Shown here piece by piece: positions 1-64,000 of a stretch of DNA of 64,000 bases. The stretch covers positions 1-64,000 of the forward strand of contig JAMCPX010000001.1 of NCBI GenBank assembly GCA_023382265.1, given 5' to 3'. How positions within the stretch are numbered: position 1 is the first letter of the stretch; every line of letters begins with the position of its first letter. The notes under the pieces were generated by a model. The model was not told the DNA's origin and made no database searches. It saw only the letters and a program-made list of their open reading frames with translations. Position numbers and translations under genes: made by a program. The DNA is from Deltaproteobacteria bacterium. Its GTDB lineage: Bacteria > JAMCPX01.

Positions 1-676
1 TTTGCTCCCTCTTGTTTAATTGAACGACTGCATCAATGCAGGCACCTGATTCTCCGGAGCCCGACCATGTTTCCTGTACCGTGAGGTATTCCCGGAAAAG
101 GTCATGCACAGGGGCAAACTGGGCGTCATTTGTATATAGCGTGTTGAGGAATGCATCGAAAAAGATAAACATACCCAACGCTCCGGAATCGACAACGTGA
201 GCATTTTTGAGGACCGGAAGTGTCTGCGTTGTTTGCGATACTGCGGCATGAATTCTTTTCAGAACACCGGGTATCCACGTCCCCCGGTCATCTATGCTGG
301 ATTCCTTCAATGCGTGGTTCAGTTCGTCGAAGACACTCAGCATTGTGCCCGGCCGGGGATCCGCTATGGCACGCCATGCCCGTTGTGTCCCTGTTTCAAC
401 GGCCTGCGCAAACTGCCCGCTGTTTTCGTAGGACAAAAATCCGGTAAAAAATTGTGCGGCAATGTTTCCGGAGTTGCCGCGGGCCGAGACAAAGAGTTTT
501 TCAACAATCGCAGATCGATCGCGGACCGGAGATTTCAGCGGCAAAAGACTGACCAGCAGGTTGCGGCCGGTGTCGCCGTCTGCAACGGGGAATACATTGA
601 TCCTATCCAGAAGGTCTGCCCATACGGAAATCCTTTCAGTACCAGCGCGCAGTGCATCGAAAAAATCAGCGTTCAT
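1..676 (-). CDS. FakA-like DAK2-domain kinase (partial, runs off left edge)
   Basis: Seen: from an ATG at 676 the minus strand stays open for 225 codons to the window edge. The ATG overlaps the TGA of the thioesterase gene (ATGA). The protein carries the DAK2 nucleotide/Mg signature NVFPVADGDTGRNL at residues 27-40, then SARGNSGNIAAQ, GTMLSVF and VVDSGALG blocks that match the order in FakA/YloV proteins. Known: FakA is the ATP-binding subunit of fatty acid kinase; it phosphorylates a fatty acid held by a DegV-type FakB partner to give an acyl-phosphate. The last visible residues (GACIDAVVQL) look like the start of the FakA middle domain. It is the last visible gene of the aryl-polyene-like operon. 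Inference: it may activate the free acid released by the neighbouring thioesterase. Its C-terminus and any DegV partner lie outside the window. Confidence 0.82.
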   Translation of the reverse strand, partial: MNADFFDALRAGTERISVWADLLDRINVFPVADGDTGRNLLVSLLPLKSPVRDRSAIVEKLFVSARGNSGNIAAQFFTGFLSYENSGQFAQAVETGTQRAWRAIADPRPGTMLSVFDELNHALKESSIDDRGTWIPGVLKRIHAAVSQTTQTLPVLKNAHVVDSGALGMFIFFDAFLNTLYTNDAQFAPVHDLFREYLTVQETWSGSGESGACIDAVVQLNKREQ

Positions 677-1098
677 GGCTGGAGTCCCAGAGCCTCGAGG
701 ATTTCACCCGGAAGTTTGTACTGGATTTCTGCTTCCGGCATTTTTAAAACAACTTGTTCCGTGCTGCCGGTTGTGCACCGCTTATCACCGGATTCCATGG
801 TGATTTCGTAACCGATCACAATTTTTTTCTTGGCCTCCAATGCCCGCGCAGTACACACGAATATATCTTTATAACGGAGAGGACGTATAAATTTTACTGC
901 CCCCCGGATAACCGGGAAAATGTACCCGTATTTTACATAAAAACTCTCAAGGTTGATGCCAAGACTTTCAAACAGGTTATCCCTTGCAGCCTCAAAATAT
1001 TCAAAGTAATGTCCGTGCCATACGACCTGCATGGGATCAACGTGGTGAAACGGCACACTGAGCCTTACGGAGAATGAACGTACTGTTTTGTCTGTCAT
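673..1098 (-). CDS. Acyl-CoA/acyl-ACP thioesterase, 4-hydroxybenzoyl-CoA thioesterase (hotdog) family
   Basis: 141 residues, the usual length for a single hotdog domain. The N-terminal motif HHVDPMQVVWHGHYFEYFE is the family signature, with the catalytic aspartate at residue 21. The family hydrolyses thioesters of CoA or acyl carrier protein in the cytoplasm. The start codon overlaps the stop of the ammonia lyase gene and its stop overlaps the start of the DAK2 gene, both as ATGA, so the three are translationally coupled. In aryl-polyene and flexirubin clusters such a thioesterase is a regular member, where release or editing of the ACP-bound chain is the expected job. The exact substrate cannot be read from sequence. 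Confidence 0.88.
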   Translation of the reverse strand: MTDKTVRSFSVRLSVPFHHVDPMQVVWHGHYFEYFEAARDNLFESLGINLESFYVKYGYIFPVIRGAVKFIRPLRYKDIFVCTARALEAKKKIVIGYEITMESGDKRCTTGSTEQVVLKMPEAEIQYKLPGEILEALGLQP

Positions 1099-2648
1099 AG
1101 GGAACGCACCAGCTCCGGTAATGCACTGGCGAGGACTTCGATATCTTTATCCATGGGCCGGTCGAAAACCGTGTCTTTTACCAGTTTCCGGACTTCCTTT
1201 ACCACGGATACCAGTTTCGGTCTCCCGGCCAGATCACCCCGCAATTCGCATGCCTGCACAGAGGCCATGAGATGTATGGCTACAACACGGCTTACCAGTT
1301 CACACTGCCATGCAGCATCTCGTGCAGCAATGGTGCCCATGCTCACCTTGTCCTGATTATGAGATTCCGTGGACCTGGAAAATGATGCCGCTGGCATGGT
1401 GTTTTTCAAAGCCTCTGCGGTTAAGGCCGATGCTGTAATCTGCATGCCTTTAAACCCGTGGTTGAGGAGCTGTTTTTCCCCTGTTACTTTCACGAGATTT
1501 GCCGGGAGTCCCCGGTTGAACCTCTTGTCGACCAGGAGTGCCATCTGGCGGTCCGCCATATCTGCAACCGAGGCAAGTGCACTTTTCAGTGCATCCATGG
1601 CATACGCTATATGACCGCCGTAAAAATTGCCGCCCATGAACATCTCGCCGTTCTCTCCGTCTGCCAGCGGGTTATCATTGGAACTGTTCACCTCCCTGTG
1701 AACCCATTGCTCAATCCAATCGAAAGCATCATATACAACGCCGAGGACCTGCGGAGAGCAGCGTGTGGAATAAGGGTCCTGCAGATCGTCTTCCTCTCCC
1801 GATTCCTTGGGGCAATCTGTGCAGGACAGAAGATTGCGCAGTTTTTCCCCGGTCAGCTGCTGGCCCGGGTGTGGTTTTGAATCGGTTACAGTGGGATGAA
1901 AATGCCGTTCATGCCCCATAAGCGCGTGCAGCGAAAGCGCTGTTGCCGCGAGTGCCGCTTCAGCAATGGCCCTGCTCTTTTTGATAGCGATTACGGCAAT
2001 CCCTGTCATGATAGATGTTCCGTTCATCATACCAAGAGGTTCTTTGGGAAGAAAGCGGTACCGTGAAAGTCCGGCCAGAGAAAGTGCCTTGCCTGAACTC
2101 ATCCTGCGTCCTTTATATATGGCCTCCCTGTCCCCGGCCAGGCAGGCTGCAAGATATGACATCGGGGTGAGATCACCGGACGCGCCGACAGAACCAAGGG
2201 ATGGTACAATAGGTGTTATGCCTTTATTGAGCAGCTCCGCCAGGGCGTGCAGCAGGTTAATAGAGACACCCGAATATCCGCGTGCAAAGCACGCCAGCCT
2301 GCAAACCATTGACGCACGCGTTTCTTCTATCCCGAACGGGTCTCCGGTACCGCAGCCGTGGTATTTTATCAGATTATTGCCGAGTTCTTCTGTATTATGT
2401 TTCTTGATCCTGTTGCCGCAGGCCGCACCATATCCGGTGGTTACTCCGTATATCGGCTCATCAGCATCAAGAGCATGCTGCAGGGTAGTTTGGGACTGCT
2501 TCATCCTCTTTATAAAATCTTTTTTTGTGCTGATTTCCACGCGGGCTTTACCACGGGCAATGTCAACAACCTGATCCAGAGTAATGTCACCTTCTCCGAT
2601 AACGATTTCTTTTTGTAAAGCGCTGTTTCCCGAACGTATATTATGCAT
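1095..2648 (-). CDS. Aromatic amino acid ammonia lyase (HAL/TAL/PAL family)
   Basis: 517 residues, normal for the family. The Ala156-Ser157-Gly158 triad in GSVGASGDL forms the MIO electrophile, and the N-terminal catalytic motif YGVTTGYG is at 67-74. The selectivity loop reads NLIKYHGCGTG, giving Tyr96-His97 where, from memory, histidine lyases have Ser-His, tyrosine lyases His-Leu and phenylalanine lyases Phe-Leu; the substrate is therefore open. In aryl-polyene and flexirubin pathways a tyrosine-type lyase makes the 4-coumarate-like starter unit, and the company of ketosynthase, ACPs and thioesterase favours that over histidine degradation. A good Shine-Dalgarno (GAAGGAG) precedes the ATG, 17 bases after the oxidoreductase gene. 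The DNA is visibly GC-rich. Confidence 0.9.
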   Translation of the reverse strand: MHNIRSGNSALQKEIVIGEGDITLDQVVDIARGKARVEISTKKDFIKRMKQSQTTLQHALDADEPIYGVTTGYGAACGNRIKKHNTEELGNNLIKYHGCGTGDPFGIEETRASMVCRLACFARGYSGVSINLLHALAELLNKGITPIVPSLGSVGASGDLTPMSYLAACLAGDREAIYKGRRMSSGKALSLAGLSRYRFLPKEPLGMMNGTSIMTGIAVIAIKKSRAIAEAALAATALSLHALMGHERHFHPTVTDSKPHPGQQLTGEKLRNLLSCTDCPKESGEEDDLQDPYSTRCSPQVLGVVYDAFDWIEQWVHREVNSSNDNPLADGENGEMFMGGNFYGGHIAYAMDALKSALASVADMADRQMALLVDKRFNRGLPANLVKVTGEKQLLNHGFKGMQITASALTAEALKNTMPAASFSRSTESHNQDKVSMGTIAARDAAWQCELVSRVVAIHLMASVQACELRGDLAGRPKLVSVVKEVRKLVKDTVFDRPMDKDIEVLASALPELVRSL

Positions 2649-2665
2649 AACGACTCCTTCGTTTG

Positions 2666-4141
2666 TTAAATTCCTTTTATTCCCGCGTCAATAAATTTTT
2701 GATGCAGGGTATCGTGTCCGATCAGAGGAGCAAGGACACGGAGTGTCCCCAATGCCGTACCCAGGATACCCGGGGCAAAAACGCTCTGTCCAACCAGATG
2801 TAAACCTTCTATTGGGGTACGGTGCAGTGCAGCAGTTTTGAACTTCTGGCTGACCGAGCGGCACACACCATAAGCACCGCCCTCTGGACTGCCCATCCAG
2901 TCAAGAAATGACAACGGGGTAAAAGAATCCACGACATACGCACCGGGCATACGCCCCAAAACGTTCGCTGCCTTATCGAGAAGAATATTGACTTCGCGTT
3001 CCTTGGTTTCCCGGTAATCACGGGAACGGTGGTCCTTTGTCGTGTTTTCCCATCCCATCCACTTTTCATAAGGGCTTTCTTCAAGCACGGAAACGATGTT
3101 CCATCCCTGCTTTGCGGATTTATTCATAGTGATGAAAGTCACCCCTCCATGGAGGGCATGGGCATCGTCCAAAACAAAGGTGTTGTACTGCCGGTAAGAA
3201 ACCTTGTCATCCGGTACCGCTATATGTGCGGCAAATATTCCGGGTGTTTCCTCCAGTGATGCAATCCTGTTCTTGAATGCAGGCTTGTACGAGTCCTCCG
3301 GCAGCATGCGGATCATTATTTTTGGATGTATTGCAGCTATGACCACCGGAGAGTCCAGTGTCTTTCCGGACTTCAGAACAACGCCTTGAACAACGTGATC
3401 CCTGACGAGGATCTTCAGCACCGGGTCATCACAGATGAGTTCTCCTCCAAGCTCCCGCAGCCTCGCTGCAAGCGTGTCCGCCATGTGAGCACCCGGATGC
3501 ACCGGTTTCCATGAGGACATGAGGTATGAAGATATCGAGGAACTCCAGAGGTACAAAGGACATTCCTCCGGGCCAACACCGATCCACGCCAGGGGCACGG
3601 ACAGTATACCGCGCAACTTCTGCGAACACCCGAGTTTGTCGAAGTAACTTTCAAGCGGCTGCAGTTCCGTGGAGAGATTAAACTCTGTCTTTTCCCCGAA
3701 GAGTATTGACGAGAGAGAAAAACGCTGAATTGTACTGCGAATCGTAGCGATAACCCCGGCTATCTGACGGTTTTCCTCCGGAAATGCCCTGTGCAGATTC
3801 TCCTCAAACAGATCAACCCCCGGAGGAAAATCGAATGTCATGTCCGGAAGGATGTATCTGTCCACAACCCCCCCGTCTCCCAGGCGAAAGAACGGTATGC
3901 GGCCGGATACGCCGAGAAGGTCGAAGATCTGCCGCAACGGCTGGCCGTCATCCATTGCTCCGACATAGTGGACCCCGACTTCACAGTCCATACCTTTTCT
4001 GGCATAACTTCTCATCAGACCGCCGGGGAGCTTGTTTTTTTCCACGACCGTTACGCGGTAGCCGAGCTCCGAAAGAACAATCGCAGCGGTCATTCCTCCG
4101 ATACCGGAGCCTATAACAATGATATGATCCACGGGCTGCAT
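2666..4141 (-). CDS. CrtI/phytoene desaturase-like FAD-dependent oxidoreductase
   Basis: 491 residues. An N-terminal Rossmann motif GSGIGG at 11-16 is followed by the FAD-binding continuation VVEKNKLPGG and a typical C-terminal block near GQSVFAPGILG. This is the carotenoid desaturase/retinol saturase fold that oxidises or reduces conjugated polyenes with FAD. It lies 7 bases after the ketosynthase gene and 17 before the ammonia lyase, so it is part of the same operon. Flexirubin-type clusters commonly hold such an oxidoreductase. Here it could saturate, desaturate or isomerise the aryl-polyene chain. The direction of the reaction is inference. Confidence 0.85.
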   Translation of the reverse strand: MQPVDHIIVIGSGIGGMTAAIVLSELGYRVTVVEKNKLPGGLMRSYARKGMDCEVGVHYVGAMDDGQPLRQIFDLLGVSGRIPFFRLGDGGVVDRYILPDMTFDFPPGVDLFEENLHRAFPEENRQIAGVIATIRSTIQRFSLSSILFGEKTEFNLSTELQPLESYFDKLGCSQKLRGILSVPLAWIGVGPEECPLYLWSSSISSYLMSSWKPVHPGAHMADTLAARLRELGGELICDDPVLKILVRDHVVQGVVLKSGKTLDSPVVIAAIHPKIMIRMLPEDSYKPAFKNRIASLEETPGIFAAHIAVPDDKVSYRQYNTFVLDDAHALHGGVTFITMNKSAKQGWNIVSVLEESPYEKWMGWENTTKDHRSRDYRETKEREVNILLDKAANVLGRMPGAYVVDSFTPLSFLDWMGSPEGGAYGVCRSVSQKFKTAALHRTPIEGLHLVGQSVFAPGILGTALGTLRVLAPLIGHDTLHQKFIDAGIKGI

Positions 4142-4148
4142 AAATGCC

Positions 4149-6323
4149 TCAATTATGGATACCGATGGCGGTACAATAAGGGCCGAAGCCCATCACGAGA
4201 ATACCATTTTTACCAAGAGAAACTTCTCCCGTACCGGTTAATCCGGCAGAAAGAAAACCTTTTTCAATGGTTTTAATCGCCAGGACTACAGCAACCGCAG
4301 AGGACGCTGCATATTGTCCTGTATACTTCCGGTAGTCGATAACAGGTCCTCGAAATCCCGAATGAGAAAGAAAATTTGTTAGCTGGTTTCTCGCCATTTC
4401 TTCGTATGCCAAAGGAATACCGTAAAAGATTGCACCGTAATGTGCATTGATGTCATCCGAGATATTAAGGTCGTTCATTATCGTCCATCCGGCATCCTTT
4501 AGTGCCATTACATATACAAGGGGCGTTACAGTTGGCCCGGATGGTTTGGTGGTTGCAATTGCCATAATCGCACCACCTCCGTCAGAGGGCGTTGTATCAA
4601 GAGCTACCGACGGATCAAAAAGCGGAGATAACTCCTTGTGCATCTCGTCTGCCCCAAAAAGCAAGAGCGCTTCTTTCTCGGACGCCAGAAGGCTTGAGAT
4701 CCAGAGAGCCTGTTCAAAAGAATAATCACCGCCCGATGCCGTCATATTGGCACCTGTAGACTTGAATTCCATGGCAACCTGCCCTGCGGGCGCATTGTGC
4801 ACAGAATTGATGAAGTCGGTCGGGCTGGCAAATCTCATATCGGACTCGAAAAGTTTTGTTAGAAAATCATACGTTTCAGACAATGGACCCCAGCCTGTTC
4901 CAAAATAAATTGAGGAAGGCTTTCCCCCACCGCCAGCATTCTTATGGGCTGCAGTTGCCAAGGCAAGCGCCATGCGTGAAATTCGTTTAAGACGGCGAAC
5001 ATACCTCTGTGACAAATCTTTTGAGATTTCTTCGTTATTTAAAGTACCGGCTATGGAAATACCCTGTGAAAATTTTTGAAAAGAGGCATCCATATCCCCG
5101 GCACCTGTCAAACAGGCGAGCCCCGTAACCTGCAGACTTCTGGGATGTGCTTCAGGACGGTCTGGCGGACGTACATCTACAGAGCCGATTATAACTGAGG
5201 CATTATTCCCTCCAAAACCAAAAGAATTGGACATGGCAATCTTAACAGGACGGCTTTCCGGTTTCAGAACAGGGAGTATGCCAAGAGAAGAATCGAGATT
5301 CATGCATCCTATATTGCCAGGTATTATCCCTTCTGACACAGACAGTGAGCATATCGCGAACTCAACCGCACCGGCTGCACCAAGGGAATGACCTGTCATA
5401 CCTTTGGTTGAAGACAGCGGTGGAATACGATCACCAAACAGTCTCTTTAGAGCCATTGCCTCCGAAGCATCATTATCCATTGTTGCTGTTCCGTGAAGGT
5501 TTACATATCCTATATCGGCAGCATCTATGCCTGCGTCCGCAATTGCATCACGCATTGCTTTTAGTGCGCCATCTCCGGTGGGATGCGGTGCTGTAGGATG
5601 ATATGCATCGCATGAAATACCCCCGCCTAAAACCTGTGTGACAGAACCTGGCGGCGGATTTTTCGCCCTCTCAATAAGGAACATAGCTGCACCCTCACCA
5701 AGGGATATGCCTGCCCGATCCCTATCCAGTGGACGTGCACCTTTAGGATCCAGTAACTGCAGTGATAAAAAACCGAAATATGTAAACCAACACAACGCAT
5801 CAACACCACCGGCAAGCACTCTATTCGCCTTGCCCTGCCTTATCAGTTCCAGAGCGATTTTTATAGCTACTGTACCGCTGGAACATGCTGTTGATATTGT
5901 GAATACCGGTCCATGACATGAGAAATGCTTTGCCAAATATGTGGCAACCGTTCCTGTACCATGGTAAGCAAACTCTTTTGGAGATTTCACACCGGAGTTG
6001 AGCAACACTTCGCTTTTAGACATTCCTCCAGTCGTAACTCCAATGACAATGGCGTCCGGCGTACACCTGTGACCTTCCATTGCATCCTGTGCTGCCGCGA
6101 GTGCAAGTGCGTGGGTTCTCGGGATGCCGTCTTCAATCTTTAATGGAGTATCAATGTTGGCAACAGGCATGAGTTGATCTGCAGCTACCTCAAAAAGATT
6201 GATATTGCGAATGCCGCGTACGGAATTTTTCAACGAGCGCAGTGTTGAAAGATGGCCTCTTCCAAGTGGATTCAGGATGCCGGAACCTGTGATGAATATA
6301 CCTTCAGATGCCATCATTGGCAC
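4149..6323 (-). CDS. Fused beta-ketoacyl synthase and chain-length-factor-like domain
   Basis: 724 residues, about twice a KS domain. Residues 1-380 form a complete KAS I/II-type ketosynthase with nucleophile Cys147 (STACSSG), His277 (NLHGTA), Lys307 and His312 (TGHSLGAAG). After a short proline-rich link, residues ~395-720 form a second KS-like half containing SVHNAPAGQ, the hallmark of the 'Ketoacyl-synt_2' chain-length-factor family of aryl-polyene clusters. At its expected nucleophile position it reads TASGGDYSFEQA with no cysteine. KS and chain length factor are normally two proteins; here they are one chain. It follows ACP 1 with a one-base gap. Expected role: elongation of the ACP-bound polyene and setting of its length. 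Confidence 0.88.
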   Translation of the reverse strand: MPMMASEGIFITGSGILNPLGRGHLSTLRSLKNSVRGIRNINLFEVAADQLMPVANIDTPLKIEDGIPRTHALALAAAQDAMEGHRCTPDAIVIGVTTGGMSKSEVLLNSGVKSPKEFAYHGTGTVATYLAKHFSCHGPVFTISTACSSGTVAIKIALELIRQGKANRVLAGGVDALCWFTYFGFLSLQLLDPKGARPLDRDRAGISLGEGAAMFLIERAKNPPPGSVTQVLGGGISCDAYHPTAPHPTGDGALKAMRDAIADAGIDAADIGYVNLHGTATMDNDASEAMALKRLFGDRIPPLSSTKGMTGHSLGAAGAVEFAICSLSVSEGIIPGNIGCMNLDSSLGILPVLKPESRPVKIAMSNSFGFGGNNASVIIGSVDVRPPDRPEAHPRSLQVTGLACLTGAGDMDASFQKFSQGISIAGTLNNEEISKDLSQRYVRRLKRISRMALALATAAHKNAGGGGKPSSIYFGTGWGPLSETYDFLTKLFESDMRFASPTDFINSVHNAPAGQVAMEFKSTGANMTASGGDYSFEQALWISSLLASEKEALLLFGADEMHKELSPLFDPSVALDTTPSDGGGAIMAIATTKPSGPTVTPLVYVMALKDAGWTIMNDLNISDDINAHYGAIFYGIPLAYEEMARNQLTNFLSHSGFRGPVIDYRKYTGQYAASSAVAVVLAIKTIEKGFLSAGLTGTGEVSLGKNGILVMGFGPYCTAIGIHN

Positions 6324-6324
6324 A

Positions 6325-6615
6325 TTAAATCAATGTCCTGTTGTCGTATATATATTGTGCCAAAGAGGCAAATGATGCGAATACCTTCTGTCCCAATTCT
6401 TTATTATCGATCCTTACCCCATAATCCTTCTCTATGACAGTAACGAGCTCAAGGATGTCAATTGAATCTATGCCCAGTTCGTTGCCAACCAGCGGGGCAT
6501 TATTATCTATGTCACTCAGGCTGATATCCTGAATGTTAAGGATATCAAGAACCTTTCTTTTTAGTTCATCGATCAATTTTCCAATTAATATCTTTTCGTT
6601 AGACAATTCTTCCAT
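6325..6615 (-). CDS. Acyl carrier protein 1
   Basis: 96 residues. The phosphopantetheine attachment motif GIDSIDILE is present with the modified serine at 51. The predicted acidic helices and length fit an ACP. The start overlaps the preceding ACP gene by 17 bases and the ketosynthase gene begins one base after its stop. It is the second of two consecutive carrier proteins; aryl-polyene and flexirubin clusters also often carry two, but what each holds (starter versus growing chain) is not visible from sequence. Confidence 0.93.
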   Translation of the reverse strand: MEELSNEKILIGKLIDELKRKVLDILNIQDISLSDIDNNAPLVGNELGIDSIDILELVTVIEKDYGVRIDNKELGQKVFASFASLAQYIYDNRTLI

Positions 6616-6886
6616 TTTCCATTTTCTCCTTAATATACTCTGATATGAGCCGAATATTGGTTAGTCTGGGATAATCCGCCTCTTCTATATTGATGGCAAA
6701 CTCTCCCTTCAGAACCAGCACTACAGTTATGAGATCCATGCTGTCAATCCCAAGTTCTTCCATCAGGTGCATTTCTGTATCCAGTGTCTCAGGTGTTACA
6801 TCCTCTAGTTTAAGTTCATCGATAAATATCTCAGAAACCCTTCTCTCAATATCTTTGACGGTTAAATTATTGGTGTTTATTGCCAT
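6599..6886 (-). CDS. Acyl carrier protein 2 (first gene of the operon)
   Basis: 95 residues with the phosphopantetheine motif GIDSMDLIT, serine 49. It is preceded by a strong Shine-Dalgarno (AGGAGA, minus strand 6891-6896) five bases from the ATG, and by the promoter-like sequences at 6924-6950, so it probably opens the whole minus-strand polyene operon. Its stop overlaps the next ACP gene. The sequence is clearly diverged from ACP 1, which argues for distinct partners, not a recent duplication. Confidence 0.93.
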   Translation of the reverse strand: MAINTNNLTVKDIERRVSEIFIDELKLEDVTPETLDTEMHLMEELGIDSMDLITVVLVLKGEFAINIEEADYPRLTNIRLISEYIKEKMENGRIV

Positions 6887-6900
6887 ACTATCTCCTCATT

Positions 6901-6968
6901 GTTACAATTTCTTTTAAGTAGTTTTTATAAAAAATGTAACGCATTGTCAAGTATTGCGGTGTTACCGC
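6901..6968. repeat. Two inverted repeats around the ACP-operon promoter
   Basis: GTTACA (6901-6906) is inverted as TGTAAC (6935-6940), so the arms bracket the -10 box. Just upstream of the -35 box, GCGGT GTT ACCGC (6956-6968) is a perfect 5-bp inverted repeat. Their placement suggests operator sites for a pathway regulator, but no regulator gene is in the window. Confidence 0.4.
6924..6950 (-). promoter_or_regulatory. Sigma-70-like promoter of the polyene/ACP operon
   Basis: On the minus strand a perfect TTGACA (6945-6950) is followed after 15 bases by TATAAA (6924-6929), or after 17 bases by TAAAAA. It lies about 40 bases upstream of the first ACP start codon. The 15-base spacing is short, so the exact -10 box is uncertain. 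Confidence 0.5.
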
Positions 6969-7087
6969 TCCAGTAAAGAACTTAAAGATATTTATAGAGA
7001 TGGAGGGATGCCGAAAAATTTTTTAGCATAATCCCGTTATGCATGTATGGAAATGGCGGTAATCATTTTAAGGGATCTAAATTTTTC

Positions 7088-7116
7088 TTGACATAGCTAA
7101 TCTTAAATATTAAATT
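7088..7116 (+). promoter_or_regulatory. Sigma-70-like promoter of the glutamate synthase operon
   Basis: Perfect TTGACA at 7088-7093, a 17-base spacer, and TAAATT at 7111-7116 (4 of 6 consensus positions). It lies about 120 bases before the first gltB-type gene. Confidence 0.55.
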
Positions 7117-7234
7117 TATATTATAAACAAAGGTTAAATAGACAAAAAACCTTATTTTATAAGCCCAGTAAGATTTAAAAAGATGATTAGTATGACAAAC
7201 AGCATAAACAACAAACATAAGGAGGCTGAGGAAC

Positions 7235-8749
7235 ATGCTTTACAAGAACCCCTACAACCACTACTTTGATTATGTAGTCCAGAGGGACACTGACAAGTGT
7301 ATAAGATGTAAAGCCTGCGTTACACAGTGCTCGTATGGTGCAAACTATTATGATGAAGACAGGGACCTCATCTACAGCCTTGATTATAATTGTGTCGGCT
7401 GTATGAGATGTTCAACATTCTGTCCGACCGACTGCATAAGCATTGTGCGGAATCCGGACGCGTTCCGTCTCAATGCCAATTGGAAAGACAACAACATAAA
7501 AGACCTCTATAAACAGGCAGGAACAGGCGGGATCATAATCACAGGCATGGGCAATGACAAACCGTTTACCAATTACTGGGAACACATGGTAATAGATGCA
7601 TGCCAGGTTACCAATCCATCTATAGACCCGCTCAGGGAGCCCATGGAACTGAAGACATTCCTTGGAAGAAAACCGGATAAGCTTGAGGTTGATAAAAAAG
7701 GCGACATCACAACAAAGCTCGCGCCACAGCTTGTCCTCGAAACGCCGATCATGTTTTCTGCAATGTCTTACGGCTCGATCAATTATAATGTGTGTGAATC
7801 CGTTGCCAGTGCCGCAAGAGAACTGGGCATTTTCTGGAACACGGGAGAGGGCGGACTGCCAAAGGCACTTTATGAGTATGGAAAGCATACGATAGTACAG
7901 TGCGCTTCAGGCAGGTTCGGCGTAAGCCCAGAGTATCTGAATGCGGGTGCAGCGATAGAGATAAAGATCGGTCAGGGAGCAAAGCCCGGCATAGGCGGAC
8001 ATCTTCCTGGAGAAAAGGTACTTGAGGGCATATCCGAAACAAGGCTGATCCCTATCGGCACGGATGCAATTTCTCCGGCACCGCATCATGACATCTATTC
8101 CATAGAGGACTTGAAGCAACTCATATATGCGTTAAAGGAAGCTACACGCTATGAGAAACCCGTATCCGTAAAGATCGCAGCGGTGCACAATGTTGCTGCA
8201 ATAGCAAGCGGTATTGCAAGAGCTGGTGCGGATATTATTGCTATTGACGGTTTCCGTGGTGGAACCGGTGCAGCCCCAAAGGCTATCAGAGACAACGTCG
8301 GTATACCAACAGAGGTCGCAATAGCTGCCGTGGATGAGAGATTAAGGCAGGAAGGTATAAGAAATGAGGTATCGCTTGTTGCTGCCGGAGGTTTCAGGAA
8401 CAGCAGTGATATTATAAAGGCAATTGCACTCGGTGCTGATGCCGTATATATTGCCACCTCTGCACTGATGGCTGTCGGCTGTACCCTGTGCCAGCAGTGC
8501 CACAGGGGAAGATGCGCCTGGGGCATAACGACAAACGACCCTGAACTCGCAAAACGAGTGAACCCTGAGATCGGGGCAGAGAGACTGGTTAACCTTATAA
8601 CTGCATGGTCGAATGAGATCAAAGAGATGCTCGGTCTTATGGGTATCAACTCAATCGAGAGTCTGAAAGGGAACCGTGACAGACTAAGAGGTGTCGGGCT
8701 GTCGGAGATAGAACTCCAGACACTGGGCATAAAACAGGCAGGCATGTGA
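7235..8749 (+). CDS. Glutamate synthase FMN-binding subunit (archaeal-type GltB2) with ferredoxin domain
   Basis: 504 residues. Residues 20-67 form a two-cluster ferredoxin (Cys22/25/28/32 and Cys53/56/59/63). The rest is the FMN-binding glutamate synthase central domain, with the GQGAKPGIGGHLPG block and the C-terminal cysteines in CTLCQQCHRGRCAWG that carry the Fe-S cluster. This subunit reduces 2-iminoglutarate to glutamate. In bacterial GltB the amidotransferase, FMN and GXGXG domains are one chain; here they are separate genes, as in many archaea and some deep-branching bacteria. A strong AAGGAGG site precedes the ATG. Electrons probably come through the next two genes. Confidence 0.92.
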   Translation: MLYKNPYNHYFDYVVQRDTDKCIRCKACVTQCSYGANYYDEDRDLIYSLDYNCVGCMRCSTFCPTDCISIVRNPDAFRLNANWKDNNIKDLYKQAGTGGIIITGMGNDKPFTNYWEHMVIDACQVTNPSIDPLREPMELKTFLGRKPDKLEVDKKGDITTKLAPQLVLETPIMFSAMSYGSINYNVCESVASAARELGIFWNTGEGGLPKALYEYGKHTIVQCASGRFGVSPEYLNAGAAIEIKIGQGAKPGIGGHLPGEKVLEGISETRLIPIGTDAISPAPHHDIYSIEDLKQLIYALKEATRYEKPVSVKIAAVHNVAAIASGIARAGADIIAIDGFRGGTGAAPKAIRDNVGIPTEVAIAAVDERLRQEGIRNEVSLVAAGGFRNSSDIIKAIALGADAVYIATSALMAVGCTLCQQCHRGRCAWGITTNDPELAKRVNPEIGAERLVNLITAWSNEIKEMLGLMGINSIESLKGNRDRLRGVGLSEIELQTLGIKQAGM

Positions 8750-8758
8750 GAGGATGAT

Positions 8759-9205
8759 ATGAAGGTTGTATATCCAAGAGAACAATGGTGTGTCGCATGT
8801 AACCTGTGCGAGGTCGCGTGCATAACGGAACATTCAAAAACAAAGGACCCGTTAAAGGCGTACCTTACAGAAAAGCCAAGGCCGATATCCAGAACAAGGG
8901 TTGAATATAAGCCTCCGCTTGCCGTTTCTATCATGTGCAGGCATTGTGAAGAAGCAGAATGTGTTGAGGCATGCAAAAACGGTACACTTACAAGGAATGA
9001 AATAACAGGCAGAATAGAACTCAATCAGGATAAATGCCTTGGCTGCTGGATGTGCGTAATGGCGTGTCCGTACGGCGTAATCAGTCAGTTTACCAAGGAT
9101 GACAGGCCAGTTGCAAACAAATGCGACCTCTGTCCTAACAGAGAAATCCCTGCGTGCGTGGCAGTTTGTCCCAATCGCGCTCTGGTATTTGAGGATAGGG
9201 GTTAA
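8759..9205 (+). CDS. Polyferredoxin, four [4Fe-4S] clusters (glutamate synthase electron transfer)
   Basis: 148 residues with sixteen cysteines in four groups: 11/14/17/21, 60/63/68/72, 93/96/99/103 and 122/125/133/137. This pattern is that of DmsB/HycB-type iron-sulfur subunits. It starts nine bases after the FMN subunit and ends two bases before the flavoprotein, so it most likely wires the NAD(P)H-oxidising flavoprotein to the FMN subunit. No signal peptide or membrane segment is visible, consistent with a cytoplasmic complex. Confidence 0.9.
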   Translation: MKVVYPREQWCVACNLCEVACITEHSKTKDPLKAYLTEKPRPISRTRVEYKPPLAVSIMCRHCEEAECVEACKNGTLTRNEITGRIELNQDKCLGCWMCVMACPYGVISQFTKDDRPVANKCDLCPNREIPACVAVCPNRALVFEDRG

Positions 9206-9207
9206 AA

Positions 9208-10485
9208 ATGGAACATAGAAAATATGTTATAATAGGAAATTCATATGCAGGTGTGTTCGCGATAGAAGCTATACGCAGGCATGATAAAGAAGGCGATATT
9301 ACCGTTGTCTCAAGGGAGACTTATCATGCTTATGCACGTGCAGCCATCCATGAATATATGGACGGTATAATCGGTGACAGCCAGATGTATTACAGGGACA
9401 GGGATTTCTATGAAAGACACAGGGTAACAACTATACTCGGCAGGGCAGTAACAGGTATTGAACCCAGGGAGAACAAGGTTGTTCTTGATAACAGGCAGAA
9501 GGTCGGCTTTGACAGGCTTATGATAAGTACCGGAGGGATCCCTATAACCCCTCCTATCGAAGGTTCGGCAGGACCGGGTATGTTTACCTTTACAACATGG
9601 GATGATGCAAAAATATTAAGGGACTGGGTAAAAAAGCAAAAAGAACCGAGGGCGGTTGTCATAGGCGGAGGGCTTATCGGATTACAGTGTGCAGAAGGCT
9701 TGAAACATATGGGTGTTGACGTAACCATTGTTGAACTTGCCGACTATGTTCTGGTAAAGGCGCTGGATCAACTTGCGGCACACCGCGTGCAGAAATGGCT
9801 TGAGAAAAACGGATTGAAGATTATTACCGGCAGTACCGTTGAATCCGTCAACAGGGTAAAAGGTGTAGTAACCGGCGTAAAGCTCAAGAACGGAGAAAAG
9901 CTAAAATGCAACACGGTTGTCCTCAGCATCGGTGTGCGTCCCAACACAGGCTTTACCGAAGGCTCCGGTATTAAGCTCAGCAGGGGTATACTTGTTGATA
10001 ACGGAATGCAGACAAATATCGAAGGCATATTCGCTGCTGGGGACGTTGCAGAGGCTGAAGATTTCCTAAGAAAGAGGCAGGATGTTATTCCGATAATACC
10101 CGTTGCGACCATGCAGGGCAAGATTGCAGGCTCAAACATGACGGGTAAAAAAAGGGCATACCCAGGCGGGCTGCCGCAGAATGCATTTCAATTCTTCGGC
10201 AAAAATACCGTTTCAATAGGTAATGTTATCTACATAGATAAAAACGACGGATTTGAGGAGATTATCAGGGATGAAGGAGATGTTTATAAAAAGGCCGTTT
10301 TACAATATGGAAAACTGGTCGGCATTCTTTCAATGAACTATATAACGAGAATAGGTATATACAACAGCATTATAAGGGCAAGGATGGATATAAGCGGGAT
10401 TAAGGACAAAATTTTATCGGATAACTTCGGATTTCTCGATCTTCCAGAGGGATTCAGAGATGAAATGTTAACAAAACCAGGGTAA
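9208..10485 (+). CDS. NAD(P)H-dependent FAD oxidoreductase (glutamate synthase small-subunit-like role)
   Basis: 425 residues of the pyridine nucleotide-disulfide oxidoreductase fold (NADH oxidase/ferredoxin reductase type). The N-terminal FAD Rossmann segment (IIGNSYAG) is followed by an NAD(P) segment VIGGGLIGLQ near residue 150-160 and an ATG-type FAD motif GIFAAGDVAEAE. No redox-active CxxxxC pair is seen, so it is not a disulfide reductase. Position between the polyferredoxin and the amidotransferase subunit supports a role in feeding electrons to glutamate synthase. A stand-alone NADH oxidase is the alternative. Confidence 0.85.
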   Translation: MEHRKYVIIGNSYAGVFAIEAIRRHDKEGDITVVSRETYHAYARAAIHEYMDGIIGDSQMYYRDRDFYERHRVTTILGRAVTGIEPRENKVVLDNRQKVGFDRLMISTGGIPITPPIEGSAGPGMFTFTTWDDAKILRDWVKKQKEPRAVVIGGGLIGLQCAEGLKHMGVDVTIVELADYVLVKALDQLAAHRVQKWLEKNGLKIITGSTVESVNRVKGVVTGVKLKNGEKLKCNTVVLSIGVRPNTGFTEGSGIKLSRGILVDNGMQTNIEGIFAAGDVAEAEDFLRKRQDVIPIIPVATMQGKIAGSNMTGKKRAYPGGLPQNAFQFFGKNTVSIGNVIYIDKNDGFEEIIRDEGDVYKKAVLQYGKLVGILSMNYITRIGIYNSIIRARMDISGIKDKILSDNFGFLDLPEGFRDEMLTKPG

Positions 10486-10489
10486 TATT

Positions 10490-11584
10490 ATGGGAATAAA
10501 ACCTTCTACACCTTATGGAAAAGATTTTGGCGGTTGCGGCTTAGTAGGAATAATAGATAGAAGCGGCAAGTCTGTCTCAGGGAATATGATCGTATCCTCC
10601 CTCTGCTCTATGAAGGACAGGGGAAATGGACTCGGCAGCGGATACGCTGTTTACGGTGCTTATCCCGATTTAAAAGACAGTTTTGGTATGCATGTTATGT
10701 ACAATAACATCGGTGCACGCGGGCCCGTAGAGGAGTTGTTAAAGAAAAAGTTAAAGCTTGTGCATGCAGAGCCTGTACCTGTAAAGAAAATTAATTCAAT
10801 AAACAATCCGCCCGAGTTCTGGAGATACTTTGTAAATCCAGTTGAAGAAAAAGAGGAAGATGCCATTGATGACGATATCGTTAATATTGTTATGGAAATA
10901 AACGAGCGAATAGATAATGCGTATGTTATTTCAAGCGGGAAGAACCTTGCAGTATTTAAAGGTGTCGGACATCCGGATGCGATCGCAGAGTTTTTCAGGA
11001 TGCAGGATTATTCGGGTTATCTACTGCTAGGGCATACGAGGTTTCCTACGAACACGCCGGGATGGTGGGGAGGTGCGCATCCATTTACCATACTCGACTG
11101 GTCGATAGTGCATAACGGAGAGATCTCTTCGTACGGTACGAACAAGAGGTATGTGGAGATGTTCGGATATAAATGTACGCTGCTCACCGATACCGAGGTT
11201 GTGGCATATCTGCTCGATCTCCTGATCCGGAAAAAAGGCCTTTCGCTTGCAGCCGCTGCTACGGTGCTGGCGCCTCCGTTCTGGAAAGACATTCAGGAAA
11301 TGAATCCCTTAAAGAAGGACTATTACACAGCTTTGAGGGTATCTTACGCAAATGCATCTTTAAATGGTCCGTTTGCAATCCTCATGGGTTTTGATAACGG
11401 TATTCTTGGACTAAATGACAGGATAAAACTCAGGCCCCTTATTGTTGGACGCAAAGACGACATTGTTGCAATTGCAAGCGAGGAATCAGCAATAAGAGAG
11501 ATAATCAATGACCCCGAGGATGTATGGGCTCCTAAGGCAGGGGAACCTATTATAGTAACGCTCAAGGAGGACGCAAAACATTAG
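10490..11584 (+). CDS. Glutamate synthase glutaminase subunit (class II amidotransferase, GltB1)
   Basis: 364 residues of the N-terminal nucleophile (Ntn) glutaminase fold. The nucleophile is expected to be Cys16 in GGCGLVGI, preceded by a 15-residue leader that would have to be removed. Further signatures are LLGHTRFPTN and WSIVHNGEISS, typical of GATase II. It releases ammonia from glutamine for the FMN subunit. It starts four bases after the flavoprotein gene and ends two bases before the GXGXG subunit. Confidence 0.9.
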   Translation: MGIKPSTPYGKDFGGCGLVGIIDRSGKSVSGNMIVSSLCSMKDRGNGLGSGYAVYGAYPDLKDSFGMHVMYNNIGARGPVEELLKKKLKLVHAEPVPVKKINSINNPPEFWRYFVNPVEEKEEDAIDDDIVNIVMEINERIDNAYVISSGKNLAVFKGVGHPDAIAEFFRMQDYSGYLLLGHTRFPTNTPGWWGGAHPFTILDWSIVHNGEISSYGTNKRYVEMFGYKCTLLTDTEVVAYLLDLLIRKKGLSLAAAATVLAPPFWKDIQEMNPLKKDYYTALRVSYANASLNGPFAILMGFDNGILGLNDRIKLRPLIVGRKDDIVAIASEESAIREIINDPEDVWAPKAGEPIIVTLKEDAKH

Positions 11585-11585
11585 T

Positions 11586-12335
11586 ATGCCGGACAGAATA
11601 AAAATTGATGCACATGGCATGCATTACAAAATCCTGAATCAAAAGATCCATGATGCACTCGGTAACGGTGAAACAGATATTGAACTTTCTAATATTAACG
11701 GACAGCGGTATATTGCCGATGGAATTAAAAAAGATATCAGGATCACCATAAATGGCGTCCCGGGAAATGACCTTGGAATTTTTATGAACGGCCCCGTTAT
11801 TACGGTAAACAGCAATGCTCAGGACGCCGTGGGCAACACCATGAACGGCGGAAAGATCGTCGTAAAAGGTATGGCAGGTGACGTGTGCGGTTATGGCATG
11901 AGGGGCGGGAAGCTTTTTATATTAAAAGATGCCGGTTATAGGGTAGGCATTCACATGAAGGGGTACAAAACACTGAATCCAATAATAGTCATAGGCGGGA
12001 ATGTGGGTGATTTTCTTGCAGAATATATGGCAGGCGGCGTAATTGTATTACTCAGGATGTTTGGCAGACAGAGAGAAAACAACACTATAGGGGATTATCT
12101 TGGTGCAGGCATGCACGGCGGAACTGTATATGTAAGGGGCGGGGCAGACAGGAAAAAACTCGGCAAAGGCGTGGCCGCGGCAGAGCTTACGGAAGCAGAT
12201 AAAACCCTGCTTGAAGGAATAATAAAAGAATACGCTGCGGATCTTGAACTTGATGCAGATAAAATATTAAACGAAAGGTTTGAGAAGCTTGTTCCCCTCA
12301 GTACAAGACCCTACGCAAAACTGTACACGTATTAG
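11586..12335 (+). CDS. Glutamate synthase GXGXG subunit (GltB3)
   Basis: 249 residues of right-handed beta-helix built on repeated glycine motifs such as GNTMNGGKIVVKG, GYGMRGGKLFI and GAGMHGGTVYVRGG. This is the C-terminal domain of bacterial GltB as a free protein. It serves as structural scaffold between the glutaminase and synthase sites. It completes the five-gene operon. No clear hairpin terminator was seen in the ~50 bases that follow. Confidence 0.92.
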   Translation: MPDRIKIDAHGMHYKILNQKIHDALGNGETDIELSNINGQRYIADGIKKDIRITINGVPGNDLGIFMNGPVITVNSNAQDAVGNTMNGGKIVVKGMAGDVCGYGMRGGKLFILKDAGYRVGIHMKGYKTLNPIIVIGGNVGDFLAEYMAGGVIVLLRMFGRQRENNTIGDYLGAGMHGGTVYVRGGADRKKLGKGVAAAELTEADKTLLEGIIKEYAADLELDADKILNERFEKLVPLSTRPYAKLYTY

Positions 12336-12384
12336 AGGAAACAAAGGATTCGTCTTTGACACGGTGATCCATAAAATAAATCCA

Positions 12385-12458
12385 TGTGCCTGGCGCGACT
12401 TGAACGCGCGACCCACAGCTTAGAAGGCTGTTGCTCTATCCAACTGAGCTACAGGCAC
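12385..12458 (-). tRNA. tRNA-Arg (anticodon TCT)
   Basis: On the minus strand the acceptor stem GTGCCTG pairs with CAGGCAC, and the anticodon arm ACAGC-CTTCTAA-GCTGT gives TCT. The T-arm GCGCG-TTCAAGT-CGCGC is perfect. The 3' CCA is not encoded. Confidence 0.96.
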
Positions 12459-12499
12459 ATTATTAATTTTTTTAAACATAAAGAATACTTTAAATCAAA

Positions 12500-12574
12500 T
12501 CGGGGCGGGTCGATTCGAACGGCCGACCTCTTGCTCCCAAAGCAAGCGCTCTAACCAGGCTGAGCTACGCCCCG
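12500..12574 (-). tRNA. tRNA-Pro (anticodon TGG)
   Basis: The acceptor stem CGGGGCG/CGCCCCG is perfect and the anticodon arm CTTGC-TTTGGGA-GCAAG gives TGG. The T-stem GGCCG/CGACC carries one internal C-A mismatch, which is unusual. CCA is not encoded. It is 41 bases from tRNA-Arg on the same strand. Confidence 0.93.
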
Positions 12575-12734
12575 TTATAAAATTCCATAACGAACGATTA
12601 TTTTAATGAAAAAAGATACATATTGCAAGATAAAAATGAGTATATGCTTGCAGTGAACAAATGGACCGCTGTTTGCAGTTAATGAACCGTTACTATTTTA
12701 AATGAACTTAGGCTATGAAAGCTTTTCTAATTTA

Positions 12735-12763
12735 TTGACTTTAAACTACAGATATTATTTAAA
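12735..12763 (+). promoter_or_regulatory. Promoter-like sequence for tRNA-Leu
   Basis: TTGACT (12735-12740), a 17-base spacer and TTTAAA (12758-12763) end ten bases before the tRNA-Leu 5' end, the spacing expected for a tRNA promoter. The 160 bases upstream of it, back to tRNA-Pro, hold no other recognisable feature. Confidence 0.5.
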
Positions 12764-12772
12764 TATGCCAAT

Positions 12773-12858
12773 GCCTGGGTGGCGGAACTGGTAGACGCAA
12801 GGGACTTAAAATCCCTCGGGGCATAAACTCCGTGCCGGTTCGATCCCGGCCCTAGGCA
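12773..12858 (+). tRNA. tRNA-Leu (anticodon TAA)
   Basis: A class II tRNA with a long variable arm. The anticodon arm AGGGA-CTTAAAA-TCCCT gives TAA. The acceptor stem GCCTGGG pairs with CCTAGGC including one G-U, and the D-arm begins TGGCGGAAC as usual for leucine tRNAs. Confidence 0.96.
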
Positions 12859-12899
12859 GATTTCATATTCTCTGATAATACCTGCGAAAGGAGGTTAAT

Positions 12900-13487
12900 A
12901 TGAAAAACAAGATCGCATGGCTTGGGCATTCAAGTTTTAGAATTACAAATGGAAAGGTTATTTATATAGATCCATGGCAGTTAAAAAACCCGGAGCCAAA
13001 AGCGGACATCATCCTTGTAACGCATGATCATTTTGATCACCTCTCTATCCCTGACATAGATAAAATAAAAAAGAGCAATACCATCATTGTAACGACTCAT
13101 TCAACAAAACCTAAATTGAGTGGAGATGTTAGAGCCGTGTCACCCGGCGATAAAATAAAGATAGCTGGTATAGAAATCGAAGCAACTTATGCTTATAACC
13201 CGTCAAAACCATTTCATCCGAAGGAAGCAATGAATGTAGGATTTATAATTACCATGAACGGAGAGAGTATATATCATACTGGTGACACGGAGTTTATAAA
13301 TGAGATGAAATCGATAAAAGCGGATGTTCTATTGGTACCTGTTGGCGGCAAATATACATCTGATGCAAAAGATGCCTCAAAAATAGCAAATACCATAAAT
13401 CCATCGGTTGCTGTTCCGATGCACTGGGGCACGCTTGATGATGTTGCAGGCAAAGAAGCGGCAGATGAGTTTAAGAAATTGGCATAA
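12900..13487 (+). CDS. UPF0173-type metal-dependent hydrolase (metallo-beta-lactamase fold)
   Basis: 195 residues. The metal-binding motif THDHFDH (His42, His44, Asp46, His47) and the family start WLGHSSFRI identify the UPF0173/YtkL group of small metallo-beta-lactamase-fold hydrolases. Further ligands are expected at His276-type positions now seen as HTGDT and MHWGT. Substrate is unknown for most members. The ribosome site AAAGGAGG sits eight bases before the ATG. It may be cotranscribed with tRNA-Leu. Confidence 0.85.
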   Translation: MKNKIAWLGHSSFRITNGKVIYIDPWQLKNPEPKADIILVTHDHFDHLSIPDIDKIKKSNTIIVTTHSTKPKLSGDVRAVSPGDKIKIAGIEIEATYAYNPSKPFHPKEAMNVGFIITMNGESIYHTGDTEFINEMKSIKADVLLVPVGGKYTSDAKDASKIANTINPSVAVPMHWGTLDDVAGKEAADEFKKLA

Positions 13488-13697
13488 ACAAACGTAGAGA
13501 TCTTAAAACAAGAGATATAAAGTGATAGCCGTCTTATAATCCGTAATGGTATATTTGTATACCGACCCTGAAATGCATGTATACTATAATACCGTTAATT
13601 TAATGAAGATTTGTTTTGCGAGTCTTGAAAAAATGATTCCATCTATGGATGAATAGCAGTATTCCTTTATGCCATCTTTAGAAGCTGATAAAAATGG

Positions 13698-13728
13698 TTG
13701 ACATTTATGTCAATATTTTTAATATAAA
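13698..13728 (+). promoter_or_regulatory. Promoter with perfect palindrome TTGACA-TTTA-TGTCAA
   Basis: TTGACATTTATGTCAA (13698-13713) is a perfect 6-bp-arm palindrome whose left arm is itself a consensus -35 box. A TATAAA follows at 13723-13728 (19-base spacer; ATATAA gives 18). The rest of the 262-base gap 13488-13749 shows nothing else. The site lies ~20 bases upstream of the AGGAGG ribosome site of the acyl-CoA synthetase, so a dimeric regulator could occlude RNA polymerase there. Confidence 0.5.
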
Positions 13729-13749
13729 CTTATAGAAAGGAGGGGCAAT

Positions 13750-15309
13750 ATGGAATTAGATTATAAAGATTTGAGGGAGCTTGTTGAAAAACGGGCCGAA
13801 GAAAGCAAGGACAAACCTTACATATATTTTTATGATGAGGTTATTAGTTTTACACAGTTTAACGAACGGGTAAATCGCTTTGCAAATGGATTGAAATCAA
13901 TAGGCGTAAAAAAGGGCGATACTGTACACATCTACATTAACAACTCACCCGAATTCCTTTATGCGGCACTTGCCGCAAACAAACTTGGGGCATTAGCAGG
14001 CCCTATAAATTGCTGGTGGAGTCCTGAAGAAGTTAAGTTCCTTCTAAACGATTCAGAGGGTAAGTATCTTATAGTAGAATCATCTTACTATTCCAATGTG
14101 GAACAAATAAAACCGGAACTTAATTATCTACAAAAGATCGTTTATCTTGGAGAAGATCATCCGGAAGGGGTTTTTCCCTATAAAGAGCTGATGAAAAATT
14201 CTGAATTCCTTGAACCGGTTAATATATCTCCTGATGATGATGCATATCTTTTTTATACATCGGGAACCACGGGTAAACCTAAGGGGGCTTTGCTTACACA
14301 TTCAAATTCGCTGTACGCGGTTATGGGGGTTAGATCGGTGCTTCACTCTGATGAAGAAAAGGGTGATGAGGTCGCACTTATATTTCTACCTTTATTTCAT
14401 GTTAATGCAATGATGTCCATGATCAGTGCCCTGTATTCCGGTGTCACGGTAGCATTAAGATTGACATTCTCTGCTTCAGAGTTCGGTGAGGTTGTAGAAA
14501 AATATAAAGTAACATTTTTTAGTGGAGTTCCTGCGGTATATAATATACTTATCTTTATTGCAGATGATGTGAAAAAACATGACCTGAGCAGTCTCAAGTT
14601 TGGGGTATGCGGAGCAGCCCCTCTGTCTGAAGAAACATTCAAGAAGTTTGAATCAACATACAACATAAAGATCATAGAGGGCTATGGGCTTACAGAAGGC
14701 ACTGTTGTAAGCACATTAAACCCCTTAAACGGTGAACGTAAAATTGGTTCCATAGGTAATGCCTTGCCCGGACAGGATGTAAAAGTTGTAGATGATGATG
14801 GGGCGGAACTGCAGAACAATCAGATCGGTGAGATAGTTATAAAAGGTGGTGCGGTGATGAAGAGATATCATAAGAGGCCTGAAGAAACTGCACAAACAGT
14901 TATTGATGGATGGCTGCATACGGGCGATATCGGGTATAAAGATGACGAAGGTTACTTTTATATAGTTGACAGAAAAAAGGACATGATCATACGCGGCGGT
15001 GAGAATATCTATCCAAAAGAAATAGAAAATATTCTATTCGAGCATCCAAAGGTTATGGAAGCCGCTGTTATAGGTATTGAGGATAGTGTTATGGGTGAAG
15101 AAGGTAAGGCATTTATAGTACTCAAGCCGGGAGAAAACGCAACTGAAGAAGAGATTAAAAGCTATCTTAAATCAAGATTGGCTGAATTTAAAATACCAAA
15201 ATATATTGAATTTATTGACGATCTACCTAAAAATATTATTGGTAAGGTATTAAAAAAAGAACTAAGGGCAAAGGAAAAAGAGAAAAATATAAAAGCAAAG
15301 AAGGCTTAA
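13750..15309 (+). CDS. Acyl-CoA synthetase (AMP-forming, ANL superfamily)
   Basis: 519 residues, standard length. The phosphate-binding loop YTSGTTGKPKG is at 169-179, followed by EGYGLTEG, the TGD motif in HTGDIGYKD, and the hinge region IVDRKKDMIIRGG. The catalytic lysine lies in the C-terminal PKNIIGK. It activates a carboxylic acid, probably medium or long chain, to the acyl-CoA in the cytoplasm. The C-terminal lysine sits in a PX4GK context, the known recognition motif of Pat-type protein acyltransferases. The stop codon overlaps the start of the adjoining Sir2 gene by one base, which fits control by reversible lysine acylation. Confidence 0.9.
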   Translation: MELDYKDLRELVEKRAEESKDKPYIYFYDEVISFTQFNERVNRFANGLKSIGVKKGDTVHIYINNSPEFLYAALAANKLGALAGPINCWWSPEEVKFLLNDSEGKYLIVESSYYSNVEQIKPELNYLQKIVYLGEDHPEGVFPYKELMKNSEFLEPVNISPDDDAYLFYTSGTTGKPKGALLTHSNSLYAVMGVRSVLHSDEEKGDEVALIFLPLFHVNAMMSMISALYSGVTVALRLTFSASEFGEVVEKYKVTFFSGVPAVYNILIFIADDVKKHDLSSLKFGVCGAAPLSEETFKKFESTYNIKIIEGYGLTEGTVVSTLNPLNGERKIGSIGNALPGQDVKVVDDDGAELQNNQIGEIVIKGGAVMKRYHKRPEETAQTVIDGWLHTGDIGYKDDEGYFYIVDRKKDMIIRGGENIYPKEIENILFEHPKVMEAAVIGIEDSVMGEEGKAFIVLKPGENATEEEIKSYLKSRLAEFKIPKYIEFIDDLPKNIIGKVLKKELRAKEKEKNIKAKKA

Positions 15310-16124
15310 TGAAAGATATCTTACAAAAAGCTGCAAAAGCGATAGTCAATAAAAGACACATCGTGGCGTTCACGGGAGCCGGCGTTTCACAGGAAAGTGG
15401 AATCGCAACATTCAGAGATCCCGGTGGGTTGTGGGATCAGTTTGATCCCATAGAGTTTGGCACATTAGAAGGCATCGTTAATCTGATAAAGCATGATCCG
15501 CAGAAGCTTATTGATTTCCTTAAAAATTCCATTTCCTCGCTTACAAATGCTAAACCCAATAATGCTCATATAGCGATTGCAGAGTTTGAGAAGATGGGTT
15601 TACTTGACGGTGTTGTTACCCAGAATATCGATAACCTTCATCAAGAAGCCGGAAACAAGGATGTATTAGAGGTGCATGGAAACATATATAGATTCAGATG
15701 TGCAAAATGCGGTGAAACGGTAAAGCTTACAAAGGATAATTTCATAGGTTTGATGAAAAAAGCGATCATCGAACTCAACACCGGCTCTTTACAGGATGTT
15801 ATAGACATAATGCCGACGTGCAATAGGTGCGGAGGTAAAATGAGGCTTGACGTTGTTTTATTTGGGGAAGCAGTGCAGATGATACCAGAATCATATAAGG
15901 CAATTGAACAGGCATCCGTTGTTCTGATAGTAGGGACGTCTGGTACAGTATACCCTGCATCAGAAATACCAAGATACGGCAAAAGTTCGGGTGCCGTGCT
16001 TGTTGACGTAAATCCCAAAGAAACATTTTATGCGGATATTGACAATTATTTTCTGAAGGGTCATGCAGGGACAGTTCTGCCGCAATTATTGGAAGAGGTT
16101 AAGACATTGATTCAATACGCATGA
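15309..16124 (+). CDS. Sir2-family NAD-dependent protein deacylase (sirtuin)
   Basis: 271 residues. NAD-binding GAGVSQESGIATFRD at 23-37, TQNIDNLH near 104-111, catalytic His123 in EVHGN, and a zinc site Cys131/134/171/174 are all present. The protein removes acyl groups from lysine side chains with NAD. Its ATG shares one base with the stop of the acyl-CoA synthetase, so translation is coupled. The natural inference is that it reactivates that synthetase by deacylating the catalytic lysine. Confidence 0.92.
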   Translation: MKDILQKAAKAIVNKRHIVAFTGAGVSQESGIATFRDPGGLWDQFDPIEFGTLEGIVNLIKHDPQKLIDFLKNSISSLTNAKPNNAHIAIAEFEKMGLLDGVVTQNIDNLHQEAGNKDVLEVHGNIYRFRCAKCGETVKLTKDNFIGLMKKAIIELNTGSLQDVIDIMPTCNRCGGKMRLDVVLFGEAVQMIPESYKAIEQASVVLIVGTSGTVYPASEIPRYGKSSGAVLVDVNPKETFYADIDNYFLKGHAGTVLPQLLEEVKTLIQYA

Positions 16125-16136
16125 ATGGAGGCTCAT

Positions 16137-16235
16137 ATGGAGCTAAGTTATAATCCAAATAATTCGGTATACCATGTAAGCCTTGATCATTGCTTCAAAA
16201 TATCACTCAATGGAAATGCGCGTATGATTCTATAG
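16137..16235 (+). CDS. Possible small protein of 32 residues
   Basis: A short frame with a GGAGG ribosome site seven bases upstream, starting MELSYNPNNSVYHV and ending at a TAG 13 bases before the next gene. No family was recognised. It fills the gap between the Sir2 and radical SAM genes on the same strand. It could be a genuine microprotein or a chance frame. Confidence 0.3.
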   Translation: MELSYNPNNSVYHVSLDHCFKISLNGNARMIL

Positions 16236-16248
16236 ACGATATCTATTT

Positions 16249-17373
16249 ATGGATACTATAGAAAAACTTAAGCTCCTCTCGACAGACGCACAACACGATC
16301 TTGCGTGTGCATGCGCAACCGGCAAAGAAGATCGCAGAAAACGCGGGCTTGAGGGCAAGTGGCTTTACCCTGTAACGCTTCCGGACGGCGGGTATTCTAT
16401 TCTTTTAAAAACCCTGCTGTCCAATGCCTGTTCTAACGACTGCAAATACTGTCCACTGCGATCAGAGGCAAATATCAACCGTTGTACGCTTCTGCCTGAG
16501 GAAACAGCGAACATCTTCATGGAGTATAAAAGACAAAAAAAGGTATTCGGTTTATTTTTGAGTTCGGGTGTAATAAATAATCCGGATTATACAATGGATA
16601 GAATCAATGCTGTTGCCCGTATTTTAAGATATAAACACAACTATAAAGGGTATATACATCTTAAGATTATTCCCGGCGCTTCTGATGCTGCTATTGAAGA
16701 CTCTATCTCTCTTGCAAGCGCCGTATCACTAAATATAGAGGCCCCCGGTAATACGCACTTCAAAATTCTTTCTAACAGAAAAAATTTTATGAATGATATT
16801 ATTCGTCCCATAAAGCTTATGAGTAAGCTTACATCAAGAGGAGAAAGGCTTTCGAAAGTAAAATGCACCACACAGTTCGTTGTTGGAGCTTCTGACGAGA
16901 CTGATTCGGAGATCATAGATTATGTGTTCGGTTTATATAATCGCTTGAACTTTCACAGGGTGTATTTTTCTGCTTATCAGAAAGGTCTTGGAGCCGGGGA
17001 TATACCGGGCGAAAGGAAGTTCTTGCTAAATCCTGATGAGCACTTCATGCGGGAGCACCGCCTCTATCAAACTGATTTTCTGATCCGCAGATATGGATTT
17101 GGCATTGAAGATATTATTCTGGACAACTATGGCAATTTAAGCCTGGATAAAGACCCGAAAGAAAAATGGGCGGAAAGGCATCAAGAATTTTATCCAGTCA
17201 GAATTAACAGCGCCGATAAAGAAGCATTGTTGCGAGTTCCGGGTTTGGGACCAAAAACGGTACAGATGATTCTTAAAGCACGCGTGTCAGGGAAGATAAA
17301 CAGCCTTGAGAGCCTTGGAATAACAGGTAAAAGGCTTTTAAAGGTAAAAAGATATGCGACTTTTGAGCATTGA
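16249..17373 (+). CDS. Radical SAM protein of the putative DNA modification/repair type, with helix-hairpin-helix
   Basis: 374 residues. The radical SAM cluster cysteines are Cys61, Cys65 and Cys68 (CX3CX2C), with an extra Cys20/Cys22 pair near the N-terminus. A helix-hairpin-helix, LLRVPGLGPKTVQMILKAR, lies near residues 327-345, as in DNA repair enzymes. This architecture matches the radical SAM family that normally neighbours a uracil-DNA-glycosylase-like 'UDG link' protein. No such partner is present here. Activity is not established for the family. No strong ribosome site precedes the ATG. Confidence 0.82.
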   Translation: MDTIEKLKLLSTDAQHDLACACATGKEDRRKRGLEGKWLYPVTLPDGGYSILLKTLLSNACSNDCKYCPLRSEANINRCTLLPEETANIFMEYKRQKKVFGLFLSSGVINNPDYTMDRINAVARILRYKHNYKGYIHLKIIPGASDAAIEDSISLASAVSLNIEAPGNTHFKILSNRKNFMNDIIRPIKLMSKLTSRGERLSKVKCTTQFVVGASDETDSEIIDYVFGLYNRLNFHRVYFSAYQKGLGAGDIPGERKFLLNPDEHFMREHRLYQTDFLIRRYGFGIEDIILDNYGNLSLDKDPKEKWAERHQEFYPVRINSADKEALLRVPGLGPKTVQMILKARVSGKINSLESLGITGKRLLKVKRYATFEH

Positions 17374-17424
17374 AGATCCTTTTGACACGGATACTACTTT
17401 TTTTGGGCTGGTTTTTAGCTAATG

Positions 17425-17952
17425 CTATTTCCCATGCTCTTTCAGGTACTTTTCAAGCCCTTTCAATAGATTGACGAAGTTTGGCTTAATAAGCCCTAAA
17501 GATATCTTTGAAACCTCCTGGTTGATCCTGTTTTTCAGCAGGAACGGCACGAGTGGATGTTTGCCAAAATCAACGTCAAGGACGCCCGTAACTTTAATGA
17601 CCGTATGCTTGCCATCTGTTGTATAAAAATTCTTCCCGTGAGCTGAAACATAATCTTTAAAGATCAATGGCTCAAAATCCCAGATGCATGCATACTCACC
17701 GCTGATCCATTCTGCCTTATCGAGCCATGCGATTTCGTTTATATTTAATAATTTATTTACGATCACCGGAAGCTGATACTTACCATACCATTTATTTAAG
17801 AGCAAAACCCTGTCTTTTGTTTTTTTTCTTTCAACCATTTCAATCTTTTTTACATTTGGCAGATATTCCACAAGTTTAGAAAGGTCATCTCTTAATGCAT
17901 TAAACACTACATCAATAGGTATATCCGTTTTTAAAGTATATTCAAAATCCAT
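17425..17952 (-). CDS. SRPBCC/START-like ligand-binding protein
   Basis: 175 residues with the pattern of the polyketide-cyclase/START-like helix-grip fold: an N-terminal strand MDFEYTLKTDIP, an early helix (VFNALRDD), alternating hydrophobic strands and a long C-terminal helix. Such proteins bind lipids or aromatic ligands, or act on them. It is the last gene downstream of the CoA-transferase operon, 72 bases beyond subunit B, and may belong to it. It converges with the radical SAM gene. No specific substrate can be assigned. Confidence 0.6.
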   Translation of the reverse strand: MDFEYTLKTDIPIDVVFNALRDDLSKLVEYLPNVKKIEMVERKKTKDRVLLLNKWYGKYQLPVIVNKLLNINEIAWLDKAEWISGEYACIWDFEPLIFKDYVSAHGKNFYTTDGKHTVIKVTGVLDVDFGKHPLVPFLLKNRINQEVSKISLGLIKPNFVNLLKGLEKYLKEHGK

Positions 17953-18024
17953 AAACCCTCCTTTTATTTACAACTGCATATCTTTGCATAGATAATGTTA
18001 TATAAATAATAAATCTTCTTCAAA

Positions 18025-18660
18025 TTATTTGAATTGTAGATTTGCATCCGTACTGTTGATCACCATATCTTTTGTTATACCTGGTGCAAGCTCTTTTAAA
18101 ACAAGTCCGTTTTCTGTTACATCCATCACGCATAGATTCGTAATTATCATAGATACACAAGACTTCCCTGTTAGAGGATAGGTAAGTTCTTTAACAATCT
18201 TAGACTTGCCATCCTTTGTCGTATGGGTCATCATTACGATGATCCTTTTTACCCCGACTGCAATGTCCATTGCACCGCCAATGCTTGGGACCATGCCTGG
18301 TGCTGTCCAGTTTGCAAGATCACCTTTTTCTGAAACCTGATACGCTCCCATAATAGCAAGGTCAAGATGTCCACCCCTTATCATGGCAAACGAGATGTCG
18401 CTTGGGAAAAAGCTTGCCCCGGGTATACAGGTTACAGGCTGTTTTGCAGCATCGACAAGGTCGGGATGCTTTTCACCGGCAACTGCGAAACCCGCCATGC
18501 CCATAAGTCCATTCTCCGTATGAAAAAATACCGTTTCATTTGTTGGTATAAATTCGAGTACATGGGTTGGAATACCAATACCAAGATTAACAAAAAACCC
18601 GTCTTTAACTTCCATTGCAGCACGTTTTGCCATATCCCTTTCATTCATACCAGCGGTCAT
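18025..18660 (-). CDS. CoA-transferase subunit B (3-oxoacid/acetate CoA-transferase type)
   Basis: 211 residues. The catalytic glutamate is Glu49 in the signature FHTENGLMG, and NLGIGIPTHV precedes it as in ScoB/AtoA. An AAAGGAGA ribosome site 6 bases before the ATG at 18660 supports this start over the internal ATG four codons on. It overlaps the end of subunit A by 20 bases. With subunit A it moves CoA between carboxylic acids, probably to or from the product of the acyl-CoA pathway encoded upstream. Confidence 0.92.
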   Translation of the reverse strand: MTAGMNERDMAKRAAMEVKDGFFVNLGIGIPTHVLEFIPTNETVFFHTENGLMGMAGFAVAGEKHPDLVDAAKQPVTCIPGASFFPSDISFAMIRGGHLDLAIMGAYQVSEKGDLANWTAPGMVPSIGGAMDIAVGVKRIIVMMTHTTKDGKSKIVKELTYPLTGKSCVSMIITNLCVMDVTENGLVLKELAPGITKDMVINSTDANLQFK

Positions 18661-19330
18661 AGTACTCTCCTTTTACTATTCTATGAACAAATATGCAGGG
18701 TGTATGTACAGCATCCGGTTCAATGTTTCCCGGCTCAACAAGCTCCTCAACCTCTGCAATTGTCACCTTAGCTGCCATTGCCATCAGAGGATTAAAGTTT
18801 GAACCTGTGTACCTATAAACAAGGTTGCCGTACTTATCGCTCTTGTATGCTTTAACAAAGGCAAAATCGGCATCAAGAGGATACTCCATTACATAATGTT
18901 CTCCATTGATTGTTCGTGTTTCTTTGCCCTTTGAAATGAGCGTATCTGCACCCGTTTTAACATAGAATGCGCCAATCCCTGCACCTTTTGCCCTTATCCT
19001 TTCGGCAAGCGTACCTTGCGGAACAAGCTCAAGTTCTACGAGCCCTCTCTCATAAAGTTCTTTAAAAGACCTTGTTGCCGTCGGGTATGAACCGATAAAC
19101 TTTTTAACCCTGCCTGCTTTAAATAGCATTGCAAGCCCGTACTCATTCTCGTCAAGTCTTGAGCCTGGATTGTTGCTTATAACTGTCAAATCTTTTGTAC
19201 CTTTCTCGTACAGCGCCCTTATAAGGTTCTGAGGTATCCCTGCAAGACCAAAGCCTCCAAACATGATTGTTACGCCGTCATTTACATCCTTTATAGCATC
19301 AATAGAGGTTTTATAGGTTTTTTCAATCAT
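18641..19330 (-). CDS. CoA-transferase subunit A (3-oxoacid/acetate CoA-transferase type)
   Basis: 229 residues with the N-terminal glycine-rich motif MFGGFGLAGIPQNLI and EYPLDADFAF, typical of ScoA/AtoD. It forms a heteromer with subunit B, whose gene overlaps by 20 bases. The start overlaps the DUF35 gene end by four bases. Whether it acts on acetoacetate or a different acid is not visible. Confidence 0.92.
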   Translation of the reverse strand: MIEKTYKTSIDAIKDVNDGVTIMFGGFGLAGIPQNLIRALYEKGTKDLTVISNNPGSRLDENEYGLAMLFKAGRVKKFIGSYPTATRSFKELYERGLVELELVPQGTLAERIRAKGAGIGAFYVKTGADTLISKGKETRTINGEHYVMEYPLDADFAFVKAYKSDKYGNLVYRYTGSNFNPLMAMAAKVTIAEVEELVEPGNIEPDAVHTPCIFVHRIVKGEYYDRWYE

Positions 19331-19872
19331 ATATCCTCTTTAAAATAAAAGTCGGTCATTCTTCCATCCCTCTGTTTTCTAAACATTACCTTTACCCGCA
19401 TCCCGACTTTAACGCTTTTTATATCCTTTACCTCAACGTTTGACAGGATTGCAGTATCAACACCATCGAGCCTTATATACGCAACAATATAAGGCACCTG
19501 TTTTATATAACTTGATGTCCCAAAATAAACGGTTGTATAACTCAATATCTTCCCGGTGCCTTTTAATTCGAGCCATTCTGTCCCTTCATAACAATGAGGA
19601 CACTGTGTACGTGGTGGACAAAATACCTTGCCGCACACATTACACTTCGTTCCCATAAGCCTTTTATGCTCAAGAATTTCCCTGAAAAATCTTGAGTGTC
19701 CGCCATATGAATATCTCATTGTTATCCGCATTGTATCGGGTATTTCAAAAGGTGCATTTATATCTTTATTGTCTAACATATCTTTTTCAAATGTCTTTAT
19801 AATAGACGCAGGCTTTACACCGATACGATTTGCATTGCGTCTTGCCCATTTTAAAAATTCATTCTTATTCAT
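19327..19872 (-). CDS. DUF35 OB-fold/zinc-ribbon acyl-CoA-binding protein
   Basis: 181 residues. A zinc ribbon with cysteines in CNVCGKVFCPPRTQCPHC lies near residues 97-114, followed by an OB-fold (GKILSYTTVYF). An N-terminal helical region of ~70 residues precedes it. Known: DUF35 proteins bind thiolase-like partners, as in archaeal HMG-CoA complexes and in the Ltp2 steroid aldolase complex. The adjoining gene is a thiolase-like protein and the two overlap by four bases, so a complex is very likely. Confidence 0.88.
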   Translation of the reverse strand: MNKNEFLKWARRNANRIGVKPASIIKTFEKDMLDNKDINAPFEIPDTMRITMRYSYGGHSRFFREILEHKRLMGTKCNVCGKVFCPPRTQCPHCYEGTEWLELKGTGKILSYTTVYFGTSSYIKQVPYIVAYIRLDGVDTAILSNVEVKDIKSVKVGMRVKVMFRKQRDGRMTDFYFKEDI

Positions 19873-21068
19873 AGATTGTCCCTCTCAAGTACCAGACACA
19901 CGGTCCATGCGGCACCGGGTCCTCCAATGCTCTGTACCAGTCCTTTTTTTGCATTTTTAACCTGTCTATTCCCTGCCTCATCCCTGAGATGTAATACGAT
20001 CTCATTTGTCTGCATGATACCTGTAGCACCAACAGCATGACCGCATCCAATAAGTCCACCACTTACATTAACAGGTAATTTGCCATCCTTTTGTACAATG
20101 CCTTCATCAATAAGTCTGCCGCCTTTGCCTTCCTCGCAAAACCCGCAATCTTCATAGGCAATGATCTCTGTACCTGTAAATGCATCGTGCAATTCTGCAA
20201 GATCAATATCTTCAACGGGATTTTTTATGCCAGCCATGTCATAAGCTTTTTTTACGGCAATCCTGCTTGATTCAAAGCTGTACAGGTCTTTTCTATTGCC
20301 AATAACAGCCCAATCAAGAGCAGCACCAATACCCTTGATCCAGACAGGTGCTTTTTTAAATTTTTCTGCAACACCTTCTGCTGCAAGGATAAGTACTGCA
20401 GAGCCTTCTGAATAAAGACAATTGTCGTATCTTTTAAATGGATATGCGATCATAGGCGAATTCATTACATCATCTATGCTGAGCTCAATAGGACTCTGGG
20501 CTACAGGATTAAGCATTGCATTTTTATGATTCTTTACAGATACCTTTGCCATCTGGAGTTCTGTTGGACTGCCATATTTTTCAAGATGTGCAATAGTCGT
20601 CAGTGCGAATGAACCCGCCGCTGTTCTGCCTGTTGGCTGCTCATAAGTCATATCTGCTGTATACGAAATCGCCTTTAACACCTCAGGACTTGACCTGTCC
20701 GATTCATAATCAAAACAATCTGCCGACTTCTCAACCCCTACAACAAGACAAACATCGTAAAGTCCTGATGCAATCTGTGCAAATCCGGCACTTATTGCAC
20801 TTCCGCCTGTTGCACCGCCAGTTGAAACCCTAATTGCCGGCTTTGGTGCCATACCTATGTAATCATGAACGAACAGATCGGGCTGGAACTGCCTTTCAAA
20901 AAAGTCATTATAAATCCCATAAACAACACAATCTATGTCATCCTTTGTAATACCGGCATCATCAATAGCCATTTTTACTGCATCATAAGCCAGCTCAAAA
21001 TATGTTTTTTCAATCCACCTTGATCTGAACTGTGTAGTGCCTATACCAACAACACCAACCCTTCTCAT
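19869..21068 (-). CDS. Thiolase-fold protein without the nucleophilic cysteine (SCP2/Ltp-like)
   Basis: 399 residues of the SCP2-thiolase-like type, with AELHDAFTGTEIIAYED and GLIGCGHAVGATG (the GHxxGATG block). In true thiolases the nucleophile lies in an NxCaSG-type motif; the matching segment here is VSTGGATGGSA, with Gly85 in the cysteine slot. The usual second cysteine (CxGGGxG) is replaced by SIGGPGAAW. A standard thiolytic reaction is therefore unlikely. Known precedent: Ltp2, a thiolase-fold retro-aldolase that works with a DUF35 protein and cleaves steroid side chains. The adjoining DUF35 gene fits that precedent. The exact substrate is unknown. Confidence 0.85.
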   Translation of the reverse strand: MRRVGVVGIGTTQFRSRWIEKTYFELAYDAVKMAIDDAGITKDDIDCVVYGIYNDFFERQFQPDLFVHDYIGMAPKPAIRVSTGGATGGSAISAGFAQIASGLYDVCLVVGVEKSADCFDYESDRSSPEVLKAISYTADMTYEQPTGRTAAGSFALTTIAHLEKYGSPTELQMAKVSVKNHKNAMLNPVAQSPIELSIDDVMNSPMIAYPFKRYDNCLYSEGSAVLILAAEGVAEKFKKAPVWIKGIGAALDWAVIGNRKDLYSFESSRIAVKKAYDMAGIKNPVEDIDLAELHDAFTGTEIIAYEDCGFCEEGKGGRLIDEGIVQKDGKLPVNVSGGLIGCGHAVGATGIMQTNEIVLHLRDEAGNRQVKNAKKGLVQSIGGPGAAWTVCLVLERDNL

Positions 21069-22204
21069 TATAGCTCCCTCGATACAATAAGCTTTTGAAT
21101 CTCATTCGTGCCCTGTGCAGAGATCCATGAAAACGCATCCCTCAAATACCTTTCAACAGGATAATCAGAGGTAGCGCCATAAGCACCGAGTACCCGATTC
21201 GCAAGTTCCACAGATTTTATAAGCGTCTGAGCTGAATAAAACTTTGCAAGCGATGTTTCTTTTCTATGTTTGATGCCATTATCATGCATCATAGCGGCAC
21301 GGTACGTAAGCATCCTGGACGCATCAATTTCCGCGAGGAGATCTGCTAATGGGAATGATATTGCCTGATTTTCGATGATTGGCTTGTTACCCACAATTCT
21401 CTGTTTAGCAAATCCGGCTGCTGCATCGTACGATGCCCTTGCAAGTCCGGTATAACCTGCTGCAAGGCTTATCCTCGTTGTATTAAGTATCTCAAGAGCG
21501 AGTTTTAAGCCTTCGTCCTTATTTCCAATAATATTATTTTCAGGAACAAAAAGATTTTCAAGTACAATATTAAAAGCCCTGTGCCCTTTTAGTCCCATCG
21601 TTTCAACGTGGCTTTCAAAAACAAGTCCGTCCGGCTTTCCCTCAATAACAAACCCTGATATACCCCTGCCGCCTTTCTCGGGCGATGTTTTTGCAAACAG
21701 AATATAAAACTCCGATATGTCTGCAAATGTAACGAGCCTTTTTTTGCCATTAAGCAAAAATCCGCCATGTGTTTTCGCAGCTGTAGTCTTCATACCCGCC
21801 GGATCAGAGCCGGGGCCATCATCCGTAAGCGAGTAGCAGCCAACCATGCCTTTTGCCAGTTTAGGTAAAAAATAATCTTTTTGTCTATCATTGCCGCCGT
21901 ATAAAAGTCCATACGTAAAAAGCTGTGCAACTTCAACAAGCGGTATCAATGCAGGGCATATATACCCGACCTCTTCTGCAACAATACATGTTTCCAGTGT
22001 ACTTTGATTCATACCGTCGTAAGCCTTTGGTACAGAAAGGGCTGTAAGTCTTAATGGATTTGCAAGAAGTTTTTTTATGAGCTGCTGAGGAATGACATCA
22101 TCCTCATCAATCTTTTGTACATGCGGAAGAACTTCATTAGTCATATAATCGTGCACATCATTGCGTAACTTAATCTGCGAGTCCGTTAAAAAGATATCGG
22201 TCAT
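21068..22204 (-). CDS. Acyl-CoA dehydrogenase
   Basis: 378 residues, standard length. It shows the ACAD signatures: YSLTDDGPGSDPAGMKT for substrate/FAD binding, a middle beta domain (FVEG-like strands), and the C-terminal block near GAYGATSDYPVERYLRDA. The catalytic base region reads QGTNEIQKLIVSREL. It introduces the alpha-beta double bond of an acyl-CoA. It opens the operon with an AGGAGG ribosome site; its stop overlaps the thiolase-like start by one base. The 237 bases upstream contain a weak TTGCCT-N17-TATTGA promoter candidate on the minus strand. Confidence 0.9.
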   Translation of the reverse strand: MTDIFLTDSQIKLRNDVHDYMTNEVLPHVQKIDEDDVIPQQLIKKLLANPLRLTALSVPKAYDGMNQSTLETCIVAEEVGYICPALIPLVEVAQLFTYGLLYGGNDRQKDYFLPKLAKGMVGCYSLTDDGPGSDPAGMKTTAAKTHGGFLLNGKKRLVTFADISEFYILFAKTSPEKGGRGISGFVIEGKPDGLVFESHVETMGLKGHRAFNIVLENLFVPENNIIGNKDEGLKLALEILNTTRISLAAGYTGLARASYDAAAGFAKQRIVGNKPIIENQAISFPLADLLAEIDASRMLTYRAAMMHDNGIKHRKETSLAKFYSAQTLIKSVELANRVLGAYGATSDYPVERYLRDAFSWISAQGTNEIQKLIVSREL

Positions 22205-22441
22205 AAGTCCTCCTGATTAATTGATTTATCTGTCAATAACAAATAGCTACAGATAAGGCAAGCAGATTACAAAATCTTATCATCGATTTTATCCTTATGA
22301 TGGGTTGATCAGAGGGTTATCATCTATACTTTCATGTTAACCATAAAATATAATGGAGAATCCTGTGAGTTCGCCGCTTGACAAAACAATTTTCTTTACG
22401 TCTACGAAACATAGCCGAAGGATTTGCGGGACACAGGGTTA

Positions 22442-23482
22442 TCAACCTTTTTCAAGTTTACTAAGTATGGAGTCTATTTCGTCCACTTCTTCAGGTTTTT
22501 CTGTTTTTGGTCCAGATGGTGCAGCTTTAGCGGATGGCGGAGGTTCGGAAGGCTGAGGCTTGTCTATCCTTGCTTTAGACTGTCCCTGCTGCTCTGTGAT
22601 TTTAGGTTTCTCTGCGTAATCAATCTGCTCCTTAATATCTTCAGCTGTAAACTTTTTATCCTTTTCTCCCTTATTTAAACCAAGGTCTGATGCGACAGCA
22701 TCAATAATTTTACTATCGATTTGTTTGGCTTTTAGCAAAAAACCCTCGAATAAAGCATTCGATGAAATAATGTTTATCATCCTCGGTATGCCCTGTGAGT
22801 ATGTATGTATTTTTACCACAGTATCGTCTGCGAATATGGAATCCTTTGAGCCTGCAAGTGATAGCCTGTGTTTTATGTATGCCTCTGTAGACTCATAATT
22901 AAATGATTCCAATTTGTATCTCAGTGCAACCCGCTGGGAAAGGGGTTCATCGAGTTTAAGATTTTCCTCTATCTCGGGTAATCCAAAAAAAACAAAGGTT
23001 ATGAGTTTTCTATCGGACGCCTCAAGATTCAATAATCCCCTGAATTCCTCCATCATCTCTTTATTTTTCAGCATCTGTGCTTCATCAATTAGAACAACGG
23101 CTTTTCTTTTCTGTTCGTATAGCTGCGACAATCTTTCGTAAAGCTGGGACAATAATGTAATCTTATTATCGGAAGGAGCTGAAACTCCGAGCTGCATCGA
23201 GATTTTTTTTAGTAACCAGTCTGCCGTTATTCCTGAATGAATAATAACAAGCAGCGCAGATTCATACTCCTCTTCCGGAAGGCTGTCCAACATACGTCTT
23301 GCAAGAGTCGTTTTACCAGTACCGATATCTCCTATAAGAATAGCAAGCCCTTTCATGCTATCAACCGTATACATAAGCCTCACAAGTGCTTTTGAATGCT
23401 GTGCACTATTATAATAAAACTTAATATCTGGAGCACTTGAAAAAGGTTCTTCTTTTAACTTGTAAAATTCTAAATAATTCAT
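22442..23482 (-). CDS. ExeA/GspA-like AAA ATPase
   Basis: 346 residues. The N-terminal YKLKEEPFSSAPD is typical of ExeA-type ATPases. Walker A GDIGTGKTT lies at 51-59 and Walker B reads VVLIDEAQML. About 80 C-terminal residues are a charged, proline-rich tail (PQPSEPPPSAKAAPSGPK) that replaces the membrane and peptidoglycan-binding part of classical ExeA. The gene starts 12 bases after the TPR protein gene, so both are probably one operon. Role in secretion or pilus assembly is inference from the family. Confidence 0.82.
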   Translation of the reverse strand: MNYLEFYKLKEEPFSSAPDIKFYYNSAQHSKALVRLMYTVDSMKGLAILIGDIGTGKTTLARRMLDSLPEEEYESALLVIIHSGITADWLLKKISMQLGVSAPSDNKITLLSQLYERLSQLYEQKRKAVVLIDEAQMLKNKEMMEEFRGLLNLEASDRKLITFVFFGLPEIEENLKLDEPLSQRVALRYKLESFNYESTEAYIKHRLSLAGSKDSIFADDTVVKIHTYSQGIPRMINIISSNALFEGFLLKAKQIDSKIIDAVASDLGLNKGEKDKKFTAEDIKEQIDYAEKPKITEQQGQSKARIDKPQPSEPPPSAKAAPSGPKTEKPEEVDEIDSILSKLEKG

Positions 23483-23494
23483 ATTATTCCTTTA

Positions 23495-26425
23495 TCAAAT
23501 ATAGGATACCTTTTTCTTTGTTTGTTTTATATTATCTTCTTTCTTATTTTGTATAACCCCGGATTCTTCTATTTTTGTACTCTTATCCGGTAAAGGATTG
23601 TATTGCTGTATCGGTTCATTATTAGTACCGCTGTCCGGCATTATGTGATCTTCCGATAGGGTTTCCGGTTTCATGATCGATTCCAGTGTAAAAACTTCTT
23701 TTTTTTGTTCTTTGTCATTTTCATGTAAATCGATTTGATCAACTTTTACAAATTCTGACAATTTATTCAGCTTTTCTTTTGCATCTCTGAAACTTTCATC
23801 CATTTTACTTACATCTTCATAACTCTTGTAAGCGCTTTTCATATCACCATAAGCCTCATAGGCAAGTGCAAGCTCATAAATCAATCCTTTATTCTCAGGG
23901 GATACCCCGCCTTTTGTATCTAACGCCTGTAGATAAGCATCTATTGCCTTCCCGGGCAAACCTTTACCCATATAACTCATGCCGAGCATAATAAGTCCAT
24001 CCGCCTTCTTTTGCGGCGAGCCGATGGCAATGTTAAACTCATTTATAGCTTCATCTATTAATCCCATTTCTTTATACGCAATACCAAGGTTGTAATGTGT
24101 TTCTGCGTCTTCCTTATCAACCGTTTTTTCTACACCTCTTTTAAAGGCTTCGAGTACCTCTTCCACACTCACCTGCTGCTCTTCCTCTTTTATGGCAGCC
24201 GGCTCTTCCGATGATGCAGCAGTTTGAGATAATTCGTTCTCAAGTGCTTGCGCCAGATCAAAAAGCTCATCAGAAGAAGACACGGAAACAACATGCCGGG
24301 CTTCGTACCCTATAAAAGGCTCTCCTTCCTCTATAACAGTTTGCTCTTCTGGAACGGTTTTTTCTTTGTCAATGATATCATTATACATAGCCTTAGAGCG
24401 TTCTTCATTCGGATACGCAGTCATGATTTTTTCAAGTATATGTTTGGCCTCGGTTAACAGCCCTTGCTGTCTATAAAATTCTGCCTCATCTAATGAATCA
24501 AGGATATCTATATTTGATCCATGATCTAATGCATCACTTCCAACTTCCGGCTCTTTTAAGTTAACGATATCGGCAGAACTTACAGCTCCTATTTCTTTAA
24601 GCTCATCTTCTGAAAAATTAAAATCGACTTCTTCTCCAGGTTTATTATCCCCGGCTGTTTTTTGTTCCTGATGTATATCGCTAAACTCAGGCGTAAATTC
24701 GATCTCTTCGGGTATGGGAAGTGATTCTTCGATAAGATGCTGCGGCTGTTCTGAAGCATGGATAGATTGTTCGTTCATATTATTTTCAATCCGATTAGCG
24801 ATATCTTCCATTTGTTTTACAGGTGCTTCATTATGATCGATTTCTACTTCAAATTCTATATCGGTATTAATATCTTTTGATTCAACAGAGGATGATTGTT
24901 TCTGCTCCTTTGATATCTGTTGAGCAGTCTCCTCTTTAATTTTTAGCTCTTTCTGTGTTTGAGTAGATCTTTCAATCTCGATATCTTCTGTACCCGGATT
25001 GACCTTTTCAACTTTTGTCTTTTCTGATCCGTCTTCTTTTCCTGATGGTGAACTAAATCCTGCCAGTGCCCTTAATAGATCATTTTCAGGGTCGTTTTCA
25101 AGGGCCCTTCTTACATACTCCTCTGCTTTATCTATATCTCCATCATTAATAAAGACATTATAAAGTTTTTCCGCAATTCCGGATGCTTCTATAAACTTTT
25201 TTCCCTGTATGTAGAGTTCAAAAAGTTCTATAAGTGCTATTCTATTACCAGAACTTATTGTAAGGATTTGATTTAATTTTTCTATTGCCTTTGCGTTTAA
25301 ACCATAACGCTTGTACACCTGAGCCTCGGAAAAAAATTTCTCTATATCTTCGCCGGATAAAGATGTTCCGCTGCCTTTTTCTGTATCCTCAGTAACTTTT
25401 TTTTGCTTAATATCATCCGCTTGTTTTATCAAATTGTCTGCAGCGGGTTTTAGGGGTTCTCTTGATTCAATAGGCTCTGCGTGTATCTCTGTATCCGCTT
25501 CCGGAGATGAGTTTTTGGGCAGGCTGCTTCCAATAACAGTCTGGAGAGCTTGTTCATCAGAAGGATCAAGTTCCAAGACCTTTTTATATATATCCACCGC
25601 TTCATTTTTTAAGCCTTCCTTTGTATAAAGCTTTGCAACTTCTTTGTACGCGTTGATAGCAAGTGGATACTTTTCTAATGCTGCATAAGCCTTTGCAAGG
25701 GCGAGGAGTACTTCTGAATCGGATTTACTTAAGTTTATAATTTCCTTTACCTTTAGAAGTACTTTCTGATAATCACCTCTTTTAAGGTAAAGTTTTATCA
25801 ATTGTTTTAACACACTTATTTCACCGGGCTTAACAATCAACATTTTCTCATACACGGTTATCAGATCTATTACTTTTTTAGCTTCTATTAATTTTTGTGC
25901 GATATTTGAAAGTTCCGTGTACGCTTTATCTTTCATTCCGTTTTTAATGTACAGCTCTGATAGCTTCATCTTGCCTGCAAGATTTGACGGCTCAATTTCC
26001 GTTAATCTCTGAAGAATCTGTAAGGCCTCTGTTATTTTACCCTCTTTCTCGTATAGCGCAATTGCGGTTTTATAGTGTGACATTGCATCCGCACCAAGAT
26101 TTTTCTTGGTAAACAACTCCGCAAGTTTCATATAAATTGTGGGGAGTGTCGGATTTATACTCATGACCTGTCGATAAACAGCTATAGCCTTATCGTAAAA
26201 GCCGTTTTGCTTAAATAGATTGGCTGCAAAATCATAGTACTTTACAGCCTCTTCTTTTTGTTCCAATTTTAAGAATAGTTCCGCAATCTTTAAGGCAACC
26301 TGATTATTTTTAGGATCAGCCTCAAGAATCCTTTGCAAATCTTTTATAGCTTTATCAAACTGATTCTTGGCTATAAATTTATTTGCGCTATCCAATAATT
26401 TATTTTTATCTAAAGCAGCCAACAA
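23495..26425 (-). CDS. Giant tetratricopeptide-repeat protein
   Basis: 976 residues. The first ~300 residues are consecutive TPR hairpins (for example DKAIAVYRQVMSINPTLP). Two more TPR units lie near 365-460. A long acidic, Glu/Gln/Ser-rich stretch at roughly 460-640 looks disordered. Further TPR-like helices occur near 650-690, and a clear TPR block of ~130 residues starts near 775. No signal peptide or membrane segment is seen, so it is probably a cytoplasmic scaffold. The only partner suggested by context is the ExeA-like ATPase that follows 12 bases later. The specific function is not recognised. Confidence 0.8.
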   Translation of the reverse strand: MLAALDKNKLLDSANKFIAKNQFDKAIKDLQRILEADPKNNQVALKIAELFLKLEQKEEAVKYYDFAANLFKQNGFYDKAIAVYRQVMSINPTLPTIYMKLAELFTKKNLGADAMSHYKTAIALYEKEGKITEALQILQRLTEIEPSNLAGKMKLSELYIKNGMKDKAYTELSNIAQKLIEAKKVIDLITVYEKMLIVKPGEISVLKQLIKLYLKRGDYQKVLLKVKEIINLSKSDSEVLLALAKAYAALEKYPLAINAYKEVAKLYTKEGLKNEAVDIYKKVLELDPSDEQALQTVIGSSLPKNSSPEADTEIHAEPIESREPLKPAADNLIKQADDIKQKKVTEDTEKGSGTSLSGEDIEKFFSEAQVYKRYGLNAKAIEKLNQILTISSGNRIALIELFELYIQGKKFIEASGIAEKLYNVFINDGDIDKAEEYVRRALENDPENDLLRALAGFSSPSGKEDGSEKTKVEKVNPGTEDIEIERSTQTQKELKIKEETAQQISKEQKQSSSVESKDINTDIEFEVEIDHNEAPVKQMEDIANRIENNMNEQSIHASEQPQHLIEESLPIPEEIEFTPEFSDIHQEQKTAGDNKPGEEVDFNFSEDELKEIGAVSSADIVNLKEPEVGSDALDHGSNIDILDSLDEAEFYRQQGLLTEAKHILEKIMTAYPNEERSKAMYNDIIDKEKTVPEEQTVIEEGEPFIGYEARHVVSVSSSDELFDLAQALENELSQTAASSEEPAAIKEEEQQVSVEEVLEAFKRGVEKTVDKEDAETHYNLGIAYKEMGLIDEAINEFNIAIGSPQKKADGLIMLGMSYMGKGLPGKAIDAYLQALDTKGGVSPENKGLIYELALAYEAYGDMKSAYKSYEDVSKMDESFRDAKEKLNKLSEFVKVDQIDLHENDKEQKKEVFTLESIMKPETLSEDHIMPDSGTNNEPIQQYNPLPDKSTKIEESGVIQNKKEDNIKQTKKKVSYI

Positions 26426-26584
26426 GTCTCCTTATCGAATCGTTCCAATAATAGATATAACTTACATGTCGGTAATTGTCAAACCTGTGCAAGCATCAAT
26501 AAAAGTTATAAAGTTGAAAAATCAGAGAAATAAGTGTCCCCTTAGAAAGTAATAAGGACTAGTGCATCCGATCTGCAATCCTTG

Positions 26585-26616
26585 ATCAGGGACAGACTAT
26601 CGCGTCTGTCCCTGAT
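26585..26616. repeat. Perfect 13-bp inverted repeat (hairpin) after the aminotransferase gene
   Basis: ATCAGGGACAGAC (26585-26597), a six-base loop TATCGC, and GTCTGTCCCTGAT (26604-26616) form a perfect stem directly after the stop codon at 26621. There is no T-run on either strand, so it is not a textbook intrinsic terminator. The GGGACAGAC/GTCTGTCCC core resembles REP-type repeats. No second copy was noticed in the window. Confidence 0.7.
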
Positions 26617-26620
26617 ATCC

Positions 26621-27808
26621 TCACTCTAACATACTGACTGCTTGTTCTATACGTTCAAGCCCTTTTTTAATAGTATCAAGGGATGTGGCATATGATAGCC
26701 TTATATTTTCTTCTGCTCCGAATGGTGCACCTGGAACAACGGCAACCTTTACCTGATTAAGCAAAAAATCAGCAAAATCAAAAGAATCTTTTATAATCGT
26801 GCCTTTAAATTTCTTACCATACAAGGCACTTATATTAGGGAACGCATAAAATGCGCCCTTCGGTGTAATACATTTTATACCTTTTATCTTGTTTAATCCG
26901 TCCACGAGATATTTTCTTCTTTTATCGAATTCGTTAACCATCTTGCCAACAGAATCTTGCGGGCCTCTCAATGCCTCTGCACTTGCTTTCATTGCAATAG
27001 ATGTTGGGTTGGATGTGCTCTGGCTCTGAATATTCTTCATTGCCTTGATGATTTCTTTTGGACCAGCGGTAAAACCAATCCGCCATCCTGTCATAGCATA
27101 AGTCTTGGATACACCGTGAACGAGTAGAGTCCTTGATTTCATGTCTTTTGCCTGAGCAATTGTAGAAAATTTCTCTCCGTCATAGATAAGCTTTTCATAT
27201 ATATCATCCGTAACGACAAAAATATTATGTTTTTTTACCACCTCTGCGATTGCTTCAAGATCCTTCTTTGGATAAACAGCACCCGATGGATTACCGGGGC
27301 TGTTTATTAATAGAATTTTTGTCTTTTTTGTTATCGCTTTTTCTACCGCCTCCGGTTTTAATGCAAAATTTTCTTCTTCTTTTGTTTTCACAAATACAGG
27401 GATGCCGCCAGCAACACCGAACATTTCAGGGTAAGAAACCCAGTATGGCGTAGGGATTATAACCTCATCCCCGGTATTGATCATAGCAAGTGCTATATTG
27501 AACAATGCGTGCTTTGCACCAACAGATACTATGATCTCATCTCTTGTGTATTCAAGTCCATTGTCACGCTTAAATTTTTCTATAACAGCATCCTTTAGCT
27601 CCGGGATACCATCAACAGGCATATACTTCGTGAACCCCTTTTTGATTGCATCTATAGCTGCTTCTTTTATATTCTCAGGGGTATCAAAATCAGGCTCACC
27701 TGCCCCAAAACCAACAACATCGATGCCCTGTGATTTTAACTCTTTTGCCTTTGTATCAATAGCTAATGTAGCCGACGGCTTTATTGCTTTAGCCCTTTCA
27801 GATAACAT
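26621..27808 (-). CDS. Aspartate aminotransferase, class I (subfamily Ib)
   Basis: 395 residues. The PLP-binding lysine is Lys235 in HGVSKTYAMTGWRIGF, and NSPGNPSGAVYP is the family's substrate/PLP loop. It interconverts aspartate/oxaloacetate and glutamate/2-oxoglutarate. Type Ib enzymes can also act on aromatic amino acids or prephenate. An AGGAGG site precedes the ATG. It follows coaD with a 25-base gap. Confidence 0.92.
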   Translation of the reverse strand: MLSERAKAIKPSATLAIDTKAKELKSQGIDVVGFGAGEPDFDTPENIKEAAIDAIKKGFTKYMPVDGIPELKDAVIEKFKRDNGLEYTRDEIIVSVGAKHALFNIALAMINTGDEVIIPTPYWVSYPEMFGVAGGIPVFVKTKEEENFALKPEAVEKAITKKTKILLINSPGNPSGAVYPKKDLEAIAEVVKKHNIFVVTDDIYEKLIYDGEKFSTIAQAKDMKSRTLLVHGVSKTYAMTGWRIGFTAGPKEIIKAMKNIQSQSTSNPTSIAMKASAEALRGPQDSVGKMVNEFDKRRKYLVDGLNKIKGIKCITPKGAFYAFPNISALYGKKFKGTIIKDSFDFADFLLNQVKVAVVPGAPFGAEENIRLSYATSLDTIKKGLERIEQAVSMLE

Positions 27809-27833
27809 ATATCCTCCTTTATTTGTATAATTT

Positions 27834-28346
27834 TTATTCCCATGAAACTATATCCGATTTCCGCTCTTTCATTTTTTTATTAAATTCTTGAACAACAACA
27901 TCCGGGGCAAGTCCCTTTACCGATCCTCCGAGTGATAGAATTTCCTTTATGATCGTTGAGCTTATAAAAGAATACTTATCCTCCGTCATCATAAAAACTG
28001 TTTCTATATTTCCACTCAAATTCTTATTGGCGAGAGCCATTTGAAGCTCATATTCAAAATCGGTGACAGATCTTAATCCTTTCAATATAACTTCTGCTTT
28101 TTTTGCCTTGACATAATTAATGAGCAGGCCATTAAACGGCTCGGTTGTTACACGCTTTTCTTTTTTAAAGAGCTTTTTGATTATATCTATACGCTCCTCT
28201 GATGAAAAGAAAGGTTTTTTCCCGGATGAATTACCTGCAACTGCAATAATAATATTATCAAATATCTCCAATCCGCGTTCAACAATATTTATGTGTCCAA
28301 AGGTGATCGGGTCAAAAGAACCCGGGTATACTGCTATTTTAGCCAT
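27834..28346 (-). CDS. coaD: Phosphopantetheine adenylyltransferase
   Basis: 170 residues. The nucleotidyltransferase motif YPGSFDPITFGHINI at the N-terminus and the block VILKGLRSVTDFEYE are diagnostic of CoaD. The C-terminal ATP motif reads YSFISSTIIKE. It converts 4'-phosphopantetheine to dephospho-CoA. Its ATG overlaps the end of rsmD by eight bases; the rsmD-coaD pair is widespread in bacteria. Confidence 0.95.
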   Translation of the reverse strand: MAKIAVYPGSFDPITFGHINIVERGLEIFDNIIIAVAGNSSGKKPFFSSEERIDIIKKLFKKEKRVTTEPFNGLLINYVKAKKAEVILKGLRSVTDFEYELQMALANKNLSGNIETVFMMTEDKYSFISSTIIKEILSLGGSVKGLAPDVVVQEFNKKMKERKSDIVSWE

Positions 28347-28902
28347 TCCTATTGCCTCTCATCATTGTTATACGGCTATCTCCATACTTATAGGTTTTTA
28401 TTGTATGACTTCCGACGGTATCCTTTATAGATTCTTCGTTATACCCGGCGTGCTCAATACCGATTATATAGCTTTTATTCATAATGTTACTGTTCAGCAA
28501 CTTCATTAAAATATTTCCATACACATCTTTCTCGGCATAAGGTGGATCAATATAAACTATATCAACATTGATGCCTTTATTCTTAATATGATCAATGGCA
28601 TCAAAAGCATCCTTTTTCATAACTGTATATAAATTGTTGTCTGCCATTGCAAGGTTTTTAGACAATAATGTTACTGCCCTTTCTGCTTTTTCCACAAACC
28701 ATACAAAACCCGCACCTCTACTTAATGCTTCTATACCCATTGCACCCGTTCCTGCAAACAGATCAAGAAATATTGCATCTTCTATACTATGTCCTATGAT
28801 ATCAAAAAAAGCCTCTCTTACCTTTGAAGACGTGGGCCTTATAGAATCATCCTTTAAAGTCTTTATTCCCCTGCTCTTATATTGTCCGGCTATTATTTTC
28901 GT
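28339..28902 (-). CDS. rsmD: 16S rRNA (guanine966-N2)-methyltransferase, apparent ACG start
   Basis: With the start set at 28902 the protein has 187 residues, the normal RsmD length. It begins KIIAGQYKSRGIKTL, then has RPTSSKVREAFFDIIG and the SAM motif FLDLFAGTGAMGIEALSRGA. The catalytic motif reads IVYIDPPYAEKDVY. No ATG, GTG or TTG lies in frame between the upstream stop and these family residues. The codon exactly where family members start (M-R/K-I-I-A-G) is ACG, with a GGAAGAGG stretch a few bases upstream. The first in-frame ATG (28740) would delete the conserved N-terminus and most of the SAM motif. Either ACG initiates or a sequencing or true mutation changed ATG to ACG. Confidence 0.85.
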   Translation of the reverse strand, partial: TKIIAGQYKSRGIKTLKDDSIRPTSSKVREAFFDIIGHSIEDAIFLDLFAGTGAMGIEALSRGAGFVWFVEKAERAVTLLSKNLAMADNNLYTVMKKDAFDAIDHIKNKGINVDIVYIDPPYAEKDVYGNILMKLLNSNIMNKSYIIGIEHAGYNEESIKDTVGSHTIKTYKYGDSRITMMRGNRNG

Positions 28903-29975
28903 GGTAAAGCCTCTTCCATTTCAAGTTTATCCTCCTCATTTGAGCGGCGGCGATCAGAATTCCGGACGATGTCTATAGTCTCTGCAATAACATCAAGAGA
29001 TGGATCCGATTTATACGATATGGACAGCCTTTTTATCCGTTCCAGCAATTGCGGGATATATTTCATAAACCTATCGTTTCCTTTTACAATTTTTATATAT
29101 CTGAATCTACCCGCAGCCTTCAACATTCGCTGGATGCTTATGAGTGTGAAAATATCTTTAAAGCCGCTATGCGCATAAGCATTTTTGTAAACATAGTAAT
29201 CAACCATCTCATCTACAGCATCATCAGTAAGCTCAACATACGCATCTCTCAATAATGATGCTAGGTCATAGTGCGGCGGACCTATCAATGCGTCCTGGAA
29301 ATCTATCGTGTAAATTTTCTTATGAAAATACATGAGGTTCCTTGAATGATAATCTCTGTGAACAAATGTGTTTGAGTATCTTTCAAAAAGCACTGAAAGC
29401 CCGTGAAAAAGTCTCTTTAACTTAGCCATGATATTTGGAGGCAGCTCTACGCCTGCCTTTTCAATCTCATATTCTATAAAATGATTAAACTCAAACTCGT
29501 AAAGATTGCTATTAAATCTGTTAGATCTTGCATAGCAGCCATCCGGGACATTGCTTTCTTTTACCTGGAACTTCCGCATCATATCTATTGCATTTTTGTA
29601 CAATTCGGCGGATGAGCCATCTTTATTGACGATATCACCAAGCATGGTATTCCCGAGGTCCTGAAGGATCAGCATACTATTTGATTTGTTCGTATAATAA
29701 ATGGAGGGCACATTTACATGCCATTGCAAAAGATACTTATGAATATTTATGAAAGGTAGTTCTGCAAAACCTTTTGAATGCTGTGCGATCTCCTCGGATA
29801 CGATAGCTTTATCGGTCACTGCATTAACCATCACTATGTAGCTCTTATTTTTATCCGTACTGCATCTATAATAGCTTCTGTTAGATGCATCACCTAAAAG
29901 TTTATTTATGGACACAACAGAACCGATTTTAGACTCTTTGAATAAAAGCTCTATGTCTTTAATTATACCATCCAT
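28893..29975 (-). CDS. Aminoglycoside phosphotransferase-fold sugar kinase (AmgK-like)
   Basis: 360 residues. The catalytic loop HRDYHSRNLM and the metal-binding IDFQDALIGPPHYDLASLL are those of the choline/aminoglycoside kinase fold. The combination QDALIGPxxYDLASLLRD is typical of AmgK-like kinases, which phosphorylate N-acetylmuramate or related sugars for cell-wall recycling. The MurU nucleotidyltransferase that usually pairs with AmgK is not visible next to it. The gene overlaps rsmD by ten bases. It is probably the first gene of the set. Confidence 0.82.
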   Translation of the reverse strand: MDGIIKDIELLFKESKIGSVVSINKLLGDASNRSYYRCSTDKNKSYIVMVNAVTDKAIVSEEIAQHSKGFAELPFINIHKYLLQWHVNVPSIYYTNKSNSMLILQDLGNTMLGDIVNKDGSSAELYKNAIDMMRKFQVKESNVPDGCYARSNRFNSNLYEFEFNHFIEYEIEKAGVELPPNIMAKLKRLFHGLSVLFERYSNTFVHRDYHSRNLMYFHKKIYTIDFQDALIGPPHYDLASLLRDAYVELTDDAVDEMVDYYVYKNAYAHSGFKDIFTLISIQRMLKAAGRFRYIKIVKGNDRFMKYIPQLLERIKRLSISYKSDPSLDVIAETIDIVRNSDRRRSNEEDKLEMEEALPRK

Positions 29976-30254
29976 AGCATTGTCTATTTAATAATGTGTT
30001 ACCAAAAAAATTGCAATAGGAAAACCTGCTTGCTTAACGCCGAGACGGACACCGGATTCCGCGTACCCGGTGCACGGTAGACTCCATCAATCTTGTTCCT
30101 GCCCTGATCTGAAATACGGGCAATTAAACGGATAGGTGCAGTCCATCATAATACAAATAGAACTGTTACACGATTGGCTTTAATTTATGACTACCTTGTG
30201 ATACTATTTAAAAAATTACATCAATGAGGGTTGGTTGTAGCTTAAAGGAAAAAT
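29976..30254. other. Intergenic region before the restriction-modification island
   Basis: 279 bases between divergent genes. The outer parts are AT-rich. A patch at about 30033-30140 is clearly richer in G+C and has no conserved frame that I can name; it may be a remnant of an inserted or decayed sequence. A TTAAAGGAAA ribosome site precedes the mod ATG. Confidence 0.5.
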
Positions 30255-32288
30255 ATGGCGGATAATAAAAAATATGTGGAACTGCTCTGGGCGGAGAAAT
30301 ATGATAAATATGAGAAAGGCGAAAAGACGCCTATAGAAAAGCCGAATCTGCCGTTTCAGGTCGTAGAAACAATCAATGAACCAAGGGCAAAGGATATGTC
30401 CGGCGGGCTTTTTAGTAAAAATGATTACCCTCAAAATTATCCTAAAGACTGGAAGAACCTTCTCATCTGGGGAGATAATAAACTTGTGATGTCATCGCTC
30501 ATAAAGCAAGGCTGGGCAGGGAAGGTAAACCTCATTTATATTGACCCACCGTTCTTTACTCGTTCGGATTTTACCGTAAAAACTAAGCTCGGCGATGAAG
30601 AGATAGAAAAAGAGCCGTCTATTATTGAAGAACGGGCTTATAGAGATACATGGAGTGATGGTATCGCCTCATACCTCAAATACATGTACGAGCGCCTGGT
30701 TTTGATGAGGGAACTGCTCTCCGAAAACGGCTCTATCTATGTGCACCTTGATTGGCATGTAGGACATTATGTCAAGGTTATGATGGACGAGATCTTTGGA
30801 CCAGATACGTTTATCAATGAAGTTATATGGCAAAAAGTTAGAGCATCTAAAGGGCAATCTAAAGGATTTGGAATAGTCCATGATTCAATTTTTTTGTATA
30901 GTCGGAACTATGGCTTTGTTTTTAATAACCTTCGAATTCCACATGCGAAAGAGCGATTAGAACAACATTATACTTATGTTGATGAAAACTCTGGAAGGCG
31001 ATATCAATTGTGTGATTTTACGCAAAAAGGACCAGGGCCAGCCCGTAAATTCGGAAATAAAACACTTGAGCCCCCGGTAGGTAAACATTGGATATGGTCA
31101 CAGGAGAAGATAGAGACAGCAATGGAAGAAAATTTAATTGTTTTTACTTCAAGGGGTACACCACGATTGAAACGATATCTTGATGAAGTACAGGGCAATC
31201 CACTTGAAGATGTATGGACAGATATAGCACCTATAAATTCACAAGCAATAGAACGGTTAGATTTTGACACACAAAAGCCCGAAACCTTATTGCAACGTAT
31301 TGTCCTTGCTTCCTCTAACCCAGGCGATATTGTTGCTGATTTTTTCTGCGGCTCAGGTACAACACTAGCAACGGCTGAGAAGCTTGGCAGGCGCTGGATT
31401 GGTTCAGACCTTTCCAAGTTCGCCATACAGGTAACGAGGAAAAGACTTTTGGATATCCATAATTCAAAAGAATTACAAGAAGAGTCGGAAGGAAAATACG
31501 GCAAACCATCCCGCCCATTTGAGCTCTGGAATATAGGCAATTATGAAACTGTTTATTGGCAAGAGAAGCAGGATGAATACCTTACCTTTATGCTCAAGCT
31601 CTATCAAGCAGAGCCTTCAACTGGATTCAGATACCTTCATGGAAAAAAAGGAAACAGGGCAATTCATGTCGGGCCTTTGAATGCTCCTGTTACTATGGAA
31701 GAGCTTGAGAAGGTCGTAATCGAATGCAGGTCTAATAATTTCAATAAAGCAGATGTGCTCGGCTGGGAATGGGCTTATGATGTAAATGAACTTGCAAAAA
31801 ATCTGGCAAAGAAGAATGGAGTTGATTTAACGCTTGTCCAAATACCTTCTGTGAATGAGATAAAATCAGCCCTTGTGGGTTTTGACTTGCAATTATTGAA
31901 AGTGCCGGATGAAGTGGTTGAGAAAGCGCTTTTAAAGCATGTGAAATTTGCAGAGGTAGCGTATCTCGAGATAGAAACCAAGATAAAAGCAAGCAATGTA
32001 ACGCTTATGATTACGGACTTTCAGTTGCCTCCGACAGCGGAACTTGCAGAGATTGCAAGTAAGATAAAGGATTCCAGAGGACTGATAGACTACTGGGCGG
32101 TTGACTGGGATTACAAAGGCGACACCTTCCATAACCAGTGGCAGAGCTTCAGGGTCAAAAAGAACCCAAAGGTAGACTATCAAGCAGAGCACAAGTACGA
32201 TTCAAACGGAGAGTACCAGATCATGGTCAAGGTCGTAGACGTATTCGGTAACGACACGAATAAAGTGATGAAGGTAAAGATAAAATGA
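30255..32288 (+). CDS. Type III restriction-modification DNA methyltransferase (Mod)
   Basis: 677 residues. The catalytic DPPF motif (residues 97-100) precedes the SAM-binding FCGSGTT (364-370), which is the order of beta-class amino-methyltransferases such as type III Mod. The target-recognition region lies between them (~185-330). Residues ~420-677 are a long C-terminal extension rich in strands, as in other Mod-like proteins. It methylates adenine or cytosine amino groups at an asymmetric site and pairs with the Res protein at 34394-36946. Unusually, five genes lie between the two. Its stop overlaps the MNT gene by four bases. Confidence 0.92.
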   Translation: MADNKKYVELLWAEKYDKYEKGEKTPIEKPNLPFQVVETINEPRAKDMSGGLFSKNDYPQNYPKDWKNLLIWGDNKLVMSSLIKQGWAGKVNLIYIDPPFFTRSDFTVKTKLGDEEIEKEPSIIEERAYRDTWSDGIASYLKYMYERLVLMRELLSENGSIYVHLDWHVGHYVKVMMDEIFGPDTFINEVIWQKVRASKGQSKGFGIVHDSIFLYSRNYGFVFNNLRIPHAKERLEQHYTYVDENSGRRYQLCDFTQKGPGPARKFGNKTLEPPVGKHWIWSQEKIETAMEENLIVFTSRGTPRLKRYLDEVQGNPLEDVWTDIAPINSQAIERLDFDTQKPETLLQRIVLASSNPGDIVADFFCGSGTTLATAEKLGRRWIGSDLSKFAIQVTRKRLLDIHNSKELQEESEGKYGKPSRPFELWNIGNYETVYWQEKQDEYLTFMLKLYQAEPSTGFRYLHGKKGNRAIHVGPLNAPVTMEELEKVVIECRSNNFNKADVLGWEWAYDVNELAKNLAKKNGVDLTLVQIPSVNEIKSALVGFDLQLLKVPDEVVEKALLKHVKFAEVAYLEIETKIKASNVTLMITDFQLPPTAELAEIASKIKDSRGLIDYWAVDWDYKGDTFHNQWQSFRVKKNPKVDYQAEHKYDSNGEYQIMVKVVDVFGNDTNKVMKVKIK

Positions 32289-32617
32289 GAAAAAAACTTC
32301 CGCAAGATATAAAAATAATTCTCCATGAGGTACAAAAGATACTTAAAAAAGTCTATGGTGAGAACCTAAAAAAAATTATCCTCTATGGCTCTTACGCTCG
32401 TGGTGATTTTACCAATGGCTCTGATATAGACCTTATGATCCTTTTAAAGGACATGAAAGATCCCATGAATGAACGAGAAAAATATTTTAATGAGATATGG
32501 GAACTGGACCTAAAATACGATACCTTGATATCCATAATTCCGCTCAAGGAAGAGGAATACAAAACCAGAAAATTGCCCGTAATCCTCAATGCAAAACATG
32601 AGGGGGTTGTTTTATGA
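32285..32617 (+). CDS. MNT-type minimal nucleotidyltransferase (antitoxin-like)
   Basis: 110 residues. The nucleotidyltransferase motif GSX10DXD is exact: Gly35-Ser36, Asp47 and Asp49 in YGSYARGDFTNGSDIDL. In HEPN/MNT (type VII) toxin-antitoxin pairs the MNT protein silences the HEPN RNase by adding AMP to a tyrosine. Start and stop both overlap neighbours by four bases (ATGA), coupling it to mod before it and HEPN after it. Confidence 0.88.
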   Translation: MRKKLPQDIKIILHEVQKILKKVYGENLKKIILYGSYARGDFTNGSDIDLMILLKDMKDPMNEREKYFNEIWELDLKYDTLISIIPLKEEEYKTRKLPVILNAKHEGVVL

Positions 32618-33009
32618 GAGTTGAGGAAATTTCAGACCTGATCAAAAAAGCTGAAGAAAGTCTTGATGCTGCAAATCATTTATTAAAGGCTGGACATCCC
32701 GACTTTGCTTCCAGCCGTTCTTATTATGCTATGTTTTATACAGCAGAGGCAATCCTATTGACAAAAGACCTCTCGTTTTCCAAGCATAAGGCCGTTATAT
32801 CAGCTTTTGGCAAAGAATTCGTTAAAACTGGGCTAATCTCTTCCACTCTTCATAGAAGTATTTCTGATGCCTTTGATATACGACAAACAGGAGACTATGG
32901 CCCAATAGGCTCAGTTAGCGAAGAAAAAGCTGCCACACTAATCAAACAAACTGAGGAGTTTATTGATACAGTAAAAAAGTATTTAAGAATAAAAGGATAC
33001 GAGCTTTGA
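32614..33009 (+). CDS. HEPN-domain protein (toxin-like), paired with MNT
   Basis: 131 residues, mostly helical. It has the UPF0332-type HEPN pattern: SRSYYAMFY with Arg35-x-Tyr37-Tyr38, and Arg90...Asp94-Tyr95 later in the chain. HEPN proteins are often RNases held in check by an MNT partner, here the adjoining gene. A 97-base gap follows, with a weak promoter-like TTGAGG/AAAATA pair, so the next genes may have their own transcript. Confidence 0.85.
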   Translation: MRVEEISDLIKKAEESLDAANHLLKAGHPDFASSRSYYAMFYTAEAILLTKDLSFSKHKAVISAFGKEFVKTGLISSTLHRSISDAFDIRQTGDYGPIGSVSEEKAATLIKQTEEFIDTVKKYLRIKGYEL

Positions 33010-33106
33010 AATAGGGCAGAGGGCGAAAAAATTAAAAGCAGAGATGGATAAACATAATTGAGGTTCTTAAAAACTGAATTAAAATAAAAGAGGTTAGAAT
33101 TATCTA

Positions 33107-33577
33107 ATGATTGCCAAGATATTTATAAGTCATAGTGTTGCGCCACAGGAATTGGCGTTTGTAAATGGTGTTGCTGACGCTGCTGCACAGAGACAGGCAG
33201 TGCCGCTGATACCTGATCGCGCATGGAACCCGTCGGCCGAAGTCCTGCCAAACCGGATCACCGGACAGATTAAAGATGCCGATTATGTTGTTGCAATAGC
33301 AAGCAGTTATGGGCAGCATTTGGCATGGCTGAATCAAGAAATTGCCTATGCTAAACAGGTTTTAAAGCCTTTGTTAATCGTTGCCGATGCTGAAATTGCA
33401 ATTGCTCAAGGTTTTGATCTGATCAGGATAGATCGTGCAAATCCAATTGCTACACTTGCACTGGTCAGCAATAAAATTCAGATGCTGGTAAACGACAAAC
33501 AGGCACAGTCCTTGCTAAAAGGGCTTGTAATCGGAGGGTTAGTTCTTTTATTCTTAAAAGGTTTAAAAGGGCAATAA
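33107..33577 (+). CDS. TIR-domain protein with C-terminal membrane segment
   Basis: 156 residues. Residues 1-~120 are a TIR-like domain: it opens with KIFISHS (box 1), has DADYVVAIASSYG, and places a candidate catalytic Glu78 in HLAWLNQEIAYA, matching the SxWxxxE-type position of NADase TIRs. Residues ~135-152 (LLKGLVIGGLVLLFLKGLKG) are a short hydrophobic helix ending in lysines, probably a membrane anchor. No sensor domain is fused. Bacterial TIR proteins commonly deplete NAD or make signal nucleotides in phage defence. Here it sits between mod and res of a type III system. The DNA is locally more GC-rich than the flanking genes. NADase activity is inference. Confidence 0.82.
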   Translation: MIAKIFISHSVAPQELAFVNGVADAAAQRQAVPLIPDRAWNPSAEVLPNRITGQIKDADYVVAIASSYGQHLAWLNQEIAYAKQVLKPLLIVADAEIAIAQGFDLIRIDRANPIATLALVSNKIQMLVNDKQAQSLLKGLVIGGLVLLFLKGLKGQ

Positions 33578-33580
33578 ATT

Positions 33581-34024
33581 ATGCAAACATTAGATATTAC
33601 GAAGATATATTCTGTCAAAGAGCAACAGGAACAATATACCCGCATCTTAAAGGAATCAGAATATGCAGATATTTTCTCAGAAATAGAAGCTTCAATTGAA
33701 TATGATGATTTTCAATTTGCCTACCTTTCTCAGCTTTATACAATCGAGGTACCTAATTCAGTGGTGTCTTTTATCCATGAACATCCTTATGTTTATGAAG
33801 TTCTTTTCAAAGCCCCTGACCACATCAAGCAAATCTTCGGTAATGTTGCTCTGAATCTCGAACTGTATCATGATCCAGAAGAAGACTACGCAGGTTTTTT
33901 TATTATTATAAACACCCAATTACCTCCTGAGGAATCTTTAAAGCTATTGGATCAATTAGATGATGAATGGTGGCTGACTATAGACGATAACATCAGCAAC
34001 ATTCTTGAAATAATGGTGAGATGA
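33581..34024 (+). CDS. Acidic protein of unknown function, coupled to second HEPN
   Basis: 147 residues, strongly acidic, with no motif I recognise. Visible features are an N-terminal charged helix (SVKEQQEQYTRILKESEYAD), alternating hydrophobic strands in the middle (GFFIIINTQLPPEE) and an acidic C-terminal part containing DDEWW. It lies three bases after the TIR gene and overlaps the following HEPN gene by four bases. By analogy with toxin-antitoxin layout it may be the antitoxin or sensor for that HEPN, or a partner of the TIR protein. This is inference from position only. Confidence 0.65.
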   Translation: MQTLDITKIYSVKEQQEQYTRILKESEYADIFSEIEASIEYDDFQFAYLSQLYTIEVPNSVVSFIHEHPYVYEVLFKAPDHIKQIFGNVALNLELYHDPEEDYAGFFIIINTQLPPEESLKLLDQLDDEWWLTIDDNISNILEIMVR

Positions 34025-34407
34025 ACATGAGTTTTAACTGGAAACTGTATGTAGATTTGGCTGACGAGCTTGCTTCTTATAAAACGAACAACCATTTGCA
34101 GGAAGCCTGTCTGCGCTCATCAATTAGCCGGGGATATTACGGAGTGTATTGTACGGCAAGAAATTTTCTCATCCGTCAAGGCAACTCAATCCCTAAAGCT
34201 GATTCGCATAAATATGTGCGTGAAGAATATCAGAAATCACAGGATTGGAGAAGAAAGAAGATAGCTAAGAATTTACACCGTTTATTAAATGAGCGAAAAG
34301 ATGCAGATTATGAAAATTCATCAAATATAGACGTGAAAAGAGTGCAGATAGCATTATCTATATGTAGACAGACTCTGGCAGTATTACATCAGATTGGTGC
34401 AAATTAA
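34021..34407 (+). CDS. Second HEPN-domain protein (UPF0332-like)
   Basis: 128 residues. It repeats the HEPN pattern of the first HEPN gene with the same spacing: SRGYYGVY with Arg37-x-Tyr39-Tyr40, and ERKDADY with Arg92...Asp96-Tyr97. Overall sequence is otherwise quite different. It is coupled to the acidic protein by a four-base overlap instead of to an MNT gene. Probable RNase or RNA-binding toxin-like role. Confidence 0.8.
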   Translation: MNMSFNWKLYVDLADELASYKTNNHLQEACLRSSISRGYYGVYCTARNFLIRQGNSIPKADSHKYVREEYQKSQDWRRKKIAKNLHRLLNERKDADYENSSNIDVKRVQIALSICRQTLAVLHQIGAN

Positions 34408-36946
34408 AATGAATCCCACTGAACTTCTGCATCCCAACAATAGACAGCCAAGCAAGGCATATCTGGTAAACGAGCTTCGCAAGGCTGTGTTTGCGTGGAG
34501 GCAGCAAGGCTATCAAGCTGCTACACCAACGACAAAAAGGCTTTTGCAGTTCTGGTTTCAAGAAGATCATCTTCTGAACGATGAGCCGTATCAGTTATGG
34601 TTTTGCCAGCGTGAGGCGATTGAAACGCTTATCTACGTTTATGAAGTCATGAAGAAAATAAACTTCATAGACATGGCAAAAGATTTCGGTTCAGGACAAA
34701 TATATGGTTACGATCCTTCTAACGATCAATACCCTCTCTATGCCTTTAAGATGGCAACCGGCTCAGGGAAAACATACGTAATGGCCTTGAGCATTCTATG
34801 GCAGTATTTTAATCATAAAAAAGAAAACAAAGACGACTACACATCTAAGTTTTTGCTGATAGCCGGAGAGAAAAATATCATCTATGACAGGCTTACAAGG
34901 GATTTTAAAAGTGGAAAAATATTCAGAGAACTGCCGATCATCCCTACTGAATGGATGGAGGGATTCGATCTGGAAGTAATTCTCAAAGAAGACCCTATCC
35001 ATGTTATTCCCGAATCGGTTTTATTCTTAACGAACATTCAGCAGTTGCAAGAAAGGAAAAATACAAGAGAGGAAGTTTCAATATATGTAAATCAGGTTAT
35101 GGAATTGCAAGAGGTTTACAATGTAAATGATATTTATCAGGAAAACAGGATAAAAGAAGTCCTTACATCCTGCCCGAACATAGCAATACTGAAAGATGAA
35201 GCGCACCATATCTATAGCTTTGAGAAGAAATGGAAACAAATTCTTATAGAGCTTCACAAAAGTCTTAAATCTCAATTCGCTCAAGGTGTAAATATGGAAC
35301 TTGACTTTTCTGCAACCCCTAAGAATGAAAATGGTGCTCTATTCCCGTGGATCATTTCCGACTTCTCACTGAAAGAAGCCATTGAAATGAATATTGTAAA
35401 ACGGCCATTAAAAGGAGTGCTCAAGAACGCAAAAGAGATTGCTTCTAAAAAGAGCGTTGAAAGATACAGGGCATGGATAGATGCCGGTATAAAAAGATGG
35501 AGAGAATATAAAAAGGCATTGAGTCCGCTATCTAAAAGGCCTGTTTTGTTTTTCCAATGTTCCGAGAACGAGGAAGCTGATGAGGTGTTTGAGTATGTAA
35601 ACTCTCTTAGGGACCTAAAAGACAAAGTATTATTGATACATACGGATAGTACAGGAGAAGTGACAAAGAAGGATCTGCCGCAGGCAAGGGAATTTGCAAA
35701 AAACATAGATGATCCTGAAAAAAGCCCCTATGAAGTGATAATAAGCACAATGATGCTCAATGAAGGCTGGGACGTGAGGAACGTCAATGTTATTGTGGGT
35801 TTAAGACCGTATGGCTCTAAGCGAGAAGTTTTACCGGAACAGGTCATCGGAAGAGGTCTGAGAAAGATGTTTCCCGAAGAAGATGCAAATGTGGACAAAT
35901 CCATAAATGTACTCGAAGTCATTGGCCCTGCAGGATTAACAGATATTCTTGAAGAATTGGAAAAACAAGAAGGCATAAAGTTTAACGAATTCGATGCAGG
36001 AAAACCACTTAATCTGACCACAATATTTGTAGATGAAAACAAGCTGGATAAAAATATTGAAATACCAATCTTGAGCCGGAGAATGATCATAAGAGAGTTC
36101 TATCTGGATGATGCAGCAGTTGATAGTCTGCCTGCATTGGCAATTCCTTTAGAGAATAAGATCCTCGAGACAGAATATATCGCTGTAGATATGCTCAATG
36201 GCAGAGAAGTTATAAATAGGAAATGGGAACTCCCTGTCCCTCGAGATCCCAAGAGTGTGATTGCTTATTACACAGACAGGATATTGAAAGAGCTAAAAAT
36301 CGGCGGTGCCTTTGATAGTTTTTATCCATTAGTAAAAAAGTATGTATCAGAGAAATTATTCAACGAGAAGATTAATTTCGCTGACCCAAGAGTACTTTAT
36401 AATTTGAGTTCTCCAGAGGTGCAAGAGAAGCTCATGCAGTTATTTGTAAATGCATTTCACGAGCTGAGGTTTACTGAAAGAGAACCAGAACAAAGTGATA
36501 TTATAAAAATATCTGCTACGGCACCTTTTCCATGGACAAAATTAATATTCCCTGCAGATAGATGCATTTTCAACTATGTTCCATGCGACAACGATTTTGA
36601 GGTAGATTTTGCCAAATTTTTAGATAAAGCAGAAGATGTAAAAGCTTTTGCCAAGATTGTTTACAAAATCCCTTTCTTTGTAGAGTACAGGGATTCTAAA
36701 GGGAATCTTAGGAATTATCATCCTGATTTTGTAGCGGTAAACGATAAGGATAAACACATAATAGTTGAAACAAAGGGGTTAATAGACATTGATGTTGAGC
36801 ATAAAGATAAAAGGATTAAAATATGGTGCGAGGATGCAACCAACTTAACCAAAGAAAAATGGTCATTCGTACGGGTTAATCAGCAAGATTTTGAGAAGTA
36901 TAATTTTCAGAATCTTAGCGAACTTGTGGATACAGTTAAGAAATAA
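34394..36946 (+). CDS. Type III restriction endonuclease subunit (Res, helicase-nuclease)
   Basis: 850 residues. Walker A MATGSGKTYV and the DEAH box ILKDEAHHIYS mark a superfamily 2 helicase; helicase motif VI reads EQVIGRGLRKMF. The nuclease is at the C-terminus: Pro777-Asp778 ... Glu792-x-Lys794 (PDFVAV...VETKG), a PD-(D/E)XK site. With Mod it cleaves foreign DNA lacking methylation. The first ATG overlaps the HEPN gene by 14 bases; an ATG five codons later (34409), just past the HEPN stop, is an equally possible start. All key motifs appear intact. Confidence 0.92.
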   Translation: MVQIKMNPTELLHPNNRQPSKAYLVNELRKAVFAWRQQGYQAATPTTKRLLQFWFQEDHLLNDEPYQLWFCQREAIETLIYVYEVMKKINFIDMAKDFGSGQIYGYDPSNDQYPLYAFKMATGSGKTYVMALSILWQYFNHKKENKDDYTSKFLLIAGEKNIIYDRLTRDFKSGKIFRELPIIPTEWMEGFDLEVILKEDPIHVIPESVLFLTNIQQLQERKNTREEVSIYVNQVMELQEVYNVNDIYQENRIKEVLTSCPNIAILKDEAHHIYSFEKKWKQILIELHKSLKSQFAQGVNMELDFSATPKNENGALFPWIISDFSLKEAIEMNIVKRPLKGVLKNAKEIASKKSVERYRAWIDAGIKRWREYKKALSPLSKRPVLFFQCSENEEADEVFEYVNSLRDLKDKVLLIHTDSTGEVTKKDLPQAREFAKNIDDPEKSPYEVIISTMMLNEGWDVRNVNVIVGLRPYGSKREVLPEQVIGRGLRKMFPEEDANVDKSINVLEVIGPAGLTDILEELEKQEGIKFNEFDAGKPLNLTTIFVDENKLDKNIEIPILSRRMIIREFYLDDAAVDSLPALAIPLENKILETEYIAVDMLNGREVINRKWELPVPRDPKSVIAYYTDRILKELKIGGAFDSFYPLVKKYVSEKLFNEKINFADPRVLYNLSSPEVQEKLMQLFVNAFHELRFTEREPEQSDIIKISATAPFPWTKLIFPADRCIFNYVPCDNDFEVDFAKFLDKAEDVKAFAKIVYKIPFFVEYRDSKGNLRNYHPDFVAVNDKDKHIIVETKGLIDIDVEHKDKRIKIWCEDATNLTKEKWSFVRVNQQDFEKYNFQNLSELVDTVKK

Positions 36947-37026
36947 GAATAAGATATCGAATAAAACATACCTGTCCATTTATTATAAAAACTAATAAGG
37001 AAGATTTATAGTTCGTTGCGATAATT

Positions 37027-37920
37027 ATGAATAATAACTTAAAAGCAGTACTCCTGCTTGCGTTCGGCGGACCGCAGTCCATGGATGAGGTTGAGCCTTT
37101 TTTAAAGGCACTTATGGAAGGCAGGCAGGTGCCGGACCGGCAGATAGAGGCGGTCAAAGAACGGTACCGGTTGATCGGCGGCGGTTCGCCCCTGAAGTCT
37201 ATAACCGCGATGCAGGCCAAAGGCCTTGAAGCCGCATTACATCAATCCGGTCCTTTCTACCGGGTCTTTACGGGCATGAGATATACGGAGCCTTCCATAG
37301 ACTATGCTGTGAAGCAGATCGTTTCGCTGGGTATCCATGACCTTATTGCTTTGCCGTTATCCCCTTATTACAACAGTGCAAGCACGGGGAAGTATCTGCA
37401 GAGGCTTGAACAGTCCCTCGCAGGGACAGACGTGCAGGTCAAGATTATAAAAAGCTACCATACCAACCCGCTTTTTATTAAAGCCGTGGAGCAAACCATC
37501 TCGGTTACCGTAAAGGACATTGACAACCCGTTTATCATTTTCAGCGCCCACAGCCTCCCTGTTGCGACTGCAGCGGCAGACGGCTATGTGGAACAACTCG
37601 AGCAGACATTGAAATTGATTTTGGAAGACATATCTTTACCTGCATATGCCCTTGCATTCCAGAGCAGGGGGATGACCGGCGGAGACTGGCTCGGACCGGA
37701 TGTGAAAGATGTTATGGACAGGTGCGCACGGAATAATAAAAAAAATATTGTTGTCGTGCCTTACGGCTTTGTGTCGGATCACGTGGAAACACTGTATGAT
37801 ATCGATATCGTTTACAAGCACTATGCCGGTTCACTCGGCTTGAACTTCGTACGAACGCCGTCACTGAACACAGCAGAGCTGTTTATTCAGGCACTGAAGG
37901 ATGTGGTAATAAAAATATGA
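37027..37920 (+). CDS. hemH: Ferrochelatase
   Basis: 297 residues, slightly short for the family. It starts LLAFGGPQSMDEVEPF, has RYRLIGGGSPL, the catalytic His175 in FSAHSLPVA, and Glu254 in SDHVETLYDID. It inserts ferrous iron into protoporphyrin IX (or coproporphyrin, since the following oxidase could act in either route). The gene is visibly more GC-rich than its surroundings. Its stop overlaps the oxidase gene by four bases. The 80 bases before it, after res, contain no clear terminator. Confidence 0.92.
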   Translation: MNNNLKAVLLLAFGGPQSMDEVEPFLKALMEGRQVPDRQIEAVKERYRLIGGGSPLKSITAMQAKGLEAALHQSGPFYRVFTGMRYTEPSIDYAVKQIVSLGIHDLIALPLSPYYNSASTGKYLQRLEQSLAGTDVQVKIIKSYHTNPLFIKAVEQTISVTVKDIDNPFIIFSAHSLPVATAAADGYVEQLEQTLKLILEDISLPAYALAFQSRGMTGGDWLGPDVKDVMDRCARNNKKNIVVVPYGFVSDHVETLYDIDIVYKHYAGSLGLNFVRTPSLNTAELFIQALKDVVIKI

Positions 37921-39326
37921 AAAAAAATATTGTGATAATAGGTGCGGGTATTTCAGGTCTTGCATCCGCGTTCAGGCTGAGTAAGTATGAGGAGAGCACA
38001 GGTGCCGGCCTTGATATAGTAATTGTTGAAAAAGGGAATCGCATAGGCGGAACGATACTGACGGAAAGAACGAACGAATTTGTTATAGAAGGCGGGCCTG
38101 ATTGTTTCTATACTGAAAAACCTGATGCATTAAAACTTGTGAAAGAACTCGGCATATCGGACAGACTCATAGGGACAAACAATAATAATCAGGGCACTTT
38201 TGTCCTGTGGAAGGACAGACTTCATAAGCTGCCGGAAGGCGTTATACTTATGATACCCACGCGATTTACTTCATTCGCTACAAGCTCTCTGTTCTCTTTA
38301 AAAGGTAAATTAAGAATGGGCATGGAGCTGTTTGTTCCGGGACGGAAAGACGGTATTGATGAAAGCCTCTCGGAATTTACGATCAGAAGATTTGGGAAAG
38401 AAGCACTGGACAGGCTCGCAGAACCGCTTGTTGCTGGGATTCATGCGGGAGAGCCGGATACGATGAGTGTTAGAAGCAGTTTTCCAAGATTCATAGAGAT
38501 GGAAAAAAGGTATAGAAGCCTGATCCTTGGCATGTTAAAGGCACGAAAGATGATGCAAAAACATTCCGGCAATAAATCCATTTCAATGTTTATGACAATG
38601 CAAACGGGTCTTAAAGAAATCATTGATAAACTTTATGAACAGATGAAAGGCGTGACAATACAAACTGGAGTTTATGCACAGGATATTGAAACCGACAACC
38701 ATGGCAATTACGGCGTAAAATTATCAGATGGAAAAATTATTTACGCGGATGCCGTTATCATTGCAGCACCAGCTTACTCAGCAGGCTTGCTGCTAAGAAA
38801 CCTGAATAAAGAATTATCGGAGCTCCTCATATCAATACCATACGTGTCGACAGCAACAGTATCTCTTGCCTACAGCAGGTATGATTTTAATCATCCGTTA
38901 AACGGTTTTGGTTTTGTTGTTCCAAGAAAAGAAAAAAGAAACATCATGGCCGGTACGTGGACGAGTTCAAAATTTTCTTACAGGGCACCTGCAAATACAG
39001 TGCTTATAAGATGTTTTGTGGGAGGTGCCGGGAATGACGGGATAGTTTTCAAACCGGACCATGAACTTTTAAAACTCATTCAAACAGATCTAAAAGACAT
39101 TATGGGTATAGAAGCAAAACCAATATTGACCCGTATCTACAGGTGGGATAAGGCAATGCCGCAGTATACAATAGGACACGAGGAAAAGGTAAAAAGTATA
39201 GAGCAATACACATCCAATCTCAGGCGTATTTACTTAAGCGGCAGTGCGTATCACGGTATTGGTATAAGTGACTGCATAAAAAGCGGGTATAAGGCATCGG
39301 AGGATGCGTTTAAGGATTTGTTTTGA
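37917..39326 (+). CDS. hemG: Protoporphyrinogen/coproporphyrinogen oxidase (HemY type)
   Basis: 469 residues. The FAD-binding start IVIIGAGISGLASAFRL, followed by the VEKGNRIGGTI motif and FVIEGGPDCFYTEKP, is characteristic of the oxygen-dependent FAD protoporphyrinogen oxidase family (HemY/HemG naming varies). The C-terminal FAD motif reads LSGSAYHGIGISDCI. It catalyses the six-electron oxidation of the porphyrinogen before or after ferrochelatase. Its overlap with hemH supports coexpression. Confidence 0.92.
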   Translation: MKKNIVIIGAGISGLASAFRLSKYEESTGAGLDIVIVEKGNRIGGTILTERTNEFVIEGGPDCFYTEKPDALKLVKELGISDRLIGTNNNNQGTFVLWKDRLHKLPEGVILMIPTRFTSFATSSLFSLKGKLRMGMELFVPGRKDGIDESLSEFTIRRFGKEALDRLAEPLVAGIHAGEPDTMSVRSSFPRFIEMEKRYRSLILGMLKARKMMQKHSGNKSISMFMTMQTGLKEIIDKLYEQMKGVTIQTGVYAQDIETDNHGNYGVKLSDGKIIYADAVIIAAPAYSAGLLLRNLNKELSELLISIPYVSTATVSLAYSRYDFNHPLNGFGFVVPRKEKRNIMAGTWTSSKFSYRAPANTVLIRCFVGGAGNDGIVFKPDHELLKLIQTDLKDIMGIEAKPILTRIYRWDKAMPQYTIGHEEKVKSIEQYTSNLRRIYLSGSAYHGIGISDCIKSGYKASEDAFKDLF

Positions 39327-39359
39327 CCGCAGTGTTTTTTTGGGAGTAAAGGTAGGGTT

Positions 39360-41759
39360 ATGTCAGAGCATATAGATCCAGTTTGTGAAATGACTGTAGA
39401 TGAAGAAACATCCGCAGGTTCTTATGATTACGAAGGTAAAACATATTACTTTTGTTCGGAGTCATGTATCAAAAGATTTAAGTCGGACCCGGAATTTTTT
39501 TTAAAACCTCGCAATGCAGATGTAAAGATCCCGCTGCATAAAGATAGAAAACCAACCGGTATTATTAAAACGGTTGTGTTGCCGGTTGAGGGAATGTCAT
39601 GTGCATCCTGTGTTTTAAAGTTAGAAAAATCCCTGTCAAATCTTAATGGTGTAAGTCTTGCAAATGTAAACTTTGGTACCGAAAAAGCTATTGTAAAATA
39701 CGATCCAGGACTTCTTGATATGGATGATTTTAAAGCGGCTGTTGAATCAGCTGGTGCGTATAAGTTGATCCAGACAGAGGGTGAGAACGGGAATGATAAA
39801 GAAGAAGAAATAAGGCATAAAGCCTTTAATACACTAAAGTTGAAATTTATATTCAGTTTTCTAATTGCCATTATCACCATGACGCTCGGCATGAGAGAAA
39901 TGATCCCGGTCTTCAATAAGATTCCATCTGTTTATGATACACTGATAAACTATACGATGCTTATTCTGACAACCCCTGTTCTATTCTGGGGGGGTGAACA
40001 ATTCTTCAGGGGTGCTTATGCAGAGGCAAAACACTTTTCATCAAATATGGATACACTCATAGCTCTTGGTACATCGGTTGCTTATGCATACAGTGCGTTT
40101 GTCACATTTTTCCCCGCATCAGCCGGTTCACAAAGGTATGTATATTTTGATACGACAGCATGGATCATAGCACTCATATTACTCGGCAGATTACTTGAGG
40201 CATATTCAAAAGGTAAAACTACCGGTGCTATAAAGGCTCTCATGGCGTTAAAACCAAAAACAGCAAGGCTTATAAGGGATAATCAAGATATAGAAGTACT
40301 TGTGGATAAAGTTAACATGGATGACCTGCTAAGAGTAAAACCCGGAGATAGTATTCCGGTCGATGGTGTTATAGTAGACGGAAGCTCTACTGTTGATGAA
40401 TCCATGCTTACAGGCGAGAGCATGCCTGTAGAAAAAAATAAGGATGCTGCTGTATTTGCAGGCACTATTAACACGTCCGGCAGCTTTGTTATGAAAACTT
40501 CAAAGATAGGTACCGATACTGCCCTATCACAGATCATAAGGATGGTCTCAGAGGCTCAGGGCTCTAAAGCACCCATCGAAAGATTGGCAGATAAAATCTC
40601 AAGCTATTTTGTTCCTGTTGTAATAAGCATGTCTATCTTAACAGGCATTTCATGGTATGTATTATCTTCTCAAAACTCGATATCCCTTGCACTAACAAAC
40701 CTCATATCCGTCTTAATTATAGCGTGCCCCTGCGCACTAGGCTTAGCCACGCCAACTGCCGTTATGGTTGGCATTGGCAAAGGGGCACAGCAAGGCATAC
40801 TTATAAAAGGCGGGGACCGACTTGAAAAGGCTTATAATATTAGCACCGTAATCTTTGATAAGACAGGAACACTTACACAGGGTAAGCCTGTTGTGACGGA
40901 TGTTGTGCCAGTAGGTATTGATGAATATACACTGCTATCATACGCCTTATCGATAGAATCATTATCAGAGCATCCCCTTGCACAGGCAGTAGTCAGGTAT
41001 GCGAATGACAGAGGCGTACAGCCAAAACGGGTAGATGATTTTAAATCACAATCAGGTATAGGGGTGTCCGGCATTATGGAAGACAGGCTAATCTCCATAA
41101 AAAAACCATCCGATGATACGGGTAAAGAGCTTGCGGTACAGGGAAAAACGGTTGTAATATTAGAAATAAATAAAAAGCTTGCCGGTATTATAGCTTTGCA
41201 GGATATAGCCAAAAATGATGCTTATGAAGCAATCTCTGAGCTGAAGGCAAGCGGTATAAAAGTTGCAATGATAACTGGGGATAACTTCCATACCGCATAT
41301 TCAATCGCGCAAAAGCTTGGTATAGATGACTTAAAAGCCGGCATATTGCCCGAAGACAAGGCAAGCGCTGTGAAAATGTATCAACAAAACGGATCAAGGG
41401 TTGCAATGGTAGGAGATGGTATAAACGATGCACCCGCACTTACATCGGCAGATATCGGTATTGCTGTTGGCTCCGGTACTGATATTGCAATAGAAGCATC
41501 AGACATAACTATTGTGGGCGGTGAACTTTCTCAGGTACATAAGGCAATAAAGCTTGCAAATGCCACCATGAGAACAATTAAACAAAATCTATTCTGGGCA
41601 TTAATATACAACACCATAGCAATACCCATTGCAGCAGGTGTATTATATCCATTCTTTCATGTATTGCTTAACCCTGCAATTGCAGCACTTGCAATGGCAT
41701 TCAGCTCTGTATCTGTAGTGTTAAATTCACTTCGTCTTAGAAGTAGAACTATTGATTAA
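39360..41759 (+). CDS. copA: Copper-transporting P1B-type ATPase with N-terminal YHS and HMA domains
   Basis: 799 residues. Residues 5-50 are a YHS domain (Cys9, Cys32, Cys36). A heavy-metal-associated domain follows with GMSCASC (Cys81, Cys84). The ATPase core has the CPC metal-site motif ACPCALG, the phosphorylation motif DKTGTLT and the hinge GDGINDAPAL. Its CPC motif and single HMA fit Cu(I) export. It follows the porphyrin oxidase by 33 bases. Whether it exports copper for detoxification or supplies a cuproenzyme is not clear. Confidence 0.9.
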   Translation: MSEHIDPVCEMTVDEETSAGSYDYEGKTYYFCSESCIKRFKSDPEFFLKPRNADVKIPLHKDRKPTGIIKTVVLPVEGMSCASCVLKLEKSLSNLNGVSLANVNFGTEKAIVKYDPGLLDMDDFKAAVESAGAYKLIQTEGENGNDKEEEIRHKAFNTLKLKFIFSFLIAIITMTLGMREMIPVFNKIPSVYDTLINYTMLILTTPVLFWGGEQFFRGAYAEAKHFSSNMDTLIALGTSVAYAYSAFVTFFPASAGSQRYVYFDTTAWIIALILLGRLLEAYSKGKTTGAIKALMALKPKTARLIRDNQDIEVLVDKVNMDDLLRVKPGDSIPVDGVIVDGSSTVDESMLTGESMPVEKNKDAAVFAGTINTSGSFVMKTSKIGTDTALSQIIRMVSEAQGSKAPIERLADKISSYFVPVVISMSILTGISWYVLSSQNSISLALTNLISVLIIACPCALGLATPTAVMVGIGKGAQQGILIKGGDRLEKAYNISTVIFDKTGTLTQGKPVVTDVVPVGIDEYTLLSYALSIESLSEHPLAQAVVRYANDRGVQPKRVDDFKSQSGIGVSGIMEDRLISIKKPSDDTGKELAVQGKTVVILEINKKLAGIIALQDIAKNDAYEAISELKASGIKVAMITGDNFHTAYSIAQKLGIDDLKAGILPEDKASAVKMYQQNGSRVAMVGDGINDAPALTSADIGIAVGSGTDIAIEASDITIVGGELSQVHKAIKLANATMRTIKQNLFWALIYNTIAIPIAAGVLYPFFHVLLNPAIAALAMAFSSVSVVLNSLRLRSRTID

Positions 41760-41879
41760 AAATTATCATGTTATGCAAAAATTCAACAAAATGTGTGCAA
41801 AATTCGTCATTTTATTGATTTTGTTTAATATCCATACGTTAAACTCATTATAAAATAAGTAGTTATCAAATTTTATAAG

Positions 41880-41895
41880 TGGTATAAAATATGCT
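41880..41895 (+). promoter_or_regulatory. Sigma-54-like promoter element
   Basis: TGGTATAAAATATGCT matches the -24/-12 layout (consensus TGGCAC-N5-TTGCW): GG at 41881-41882 and GC at 41893-41894, with TGG, the A at position 5 and TGCT conserved. It lies ~27 bases upstream of the diguanylate cyclase ATG, leaving room for a start site near 41906. The rest of the 162-base gap is AT-rich and shows no other clear element. Confidence 0.35.
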
Positions 41896-41921
41896 ACTTA
41901 GCCTATAGAGGTTTATTTATA

Positions 41922-42884
41922 ATGTTACGAAGTATTTTAATTGTAGATGACTCAGCAAGTGTAAGGCTGGAGTTAAAGGCTCTACTTGAAGAAACAGGGC
42001 TGTTTGATATGTTTTACGAGGCCTCTGATGGTATAAAAGGCTTCAAGATGATGCTTTCTCATCCCCCCGACATAGTAATTTGTGATCTTTTTATGCCGAA
42101 TTTTGATGGATTCAAGTTCCTTAAACTAAAACAGGCACGCCAGGAGTTTGATAAAATTCCTGTATTGATTGTTACTGGAAGAGACGATCTAAATGATAAG
42201 ATACACGTTCTCGAGGAAGGTGCACAGGATTATGTAACAAAACCGTTTAACCCGCCTGAACTTGTTGCAAGGGTAAAATCTCACCTGAGAATAAAGTTGC
42301 TTCAGGATGAGCTTATATCAGCGAACGAAAAGCTTGAAACACTATCCAATATCGATCCTTTAACAAGCCTGTATAACAGAAGATATTTTATAAATGCCTA
42401 TGAAAGGGAATTCGAAAGGGCAAAAAGGTATGAAAGGGCATTGTCATTATTAATGGTTGATCTGGATCACTTCAAAAACATAAATGATACATACGGGCAT
42501 TTAGTCGGTGATAAGGTTTTAATAATAGTTTCACGTATATTAAACACGGATCTTAGAAAGATAGATATATGTGCAAGATACGGGGGTGAAGAATTCATTA
42601 CAATGCTTCCCGAAACGGACTTAAAAGGTGCACTCGCCGTTGCGAACAGAAACATAAGTGATATGAAAGAGCACGATTTTTCCGATATCTGTTATAATAC
42701 AAAAACGATTACATTTTCTATCGGTATCGCCTGTCTTCCCAATAATCAGATCAGCAGTGCAGATGATCTCCTCAAGGCTGTTGACGATGCACTGTATGAG
42801 GCAAAAGGGCTTGGCAGGAACCAAATTGTTACATACAAAGAAATAAAACCCAGAAACAATCCGGTTGCTTTTATTAAAAAATAA
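41922..42884 (+). CDS. Response regulator with diguanylate cyclase (REC-GGDEF)
   Basis: 320 residues. The receiver domain has acidic pocket Asp9/Asp10, phospho-acceptor Asp55 (ICDLFMPNFDG) and Lys107. A coiled linker (~125-145) joins it to a GGDEF domain with the active site GGEEF at 221-225. The product-inhibition I-site RKID (212-215) is five residues upstream, as in feedback-controlled enzymes. It should make cyclic di-GMP on phosphorylation, like PleD/WspR proteins. No cognate kinase lies beside it. Confidence 0.93.
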   Translation: MLRSILIVDDSASVRLELKALLEETGLFDMFYEASDGIKGFKMMLSHPPDIVICDLFMPNFDGFKFLKLKQARQEFDKIPVLIVTGRDDLNDKIHVLEEGAQDYVTKPFNPPELVARVKSHLRIKLLQDELISANEKLETLSNIDPLTSLYNRRYFINAYEREFERAKRYERALSLLMVDLDHFKNINDTYGHLVGDKVLIIVSRILNTDLRKIDICARYGGEEFITMLPETDLKGALAVANRNISDMKEHDFSDICYNTKTITFSIGIACLPNNQISSADDLLKAVDDALYEAKGLGRNQIVTYKEIKPRNNPVAFIKK

Positions 42885-43105
42885 TCACGTTGCCGCCTGC
42901 AAAAATAGATCAAATAATAGATGGGGTTAAACTTCTGATAGAACCAAGAACGTCATCTATATAGAAAAGAGATGGTAATAAAAATGGTGATATATTTAAC
43001 AGCCCTATTGTTCAAAGATATAAAAATTTGGCTTTTGTTTTTAAAGAGTTAAGACAGCAATTGGATTATAGGAGATATAAGGAAACATTCATTAAAAAGT
43101 AATGC

Positions 43106-43134
43106 TTGATACTGTTTTAAATATACATTATTTT
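43106..43134 (+). promoter_or_regulatory. Sigma-70-like promoter of the dnaJ-like gene
   Basis: TTGATA (43106-43111), a 17-base spacer and TATTTT (43129-43134). It lies 25 bases before the GTG start. The remainder of the 275-base gap 42885-43159 has no gene that I can support. Confidence 0.45.
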
Positions 43135-43159
43135 AATCTTATAAAAAAAGAGGTGCGAC

Positions 43160-44194
43160 GTGGAGTATAAAGATTATTATAAACTGCTTGGTGTTAGCAG
43201 AAATGCAACACAGGACGACATAAAAAAAGCCTTTAAAAAACTTGCCAAACAGTATCACCCGGATCTAAACCCAAACGATAAGAAAAAAGCAGAAGAGAAA
43301 TTTAAAGAGATAAATGAAGCATATCAGGTGCTCGGTGAGCCCGAAAAAAGATCCAGGTATGATCAGCTTGGTTCTGATTGGGAAAGGATATCAAGTCAGG
43401 ACACATATTCAGGGGCAAGGGCCCAGCATTTCGGGAACAGTACATTCTCTGATTTTTTTGAGACCTTCTTTGGCGGACAGAATATAAATAATATGGAGGA
43501 TCTCCTCGGCGGGCTTGGCGCAAAGCATGCTGCCCGCTCTTATGAAATAGATCATGAGTATGATATAGAGATTACTCTGAGGGATGCCATAACCGGAAGT
43601 AAACAGGTACTGAATGTTCCATTTAATGATACGTGCCCTGCATGTGGAGGCACGGGATATACGGTGAAAACAGCAGCGTATAGAGGCAGAAACATATCAA
43701 GTCAGTCTCCATGCCCTAACTGCGGCGGCTCCGGGGCTGTCCGGAGAAACAAAGCAATAGAGGTTAAAATCCCAAAAGGCATAAAGCAAGGTGCTAAGAT
43801 CAGACTATCAGGTGAAGGAGGTGTCGATCCAAGGACGGGTAAAAGAGGTTCTATATATCTTAATATAAGGATAAAACCTCCATACCCATTTATGTCAAAG
43901 GAGCAAGATCTGTATCTTGATGTTAAGCTGTACCCTTTTGAAGCAGCACTCGGGAAAAGCATAGACATTCCATCACCAACAGGAGGGACTATAAGTCTTA
44001 AAATTCCTGCGGGTACACAAAATGAGCAGATGCTAAAGCTAAAAGATAAAGGCATACCATCTTCTTCAGGCACCGGAGACCTTTATGTGAAAATCCATGT
44101 TGCAATACCAAAAGACCTCTCACAGGAAGAAAGACTGCTACTTGAGCAATGGGACAAACTTAGATCATGGGATAATCCAAGAAAAGGTCTTTAA
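43160..44194 (+). CDS. DnaJ-family co-chaperone with a reduced zinc centre
   Basis: 344 residues from a GTG start behind an AAAGAGG ribosome site. The J domain has the HPD motif at 33-35. A glycine-rich region follows (~85-120). Only two CxxCxGxG repeats are present (CPACGGTG and CPNCGGSG) instead of the four of classical DnaJ. The C-terminal substrate-binding domains are complete. It is intermediate between DnaJ and CbpA. It should stimulate a DnaK ATPase. Its stop overlaps the nucleoside phosphorylase start by one base. Confidence 0.88.
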   Translation: MEYKDYYKLLGVSRNATQDDIKKAFKKLAKQYHPDLNPNDKKKAEEKFKEINEAYQVLGEPEKRSRYDQLGSDWERISSQDTYSGARAQHFGNSTFSDFFETFFGGQNINNMEDLLGGLGAKHAARSYEIDHEYDIEITLRDAITGSKQVLNVPFNDTCPACGGTGYTVKTAAYRGRNISSQSPCPNCGGSGAVRRNKAIEVKIPKGIKQGAKIRLSGEGGVDPRTGKRGSIYLNIRIKPPYPFMSKEQDLYLDVKLYPFEAALGKSIDIPSPTGGTISLKIPAGTQNEQMLKLKDKGIPSSSGTGDLYVKIHVAIPKDLSQEERLLLEQWDKLRSWDNPRKGL

Positions 44195-44898
44195 TGAAGA
44201 AGCTTTACCACCTTAGAATAAAAACAAAAGACATGTCAAAGCTCGTTATTATGCCGGGTGATCCGCACAGATCAAGATACATAGCCGATGTATTTCTTAA
44301 AAATGTAAAAATCATTAATACAAACCGCGGCATCGACGCGTATACTGGTACATACAAGAACAAGACGATCTCTGTTGTTACATCGGGCATGGGTGCTCCG
44401 TCTGCTGCAATAGTTGTAGAAGAGCTCAAAAGGCTTGGAGTCGATACAATTATAAGGACAGGTACATGCGGTGGGGTTAATAAATGCATAAAGCCTGGTG
44501 ACATGATAATCCCTACTGGTGCCGGTTCTATGATTGGGTTTAAACGGGTATACGGCATACATGAGGTTCCCTCATCCCCTGATTTTTATGTAATGCAAAA
44601 ACTGGTGAGTAATGCAGATAAAAAGGGCATAAGTTTTCACACAGGTCCAATTGTAACATCGGACTCATTTTTTTCAGAAAAGTCTCATGCAAAGATGCTT
44701 GAATCAAAAGGCATTCTTGCAATGGAAATGGAGTGTTCCGCACTCTTCGCACTCGGCATTGTAAGACACATAAAAACGGGCGCGGTTTTACTCTCAACAG
44801 GCAATATAAATTATGCAGAGCAGGTTATGGATACGCCGCGGATAAGGAGATCTATGGATATCATGATTGAGATTGCACTTGATTCAATTGTAGCTTAA
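44194..44898 (+). CDS. Nucleoside phosphorylase (uridine/purine phosphorylase family)
   Basis: 234 residues. The N-terminal MPGDPHRSRYIADVF with the phosphate-binding GDPxR, the block RTGTCGGVNK, and the ribose-site AMEMECSALF are diagnostic of the PNP/UDP phosphorylase family. It cleaves nucleosides with phosphate to a base and ribose-1-phosphate. Uridine versus purine specificity cannot be settled here. Confidence 0.88.
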   Translation: MKKLYHLRIKTKDMSKLVIMPGDPHRSRYIADVFLKNVKIINTNRGIDAYTGTYKNKTISVVTSGMGAPSAAIVVEELKRLGVDTIIRTGTCGGVNKCIKPGDMIIPTGAGSMIGFKRVYGIHEVPSSPDFYVMQKLVSNADKKGISFHTGPIVTSDSFFSEKSHAKMLESKGILAMEMECSALFALGIVRHIKTGAVLLSTGNINYAEQVMDTPRIRRSMDIMIEIALDSIVA

Positions 44899-44923
44899 AA
44901 TTCAACAACAAAGGATAAATCCT

Positions 44924-45844
44924 ATGAAGAGGATAAAGCAGTTTAAATCAGCTAAAGAGGTTACAGAATTGCTTAAGAAAGTGGGTTATATTCCAGATGA
45001 AAACATATCGACAGCAATCCATATAGCCAATATGCTTTCAAAACCGCTTCTCGTAGAGGGACAGCCGGGCGTTGGTAAAACAGAACTTGCAAAAGCGCTC
45101 GCCGCATCGCTCGGTCTGGAGCTTATAAGGCTACAATGCTATGAAGGACTCGATGATACAAAGGCATTGTATGAATGGGAATACTCAAAACAATTGCTTT
45201 ACTCGCAACTTCTCAAGGATAAGATTGATGAACTGATAAAACGTGCTCCGGATCTGACATCGGGCATGAAAAGGCTTAAAGAATTTAACAGTACATTTTT
45301 CTCAGAAGATTTCCTTATAAAAAGGCCTATCCTTAGATCAATAACATCTTCTGAACCTGCGGTACTTCTTATAGACGAGATCGATAAAGCAGAACCCTCT
45401 TTTGAAGCATTACTGCTTGAAGTATTAAGTGATTATCAGGTTTCCATACCAGAACTCGGGACAATAAAGGCAAAATCAATTCCTTATGTTATCCTCACAA
45501 GTAATAATGCAAGAGAGCTCTCTGATGAACTGAGGCGCAGGTGCATCTATTTATACATTGATACGCCTGATCAGGGAAGGCAGATGGAGATAATAAAGGC
45601 AAAATTGAAAGATAACATATCCGATGACTTATTAAAAGGCATTTCCGGTATTATAGCATTGATCAGGGAACAGGGTTTGAAAAGGCAGCCAAACCTCTCC
45701 GAGATCATTGATTGGTCGGAAACATTGGTATCTTCCAATATTGATATAAACAATATTCCATTATCTGCGTTTAGCAGTCTTCTCAAAGATAGCTCCGATC
45801 AAAATAAGGCTTTTCAAGCATTATGGAAGTTAAAGAATCATTAA
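44924..45844 (+). CDS. MoxR-type AAA+ ATPase
   Basis: 306 residues. Walker A GQPGVGKT at 46-53, Walker B LLIDEIDKAEP, sensor region SNNARELSDELRRRC. MoxR ATPases are chaperones for VWA-domain proteins, metal-enzyme maturation or stress systems. The next gene encodes such a VWA protein and overlaps by 22 bases, giving a standard MoxR-VWA pair. Target unknown; CO dehydrogenase genes, which CoxE-like pairs sometimes serve, are not in the window. Confidence 0.9.
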   Translation: MKRIKQFKSAKEVTELLKKVGYIPDENISTAIHIANMLSKPLLVEGQPGVGKTELAKALAASLGLELIRLQCYEGLDDTKALYEWEYSKQLLYSQLLKDKIDELIKRAPDLTSGMKRLKEFNSTFFSEDFLIKRPILRSITSSEPAVLLIDEIDKAEPSFEALLLEVLSDYQVSIPELGTIKAKSIPYVILTSNNARELSDELRRRCIYLYIDTPDQGRQMEIIKAKLKDNISDDLLKGISGIIALIREQGLKRQPNLSEIIDWSETLVSSNIDINNIPLSAFSSLLKDSSDQNKAFQALWKLKNH

Positions 45845-47202
45845 AATTTACTACAAACCTTTATGCCTTTCTTAACAACCTCGGTATGCATGTCCAGCCT
45901 GTTGAGTTTGTACAAACAACTTTTGCAGTTAAGCAGATAAAACCAGACACACCGGAGGAGTTTAAAAATGTTATTATCCCCATAATGGCCAAGAATATGA
46001 ATCAGGCAGTACTCATAAGGCATGCGATAGATTTTATTCTTACGACATCCGGGAATTGGGATGCGATCAAGGATACGATTTCGTTTGATCAAATAGATCA
46101 AGGCATACTTAAAGAGGCTGCACCGACAATAGCAAAGATGGCAGATTGGATCGAAAATCCGGATCTTTTCTATAAGATGCTTGAGCAGCTTTATCGCAAA
46201 CTTTATGAACAGTATGATGATAGGGCAATACGATCAGGGTATACAATGCTTTCAGATGCACTTGAGCTTAATAAACCCGAAAAGGAAATTGTTGCACTTA
46301 CAAAGGTGCTTGAACTCAATGGATGGTGTTCTGAGGATATAGCAAAGATAAGAAGCATTATTGAAGGTATGGTGATCTTTATAAGACGTAATATCTCGGA
46401 ATTCCTGATCAGTGCATCAAAGGTAATCTCAATGACAGGTTTTATGCATCCCTCGATGCCAAAATCCGGACAAAGGGATCTATGGGATATTCCGCTATTT
46501 TTTCTTTCAAGAAAAGAACTCGAACAGGTAAACGTACTCGTGAGGCGGGTTGCATTGCGATTCAGAGATAAGTTAAGACAAAGGCAGTACGGCCTAAATA
46601 CGAATGAGGTTTCAATAAGAAAAACACTAAGGCTTAACACGGGCATGGATAATATCATCCACCTTGATTATAAAAGGATTAAGAAACTCGAATCACCCCT
46701 GATAGTTCTTTGTGATGTATCAAGCTCTATGAGAAACTATGCAAGGTTTTTTTTACAATTTTTATCCGTCGTCAAAGACGTGTTCAGGAAAGTAAAAGTG
46801 ATAATATTTGTTTCAAGTATTCATGAGATAACCTCTCTTATCAAGACAAAACCCGACGACGAGGTAATTTCTACTATTTTTGCAGAGTATCCTGAGGCAA
46901 GAACATACACCGATTATGGCAGCGTTTTTAAACAATTCGTTGAACAGTATTTCGGCACTGTTACGGCAAAAACACGGTTACTCGTAGTAGGGGATGGCAG
47001 GACAAATCATCTTTATCCCGGGGATGAAGAGCTTGGAATGATAAAAAAAAAGGCAAAAGAGATTATATGGTTTAACCCTGAAGAAAATTATAACTGGTAT
47101 CTTGGTGATAGTGAGATGAGCTTATACATGCAATATACAGACAGGATATTTACCGTAAGAACACTTAGAGAACTCATATCGGCATTGGAGAGTATAGCAT
47201 AG
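45823..47202 (+). CDS. CoxE-like VWA-domain protein
   Basis: 459 residues. The C-terminal half is a von Willebrand A domain with the metal site DVSSSM, a threonine in YTDYGSVFKQF and LVVGDGRTNH. The N-terminal ~240 residues are helical without known motif. No signal peptide is seen. It pairs with the overlapping MoxR ATPase. It converges with the hydrolase gene on the other strand 32 bases later. Confidence 0.85.
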   Translation: MEVKESLKFTTNLYAFLNNLGMHVQPVEFVQTTFAVKQIKPDTPEEFKNVIIPIMAKNMNQAVLIRHAIDFILTTSGNWDAIKDTISFDQIDQGILKEAAPTIAKMADWIENPDLFYKMLEQLYRKLYEQYDDRAIRSGYTMLSDALELNKPEKEIVALTKVLELNGWCSEDIAKIRSIIEGMVIFIRRNISEFLISASKVISMTGFMHPSMPKSGQRDLWDIPLFFLSRKELEQVNVLVRRVALRFRDKLRQRQYGLNTNEVSIRKTLRLNTGMDNIIHLDYKRIKKLESPLIVLCDVSSSMRNYARFFLQFLSVVKDVFRKVKVIIFVSSIHEITSLIKTKPDDEVISTIFAEYPEARTYTDYGSVFKQFVEQYFGTVTAKTRLLVVGDGRTNHLYPGDEELGMIKKKAKEIIWFNPEENYNWYLGDSEMSLYMQYTDRIFTVRTLRELISALESIA

Positions 47203-47234
47203 CTGTTATTAACCAAAATAATGTGTTTCTCGGG

Positions 47235-48152
47235 TTATGATAGGGTAGTAACTTGTTTCTCAACAATCTTTAGTTCTTCTGTTTTAGGTTTATCAAGCCT
47301 GTGTTTTTTGATAAACTGAATGCTCTTTTTTATAATACTATCCGGAAATTCAGCAAGTGCATAGTGCGTTGCATCTGGCAGTACATATAGCTCACTATGC
47401 TTTATTTTGTTACGCATGCTCTCTGCAACAGACGGAGGTGTAAACAGGTCCTTTTCGCCTACCACTATTAGTGTTGGGGCCTTAATATTAGTAAGAACAT
47501 CCTCAGCAGAGTGTTCTCCAAGCTTAAAAAGCGAATCAAAGTAGACTTTAAAATCGAGATGCCTGAAATCTTTAATAATATTCATAAATATCTGTTCCGA
47601 ACATGGCTTTGCGACAAGTCCAAACATTTTTATCAGATAAAAGAAAAACGGCAGCTTCGTTGCAGCTTTTACAACTTTGGAATCAAGGGAAGATATATGC
47701 TTTAAAATGAGCGTCATAAACCTTATGGCGTCTCCCTTTAATCCTTTCGCGGTTTCAAATGGATAGCCGGAAGCACCGCTTAAAACTATAATACCTAAAA
47801 ACGCATCGGGGTGCGTTCTGTAAAATTCAAAATTAATCTGAACTCCCATGCTCCATCCTACAAATAGTGCCTTTTTGATGCGCAGTTTCTCTAAGAGTAT
47901 TTCCAGATCTTTAGCCTGAAATGGGACTGTTAATGTGTGCATATTGTAAGGCATACCGGATCTGTAAAGCCCTCTATAATCCCATGTTATGAATAAATAT
48001 TTATCTTTTAAAGCGTCAATCATTGACGCCCATGCTGCTATGTTGCCGCCGAGTCCGTTAGATAAAATGACCGGCATACCCTTTTTATTCCCTATGGTGT
48101 AGTAAGCAATCTTCACCCCATCAAAGCTCTTGAATGTTCCGCGTTCCACCAT
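47235..48152 (-). CDS. Alpha/beta hydrolase
   Basis: 305 residues with the start placed at 48152. An ATG 18 bases upstream (48170) is in frame, but a perfect AAGGAGG (48158-48164) lies inside that extension and six bases before the ATG at 48152, which decides the start. The nucleophile elbow GWSMG has Ser101; VVGEKDLFTP holds the acid and DATHYALAEFP the histidine. It belongs to the esterase/lipase-like group; substrate unknown. It is not closely coupled to the upstream pseudo-receiver gene (177 bases apart). Confidence 0.88.
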   Translation of the reverse strand: MVERGTFKSFDGVKIAYYTIGNKKGMPVILSNGLGGNIAAWASMIDALKDKYLFITWDYRGLYRSGMPYNMHTLTVPFQAKDLEILLEKLRIKKALFVGWSMGVQINFEFYRTHPDAFLGIIVLSGASGYPFETAKGLKGDAIRFMTLILKHISSLDSKVVKAATKLPFFFYLIKMFGLVAKPCSEQIFMNIIKDFRHLDFKVYFDSLFKLGEHSAEDVLTNIKAPTLIVVGEKDLFTPPSVAESMRNKIKHSELYVLPDATHYALAEFPDSIIKKSIQFIKKHRLDKPKTEELKIVEKQVTTLS

Positions 48153-48329
48153 CGGCGCCTCCTTAAACATTTTTGTAATACATACAACAAAATGATTTTG
48201 AATACAACAAACATCCCTCGTATCTCAAACTCCAAAATTAAGCAGCAGACCGGTCCCACACACAGTGCATGAACTTGCGGTTTGAGTCCCCAAGTTGATT
48301 TCCATATATCATGGAACGTATTATGCGGT

Positions 48330-49145
48330 TTAATCTTTTGGCAACAGGGATAAAGCCTGATTCAATAAAAACTTTAGTTTTTCTATATCAATACTGCTCT
48401 TTTTGGCTTTTTCCTGAAGTGACTGATAATTGCTCTGGAGCTCCTTTAACTCTTTCATTATGCGTTCATAATCTTTTTTAAGTTCTGTATTTTCTTTTTT
48501 TAAACCATCAACCCTGTCATTTGCTTCTGTAAGCCATTGATCTATGACCTTGGTATGGCTTTTGCTCTCGCTTAATTGTTTTGACAACTCTTCTTCGCGA
48601 TTTTTACTTACACCGAGTGCATTTTGAACGCGATCAACTTCTTTAAGTTTATTGCTCAGTTCCTCCTTCTCTTTTTCAAGTGTACCTATCCTATCGTCGA
48701 GTATAATCTTTTCCTGAATAAGTGCATTGAGGTGTTCCTGCATAAGCTCAAATTCATTCTCTGATATGTGAAAACCTATCAGGTTTTGTACCTTTGATAA
48801 GATAACATCATCGCTGAATGGCTTTAGCAAATATTCATCCGCCCTTATTTTCAGTTTTCTATGCTGTTCAAAATCCTTTGGGCTTGCATCCCTTGATATA
48901 AGAATGACAGGGATGCTTTTTAATGTTTCGTCCTCTCTGAATTTTTTGCAAAGTACATATCCGTTTGAGTCGGGTAATTCTACTGCCAGAATGATGATGT
49001 CCGGCGGATTTTTCTTGGCAATCTGGAATCCACTTTCACCATTACCAGCATTGTTGAGCCGTAAATTAGCAGATTCCAGGGCATTGGATATAAGTGCCTG
49101 ATATTCTAAGTCGTCATCTATAAGTAAAACCTGTTTTGATGTCAT
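48330..49145 (-). CDS. Pseudo-receiver domain with long coiled coil (FrzS-like architecture)
   Basis: 271 residues. Residues 1-125 form a receiver fold with Asp10/Asp11 and a switch lysine in YLLKPFS, but the phospho-acceptor position is Ala54 (IIILAVELPDSNG) instead of Asp. Residues ~130-255 are a long charged coiled coil (for example EEELSKQLSESKSHTK). Known: Myxococcus FrzS is a pseudo-receiver plus coiled coil that acts in polar motility. Similarity here is in architecture; homology was not tested. It follows metH with a four-base overlap. Confidence 0.82.
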   Translation of the reverse strand: MTSKQVLLIDDDLEYQALISNALESANLRLNNAGNGESGFQIAKKNPPDIIILAVELPDSNGYVLCKKFREDETLKSIPVILISRDASPKDFEQHRKLKIRADEYLLKPFSDDVILSKVQNLIGFHISENEFELMQEHLNALIQEKIILDDRIGTLEKEKEELSNKLKEVDRVQNALGVSKNREEELSKQLSESKSHTKVIDQWLTEANDRVDGLKKENTELKKDYERIMKELKELQSNYQSLQEKAKKSSIDIEKLKFLLNQALSLLPKD

Positions 49146-51574
49146 TGCTTTATCCCAAAAAATCCTTTCATTATTGCAACAGCCTCCATTGCATCTTTGG
49201 CATAGAGATCGGCACCTATCTCATGTGCATATTCTGCCGTAAGAACAGCACCGCCGACAGCAACAGGGATATTGAGCCCTTCCTGTTTTATAAGTCCTAT
49301 AACATTTTTCATCTCAACCATCGTTGTAGTCATAAGCGCACTTAACCCTATAAGATCGACTCTGTTTTCTTTTGCACGTTTCACAATATCCTTTGATGAG
49401 GCGTTCTTTCCCAGATCAATCACGTCAAAGCCGTTGTTCTCAAGCAGCGTTATAACAATATTTTTCCCTATGTCATGAATATCGCCTTCCACAGTTGCCA
49501 TAAGGATTTTTTTTAATCCTTTCCTGCCTGAGGGCATCTCTTTTTTAAGCCTTGTAAATGCCTTTTTCATTGTTTCTGCAGAAAGCATAACCTGCGGTAA
49601 AAAGATCTTACCTGTTTTAAACAATCTACCTACAACATCCATGCCTGGGATTAGCCCTTTGTTGCTTATTATTAATGGGTCATACCTGCTTGAAAGTGCC
49701 TGCTCTACCATATTTACAATATTTTCGTCGTCTCCTTTTATTATGGCGTCCTGGATAAGTTTGAATATATCCATTTTCTCAGATTCAGGAGTGACAGCGG
49801 CTTCTTCTTGGCTATTTGAGAATGCCTTTATATAATTTGCCGCGTTATTATCCCTGCCAAGCAATAGTGATGCGGACAGACTGGCTTTTTTTATCTCATC
49901 ATCAAGCACATTAACGATGGCAAGCCCAAGCCCGCTGCCCATTGCCATTGTCAGAAAATGCGCATTAAGAATGCGCCGTTCTGGCAATCCAAAAGAGACA
50001 TTGCTCAAACCTATCACAGCGGGCATACCAAGCTCTTCTGTTATTATCCTTATTGTTTTGAGTGTTTCAAGCCCTCCACCTGGTTCTGCACTTATCGTAA
50101 GCGTAATTGCATCTATTATTAAATCCCTCTTGTTTATGCCAAGCCCCCGGGCTGTTTCTATGATTTTTTTTGCGATGGCAATTCTATCCGAACTTGTCTT
50201 TGGTAAACCATTATCATCAACAGGGAGTATAATGCCTGCAGCACCATATTTTTTTATTAGTTTTAATGTTGGAATAAGCCTTTTAATCTCAGCCGTAACA
50301 GAATTGACAAGAGGTTTTCCGTCAACTGCTTTAAGCCCATGCTCAATTGAATCAATGTTTGAAGAATCTATAGATACCGGGAGTACGGAGGATTCGTTCA
50401 CAGCAAATACCGCTTTTTTCATCATAGAAGCCTCATCAATACCTGGTGTGCCAACATTTATATCAAGCAAATCTGCCCCTGCTTCTTGTTGAAGTCTTGC
50501 CTGTTCCCTTATGTACCGTGTCTTACCGGATTTCAGTTCCTCTGAGTATACTTTTTTCCCGGTAGGATTAATCCTTTCTCCTATAAACAATGTTCCGTGA
50601 GAAGGCTCTACACTTTTAAACTCTGTTCTGCTTGCCAGATATAACCTGTCATTATGTTTGAGCTCAAAAGAAAGATTATGTTTAAGAGCTAAACCCGTTT
50701 CTGATATCAGTTTTATATGTTCTGGGGTTGTTCCACAGCAGCCTCCGTAAACCCTAACGCCGAGTGCTATCGATTCCTCCATACGTTCTACCATCTGCTC
50801 AGGTGTTGCAGGGAAGGTTGTTAATCCATGTTTTAAAATAGGCATGCCCGCATTTGCTTCTGAAATCAGAGGGAGATTTGTTACCCGCGACATCCTCTTT
50901 ATCACATTGTATATGCCCTCCGGACCTAAACTACAGTTAGCACCGATAACATCAGCCCCAAGTGCTTCAAGCACAATGGCAGCAACCTCCGGTGAGGTCC
51001 CTAGCGTTGTCCTGTAATCATCATTAAAAGTCATCATTGCCATAATGGGAAGATCGCATAGCTCTTTTATTGCTGCGACTGCTGCCTTAATCTCTTTTAT
51101 ATCCATCATGGTTTCGATTGAGAAGAGGTCAACCCCGCCGTCAAGTAGTGCCCTAATCTGCTCTTTGAAGATATCCACAGCTTCATCAAACTCTAAATCA
51201 CCCACTGGTTTTATAAATTTACCGGTAGGACCAATGTCCCCTGCAACATAGGCCCTGTTAGCTGCGGCTATCCTTGCATTTTCCGCAGCGTGTTTGTTTA
51301 TTTCACTTACCCGTTTTTCAAGACCAAATTCTTTAAGCTTGATCACGTTTGCACCGAATGTGTTTGTTTCAATTATGCCGGCGCCTGCATTAACATACTG
51401 CCTATGGATATTTTGCAGAAGATCCTTGTTTGTAATATTGAGGAGTTCAGGCGCCATACCTGGTTTTAGAACGCCCGACTTTTGCAGCATGGTACCCATT
51501 GCACCATCCATAATAAGAAGGTCTGATAAGAGGTGTTCTCTAAAGGGTTTCATCAAACTATGGATAGGTTGCAA
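49142..51574 (-). CDS. metH: Cobalamin-dependent methionine synthase lacking the reactivation domain
   Basis: 810 residues. Domains in order: homocysteine-binding barrel (~1-300, zinc cysteines in ANCSLG and GGCCGTT), pterin-binding methyltetrahydrofolate barrel (~320-580) and cobalamin-binding domain (~600-810) with the cobalt-ligand His700 in GDIHDIGKN. The C-terminal SAM-dependent activation domain of E. coli MetH (~340 residues) is absent, as in many anaerobes. It transfers methyl from folate to homocysteine. A separate reactivase would be needed. Its start overlaps the lipoprotein gene by 17 bases. Confidence 0.93.
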   Translation of the reverse strand: MQPIHSLMKPFREHLLSDLLIMDGAMGTMLQKSGVLKPGMAPELLNITNKDLLQNIHRQYVNAGAGIIETNTFGANVIKLKEFGLEKRVSEINKHAAENARIAAANRAYVAGDIGPTGKFIKPVGDLEFDEAVDIFKEQIRALLDGGVDLFSIETMMDIKEIKAAVAAIKELCDLPIMAMMTFNDDYRTTLGTSPEVAAIVLEALGADVIGANCSLGPEGIYNVIKRMSRVTNLPLISEANAGMPILKHGLTTFPATPEQMVERMEESIALGVRVYGGCCGTTPEHIKLISETGLALKHNLSFELKHNDRLYLASRTEFKSVEPSHGTLFIGERINPTGKKVYSEELKSGKTRYIREQARLQQEAGADLLDINVGTPGIDEASMMKKAVFAVNESSVLPVSIDSSNIDSIEHGLKAVDGKPLVNSVTAEIKRLIPTLKLIKKYGAAGIILPVDDNGLPKTSSDRIAIAKKIIETARGLGINKRDLIIDAITLTISAEPGGGLETLKTIRIITEELGMPAVIGLSNVSFGLPERRILNAHFLTMAMGSGLGLAIVNVLDDEIKKASLSASLLLGRDNNAANYIKAFSNSQEEAAVTPESEKMDIFKLIQDAIIKGDDENIVNMVEQALSSRYDPLIISNKGLIPGMDVVGRLFKTGKIFLPQVMLSAETMKKAFTRLKKEMPSGRKGLKKILMATVEGDIHDIGKNIVITLLENNGFDVIDLGKNASSKDIVKRAKENRVDLIGLSALMTTTMVEMKNVIGLIKQEGLNIPVAVGGAVLTAEYAHEIGADLYAKDAMEAVAIMKGFFGIKQ

Positions 51575-53024
51575 GCCCTATACGCCAGTGTGTTCCATCA
51601 TAGTATGAAAGATATAGAAACATGGTTCTTAATATAAAATCGGGTGATTGAACTCCACTGCCGTAAGAAAGCTTTGGGTTTGAAGTAGATTTAAACCAGG
51701 TTATTCCGTCGGTTGATGTTGCATAATTAAGGGTGAGATTCCCGCTCGTATCTATCCCCGTGTAATACATCTTATAAACATTTTCATCCTTTACAACGGT
51801 TGGGGCGTATACACCCGAACTATCTGCACCCGAACTGGATACATCAATTACCGGCAGCTCTGTTCCATTATAACCGTACTTTGCCCAGGTTATTCCGTCG
51901 GTTGATGTCGCATAACCGATGCGCCATGTGTTACCGTCATAACCGGAATACCACATCTTATAAACGCCATTATCATTTATAACAGACGGCTCAGTAACCG
52001 CTTTGTAATCCCATAAGCCTGTTGAACCTGTAATTAAAACCGGGCTGCTGTCAACTGTCCAAGTTATGCAGTTTGCCGACGTTGCATAACCTATATTGGT
52101 GTATGATCCTTCTGAGCCGGAAAACCATGTCTTGAACATGCCATTCTCATACATAATACTTGTTGCCAATACACCAGAAGCATAAAAAGTACCTCCTGTT
52201 TTGATAACAGGGTTGTACGTAGATTTTGACCATGTAATACCGTCGGCAGATGTTGCAAGTCCGATGTTCCATGATGTACCGTTACTGCCCGAATAAAGCA
52301 TATAAAATTCGCCGTTTACATATATAACCGATGGAAAACTAACATGCGTATTGTCCCAGCCTGTACCGGAGAGATCAACGTCCGGGATATGCCCCAGTCT
52401 CCATGGTATCGAGAGCACATTTATGGCAGCGGCCGATGTTGCATACGGTGATGTTGTATCAGAAAATGAAATAGCCGCAGGCCCTTCTCTATTAACCCAT
52501 GCACTAAATGTCTTTGTGCCGCCCGAGAAAGAAGAAACGGTTGTTGGTGTAATATCGCCCCAGCTTGAATCCAGATTAACTGTGCCCGAGTATGTGGGTA
52601 GTATATTATTATCAAGCATTGCTGAGACGGTAATAGTGAATGGCTGATCCTCGATAGCCGTAAACGGGGTTTTAACGGAAAACGATGTCGCGAGTATATC
52701 CAGAACCATCGGCGATGCTTTTAGAGTTTGTCCGGGGTTTAATGTTATTTGCTGGTATGCAGATGCGTAACCCGTTTTCGACGCATTAAGCATATACGTG
52801 CCGGCAGGGATATCGGTTATTGAATAATTACCATTTACATCCGTATAAACAATGTACGGCTCACCACTTATATAAACAAGAACATCCTTATACACGTTTT
52901 GTCCCTGTAAAATCACAGAACCCGTTATATTGCCTGTATACGTTGTTTTTGTTGTTACTGCCGATGAACTGCAGCCTGCAAGGATAGATATAAACCCTAA
53001 AAATAAAAATCTTTTTATATTCAT
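51558..53024 (-). CDS. Lipoprotein with CarboxypepD-like domain and beta-propeller-like repeats
   Basis: 488 residues. A lipobox LAGC ends the 17-residue signal, so it is lipid-anchored. Residues ~30-110 form a carboxypeptidase-regulatory-like beta sandwich (TDVNGNYSITDIPAGTY). From ~200 on, at least five repeats of ~50 residues carry YATSTDGITWxK, as in sialidase/GH43-type propellers. The DNA is correspondingly repetitive (for example near 51697 and 51885). No catalytic residues were recognised. Overlaps the metH start; the next lipoprotein gene abuts it. Confidence 0.78.
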   Translation of the reverse strand: MNIKRFLFLGFISILAGCSSSAVTTKTTYTGNITGSVILQGQNVYKDVLVYISGEPYIVYTDVNGNYSITDIPAGTYMLNASKTGYASAYQQITLNPGQTLKASPMVLDILATSFSVKTPFTAIEDQPFTITVSAMLDNNILPTYSGTVNLDSSWGDITPTTVSSFSGGTKTFSAWVNREGPAAISFSDTTSPYATSAAAINVLSIPWRLGHIPDVDLSGTGWDNTHVSFPSVIYVNGEFYMLYSGSNGTSWNIGLATSADGITWSKSTYNPVIKTGGTFYASGVLATSIMYENGMFKTWFSGSEGSYTNIGYATSANCITWTVDSSPVLITGSTGLWDYKAVTEPSVINDNGVYKMWYSGYDGNTWRIGYATSTDGITWAKYGYNGTELPVIDVSSSGADSSGVYAPTVVKDENVYKMYYTGIDTSGNLTLNYATSTDGITWFKSTSNPKLSYGSGVQSPDFILRTMFLYLSYYDGTHWRIGLATYP

Positions 53025-54134
53025 TTACAACCTTCTGTAAACAGCATACTTTAAAGCCTTGTTCGTGTAATCTCTATAGCTTATATGTGCATAATTGTTT
53101 TTATCAAGCTTTAGAGAAGAGTAAAGCCCCACAATACCTTCGCCATCAATAACATCAATGTTCCAGCCAACTCCGTTATACCATGCGTACTTAAGGTCTC
53201 CGTTTACTCCGTCAAAATAGCTTATGTGGGGATAACCATAGCTGTCCAGTGCAATGGATGTATCGGTCCCAACACCCTGCGCAGGATCAACGATCTGTAT
53301 ATCCCATTGTTTATTTGTATTATCATACCATGCGCATTTTAATTGTTCATTCGTTGCATCATAGTAGCTTATAAACGGTGTACCATCCCCTCTTAATGCA
53401 AGCGATGCATACCTGCCCTCATCATCACCGTTACCGCCGTCAACCGTCGTTATGCTCCATGCAGAGCCTGTAAAATGTGCAAACTTTAAAGCTCCGTTTG
53501 ATGCATCGTAATACGCGATTGCAGGGTTACCGTTTTGATCGAATGCAAGTGATGTGTAGAGCCCGACCTCTCCTAAAAAATCCACTGTTGTTATGTTGAA
53601 CCCTGTTACCGTTTCCTGTGCAAATTTTAAATCTCCCTTTGTAAAATCATAATAACTTATAGCAGGATAATCATTTTTATTTATTGAAAGAGACGCATAT
53701 CCACCAACCCTATCATTAGAGTTCCCATCAACAATACTTATGGAAAAGCCCGAGTCACTACCGATTGCGAGTTTTAAGTATCCGTGTGTGTTGTCATAGT
53801 ATGCTATGACAGGTTCGCCATTATTAAGTGAGAGTGAAGAAAACATGCCCGCATCATCACCGTTACCGCCGTCAACCGTCGTTATTATCCATGCGTCTTT
53901 ATTCGCTGACCATACTGCAAGCTCGAGGCTCTGCATCGTTACATTATAATAAGATATATAGGGGTTCCCCGAGCTATCAAGCGCAAGTGATGTATACTCG
54001 CCAACATCCTGGCTATTATCAACCACACTGGCAGCACTAAAAAGTTTTTTCGTTTGTTGTAAACCTGACAGGTCTTTCCCGCATCCTGCGGTAAAGAGTA
54101 TTATTATTATAAAGAAAGCCAGCCTTTTCATCAT
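53025..54134 (-). CDS. Lipoprotein with repeated propeller-like units
   Basis: 369 residues with a type II signal peptide and lipobox TAGC. The mature part is about seven repeats of ~45 residues of the type SLALDSSGNPYISYYN...LKYAW. Near-identical DNA repeats around 53421-53460 and 53849-53890 encode TTVDGGNGDD. These suggest recent internal duplication. It is probably a surface beta-propeller. Function unknown. It abuts the lipoprotein before it and overlaps the OmpA-type gene by one base. Confidence 0.75.
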   Translation of the reverse strand: MMKRLAFFIIIILFTAGCGKDLSGLQQTKKLFSAASVVDNSQDVGEYTSLALDSSGNPYISYYNVTMQSLELAVWSANKDAWIITTVDGGNGDDAGMFSSLSLNNGEPVIAYYDNTHGYLKLAIGSDSGFSISIVDGNSNDRVGGYASLSINKNDYPAISYYDFTKGDLKFAQETVTGFNITTVDFLGEVGLYTSLAFDQNGNPAIAYYDASNGALKFAHFTGSAWSITTVDGGNGDDEGRYASLALRGDGTPFISYYDATNEQLKCAWYDNTNKQWDIQIVDPAQGVGTDTSIALDSYGYPHISYFDGVNGDLKYAWYNGVGWNIDVIDGEGIVGLYSSLKLDKNNYAHISYRDYTNKALKYAVYRRL

Positions 54135-55537
54135 TACCTCTTTATTATCTTGAACTCCACACGCCTATTCTCTGCCCTGCCGATCGGTGTTTTATTAGAA
54201 GCTATAGGTGATGCCTCGCCAAACCCTTTTGCAGTTAGACTGTCTGGAGATACGCCTCTACCTATAATATACTTCATAACAGACTCTGCTCTTGACTTGG
54301 ATAAGGCTAAATTATATTCGGGTGAACCGATGTTATCGGTATAGCCCCCGATCCTAACACGGATAGACGGATTATCCTTTATGAGCGTTGCAACATCATT
54401 AAGCACAACATAAGAATCTTTCATAATCACAGAGCTATTCAACTTAAAATGTATTGCCTGTGTGATGATTATCCTTTTCCCAAACTTTTCGATATAAGCA
54501 TATTTTAGCTTCTTCCTAATCAAGGGGGCGGGTGTTGGTGCTTCCGGTTTGATTGCAGGATGCACAACGCTCGTTACAGGCATCGGTTTGGGAGCCTGTT
54601 CTCTGATAATTACGGGCTTACATGGTAAAATCTTATAACCTAATTCAATGTATGAACTCCATGGGACAGCGGTATAGGCGGTCGTTGTTATGAAAGATGA
54701 TTTGTTCATAAGTCCTATATCAAATGCAGCAAGCACATAAAGTCTGTTTGGGAACACAAGTTTTATGCCCGGTGTAACGTATACGGGATTCTGGAAAAAA
54801 GATGCATTGGAAAGCGATGGAAAGCTCGCTTTATAATATTCGTACGTGGATGACTGTTCTGTATAAAATTCTATAAAAGGGTGTAAAAGCTTTTTAAGCA
54901 AAACCGCTTCAACCGCGACATCTCCGATAAGTCTGTTATCACCTCTTATCCCAAGACCGTAAAGCCCGTCAATACTATACGTATAAGAAGTATCAAGCAG
55001 GTTTATAGAGTTATCAATGTAATATCCGAGATTTATATGGAAAAACAAGGGCGTGAATTTTGATAGGTCTGTAAGGTTAAATGACAACAGCAAAAGTCCC
55101 AAATAGCTTGTTGCACTCGTTTTAAAGCCAAAACCATTTACTTCCGAAAGAAATCTTGGCTGTATAAGTACGCCCGCACTGATTAGGTTTGAAAAGTCAT
55201 AAGAATACTTGATATTAAGCCACAGATCTCCGTTGTCGTGATAAACATTTTTATCTAAGGCGAAAGTGCTTTGATAAAGGTTTAAACCAAGATCAAGTCC
55301 TTTAATAACAGAAGCGTAGCCAAGCGCGATGTGTGAATTTAATGTTTGGAATGTATTGGATGGACTTAACAGGTTGGATGTGTTTGCATAGCCAAGCCCG
55401 CCCAATTCGTAAAATCCAGGCAAAGAAACAAATGCATCGGTTGTATGTTCAAGCCCATACCCGCCGATCTCGTTACTGTATGCTTTGGTTGTAATAAGCA
55501 ACAAGAAACCGATTGATACAATAAGTATTCTTTTCAT
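54134..55537 (-). CDS. OmpA-family outer-membrane protein
   Basis: 467 residues. A Sec signal peptide (MKRILIVSIGFLLLITTKAYS) precedes a ~280-residue beta-barrel-like region rich in alternating aromatic strands. A proline-rich link (~310-335) leads to a C-terminal OmpA peptidoglycan-binding domain: GGYTDNIGSPEYN, LSKSRAESVMKYI and RRVEFKI. It anchors the outer membrane to the wall and may present the two coencoded propeller lipoproteins. Upstream, TTAATCCCCGAAGA follows the M28 gene by 30 bases. Confidence 0.87.
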   Translation of the reverse strand: MKRILIVSIGFLLLITTKAYSNEIGGYGLEHTTDAFVSLPGFYELGGLGYANTSNLLSPSNTFQTLNSHIALGYASVIKGLDLGLNLYQSTFALDKNVYHDNGDLWLNIKYSYDFSNLISAGVLIQPRFLSEVNGFGFKTSATSYLGLLLLSFNLTDLSKFTPLFFHINLGYYIDNSINLLDTSYTYSIDGLYGLGIRGDNRLIGDVAVEAVLLKKLLHPFIEFYTEQSSTYEYYKASFPSLSNASFFQNPVYVTPGIKLVFPNRLYVLAAFDIGLMNKSSFITTTAYTAVPWSSYIELGYKILPCKPVIIREQAPKPMPVTSVVHPAIKPEAPTPAPLIRKKLKYAYIEKFGKRIIITQAIHFKLNSSVIMKDSYVVLNDVATLIKDNPSIRVRIGGYTDNIGSPEYNLALSKSRAESVMKYIIGRGVSPDSLTAKGFGEASPIASNKTPIGRAENRRVEFKIIKR

Positions 55538-55567
55538 TAAATTTAATCCCCGAAGATTTTTTATACT

Positions 55568-56734
55568 TTAGCCATCAAGCTTTGTCAATACTGCTTTTGC
55601 AAGTTCTAATGCTTCTGTAAGTGATTCTTCTCTTATGTTTTTTATTGTATCCTCAAAATTGTGCCAGTGCCCCGGTAATCCGGTTGAATCAAGCCTGATT
55701 ATGCTTGTTGCCTGAATACCTTTTCTGCTAAACGGAGTCGCATCGGTATTACCGAATGGCAGTGTTGAAGGTTTATTATTTATGTGTGCATTGTTCCCTG
55801 CATCATTAACAAAGCTCACGAACGCTGTTGAGTGCTTACTATGTACTTCAAGCTCCCTTTTTATAATACGCAAAGTTCCATCCTCTCCGATCATATCGAA
55901 ATTAAGCACATAAGTCGGGATAGATTTTAATTCCTCGATATGCTTTTTAACAAAGGCCTGCGAACCTTTTGTATTTGGTTCTTCCGAACCGAATGCAATA
56001 CACATAACCTCTGTATTCTTGGGCTTATTGCTCTTGAGGTACTCTGCAAATCCAACCGCTACAGCAACGCCGGATAGATTGTCATTTGCACCTTCAACGG
56101 CATTATCCGTCACAAGTCCTTTCCGCATAATCTGTGTTGCAATAACACCTGCAAGACCTATCAACACAGACCCGCCCCATATTTTATTTGGGAAATACGG
56201 GAAAATCCATCTGCCTCTTGACATTGCATATACAGAAATGAATGCCATTACAACGCCTGCTAATGTTGAAAAAGCCTCTAAAATGGGAGTAAGCCATACA
56301 AATCGCCTGCTCAGAAGAGGCATATTAAAAGCAGAGTCTATGTGCCCTGAAACAATAAACCTTCGCTTAGTCGTATCCGTCGGCTTTATAATTCCAATCA
56401 AATTATGAGATGTCCGTTTCTCCATGTACTTTTCTACAAGATCAAAATCATACCATCTGGATAAAACGACTATACCCAGGTTTGTTGAGGCTATGAGCAA
56501 CGAAAAGATTGGTGAGAGAAAAAACAAGATGAACATAGCTATAAAAGCATATGCCGTTAGTTCTGTGAGTCTTTGAAGCACCTTTGGGGCTACATTAAAT
56601 GCCTCTATATCAACCTTATCGCAAGTACCCGATAATATGTTTCTTGTAATTTCAACAGCCTTGGTCTCTTCTTCAGAGCCTGGAACCCTGGGACCGCATG
56701 ATTTTACAATGTTCTCTATATACCCGTTTAACAT
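55568..56734 (-). CDS. Membrane-anchored M28-family peptidase
   Basis: 388 residues. Zinc ligands fit His131 (SGHIDSA), Asp218 (GANDNLSG), glutamates in FGSEEPN, Asp in NFDMIGEDG and His in GHWHNFEDT. Hydrophobic membrane segments lie at ~60-92, and a further pair at ~150-172 and ~187-203 falls between the His131 and Asp218 ligands. An aminopeptidase acting at the membrane is expected. The gene starts 15 bases after mltG. Confidence 0.83.
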   Translation of the reverse strand: MLNGYIENIVKSCGPRVPGSEEETKAVEITRNILSGTCDKVDIEAFNVAPKVLQRLTELTAYAFIAMFILFFLSPIFSLLIASTNLGIVVLSRWYDFDLVEKYMEKRTSHNLIGIIKPTDTTKRRFIVSGHIDSAFNMPLLSRRFVWLTPILEAFSTLAGVVMAFISVYAMSRGRWIFPYFPNKIWGGSVLIGLAGVIATQIMRKGLVTDNAVEGANDNLSGVAVAVGFAEYLKSNKPKNTEVMCIAFGSEEPNTKGSQAFVKKHIEELKSIPTYVLNFDMIGEDGTLRIIKRELEVHSKHSTAFVSFVNDAGNNAHINNKPSTLPFGNTDATPFSRKGIQATSIIRLDSTGLPGHWHNFEDTIKNIREESLTEALELAKAVLTKLDG

Positions 56735-56749
56735 AGTTCCTCCGATTTT

Positions 56750-57751
56750 TTACCTTTTTCTCTGATAAAGATTTACATAATAGTTATGACTTTTTAATGT
56801 TCTCGTAAACATGTGGGTCCCATTATTTTTTGAAACGAAATAAAGATAATCCACATGCGCGGGGTAGAGTGCCGCAAGTATAGAATCTTTACCCGGGTTA
56901 CATATAGGACCAGGCGGCAAGCCGCTTATTGTATAGGTATTGTATTTATTTTTCTCTCTTAGATCGTGCATGGTAATCCTGCTGTTCTTTAAATGTAATC
57001 CGTATATAACGGTAGGATCCGATTGCAGCCTCATATGACGTTTAAGCCTGTTATAAAAAACTGCGGAGACCAGGTACCGTTCTTCAGGATTGCTTGTTTC
57101 TTTTTCTATCATAGAAGCAAGCGTGATAATCTGAAGGTCCGTCATTCCAAGCTGTTTTGCTCTCTGCTGCATTGCAGATGTATACTCTGTCTTAAATTGA
57201 TCAACCATTTTTATAAGGATATCTTTAGGTGATAGTCCTTTACTAAGCTCGTATGTGTTCGGGAAAAGGAAGCCTTCAAGCGAAGAAGCGTGTACGCCGA
57301 CGCTTGCTATGAAAACCGGATCATGCGTTAACTTTATAAAATCATTTATATTTTTGAGTAATCCTCTTTGATGAAGTGTTTGCGCTATTTCCTCATCCGT
57401 ATAACCTTCGGGGATTGTTACTTCATGAAGCATAACCTCGCCATTCAACAGTTTATCCATTATCGTAGTAGGTCTCATAGAACTGCTTAGCAGATACTCC
57501 CCATATTTGGTTTTGTGTGTGGCTCCCATTAGATACCCGAGCAGCTTAAAATTAACATAATCACGTACTATACGTTTCCTTATAAGTAATTTAGAAATAC
57601 TGCTGAAAGATATACCCTGGGGTATTTCTATGACTGTAAATGCGGTGTTACTTTTTGCCGGGAAAATAAGGAAATGCGTAAATTGAACAGCAAAAACAAT
57701 TATACACACCATTAAAAAAATACTTATATACCAGACAAACCTTTTGATCAT
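56750..57751 (-). CDS. mltG: Endolytic murein transglycosylase
   Basis: 333 residues. A single N-terminal membrane helix (~7-30) precedes a LysM-like fold and the YceG domain. The catalytic motif ASMIEKETS places Glu216-Lys-Glu218 where the family glutamate lies; QSDPTVIYG and GLPPGPICNPG are also diagnostic. It cleaves nascent glycan strands in the periplasm to end their synthesis. The gene opens the mltG-M28 pair. Confidence 0.93.
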   Translation of the reverse strand: MIKRFVWYISIFLMVCIIVFAVQFTHFLIFPAKSNTAFTVIEIPQGISFSSISKLLIRKRIVRDYVNFKLLGYLMGATHKTKYGEYLLSSSMRPTTIMDKLLNGEVMLHEVTIPEGYTDEEIAQTLHQRGLLKNINDFIKLTHDPVFIASVGVHASSLEGFLFPNTYELSKGLSPKDILIKMVDQFKTEYTSAMQQRAKQLGMTDLQIITLASMIEKETSNPEERYLVSAVFYNRLKRHMRLQSDPTVIYGLHLKNSRITMHDLREKNKYNTYTISGLPPGPICNPGKDSILAALYPAHVDYLYFVSKNNGTHMFTRTLKSHNYYVNLYQRKR

Positions 57752-57809
57752 ATTCCTTTTTCTACTACAATTCCGGCATCAATTGCAATTGCTTTCTTCT
57801 TATAAATAA

Positions 57810-57989
57810 AGACACGGGGATAGAACAAGTTTTGCGGGAATGGCGCATCCTGATGCAGCCAACCTTGGATGGACGCTGCCTTTGGAAGTGCCCATCAATA
57901 TTGATCCAAAATTCAAGAAAATGTTTTATACCTGCGGTTCCGGATATAGAGCCATCCGAAACAAATTTTACAGCATGTCTGGGCGTTAA
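57810..57989 (+). CDS. Short open frame, possible gene remnant
   Basis: This frame opens at 57810 after a TAA, has its first ATG at 57840, and would give a 49-residue peptide beginning MAHPDAANLGWTLPLEV. It is the only plus-strand frame between two minus-strand genes. Amino acid composition (many Pro, Gly, Lys, aromatic residues) looks coding-like, and CGSGYRAIRNKF is distinctive, but I recognise no family and see no clear ribosome site. It may be the 3' fragment of a lost gene. Confidence 0.3.
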   Translation, partial: RHGDRTSFAGMAHPDAANLGWTLPLEVPINIDPKFKKMFYTCGSGYRAIRNKFYSMSGR

Positions 57990-58004
57990 TTTACTAAACG
58001 ATGA

Positions 58005-59327
58005 TCACTGCTGCCCTGCTTCCTTTAGTGTAAAGAAATCATAGATGTAAAGGAACACGCCTAAAGAGAAGCATACACCTGCTGCAAAGAATACAAGATA
58101 CCAGAGATGCATGTATGATTGTGTGGTAAGGTAATCAAACCCAAGCACCCTCTGTAAATACACCTGTATAATCCCAGCTATTGTCAGAGCAAGCACCATC
58201 ATAATCATAAAAAACACTGTTATATATAACACCGCAAACCCCTTGCTTTGGTTAAAATTCTTCAATCCTTTTATCTGTGGAACTATGAGATATACAAGGG
58301 TGATCACCAGCATGACATAAGCACCGAAGAACGAAAAATGCCCGTGTGCTGCTGTAACCTGCGTTCCATGTACCCACTTATTTATTTGAGGCAGGGTTAT
58401 TGCAAATCCCCATACGCCCGCTCCAAAAAAATGCATGATAGTTCCAGCAACAGCCCAATTCATCGCAAGCCTGTTTTTTATCTCAAGATGTTTTTCTCTT
58501 ACCATCCTTAATGTATCAAAAACCATGAATAAAATGGGCAGCGGTTCAAGTGCGCTGAATATGGCTCCAAACCACAACCAATAAGCCGGTGTGCCAATCC
58601 AGTAGTAATGATGTCCTGTGCCTGTTATACCTGTAAATAGAACCAGTCCAACTTCAACATACAGCCATTTCTCCACAACATCCCTTTCAACGCCTGTTAG
58701 CTTCATCATAACAAACGCAACTAAAGCCGCAGCAATAAGTTCCCACGCCCCTTCTACCCAGAGATGAATGACCCACCACCAGAAAAAGTACTGGGTAGAT
58801 AGATTTTTCATGAAGAACATCCCGAATAAGAACATGACCGCGAGTGCAGTAAGCCCTGCTATAAGAACACCCTGGATAGCTGTCCATTTTTTACTTTTGA
58901 TAACCGTCATAAGGATATTGTAAAGGAATATCAATGCTGCAATAACTATACCCACCTTTATGACAAACGGCTGTTCTGTAAACGGCATACCCCATGTCCA
59001 TCCGAGTAAATAGCCGACTATAGCCGATACCCCAATAATCGCAAAAAGCCAGAACTGTATATATGCAAGTTTAGGACTGTACAGCTCGGTTTCGGACTCC
59101 TCCGGTATCATGTAGTATGTTCCGCCCATGAACCCAGATAATAACCACACAATAAGCAGGTTTATGTGTATCTCTCTGCTTGTATTGAACGGCAGAATAT
59201 GCATCAATGGATCAAAATTCCATGCATATTTTGCAGCAGTAAGAATGCCAAAGATTACCTGTAAGCCAAATAGTATTGTGGCAAGGATAAAATATGGATA
59301 AGCAACCTTTTGTGTTGAGTATTTCAT
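58005..59327 (-). CDS. norB: Nitric oxide reductase large subunit, cNOR type
   Basis: 440 residues with about twelve membrane helices. Heme-copper superfamily ligands are seen in FNTSREIHINL, HLWVEGAWE (non-heme iron site, where cNOR has a glutamate), GTGHHYYWIG and AAHGHFSFFGAY. HLWVEGxWE in place of the oxidase copper/tyrosine site identifies a nitric oxide reductase over a cbb3 oxidase. It reduces two NO to N2O. It follows the norC-like gene by ten bases. Confidence 0.93.
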   Translation of the reverse strand: MKYSTQKVAYPYFILATILFGLQVIFGILTAAKYAWNFDPLMHILPFNTSREIHINLLIVWLLSGFMGGTYYMIPEESETELYSPKLAYIQFWLFAIIGVSAIVGYLLGWTWGMPFTEQPFVIKVGIVIAALIFLYNILMTVIKSKKWTAIQGVLIAGLTALAVMFLFGMFFMKNLSTQYFFWWWVIHLWVEGAWELIAAALVAFVMMKLTGVERDVVEKWLYVEVGLVLFTGITGTGHHYYWIGTPAYWLWFGAIFSALEPLPILFMVFDTLRMVREKHLEIKNRLAMNWAVAGTIMHFFGAGVWGFAITLPQINKWVHGTQVTAAHGHFSFFGAYVMLVITLVYLIVPQIKGLKNFNQSKGFAVLYITVFFMIMMVLALTIAGIIQVYLQRVLGFDYLTTQSYMHLWYLVFFAAGVCFSLGVFLYIYDFFTLKEAGQQ

Positions 59328-59337
59328 GTTACCTCCT

Positions 59338-60021
59338 TTATTTCAAATTTGAAAGATACTCAGCAAGCTCATTGAGCTGCGAATCGGATAGGTTTTTGAA
59401 TGAAGGCATTATCGAACTTGGATAATGATATGCCGGTTCTGTGATCTGCTCTCCAATCCATTGCCTGCTCCTCCTTGAGCCGACATGACTAAGATCAGGA
59501 CCCACACTCCCGCCTATACCATTGATCTTATGACATGCTGCACAGCCATAGTTGCGGAATAGTAATCTGCCCTGTTCTGTACCGTGACCCGCCGATGCAT
59601 TTGTTTGAATGATTTCCGGTTTTGGCGGCCAGTTATTGGTATTGATTTTTGAAACCCATTGAAGGAACGCTACAAGCTCGTTGATCTCTTGATCCGTAAG
59701 ATGCTGATTGGGCATTTGCCTTGGTTCCGGCATTACCTTTCTTGGATCTTTAAGGAATTCTTTTAACCAGTCTGCCGATCTTAATGCGCCCTCTTTTGTA
59801 AGGTCGGGTGCATAATAACCTCCAATCCCGAGTATCGTATGACAGTCATTGCAGTTGTGTCTCTGCCACACCCATTTGCCTGCAGCTACTTCAGGGGTTA
59901 AATCACCGGCATTTGTTCTATCCGGTATCTGCTTAAGCGTGTCATAAGTAAGGGCTAAAAAGATAATAGTAGATATTAATGTACCCCATAAGAAAAGTTT
60001 CTTTGAAGTAGATTTCTGCAT
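59338..60021 (-). CDS. norC: NorC-like membrane cytochrome c with two heme sites
   Basis: 227 residues. An N-terminal membrane helix (~10-25) is followed by the typical NorC segment CNDCHTILGIGGYYAPDL with Cys57-xx-Cys60-His61. A second c-type domain of about 80 residues begins near 145, with CAACH (Cys160, Cys163, His164) and a methionine in SSIMPSF. Classical NorC is ~150 residues with one heme, so this is a NorC fused to an extra class I cytochrome c, perhaps replacing a soluble donor. An AGGAGG ribosome site precedes the ATG. Confidence 0.9.
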   Translation of the reverse strand: MQKSTSKKLFLWGTLISTIIFLALTYDTLKQIPDRTNAGDLTPEVAAGKWVWQRHNCNDCHTILGIGGYYAPDLTKEGALRSADWLKEFLKDPRKVMPEPRQMPNQHLTDQEINELVAFLQWVSKINTNNWPPKPEIIQTNASAGHGTEQGRLLFRNYGCAACHKINGIGGSVGPDLSHVGSRRSRQWIGEQITEPAYHYPSSIMPSFKNLSDSQLNELAEYLSNLK

Positions 60022-60050
60022 ATATACCTCCTATAAAATTTAATTCTACT

Positions 60051-60090
60051 TATATACCTGCAATAAACCGGGTGTATGATCCCCATCATA
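60051..60090 (-). promoter_or_regulatory. FNR/DNR-like box and promoter of norCB
   Basis: TATGAT-CCCC-ATCATA (60075-60090) is a perfect palindrome with the TGAT-N4-ATCA core of FNR-family sites. On the minus strand a -10-like TATATA (60051-60056) lies downstream, placing the palindrome centre ~40 bases before the probable start site, the position of a class II activator. It sits 54-70 bases upstream of the norC ATG. No regulator gene is nearby. The remainder of the gap to the plus-strand gene (60022-60166) shows nothing else. Confidence 0.55.
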
Positions 60091-60166
60091 TAACCATATA
60101 GTGCTTGCGTAAAGAACTATGATTATGCTAAATAAAAAAAATCAAAAGAAGCAGAGGAATTAAAAT

Positions 60167-62119
60167 ATGAGACATTTTAAAATGTTTGGTACCTTTATCT
60201 TGGCAGTCGGGCTTTCCCTGTTTATCAGCTGCGGCAAAAGTAGCTCCGGAACCCCCACTATGGTAGGTTGTAATCCCATTTCTGTTGATAGCTGTTTTTT
60301 GCCATTCCCGTCTTTTTACTATTTGGTTAAGGACACTTCTACTGCAACAGGATGGAGGGTAAATTATCCATCCGGCGTTTTGCCTGTAAATAACAAGGGC
60401 GTGCCGCTTGATCCCTCACCGTTTAACCATGCGGATGGATTCAGCCCTGCAAGCCAGATCCTTGCATACTTTACAGAGGGTGTATTGCCGGCATCCTTAC
60501 CCTCAATTAACGATATAGGTGCATCCATATCCCCAACAAGCCCTATACAGATCATTGATTTTACTACAGGCACAAGGGTACCTTTATTTGCAGAGGTTGA
60601 TGCAAACGCACAACCAGGGCAAAGACAGGGTTTAATCATAAGGCCTATGGTAAGGCTCAATACGTCAACAAGGTATGTTGTCGTTATACTCAATACCGTC
60701 AAAGCGGCAAACGGCACTCCATTGCAAGCGCCTGTTCCATTCATTTATCTCAGAGATAAGATAGCAACAAGCAACCCTGCAGTAGAAGGCATAAGGCAGC
60801 ATTATGAGGGTTTATTCTCTTTTCTCAGCGCTAACGGTATAAGCAGAAGCAGTATTGCACTTGCATGGGATTTTACAACCGCCTCCGACAGTTTCATAAC
60901 CGGGCATTTGATCTCAATGAGGGATCAGGCTTTGGCAATGACACCAAGTGTTGGTATTAATTACACATTTACCACCATTACACCTTCACCAGATGCATAT
61001 CTTTACAAAGAGCTTATCGGCACATTTTCAGCACCTACATTTTTAGATTCAAACAATTATCTTGTAACTGATACAACAACAGGCCGGCCGGAGTATGTTG
61101 GCGAGGCAAGCTATAATATCGTTGTACACATCCCTGCATGCGTAACACAAACAAAATTGCCTATACCTATCATGATCTTTGGGCACGGCTTATTCGGCAC
61201 TGCAGAAAGTGAGATGCAATCGGGGTTTGAAGAGAGCTTTACCAACCAGTTATGCATGGTTCAGATAGGAACGGACTGGATCGGCTTAAGCACGCTTGAT
61301 TTTCCTGATGCCATACTTGCTGTACAGGATTTTAATAACTTCCGTAAGATCACCGACAGGCTGCAGCAGGCACAGATCAATGTTGTAGTTATGACAAAGC
61401 TTGCATTGGGTGCGCTAAGGAGTGACCCGAATATGCAGTATAAAGGCAACCCAATTATTGGTAATAAGATCTATTACTATGGTGATTCTGATGGAGGCAT
61501 ACAGGGGGGTACATTTATGGGTATTGACCCCGACGTTATCAGGGGTGTGCTTGGAGTGCCTGGCTCCACATGGAGTATAATGATGCAGAGGAGTTATGAT
61601 TTTGGGCAGCTTTCTTCTTTATTTGATAAAGCCTATCCTGATCCGCTTGACAGGCTAATCCTTATTTCACTCTCTCAATACTTCTGGGACTTTTCAGATC
61701 CCATATCCTTTGCACCGCATATATTGCTTAATCCACTGGCAGGTACACCTAAAAAACAGATCTTGATCCAGGCAGGGCTTAATGATTGTCAGGTGCCCAA
61801 CCTCTCAACAGAGGTGCTTGCAAGAACAATGGGCATTACTGCACTTTCTCCCCTGCCCATATCAATATACGGCATACCATTGGGAAATGCGCCGCTTGCG
61901 TCTGCATTTACATTGTGGAATGTCCCTGATTCTTCTGTCTATGTTCCACCTACTACAAACACAATGCCCGCAAAGGATAACAATGTTCATGAGGATGTTA
62001 GGAGATTGACGGAGACCATACAGCAGGATGCTTTGTTCTTTACAGAAGGTACGGTACAACAAACATGCCTTGCAACAAACGGATGTATGTATCTTTCACC
62101 GACCTCTTTATCTTACTGA
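60167..62119 (+). CDS. Outer-membrane-type lipoprotein with alpha/beta-hydrolase features
   Basis: 650 residues. A signal with lipobox ISCG (Cys22) makes it a lipoprotein. Hydrolase marks are the oxyanion motif FGHGLFG (339-344) and the nucleophile elbow YYGDSDGG with Ser441. The N-terminal ~300 residues are a beta-rich region of unknown role. The C-terminal section contains VPNLSTEVLAR and a candidate histidine in NNVHEDVRR. A polyester, lipid or peptide substrate is possible. Divergent from norC. Confidence 0.72.
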   Translation: MRHFKMFGTFILAVGLSLFISCGKSSSGTPTMVGCNPISVDSCFLPFPSFYYLVKDTSTATGWRVNYPSGVLPVNNKGVPLDPSPFNHADGFSPASQILAYFTEGVLPASLPSINDIGASISPTSPIQIIDFTTGTRVPLFAEVDANAQPGQRQGLIIRPMVRLNTSTRYVVVILNTVKAANGTPLQAPVPFIYLRDKIATSNPAVEGIRQHYEGLFSFLSANGISRSSIALAWDFTTASDSFITGHLISMRDQALAMTPSVGINYTFTTITPSPDAYLYKELIGTFSAPTFLDSNNYLVTDTTTGRPEYVGEASYNIVVHIPACVTQTKLPIPIMIFGHGLFGTAESEMQSGFEESFTNQLCMVQIGTDWIGLSTLDFPDAILAVQDFNNFRKITDRLQQAQINVVVMTKLALGALRSDPNMQYKGNPIIGNKIYYYGDSDGGIQGGTFMGIDPDVIRGVLGVPGSTWSIMMQRSYDFGQLSSLFDKAYPDPLDRLILISLSQYFWDFSDPISFAPHILLNPLAGTPKKQILIQAGLNDCQVPNLSTEVLARTMGITALSPLPISIYGIPLGNAPLASAFTLWNVPDSSVYVPPTTNTMPAKDNNVHEDVRRLTETIQQDALFFTEGTVQQTCLATNGCMYLSPTSLSY

Positions 62120-62166
62120 TTGTATGAGATTGTTTATGCTGCTTATTGTTCTATTGAATTTTTCTA

Positions 62167-63498
62167 ATGAATAAAAAACGGGTTTCCATAATACCTCTTG
62201 GCTGCCCAAAGAATGACGTTGACAGCGAATTAATAGCAGGTGCTTTTAAGCATGCGGGCTACAGCATAAGCTGGGATGCGTACAAGAGTGATACCGTAAT
62301 TATCAATACATGTGCGTTTGTAAAAGATGCGATAGAAGAATCCCTTGATGCGGTAATGCAGGCAATAGAGGCAAAGCACCGCGGCGATGTAAAGAGGGTT
62401 GTTGTAACAGGATGTCTTCCCCAGAGATTTAAGGACGCATTGACTTCCAGGCTCAAAGAGGTGGATCTGTTTACAGGTGTTAACGGTTTTGAAGATTTAC
62501 CCGCTCTTATTAAGGATAAGAAAACCACCAAATCACATATTACAGCCCCTTTTACTGATTATCCGGAAGCCTTATCAAGGGTTTTGCCGGAGCATTCAGG
62601 TTCCGCATACATAAAGATATCCGATGGATGCAATAATGTATGCTCTTACTGCGTAATACCGTTTATTAAAGGCAGGTTGAAAAGCAGAAAAATAGATGAC
62701 ATCGTTAACGAGGTAAAATACCTTACTGACAACGGAGTGCAGGAAATAAACCTTGTCGCTCAGGATACCATGAACTTTGGCATGGACAAAGGAGATAATC
62801 ATCTGATTAAACTGCTCTCTTCTCTTGAAAAGATTGAAGCGATAAGATGGATAAGGCTTAATTATCTACATCCTGCCCACATCAATGATGCATTCATAAA
62901 TCATATAAAAGACAGTGAAAAGATTCTTAAATACTTTGATGTCCCGATCCAGCACATATCGGATAAGATTTTAAAACGCATGAATAGACATACGGACAGC
63001 AATGACATAAAGAGGGTAATAGAGAAGATAAATAAAAGTATAAAAGAACCATTCCTGAGAACAACGGTTATAACTGGTTTCCCGGGAGAGACGGAGGGTG
63101 ATTTTAAACAGCTTTTTAAATTTTTTAATGAATTCCCGTTCCATAGAATCGGCGTTTTCCCATATTCAAGAGAAGAACCCGCGCCTGCTGCAAATATGAA
63201 AGAGCAGATTCCTGATGATGTTATTATAAGCAGGGTTAATGAATTTAATGAGTTTGCATCCCGGGTGATGAATGCAATGTCAGAGTCTTTCGTAGGGAAT
63301 ACCTACGATGCAATCGTTCATGGAAAAGGCCACGATGATAACGGTATTACCTTATTAAGACCATGGTTTTTTGCACCCGAGATAGACGGTTATGTAATGG
63401 TATATAACAAATTACATTATAAACCGGGTTCATTCGTGAAAGTAAAAATCACAGATACACCGGGCTTTGACCTCGTTGGTGAACCGGTAAACAATTAA
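62167..63498 (+). CDS. rimO: Ribosomal protein S12 methylthiotransferase
   Basis: 443 residues. The N-terminal UPF0004 domain starts IIPLGCPKNDVDSE with the cluster cysteines in the family positions (LGCPKN, INTCAFV, VTGCLPQ). The radical SAM cluster is Cys155/Cys159/Cys162 (CNNVCSYC). The C-terminal TRAM domain ends the protein. GCPKN distinguishes RimO from MiaB. It adds a methylthio group to an aspartate of ribosomal protein S12. Confidence 0.95.
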   Translation: MNKKRVSIIPLGCPKNDVDSELIAGAFKHAGYSISWDAYKSDTVIINTCAFVKDAIEESLDAVMQAIEAKHRGDVKRVVVTGCLPQRFKDALTSRLKEVDLFTGVNGFEDLPALIKDKKTTKSHITAPFTDYPEALSRVLPEHSGSAYIKISDGCNNVCSYCVIPFIKGRLKSRKIDDIVNEVKYLTDNGVQEINLVAQDTMNFGMDKGDNHLIKLLSSLEKIEAIRWIRLNYLHPAHINDAFINHIKDSEKILKYFDVPIQHISDKILKRMNRHTDSNDIKRVIEKINKSIKEPFLRTTVITGFPGETEGDFKQLFKFFNEFPFHRIGVFPYSREEPAPAANMKEQIPDDVIISRVNEFNEFASRVMNAMSESFVGNTYDAIVHGKGHDDNGITLLRPWFFAPEIDGYVMVYNKLHYKPGSFVKVKITDTPGFDLVGEPVNN

Positions 63499-63816
63499 GA
63501 TTAACCCAAAAAATACAAGAACAAATTCCCGATGGCTCGCCGGTACATTTGACCGGTGTCTTAAACTCATTGTTAAAGATCCGAACGGATGCTTCTGAAG
63601 GTGAGAAAAGGGAAACCGTATTGACACCACATATTTATGCAGCAACAATTCTGCGCACACAGTGTTGAAGGAAAACTACCGCAAAACTCAAAAAATGGTG
63701 ACCTATTTCGTTTAACTTCGGCAAAACATCCTCTATAATCGGCTTATTGGTACTTTCGTGAGCGTTCCATTTAAACGGTGTTGAACAGATTTGCTACTTA
63801 TGCTACATGAATATCC
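63499..63816 (+). other. Gap between rimO and cas6, with a promoter-like element
   Basis: 318 bases. It contains no gene or repeat array that I can support. A short stem CCGGT/ACCGG lies just after rimO without a T-run. A perfect TATAAT (63734-63739) with TTTAAC 17 bases upstream (63711-63716) points toward the cas6 gene, with a ~70-base leader. Confidence 0.55.
63711..63739 (+). promoter_or_regulatory. Promoter-like element upstream of cas6
   Basis: TTTAAC-N17-TATAAT. The -10 box is perfect; the -35 box matches poorly (three positions). The predicted start would be near 63747. Confidence 0.42.
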
Positions 63817-64000
63817 ATGAGGGTTAAATTCACTTTAATACCTAACAACAGCAATAAAGCTTTACAAGTAAACTACAACTATTTTCTGACAAGCCTTATC
63901 TATAATATCATCGAACATTCTTCAAAGGATTATTCGCACTTCCTCCATGACACAGGATACAGACTCGGTGGCAGCAAAAATGGATTCAAACTTTTTACAT
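63817..64000 (+). CDS. cas6: Cas6 family CRISPR endoribonuclease (partial, 5' end only)
   Basis: 61 codons before the window ends. The sequence MRVKFTLIPNNSNKALQVN followed by NYFLTSLIYNII, then SHFLHDTGYR and GFKLFT, is the standard N-terminus of Cas6 (first ferredoxin-like fold; FLHDxGY and F-K-L-F-T are signature). It cuts CRISPR precursor RNA in the repeat. A TGA six bases before the ATG fixes the start; no clear Shine-Dalgarno is seen. The catalytic and glycine-rich parts lie off the window. cas and CRISPR genes should follow at the right. Confidence 0.87.
   Translation, partial: MRVKFTLIPNNSNKALQVNYNYFLTSLIYNIIEHSSKDYSHFLHDTGYRLGGSKNGFKLFT

Follow-up and report, generated by a model that had tools for sequence, protein, structure and literature searches.

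What can an enzyme with a thiolase fold do once the cysteines of the thiolase site are gone? The question is raised by a gene in the window, that is, the whole 64,000-nucleotide stretch analysed here (positions 1 to 64,000 of contig JAMCPX010000001.1 in assembly GCA_023382265.1, from a Deltaproteobacteria bacterium). In thiolase chemistry the pocket histidines hold the CoA-ester enolate, and formation of the acyl-enzyme needs the nucleophilic cysteine. The two cysteines of SCP2/archaeal thiolases, that is, the nucleophile and the one in HDCF, are both missing in the product of this gene (Gly85 and Ala296), and the histidines of the HD and GHP motifs are both present (His294 and His344).

Operon organization

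The gene is the second of five on the minus strand between 22204 and 18025, in the order acyl-CoA dehydrogenase-like protein (ACAD), thiolase-fold protein, DUF35 protein and CoA-transferase subunits A and B, with overlapping stops and starts (Table 1). The two open reading frames that the initial annotation had placed at 19327-21068 lie exactly there, and the coupling it proposed to DUF35, ACAD and CoA-transferase genes is borne out by the domains found, by the CoA-transferase pair and by the ATGA/TAATG overlaps at the gene junctions, which point to translational coupling. The DUF35 partner has an intact zinc ribbon (C77-x2-C80-x10-C91-x2-C94), carries an N-terminal extension of about 60 residues and finds 6esq_E as its top DUF35 structure match. 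A hydratase, which the initial annotation had suggested looking for beside the gene, was not found in a domain search of the operon genes; the hydratase matches of the whole genome (2.63 Mb, 96% complete), two MaoC and five crotonase-family, all fall outside the operon.

Table 1. The five-gene operon of the window and the active-site codons of its thiolase-fold gene
Feature	Position	Strand	Remarks
ACAD, 378 aa	21068..22204	(-)	Thr243 and Gln364 at the two known catalytic Glu positions
Thiolase-fold protein, 399 aa	19869..21068	(-)	Main gene; both cysteines replaced
Gly85 codon	20814..20816	(-)	Position of the thiolase nucleophile Cys
His294-Asp295-Ala296 codons	20181..20189	(-)	HDAF; HDCF in Cys-bearing relatives, YDHF in Ltp2, YDCY in Sal
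Cys342-Gly343-His344 codons	20037..20045	(-)	CGHAVGATG; Cys342 clade-invariant; His344 is the thiolase GHP histidine
DUF35 / ChsH2_C OB-fold partner, 181 aa	19327..19872	(-)	PF01796 + PF12172
CoA-transferase subunit A	18641..19330	(-)	3-oxoacid CoA-transferase subfamily, TIGR02429
CoA-transferase subunit B	18025..18660	(-)	TIGR02428; catalytic-Glu ENG motif present

The order ACAD, thiolase-like, DUF35, CoA-transferase is retained in relatives. The operon genes recur together in the metagenome-assembled genomes (MAGs) L045-L048, apparently from mine-drainage sediments, and locus L049 has them without the CoA-transferase. Among the genomes compared, the closest relatives of the source genome are eight of one family; beyond these, only the domain is shared.

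Fold and phylogenetic position

The AlphaFold2 model of the main gene product (pLDDT 92.3, pTM 0.94, from a 49-sequence alignment) indicates that it is of the SCP2/archaeal-type thiolase fold. The top Foldseek match is the archaeal acetoacetyl-CoA thiolase 6et9/6esq (TM 0.92, 32% identity), and ranks 26-28 include Ltp2 (6ok1; TM 0.84, 24% identity) and Sal (TM 0.85). The best NCBIfam matches, PRK06365 (358 bits, cut-off 695) and PRK06064 (368 bits, cut-off 420), are both under their cut-offs, and neither of these "thiolase domain-containing protein" families has an assigned function. A paralogue on contig C39 of the same genome, also without the cysteine (GGATGG/HDAY), reaches 691 of the 695 bits for PRK06365.

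In a quick IQ-TREE maximum-likelihood tree, with SH-aLRT support only and several long branches, the window protein falls in a clade of bacteria and Asgard archaea (SH-aLRT 97), where its neighbours are further Cys-less proteins from this genome. It stands apart from Ltp2, Sal and 4u4e in this tree, with SH-aLRT 97 branches in between.

Active site of the thiolase-fold protein

phmmer alignments match Gly85, in the motif VSTGGATGG, to the nucleophilic Cys of three thiolases: 6esq, 7yvy and 6hsj, the last an SCP2-thiolase from zebrafish. Residue columns were counted in an alignment of 93 homologues, of which 72 form the clade of the window protein and 12 bear the cysteine. In the nucleophile column all 72 clade members have Gly and all 12 Cys-bearing homologues have Cys, so that Gly85 cannot be put down to misalignment or to an isolated mutation. 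The initial annotation had read Gly85 as the replaced nucleophile and had allowed that a correct alignment might put a cysteine there; its reading is upheld. Its second cysteine motif, SIGGPGAAW, was misplaced: the C-terminal SIGGPG loop is normally without Cys across SCP2/DUF35-type thiolases, and the second cysteine belongs to HDCF, a column with Ala in 72/72 clade members (Ala296, HDAF) and Cys in 12/12 Cys-bearing homologues. The alanine is not diagnostic alone, because the Pyrococcus thiolase 7yvy pairs HDAF with a nucleophilic Cys.

The active-site residues His294, Asp295 and His344 are invariant in 72/72 clade homologues. To these the clade adds invariant residues of its own, namely Tyr219, Glu221, Cys342, Ala345 and the loop residues Y50, Y53, N54, R59, Q60 and D64. 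The resulting signature of G85, Y219, E221, HDAF and CGHAVGA, invariant across the 72 clade members, which come from Asgard archaea and several bacterial phyla, is new, and its YSEG, HDAF and CGHAVGA motifs are also present in two more distant relatives (L173/L174, ~40% identity). With both histidines kept and both cysteines removed, the site would be able to hold a CoA-ester enolate and unable to form an acyl-enzyme. Judged by sequence, the replacement of both cysteines by small residues around retained His294, Asp295 and His344 would be the pattern of a working, non-thiolytic site.

Two other readings bear on this pattern. The protein could still be a thiolase that uses another nucleophile such as Cys342 or Cys217, both of which are clade-invariant. 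We regard this as very unlikely: Cys217 is also found in 7/12 Cys-bearing thiolases and is therefore not a new nucleophile, and Cys342 occupies the position two before the GHP histidine, which in thiolases is mostly Lys or Phe, and probably sits on a different loop from the nucleophile. Alternatively, it could be a non-catalytic scaffold or regulatory subunit that works with DUF35 and a Cys-bearing thiolase encoded elsewhere. The PhlABC system, in which an inactive superfamily member is found together with a DUF35 protein and PhlA is proposed to play such a supporting part for PhlC (PMC2954200), provides a precedent, and the genome has Cys-bearing relatives on contigs C25 and C33. A dead subunit would be expected to be relaxed, however, and the active-site His and Asp and the positions around them are invariant at 50-60% identity over two domains of life; moreover, a co-encoded Cys-bearing thiolase is absent. 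A scaffold role is accordingly improbable in our view. The gene is not decaying either, as amino-acid change between orthologues is low (dN 0.066-0.087) against saturated synonymous sites.

Comparison with structurally characterized relatives

The closest solved fold, the archaeal thiolase/DUF35/HMG-CoA synthase complex (6esq/6et9), shares with the window protein a DUF35 partner and the HD.F and GH.xGATG motifs. It retains the nucleophile Cys (AACASG) and HDCF, in place of which the window protein has Gly85 and HDAF. A solved Cys-less relative, ST0096 of Sulfolobus tokodaii (4yzo), has Ser at the nucleophile position and keeps the HD and GHP histidines, but it has HDMA and no CGHAVGA or YSEG signature, and groups with other proteins on the tree.

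The initial annotation saw here the arrangement of an Ltp2-like retro-aldolase pathway. Gly at the nucleophile, the DUF35 partner and a Glu-less ACAD agree with this proposal; the missing Tyr base, the tree position and the lack of a hydratase in the operon do not. In Ltp2 the catalysts are Tyr294 of YDHF and Tyr344, and in Sal they are Tyr302 and Cys304 of YDCY, with Gly at the nucleophile position (PMC12329534). With the Ltp2-ChsH2 steroid aldolase (6ok1), in which ChsH2 is the DUF35 subunit, the window protein has in common the Gly, the DUF35 subunit with the same C4 zinc ribbon spacing and the ACAD context; with the Sal-Shy bile-acid aldolase (9myr), where Shy is the DUF35 protein, it shares the Gly and DUF35. 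At the level of sequence, the active-site comparison with Ltp2 that the initial annotation had proposed gave a divided result. Beyond the shared Gly, the aligned PDB sequences read YDHF/GEAY in 6ok1 and YDCY/FGQ in 9myr, against HDAF/CGHAVGA in the window protein, which thus lacks both tyrosines of Ltp2. All 72 clade members have His294 where YDHF/YDCY place the catalytic Tyr base, and the catalytic-acid positions are not matched, with Ala296 at Cys304 and CGHAVGA at the GEAY region of Ltp2. The GHP-type histidine, lost in both Ltp2 and Sal, is kept as His344. Finally, the MaoC hydratase co-encoded in the Ltp2 and Sal systems has no counterpart in the window operon, which has no MaoC-DUF35 fusion; both MaoC domains of the genome are on contig C30. 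As far as sequence can tell, the window protein shares the loss of the nucleophile with these aldolases and not their replacement catalysts; it is Ltp2-like in logic, lies outside the Ltp2/Sal group on the features tested and is no ordinary thiolase.

The experimental record on these Cys-less proteins also bears on a third reading, a decarboxylase of malonyl-type or 3-carboxyacyl-CoA, KSQ-like in that the Cys is replaced, in which the two histidines would hold the enolate and a base would be unneeded. The retained histidine pair and lost cysteine agree with it, and a very slow decarboxylation of malonyl-CoA is known from TbSLP, a relative with the same fold and likewise without the Cys (PMC12329534). 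Malonyl-CoA decarboxylation was not seen with the Cys-less Sal, however (PMC12329534), the operon suggests neither a carboxylase nor a carboxylated substrate, and the clade-specific Tyr219, Glu221 and Cys342 would be left without a role. We consider a decarboxylase unlikely.

A retro-aldol parallel is offered by the IpfD/IpfE pair of ibuprofen degraders, which, like the window pair, consists of a thiolase-type enzyme and a partner subunit. For this pair the literature describes retro-aldol cleavage of a non-steroid acyl-CoA, ibuprofenyl-CoA (PMC9195938). The IpfD/IpfE substrate is an aromatic diol made by a dioxygenase. IpfE is of the DUF35 type. Actinobacterial steroid side-chain loss, the precedent named by the initial annotation, is outdated as the only one, as Sal is proteobacterial and the described IpfD/IpfE substrate is not a steroid; a non-steroid substrate, which the initial annotation would have counted as new, has thus been described before.

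The Glu-less acyl-CoA dehydrogenase

In the five closest solved ACADs the catalytic base is the Glu of ..EGT.., and the window ACAD has Gln364 there. A second base position of the IVD/LCAD type is known in ACADs (PMC11153573), and this is Thr243. Both Glu losses are common to all orthologues examined (L045-L049 and L050, the latter 49% identical) and to a related protein at L083 (39%). Elsewhere in the genome, almost every ACAD retains Glu at one position or the other, the exceptions being partial or divergent matches. At L050, the gene immediately upstream of the Glu-less ACAD encodes a second ACAD that does carry Glu, at the IVD position, and at L047 a Glu-bearing ACAD is found about 1.6 kb away in divergent orientation. 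The orthologue of these Glu-bearing proteins in the source genome is unlinked and encoded at C37:30096-31202; it shares 80% identity with the protein from L047 and 61% with that from L050. By eye, its gene adjoins lipoamide-dehydrogenase-, GcvH- and NfnAB-like genes (L168).

Steroid ACADs are α2β2 assemblies with the catalytic Glu in one subunit only (PMC8399759). Because of this precedent and of the Glu-bearing partner near the Glu-less ACAD in relatives, the window ACAD is likely the Glu-less subunit of a predicted heteromeric dehydrogenase with the C37 protein. An operon ACAD without Glu at either base position, like one subunit of the heterotetrameric steroid enzymes, is a new observation.

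Proposed function

From the observed fold, residues, conservation and operon we infer the chemistry, its direction and the substrate as follows. The CoA-transferase would form the CoA ester of the substrate acid, the ACAD as a heteromer with its C37 partner would desaturate it, an enzyme encoded outside the operon would add water, and the thiolase-fold protein with its DUF35 subunit would cleave the resulting 3-hydroxyacyl-CoA in a retro-aldol-type reaction. In the retained enolate pocket His294 and His344 would hold the thioester oxygen; with the nucleophile absent an acyl-enzyme would not form, and Gly85 may leave space for the departing carbonyl part. The role of base or acid, played by the Tyr of YDxF in Ltp2 and Sal, could fall to His294 or to the clade-invariant Cys342, Tyr219 or Glu221.

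Retro-aldol cleavage fits best because the bacterial context is one of acid activation and an ACAD. It is supported by Gly at the nucleophile in both proven aldolases of the fold (Ltp2 and Sal), by the co-encoded DUF35, acid-activating and ACAD genes, and by the pairing of a Glu-less ACAD with a Glu-bearing partner, which matches the heterotetrameric ACADs that feed steroid DUF35 aldolases (PMC8399759, PMC11153573). Against it stand the non-conserved Tyr residues of Ltp2/Sal and Cys304 of Sal, an operon without a hydratase, the Lokiarchaeota gene without an ACAD neighbour, and a paralogue on contig C8 without an ACAD or CoA-transferase. On balance, a CoA-ester C-C lyase of retro-aldol type, with a His-His enolate pocket and no acyl-enzyme, in a five-gene acid-catabolic operon, is the reading we prefer tentatively, at somewhat below even chances.

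One active site would do for both directions, and the protein could instead join acetyl-CoA (or propionyl-CoA) to a ketone or aldehyde in an aldol-type condensation. Such a synthetic role is favoured by the Asgard loci, where the gene pair is retained but has no ACAD beside it; it is nonetheless quite improbable here, as the acid-activating and ACAD genes of the bacterial operons point to breakdown.

For the retro-aldol lyase, a candidate reaction is the cleavage of an HMG-CoA-like tertiary 3-hydroxyacyl-CoA to a 3-oxoacid and acetyl-CoA, the 3-oxoacid being taken by the adjacent CoA-transferase. HMG-CoA-like substrates are suggested because a 3-oxoacid-type CoA-transferase adjoins and no HMG-CoA lyase was found above the family cut-off in the genome. 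Alternatively, the CoA-transferase may simply activate the substrate acid, since relatives in other phyla lack it. A BKACE (beta-keto acid cleavage enzyme) was considered as a common pathway part and rejected: the source genome has none. It neighbours the homologue in Desulfovirgula and in a MAG of the Myxococcota.

The wider proposal, of a distinct Asgard and multi-phylum bacterial family with His-His, Cys-free and Tyr-free C-C lyase or aldol chemistry on a non-steroid substrate, fed here by a steroid-type heteromeric ACAD, is possible but doubtful. If true, Ltp2 with its Tyr/Tyr pair and Sal with its Tyr/Cys pair would be joined by a third way of making a C-C lyase out of a thiolase. A widespread Asgard and bacterial enzyme would then be misannotated as "thiolase" with the acyl-enzyme needed for thiolysis impossible, and pathway models that invoke it as evidence of beta-oxidation or acetoacetyl-CoA synthesis would contain an error there.

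Distribution and gene neighbourhoods

A single scan across named genomes yielded 63 loci, from the mine-drainage family, Myxococcota, Desulfovirgula, Oligoflexia, Manganitrophaceae, about 40 Lokiarchaeota, and Njord- and Sigynarchaeum. At E <= 1e-85, matches were found in 14 of 386 sampled genomes, nine of the 14 being from the window's own family, and no homologue was found in the viral contigs searched. Bacterial relatives from other phyla have ACADs and AMP-forming acyl-CoA ligases nearby, without the window-type CoA-transferase. The Lokiarchaeota gene has as neighbours a DUF35 gene and one for a weakly SCP2-like protein, not an ACAD. This SCP2-like protein of ~123 aa, whose match falls just short of the Pfam cut-off, is encoded after the thiolase-like/DUF35 pair in 40/44 Asgard loci (examples are L062:10721, L068:10742 and L103:10753), and acyl-CoA-ligase-like ORFs recur nearby in 21 loci (by eye). 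In the set of papers searched, no publication treats Lokiarchaeota, DUF35 and thiolase together.

Related clusters in the same genome

The cluster at C30:18297-21896 (L140, L170) encodes an ACAD, a Cys-less thiolase-like protein whose HD position is taken by Tyr (EVYGVF), a DUF35 protein and two MaoC domains, the only MaoC matches of the genome. From its gene content and motifs it appears to be the actual Ltp2/ChsH-type module of this genome. A divergent CapK/CoA-ligase-like gene is also part of it. The cluster shows no link to steroids in the features examined. A steroid pathway was considered and rejected on the evidence of such gene clusters, of which this DUF35/MaoC/ACAD one alone looks Ltp2-like.

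The C8 paralogue (C8:68801-70599, L138) is Cys-less, 62% identical to the window protein and has its own DUF35; in related genomes a DUF2889 protein gene comes after this pair. At C30:70078-73315 (L141) two thiolase-like genes, both without the nucleophilic Cys, lie in tandem between two DUF35 genes, an order also seen in Lokiarchaeota loci L073 and L102. The C39 paralogue (C39:43142-44431, L139), of the PRK06365 type, has a DUF35 gene at 42598 and an adjoining B12-binding-domain gene. At C25:19815-22430 (L142) a Cys-bearing thiolase (HDCF) adjoins a gene in which an HMG-CoA-synthase/KAS III-like domain is fused to DUF35. Judged by eye, the same genome encodes a DXR-like protein of the non-mevalonate pathway as well (L169).

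In the window itself, the gene directly downstream of the operon (17425-17952, minus strand) encodes a 175-aa protein with no Pfam or NCBIfam match, the N-terminus of which resembles, by eye, a START/SRPBCC lipid-binding fold. At 16249-17373 on the plus strand is a radical-SAM/HHH protein near the "rSAM_link_UDG" DNA repair family and below its cut-off. On the other side of the operon (22442-26425, minus strand), an XrtA/PEP-CTERM-type ATPase, also below cut-off, adjoins a 976-aa TPR protein resembling SgmX.
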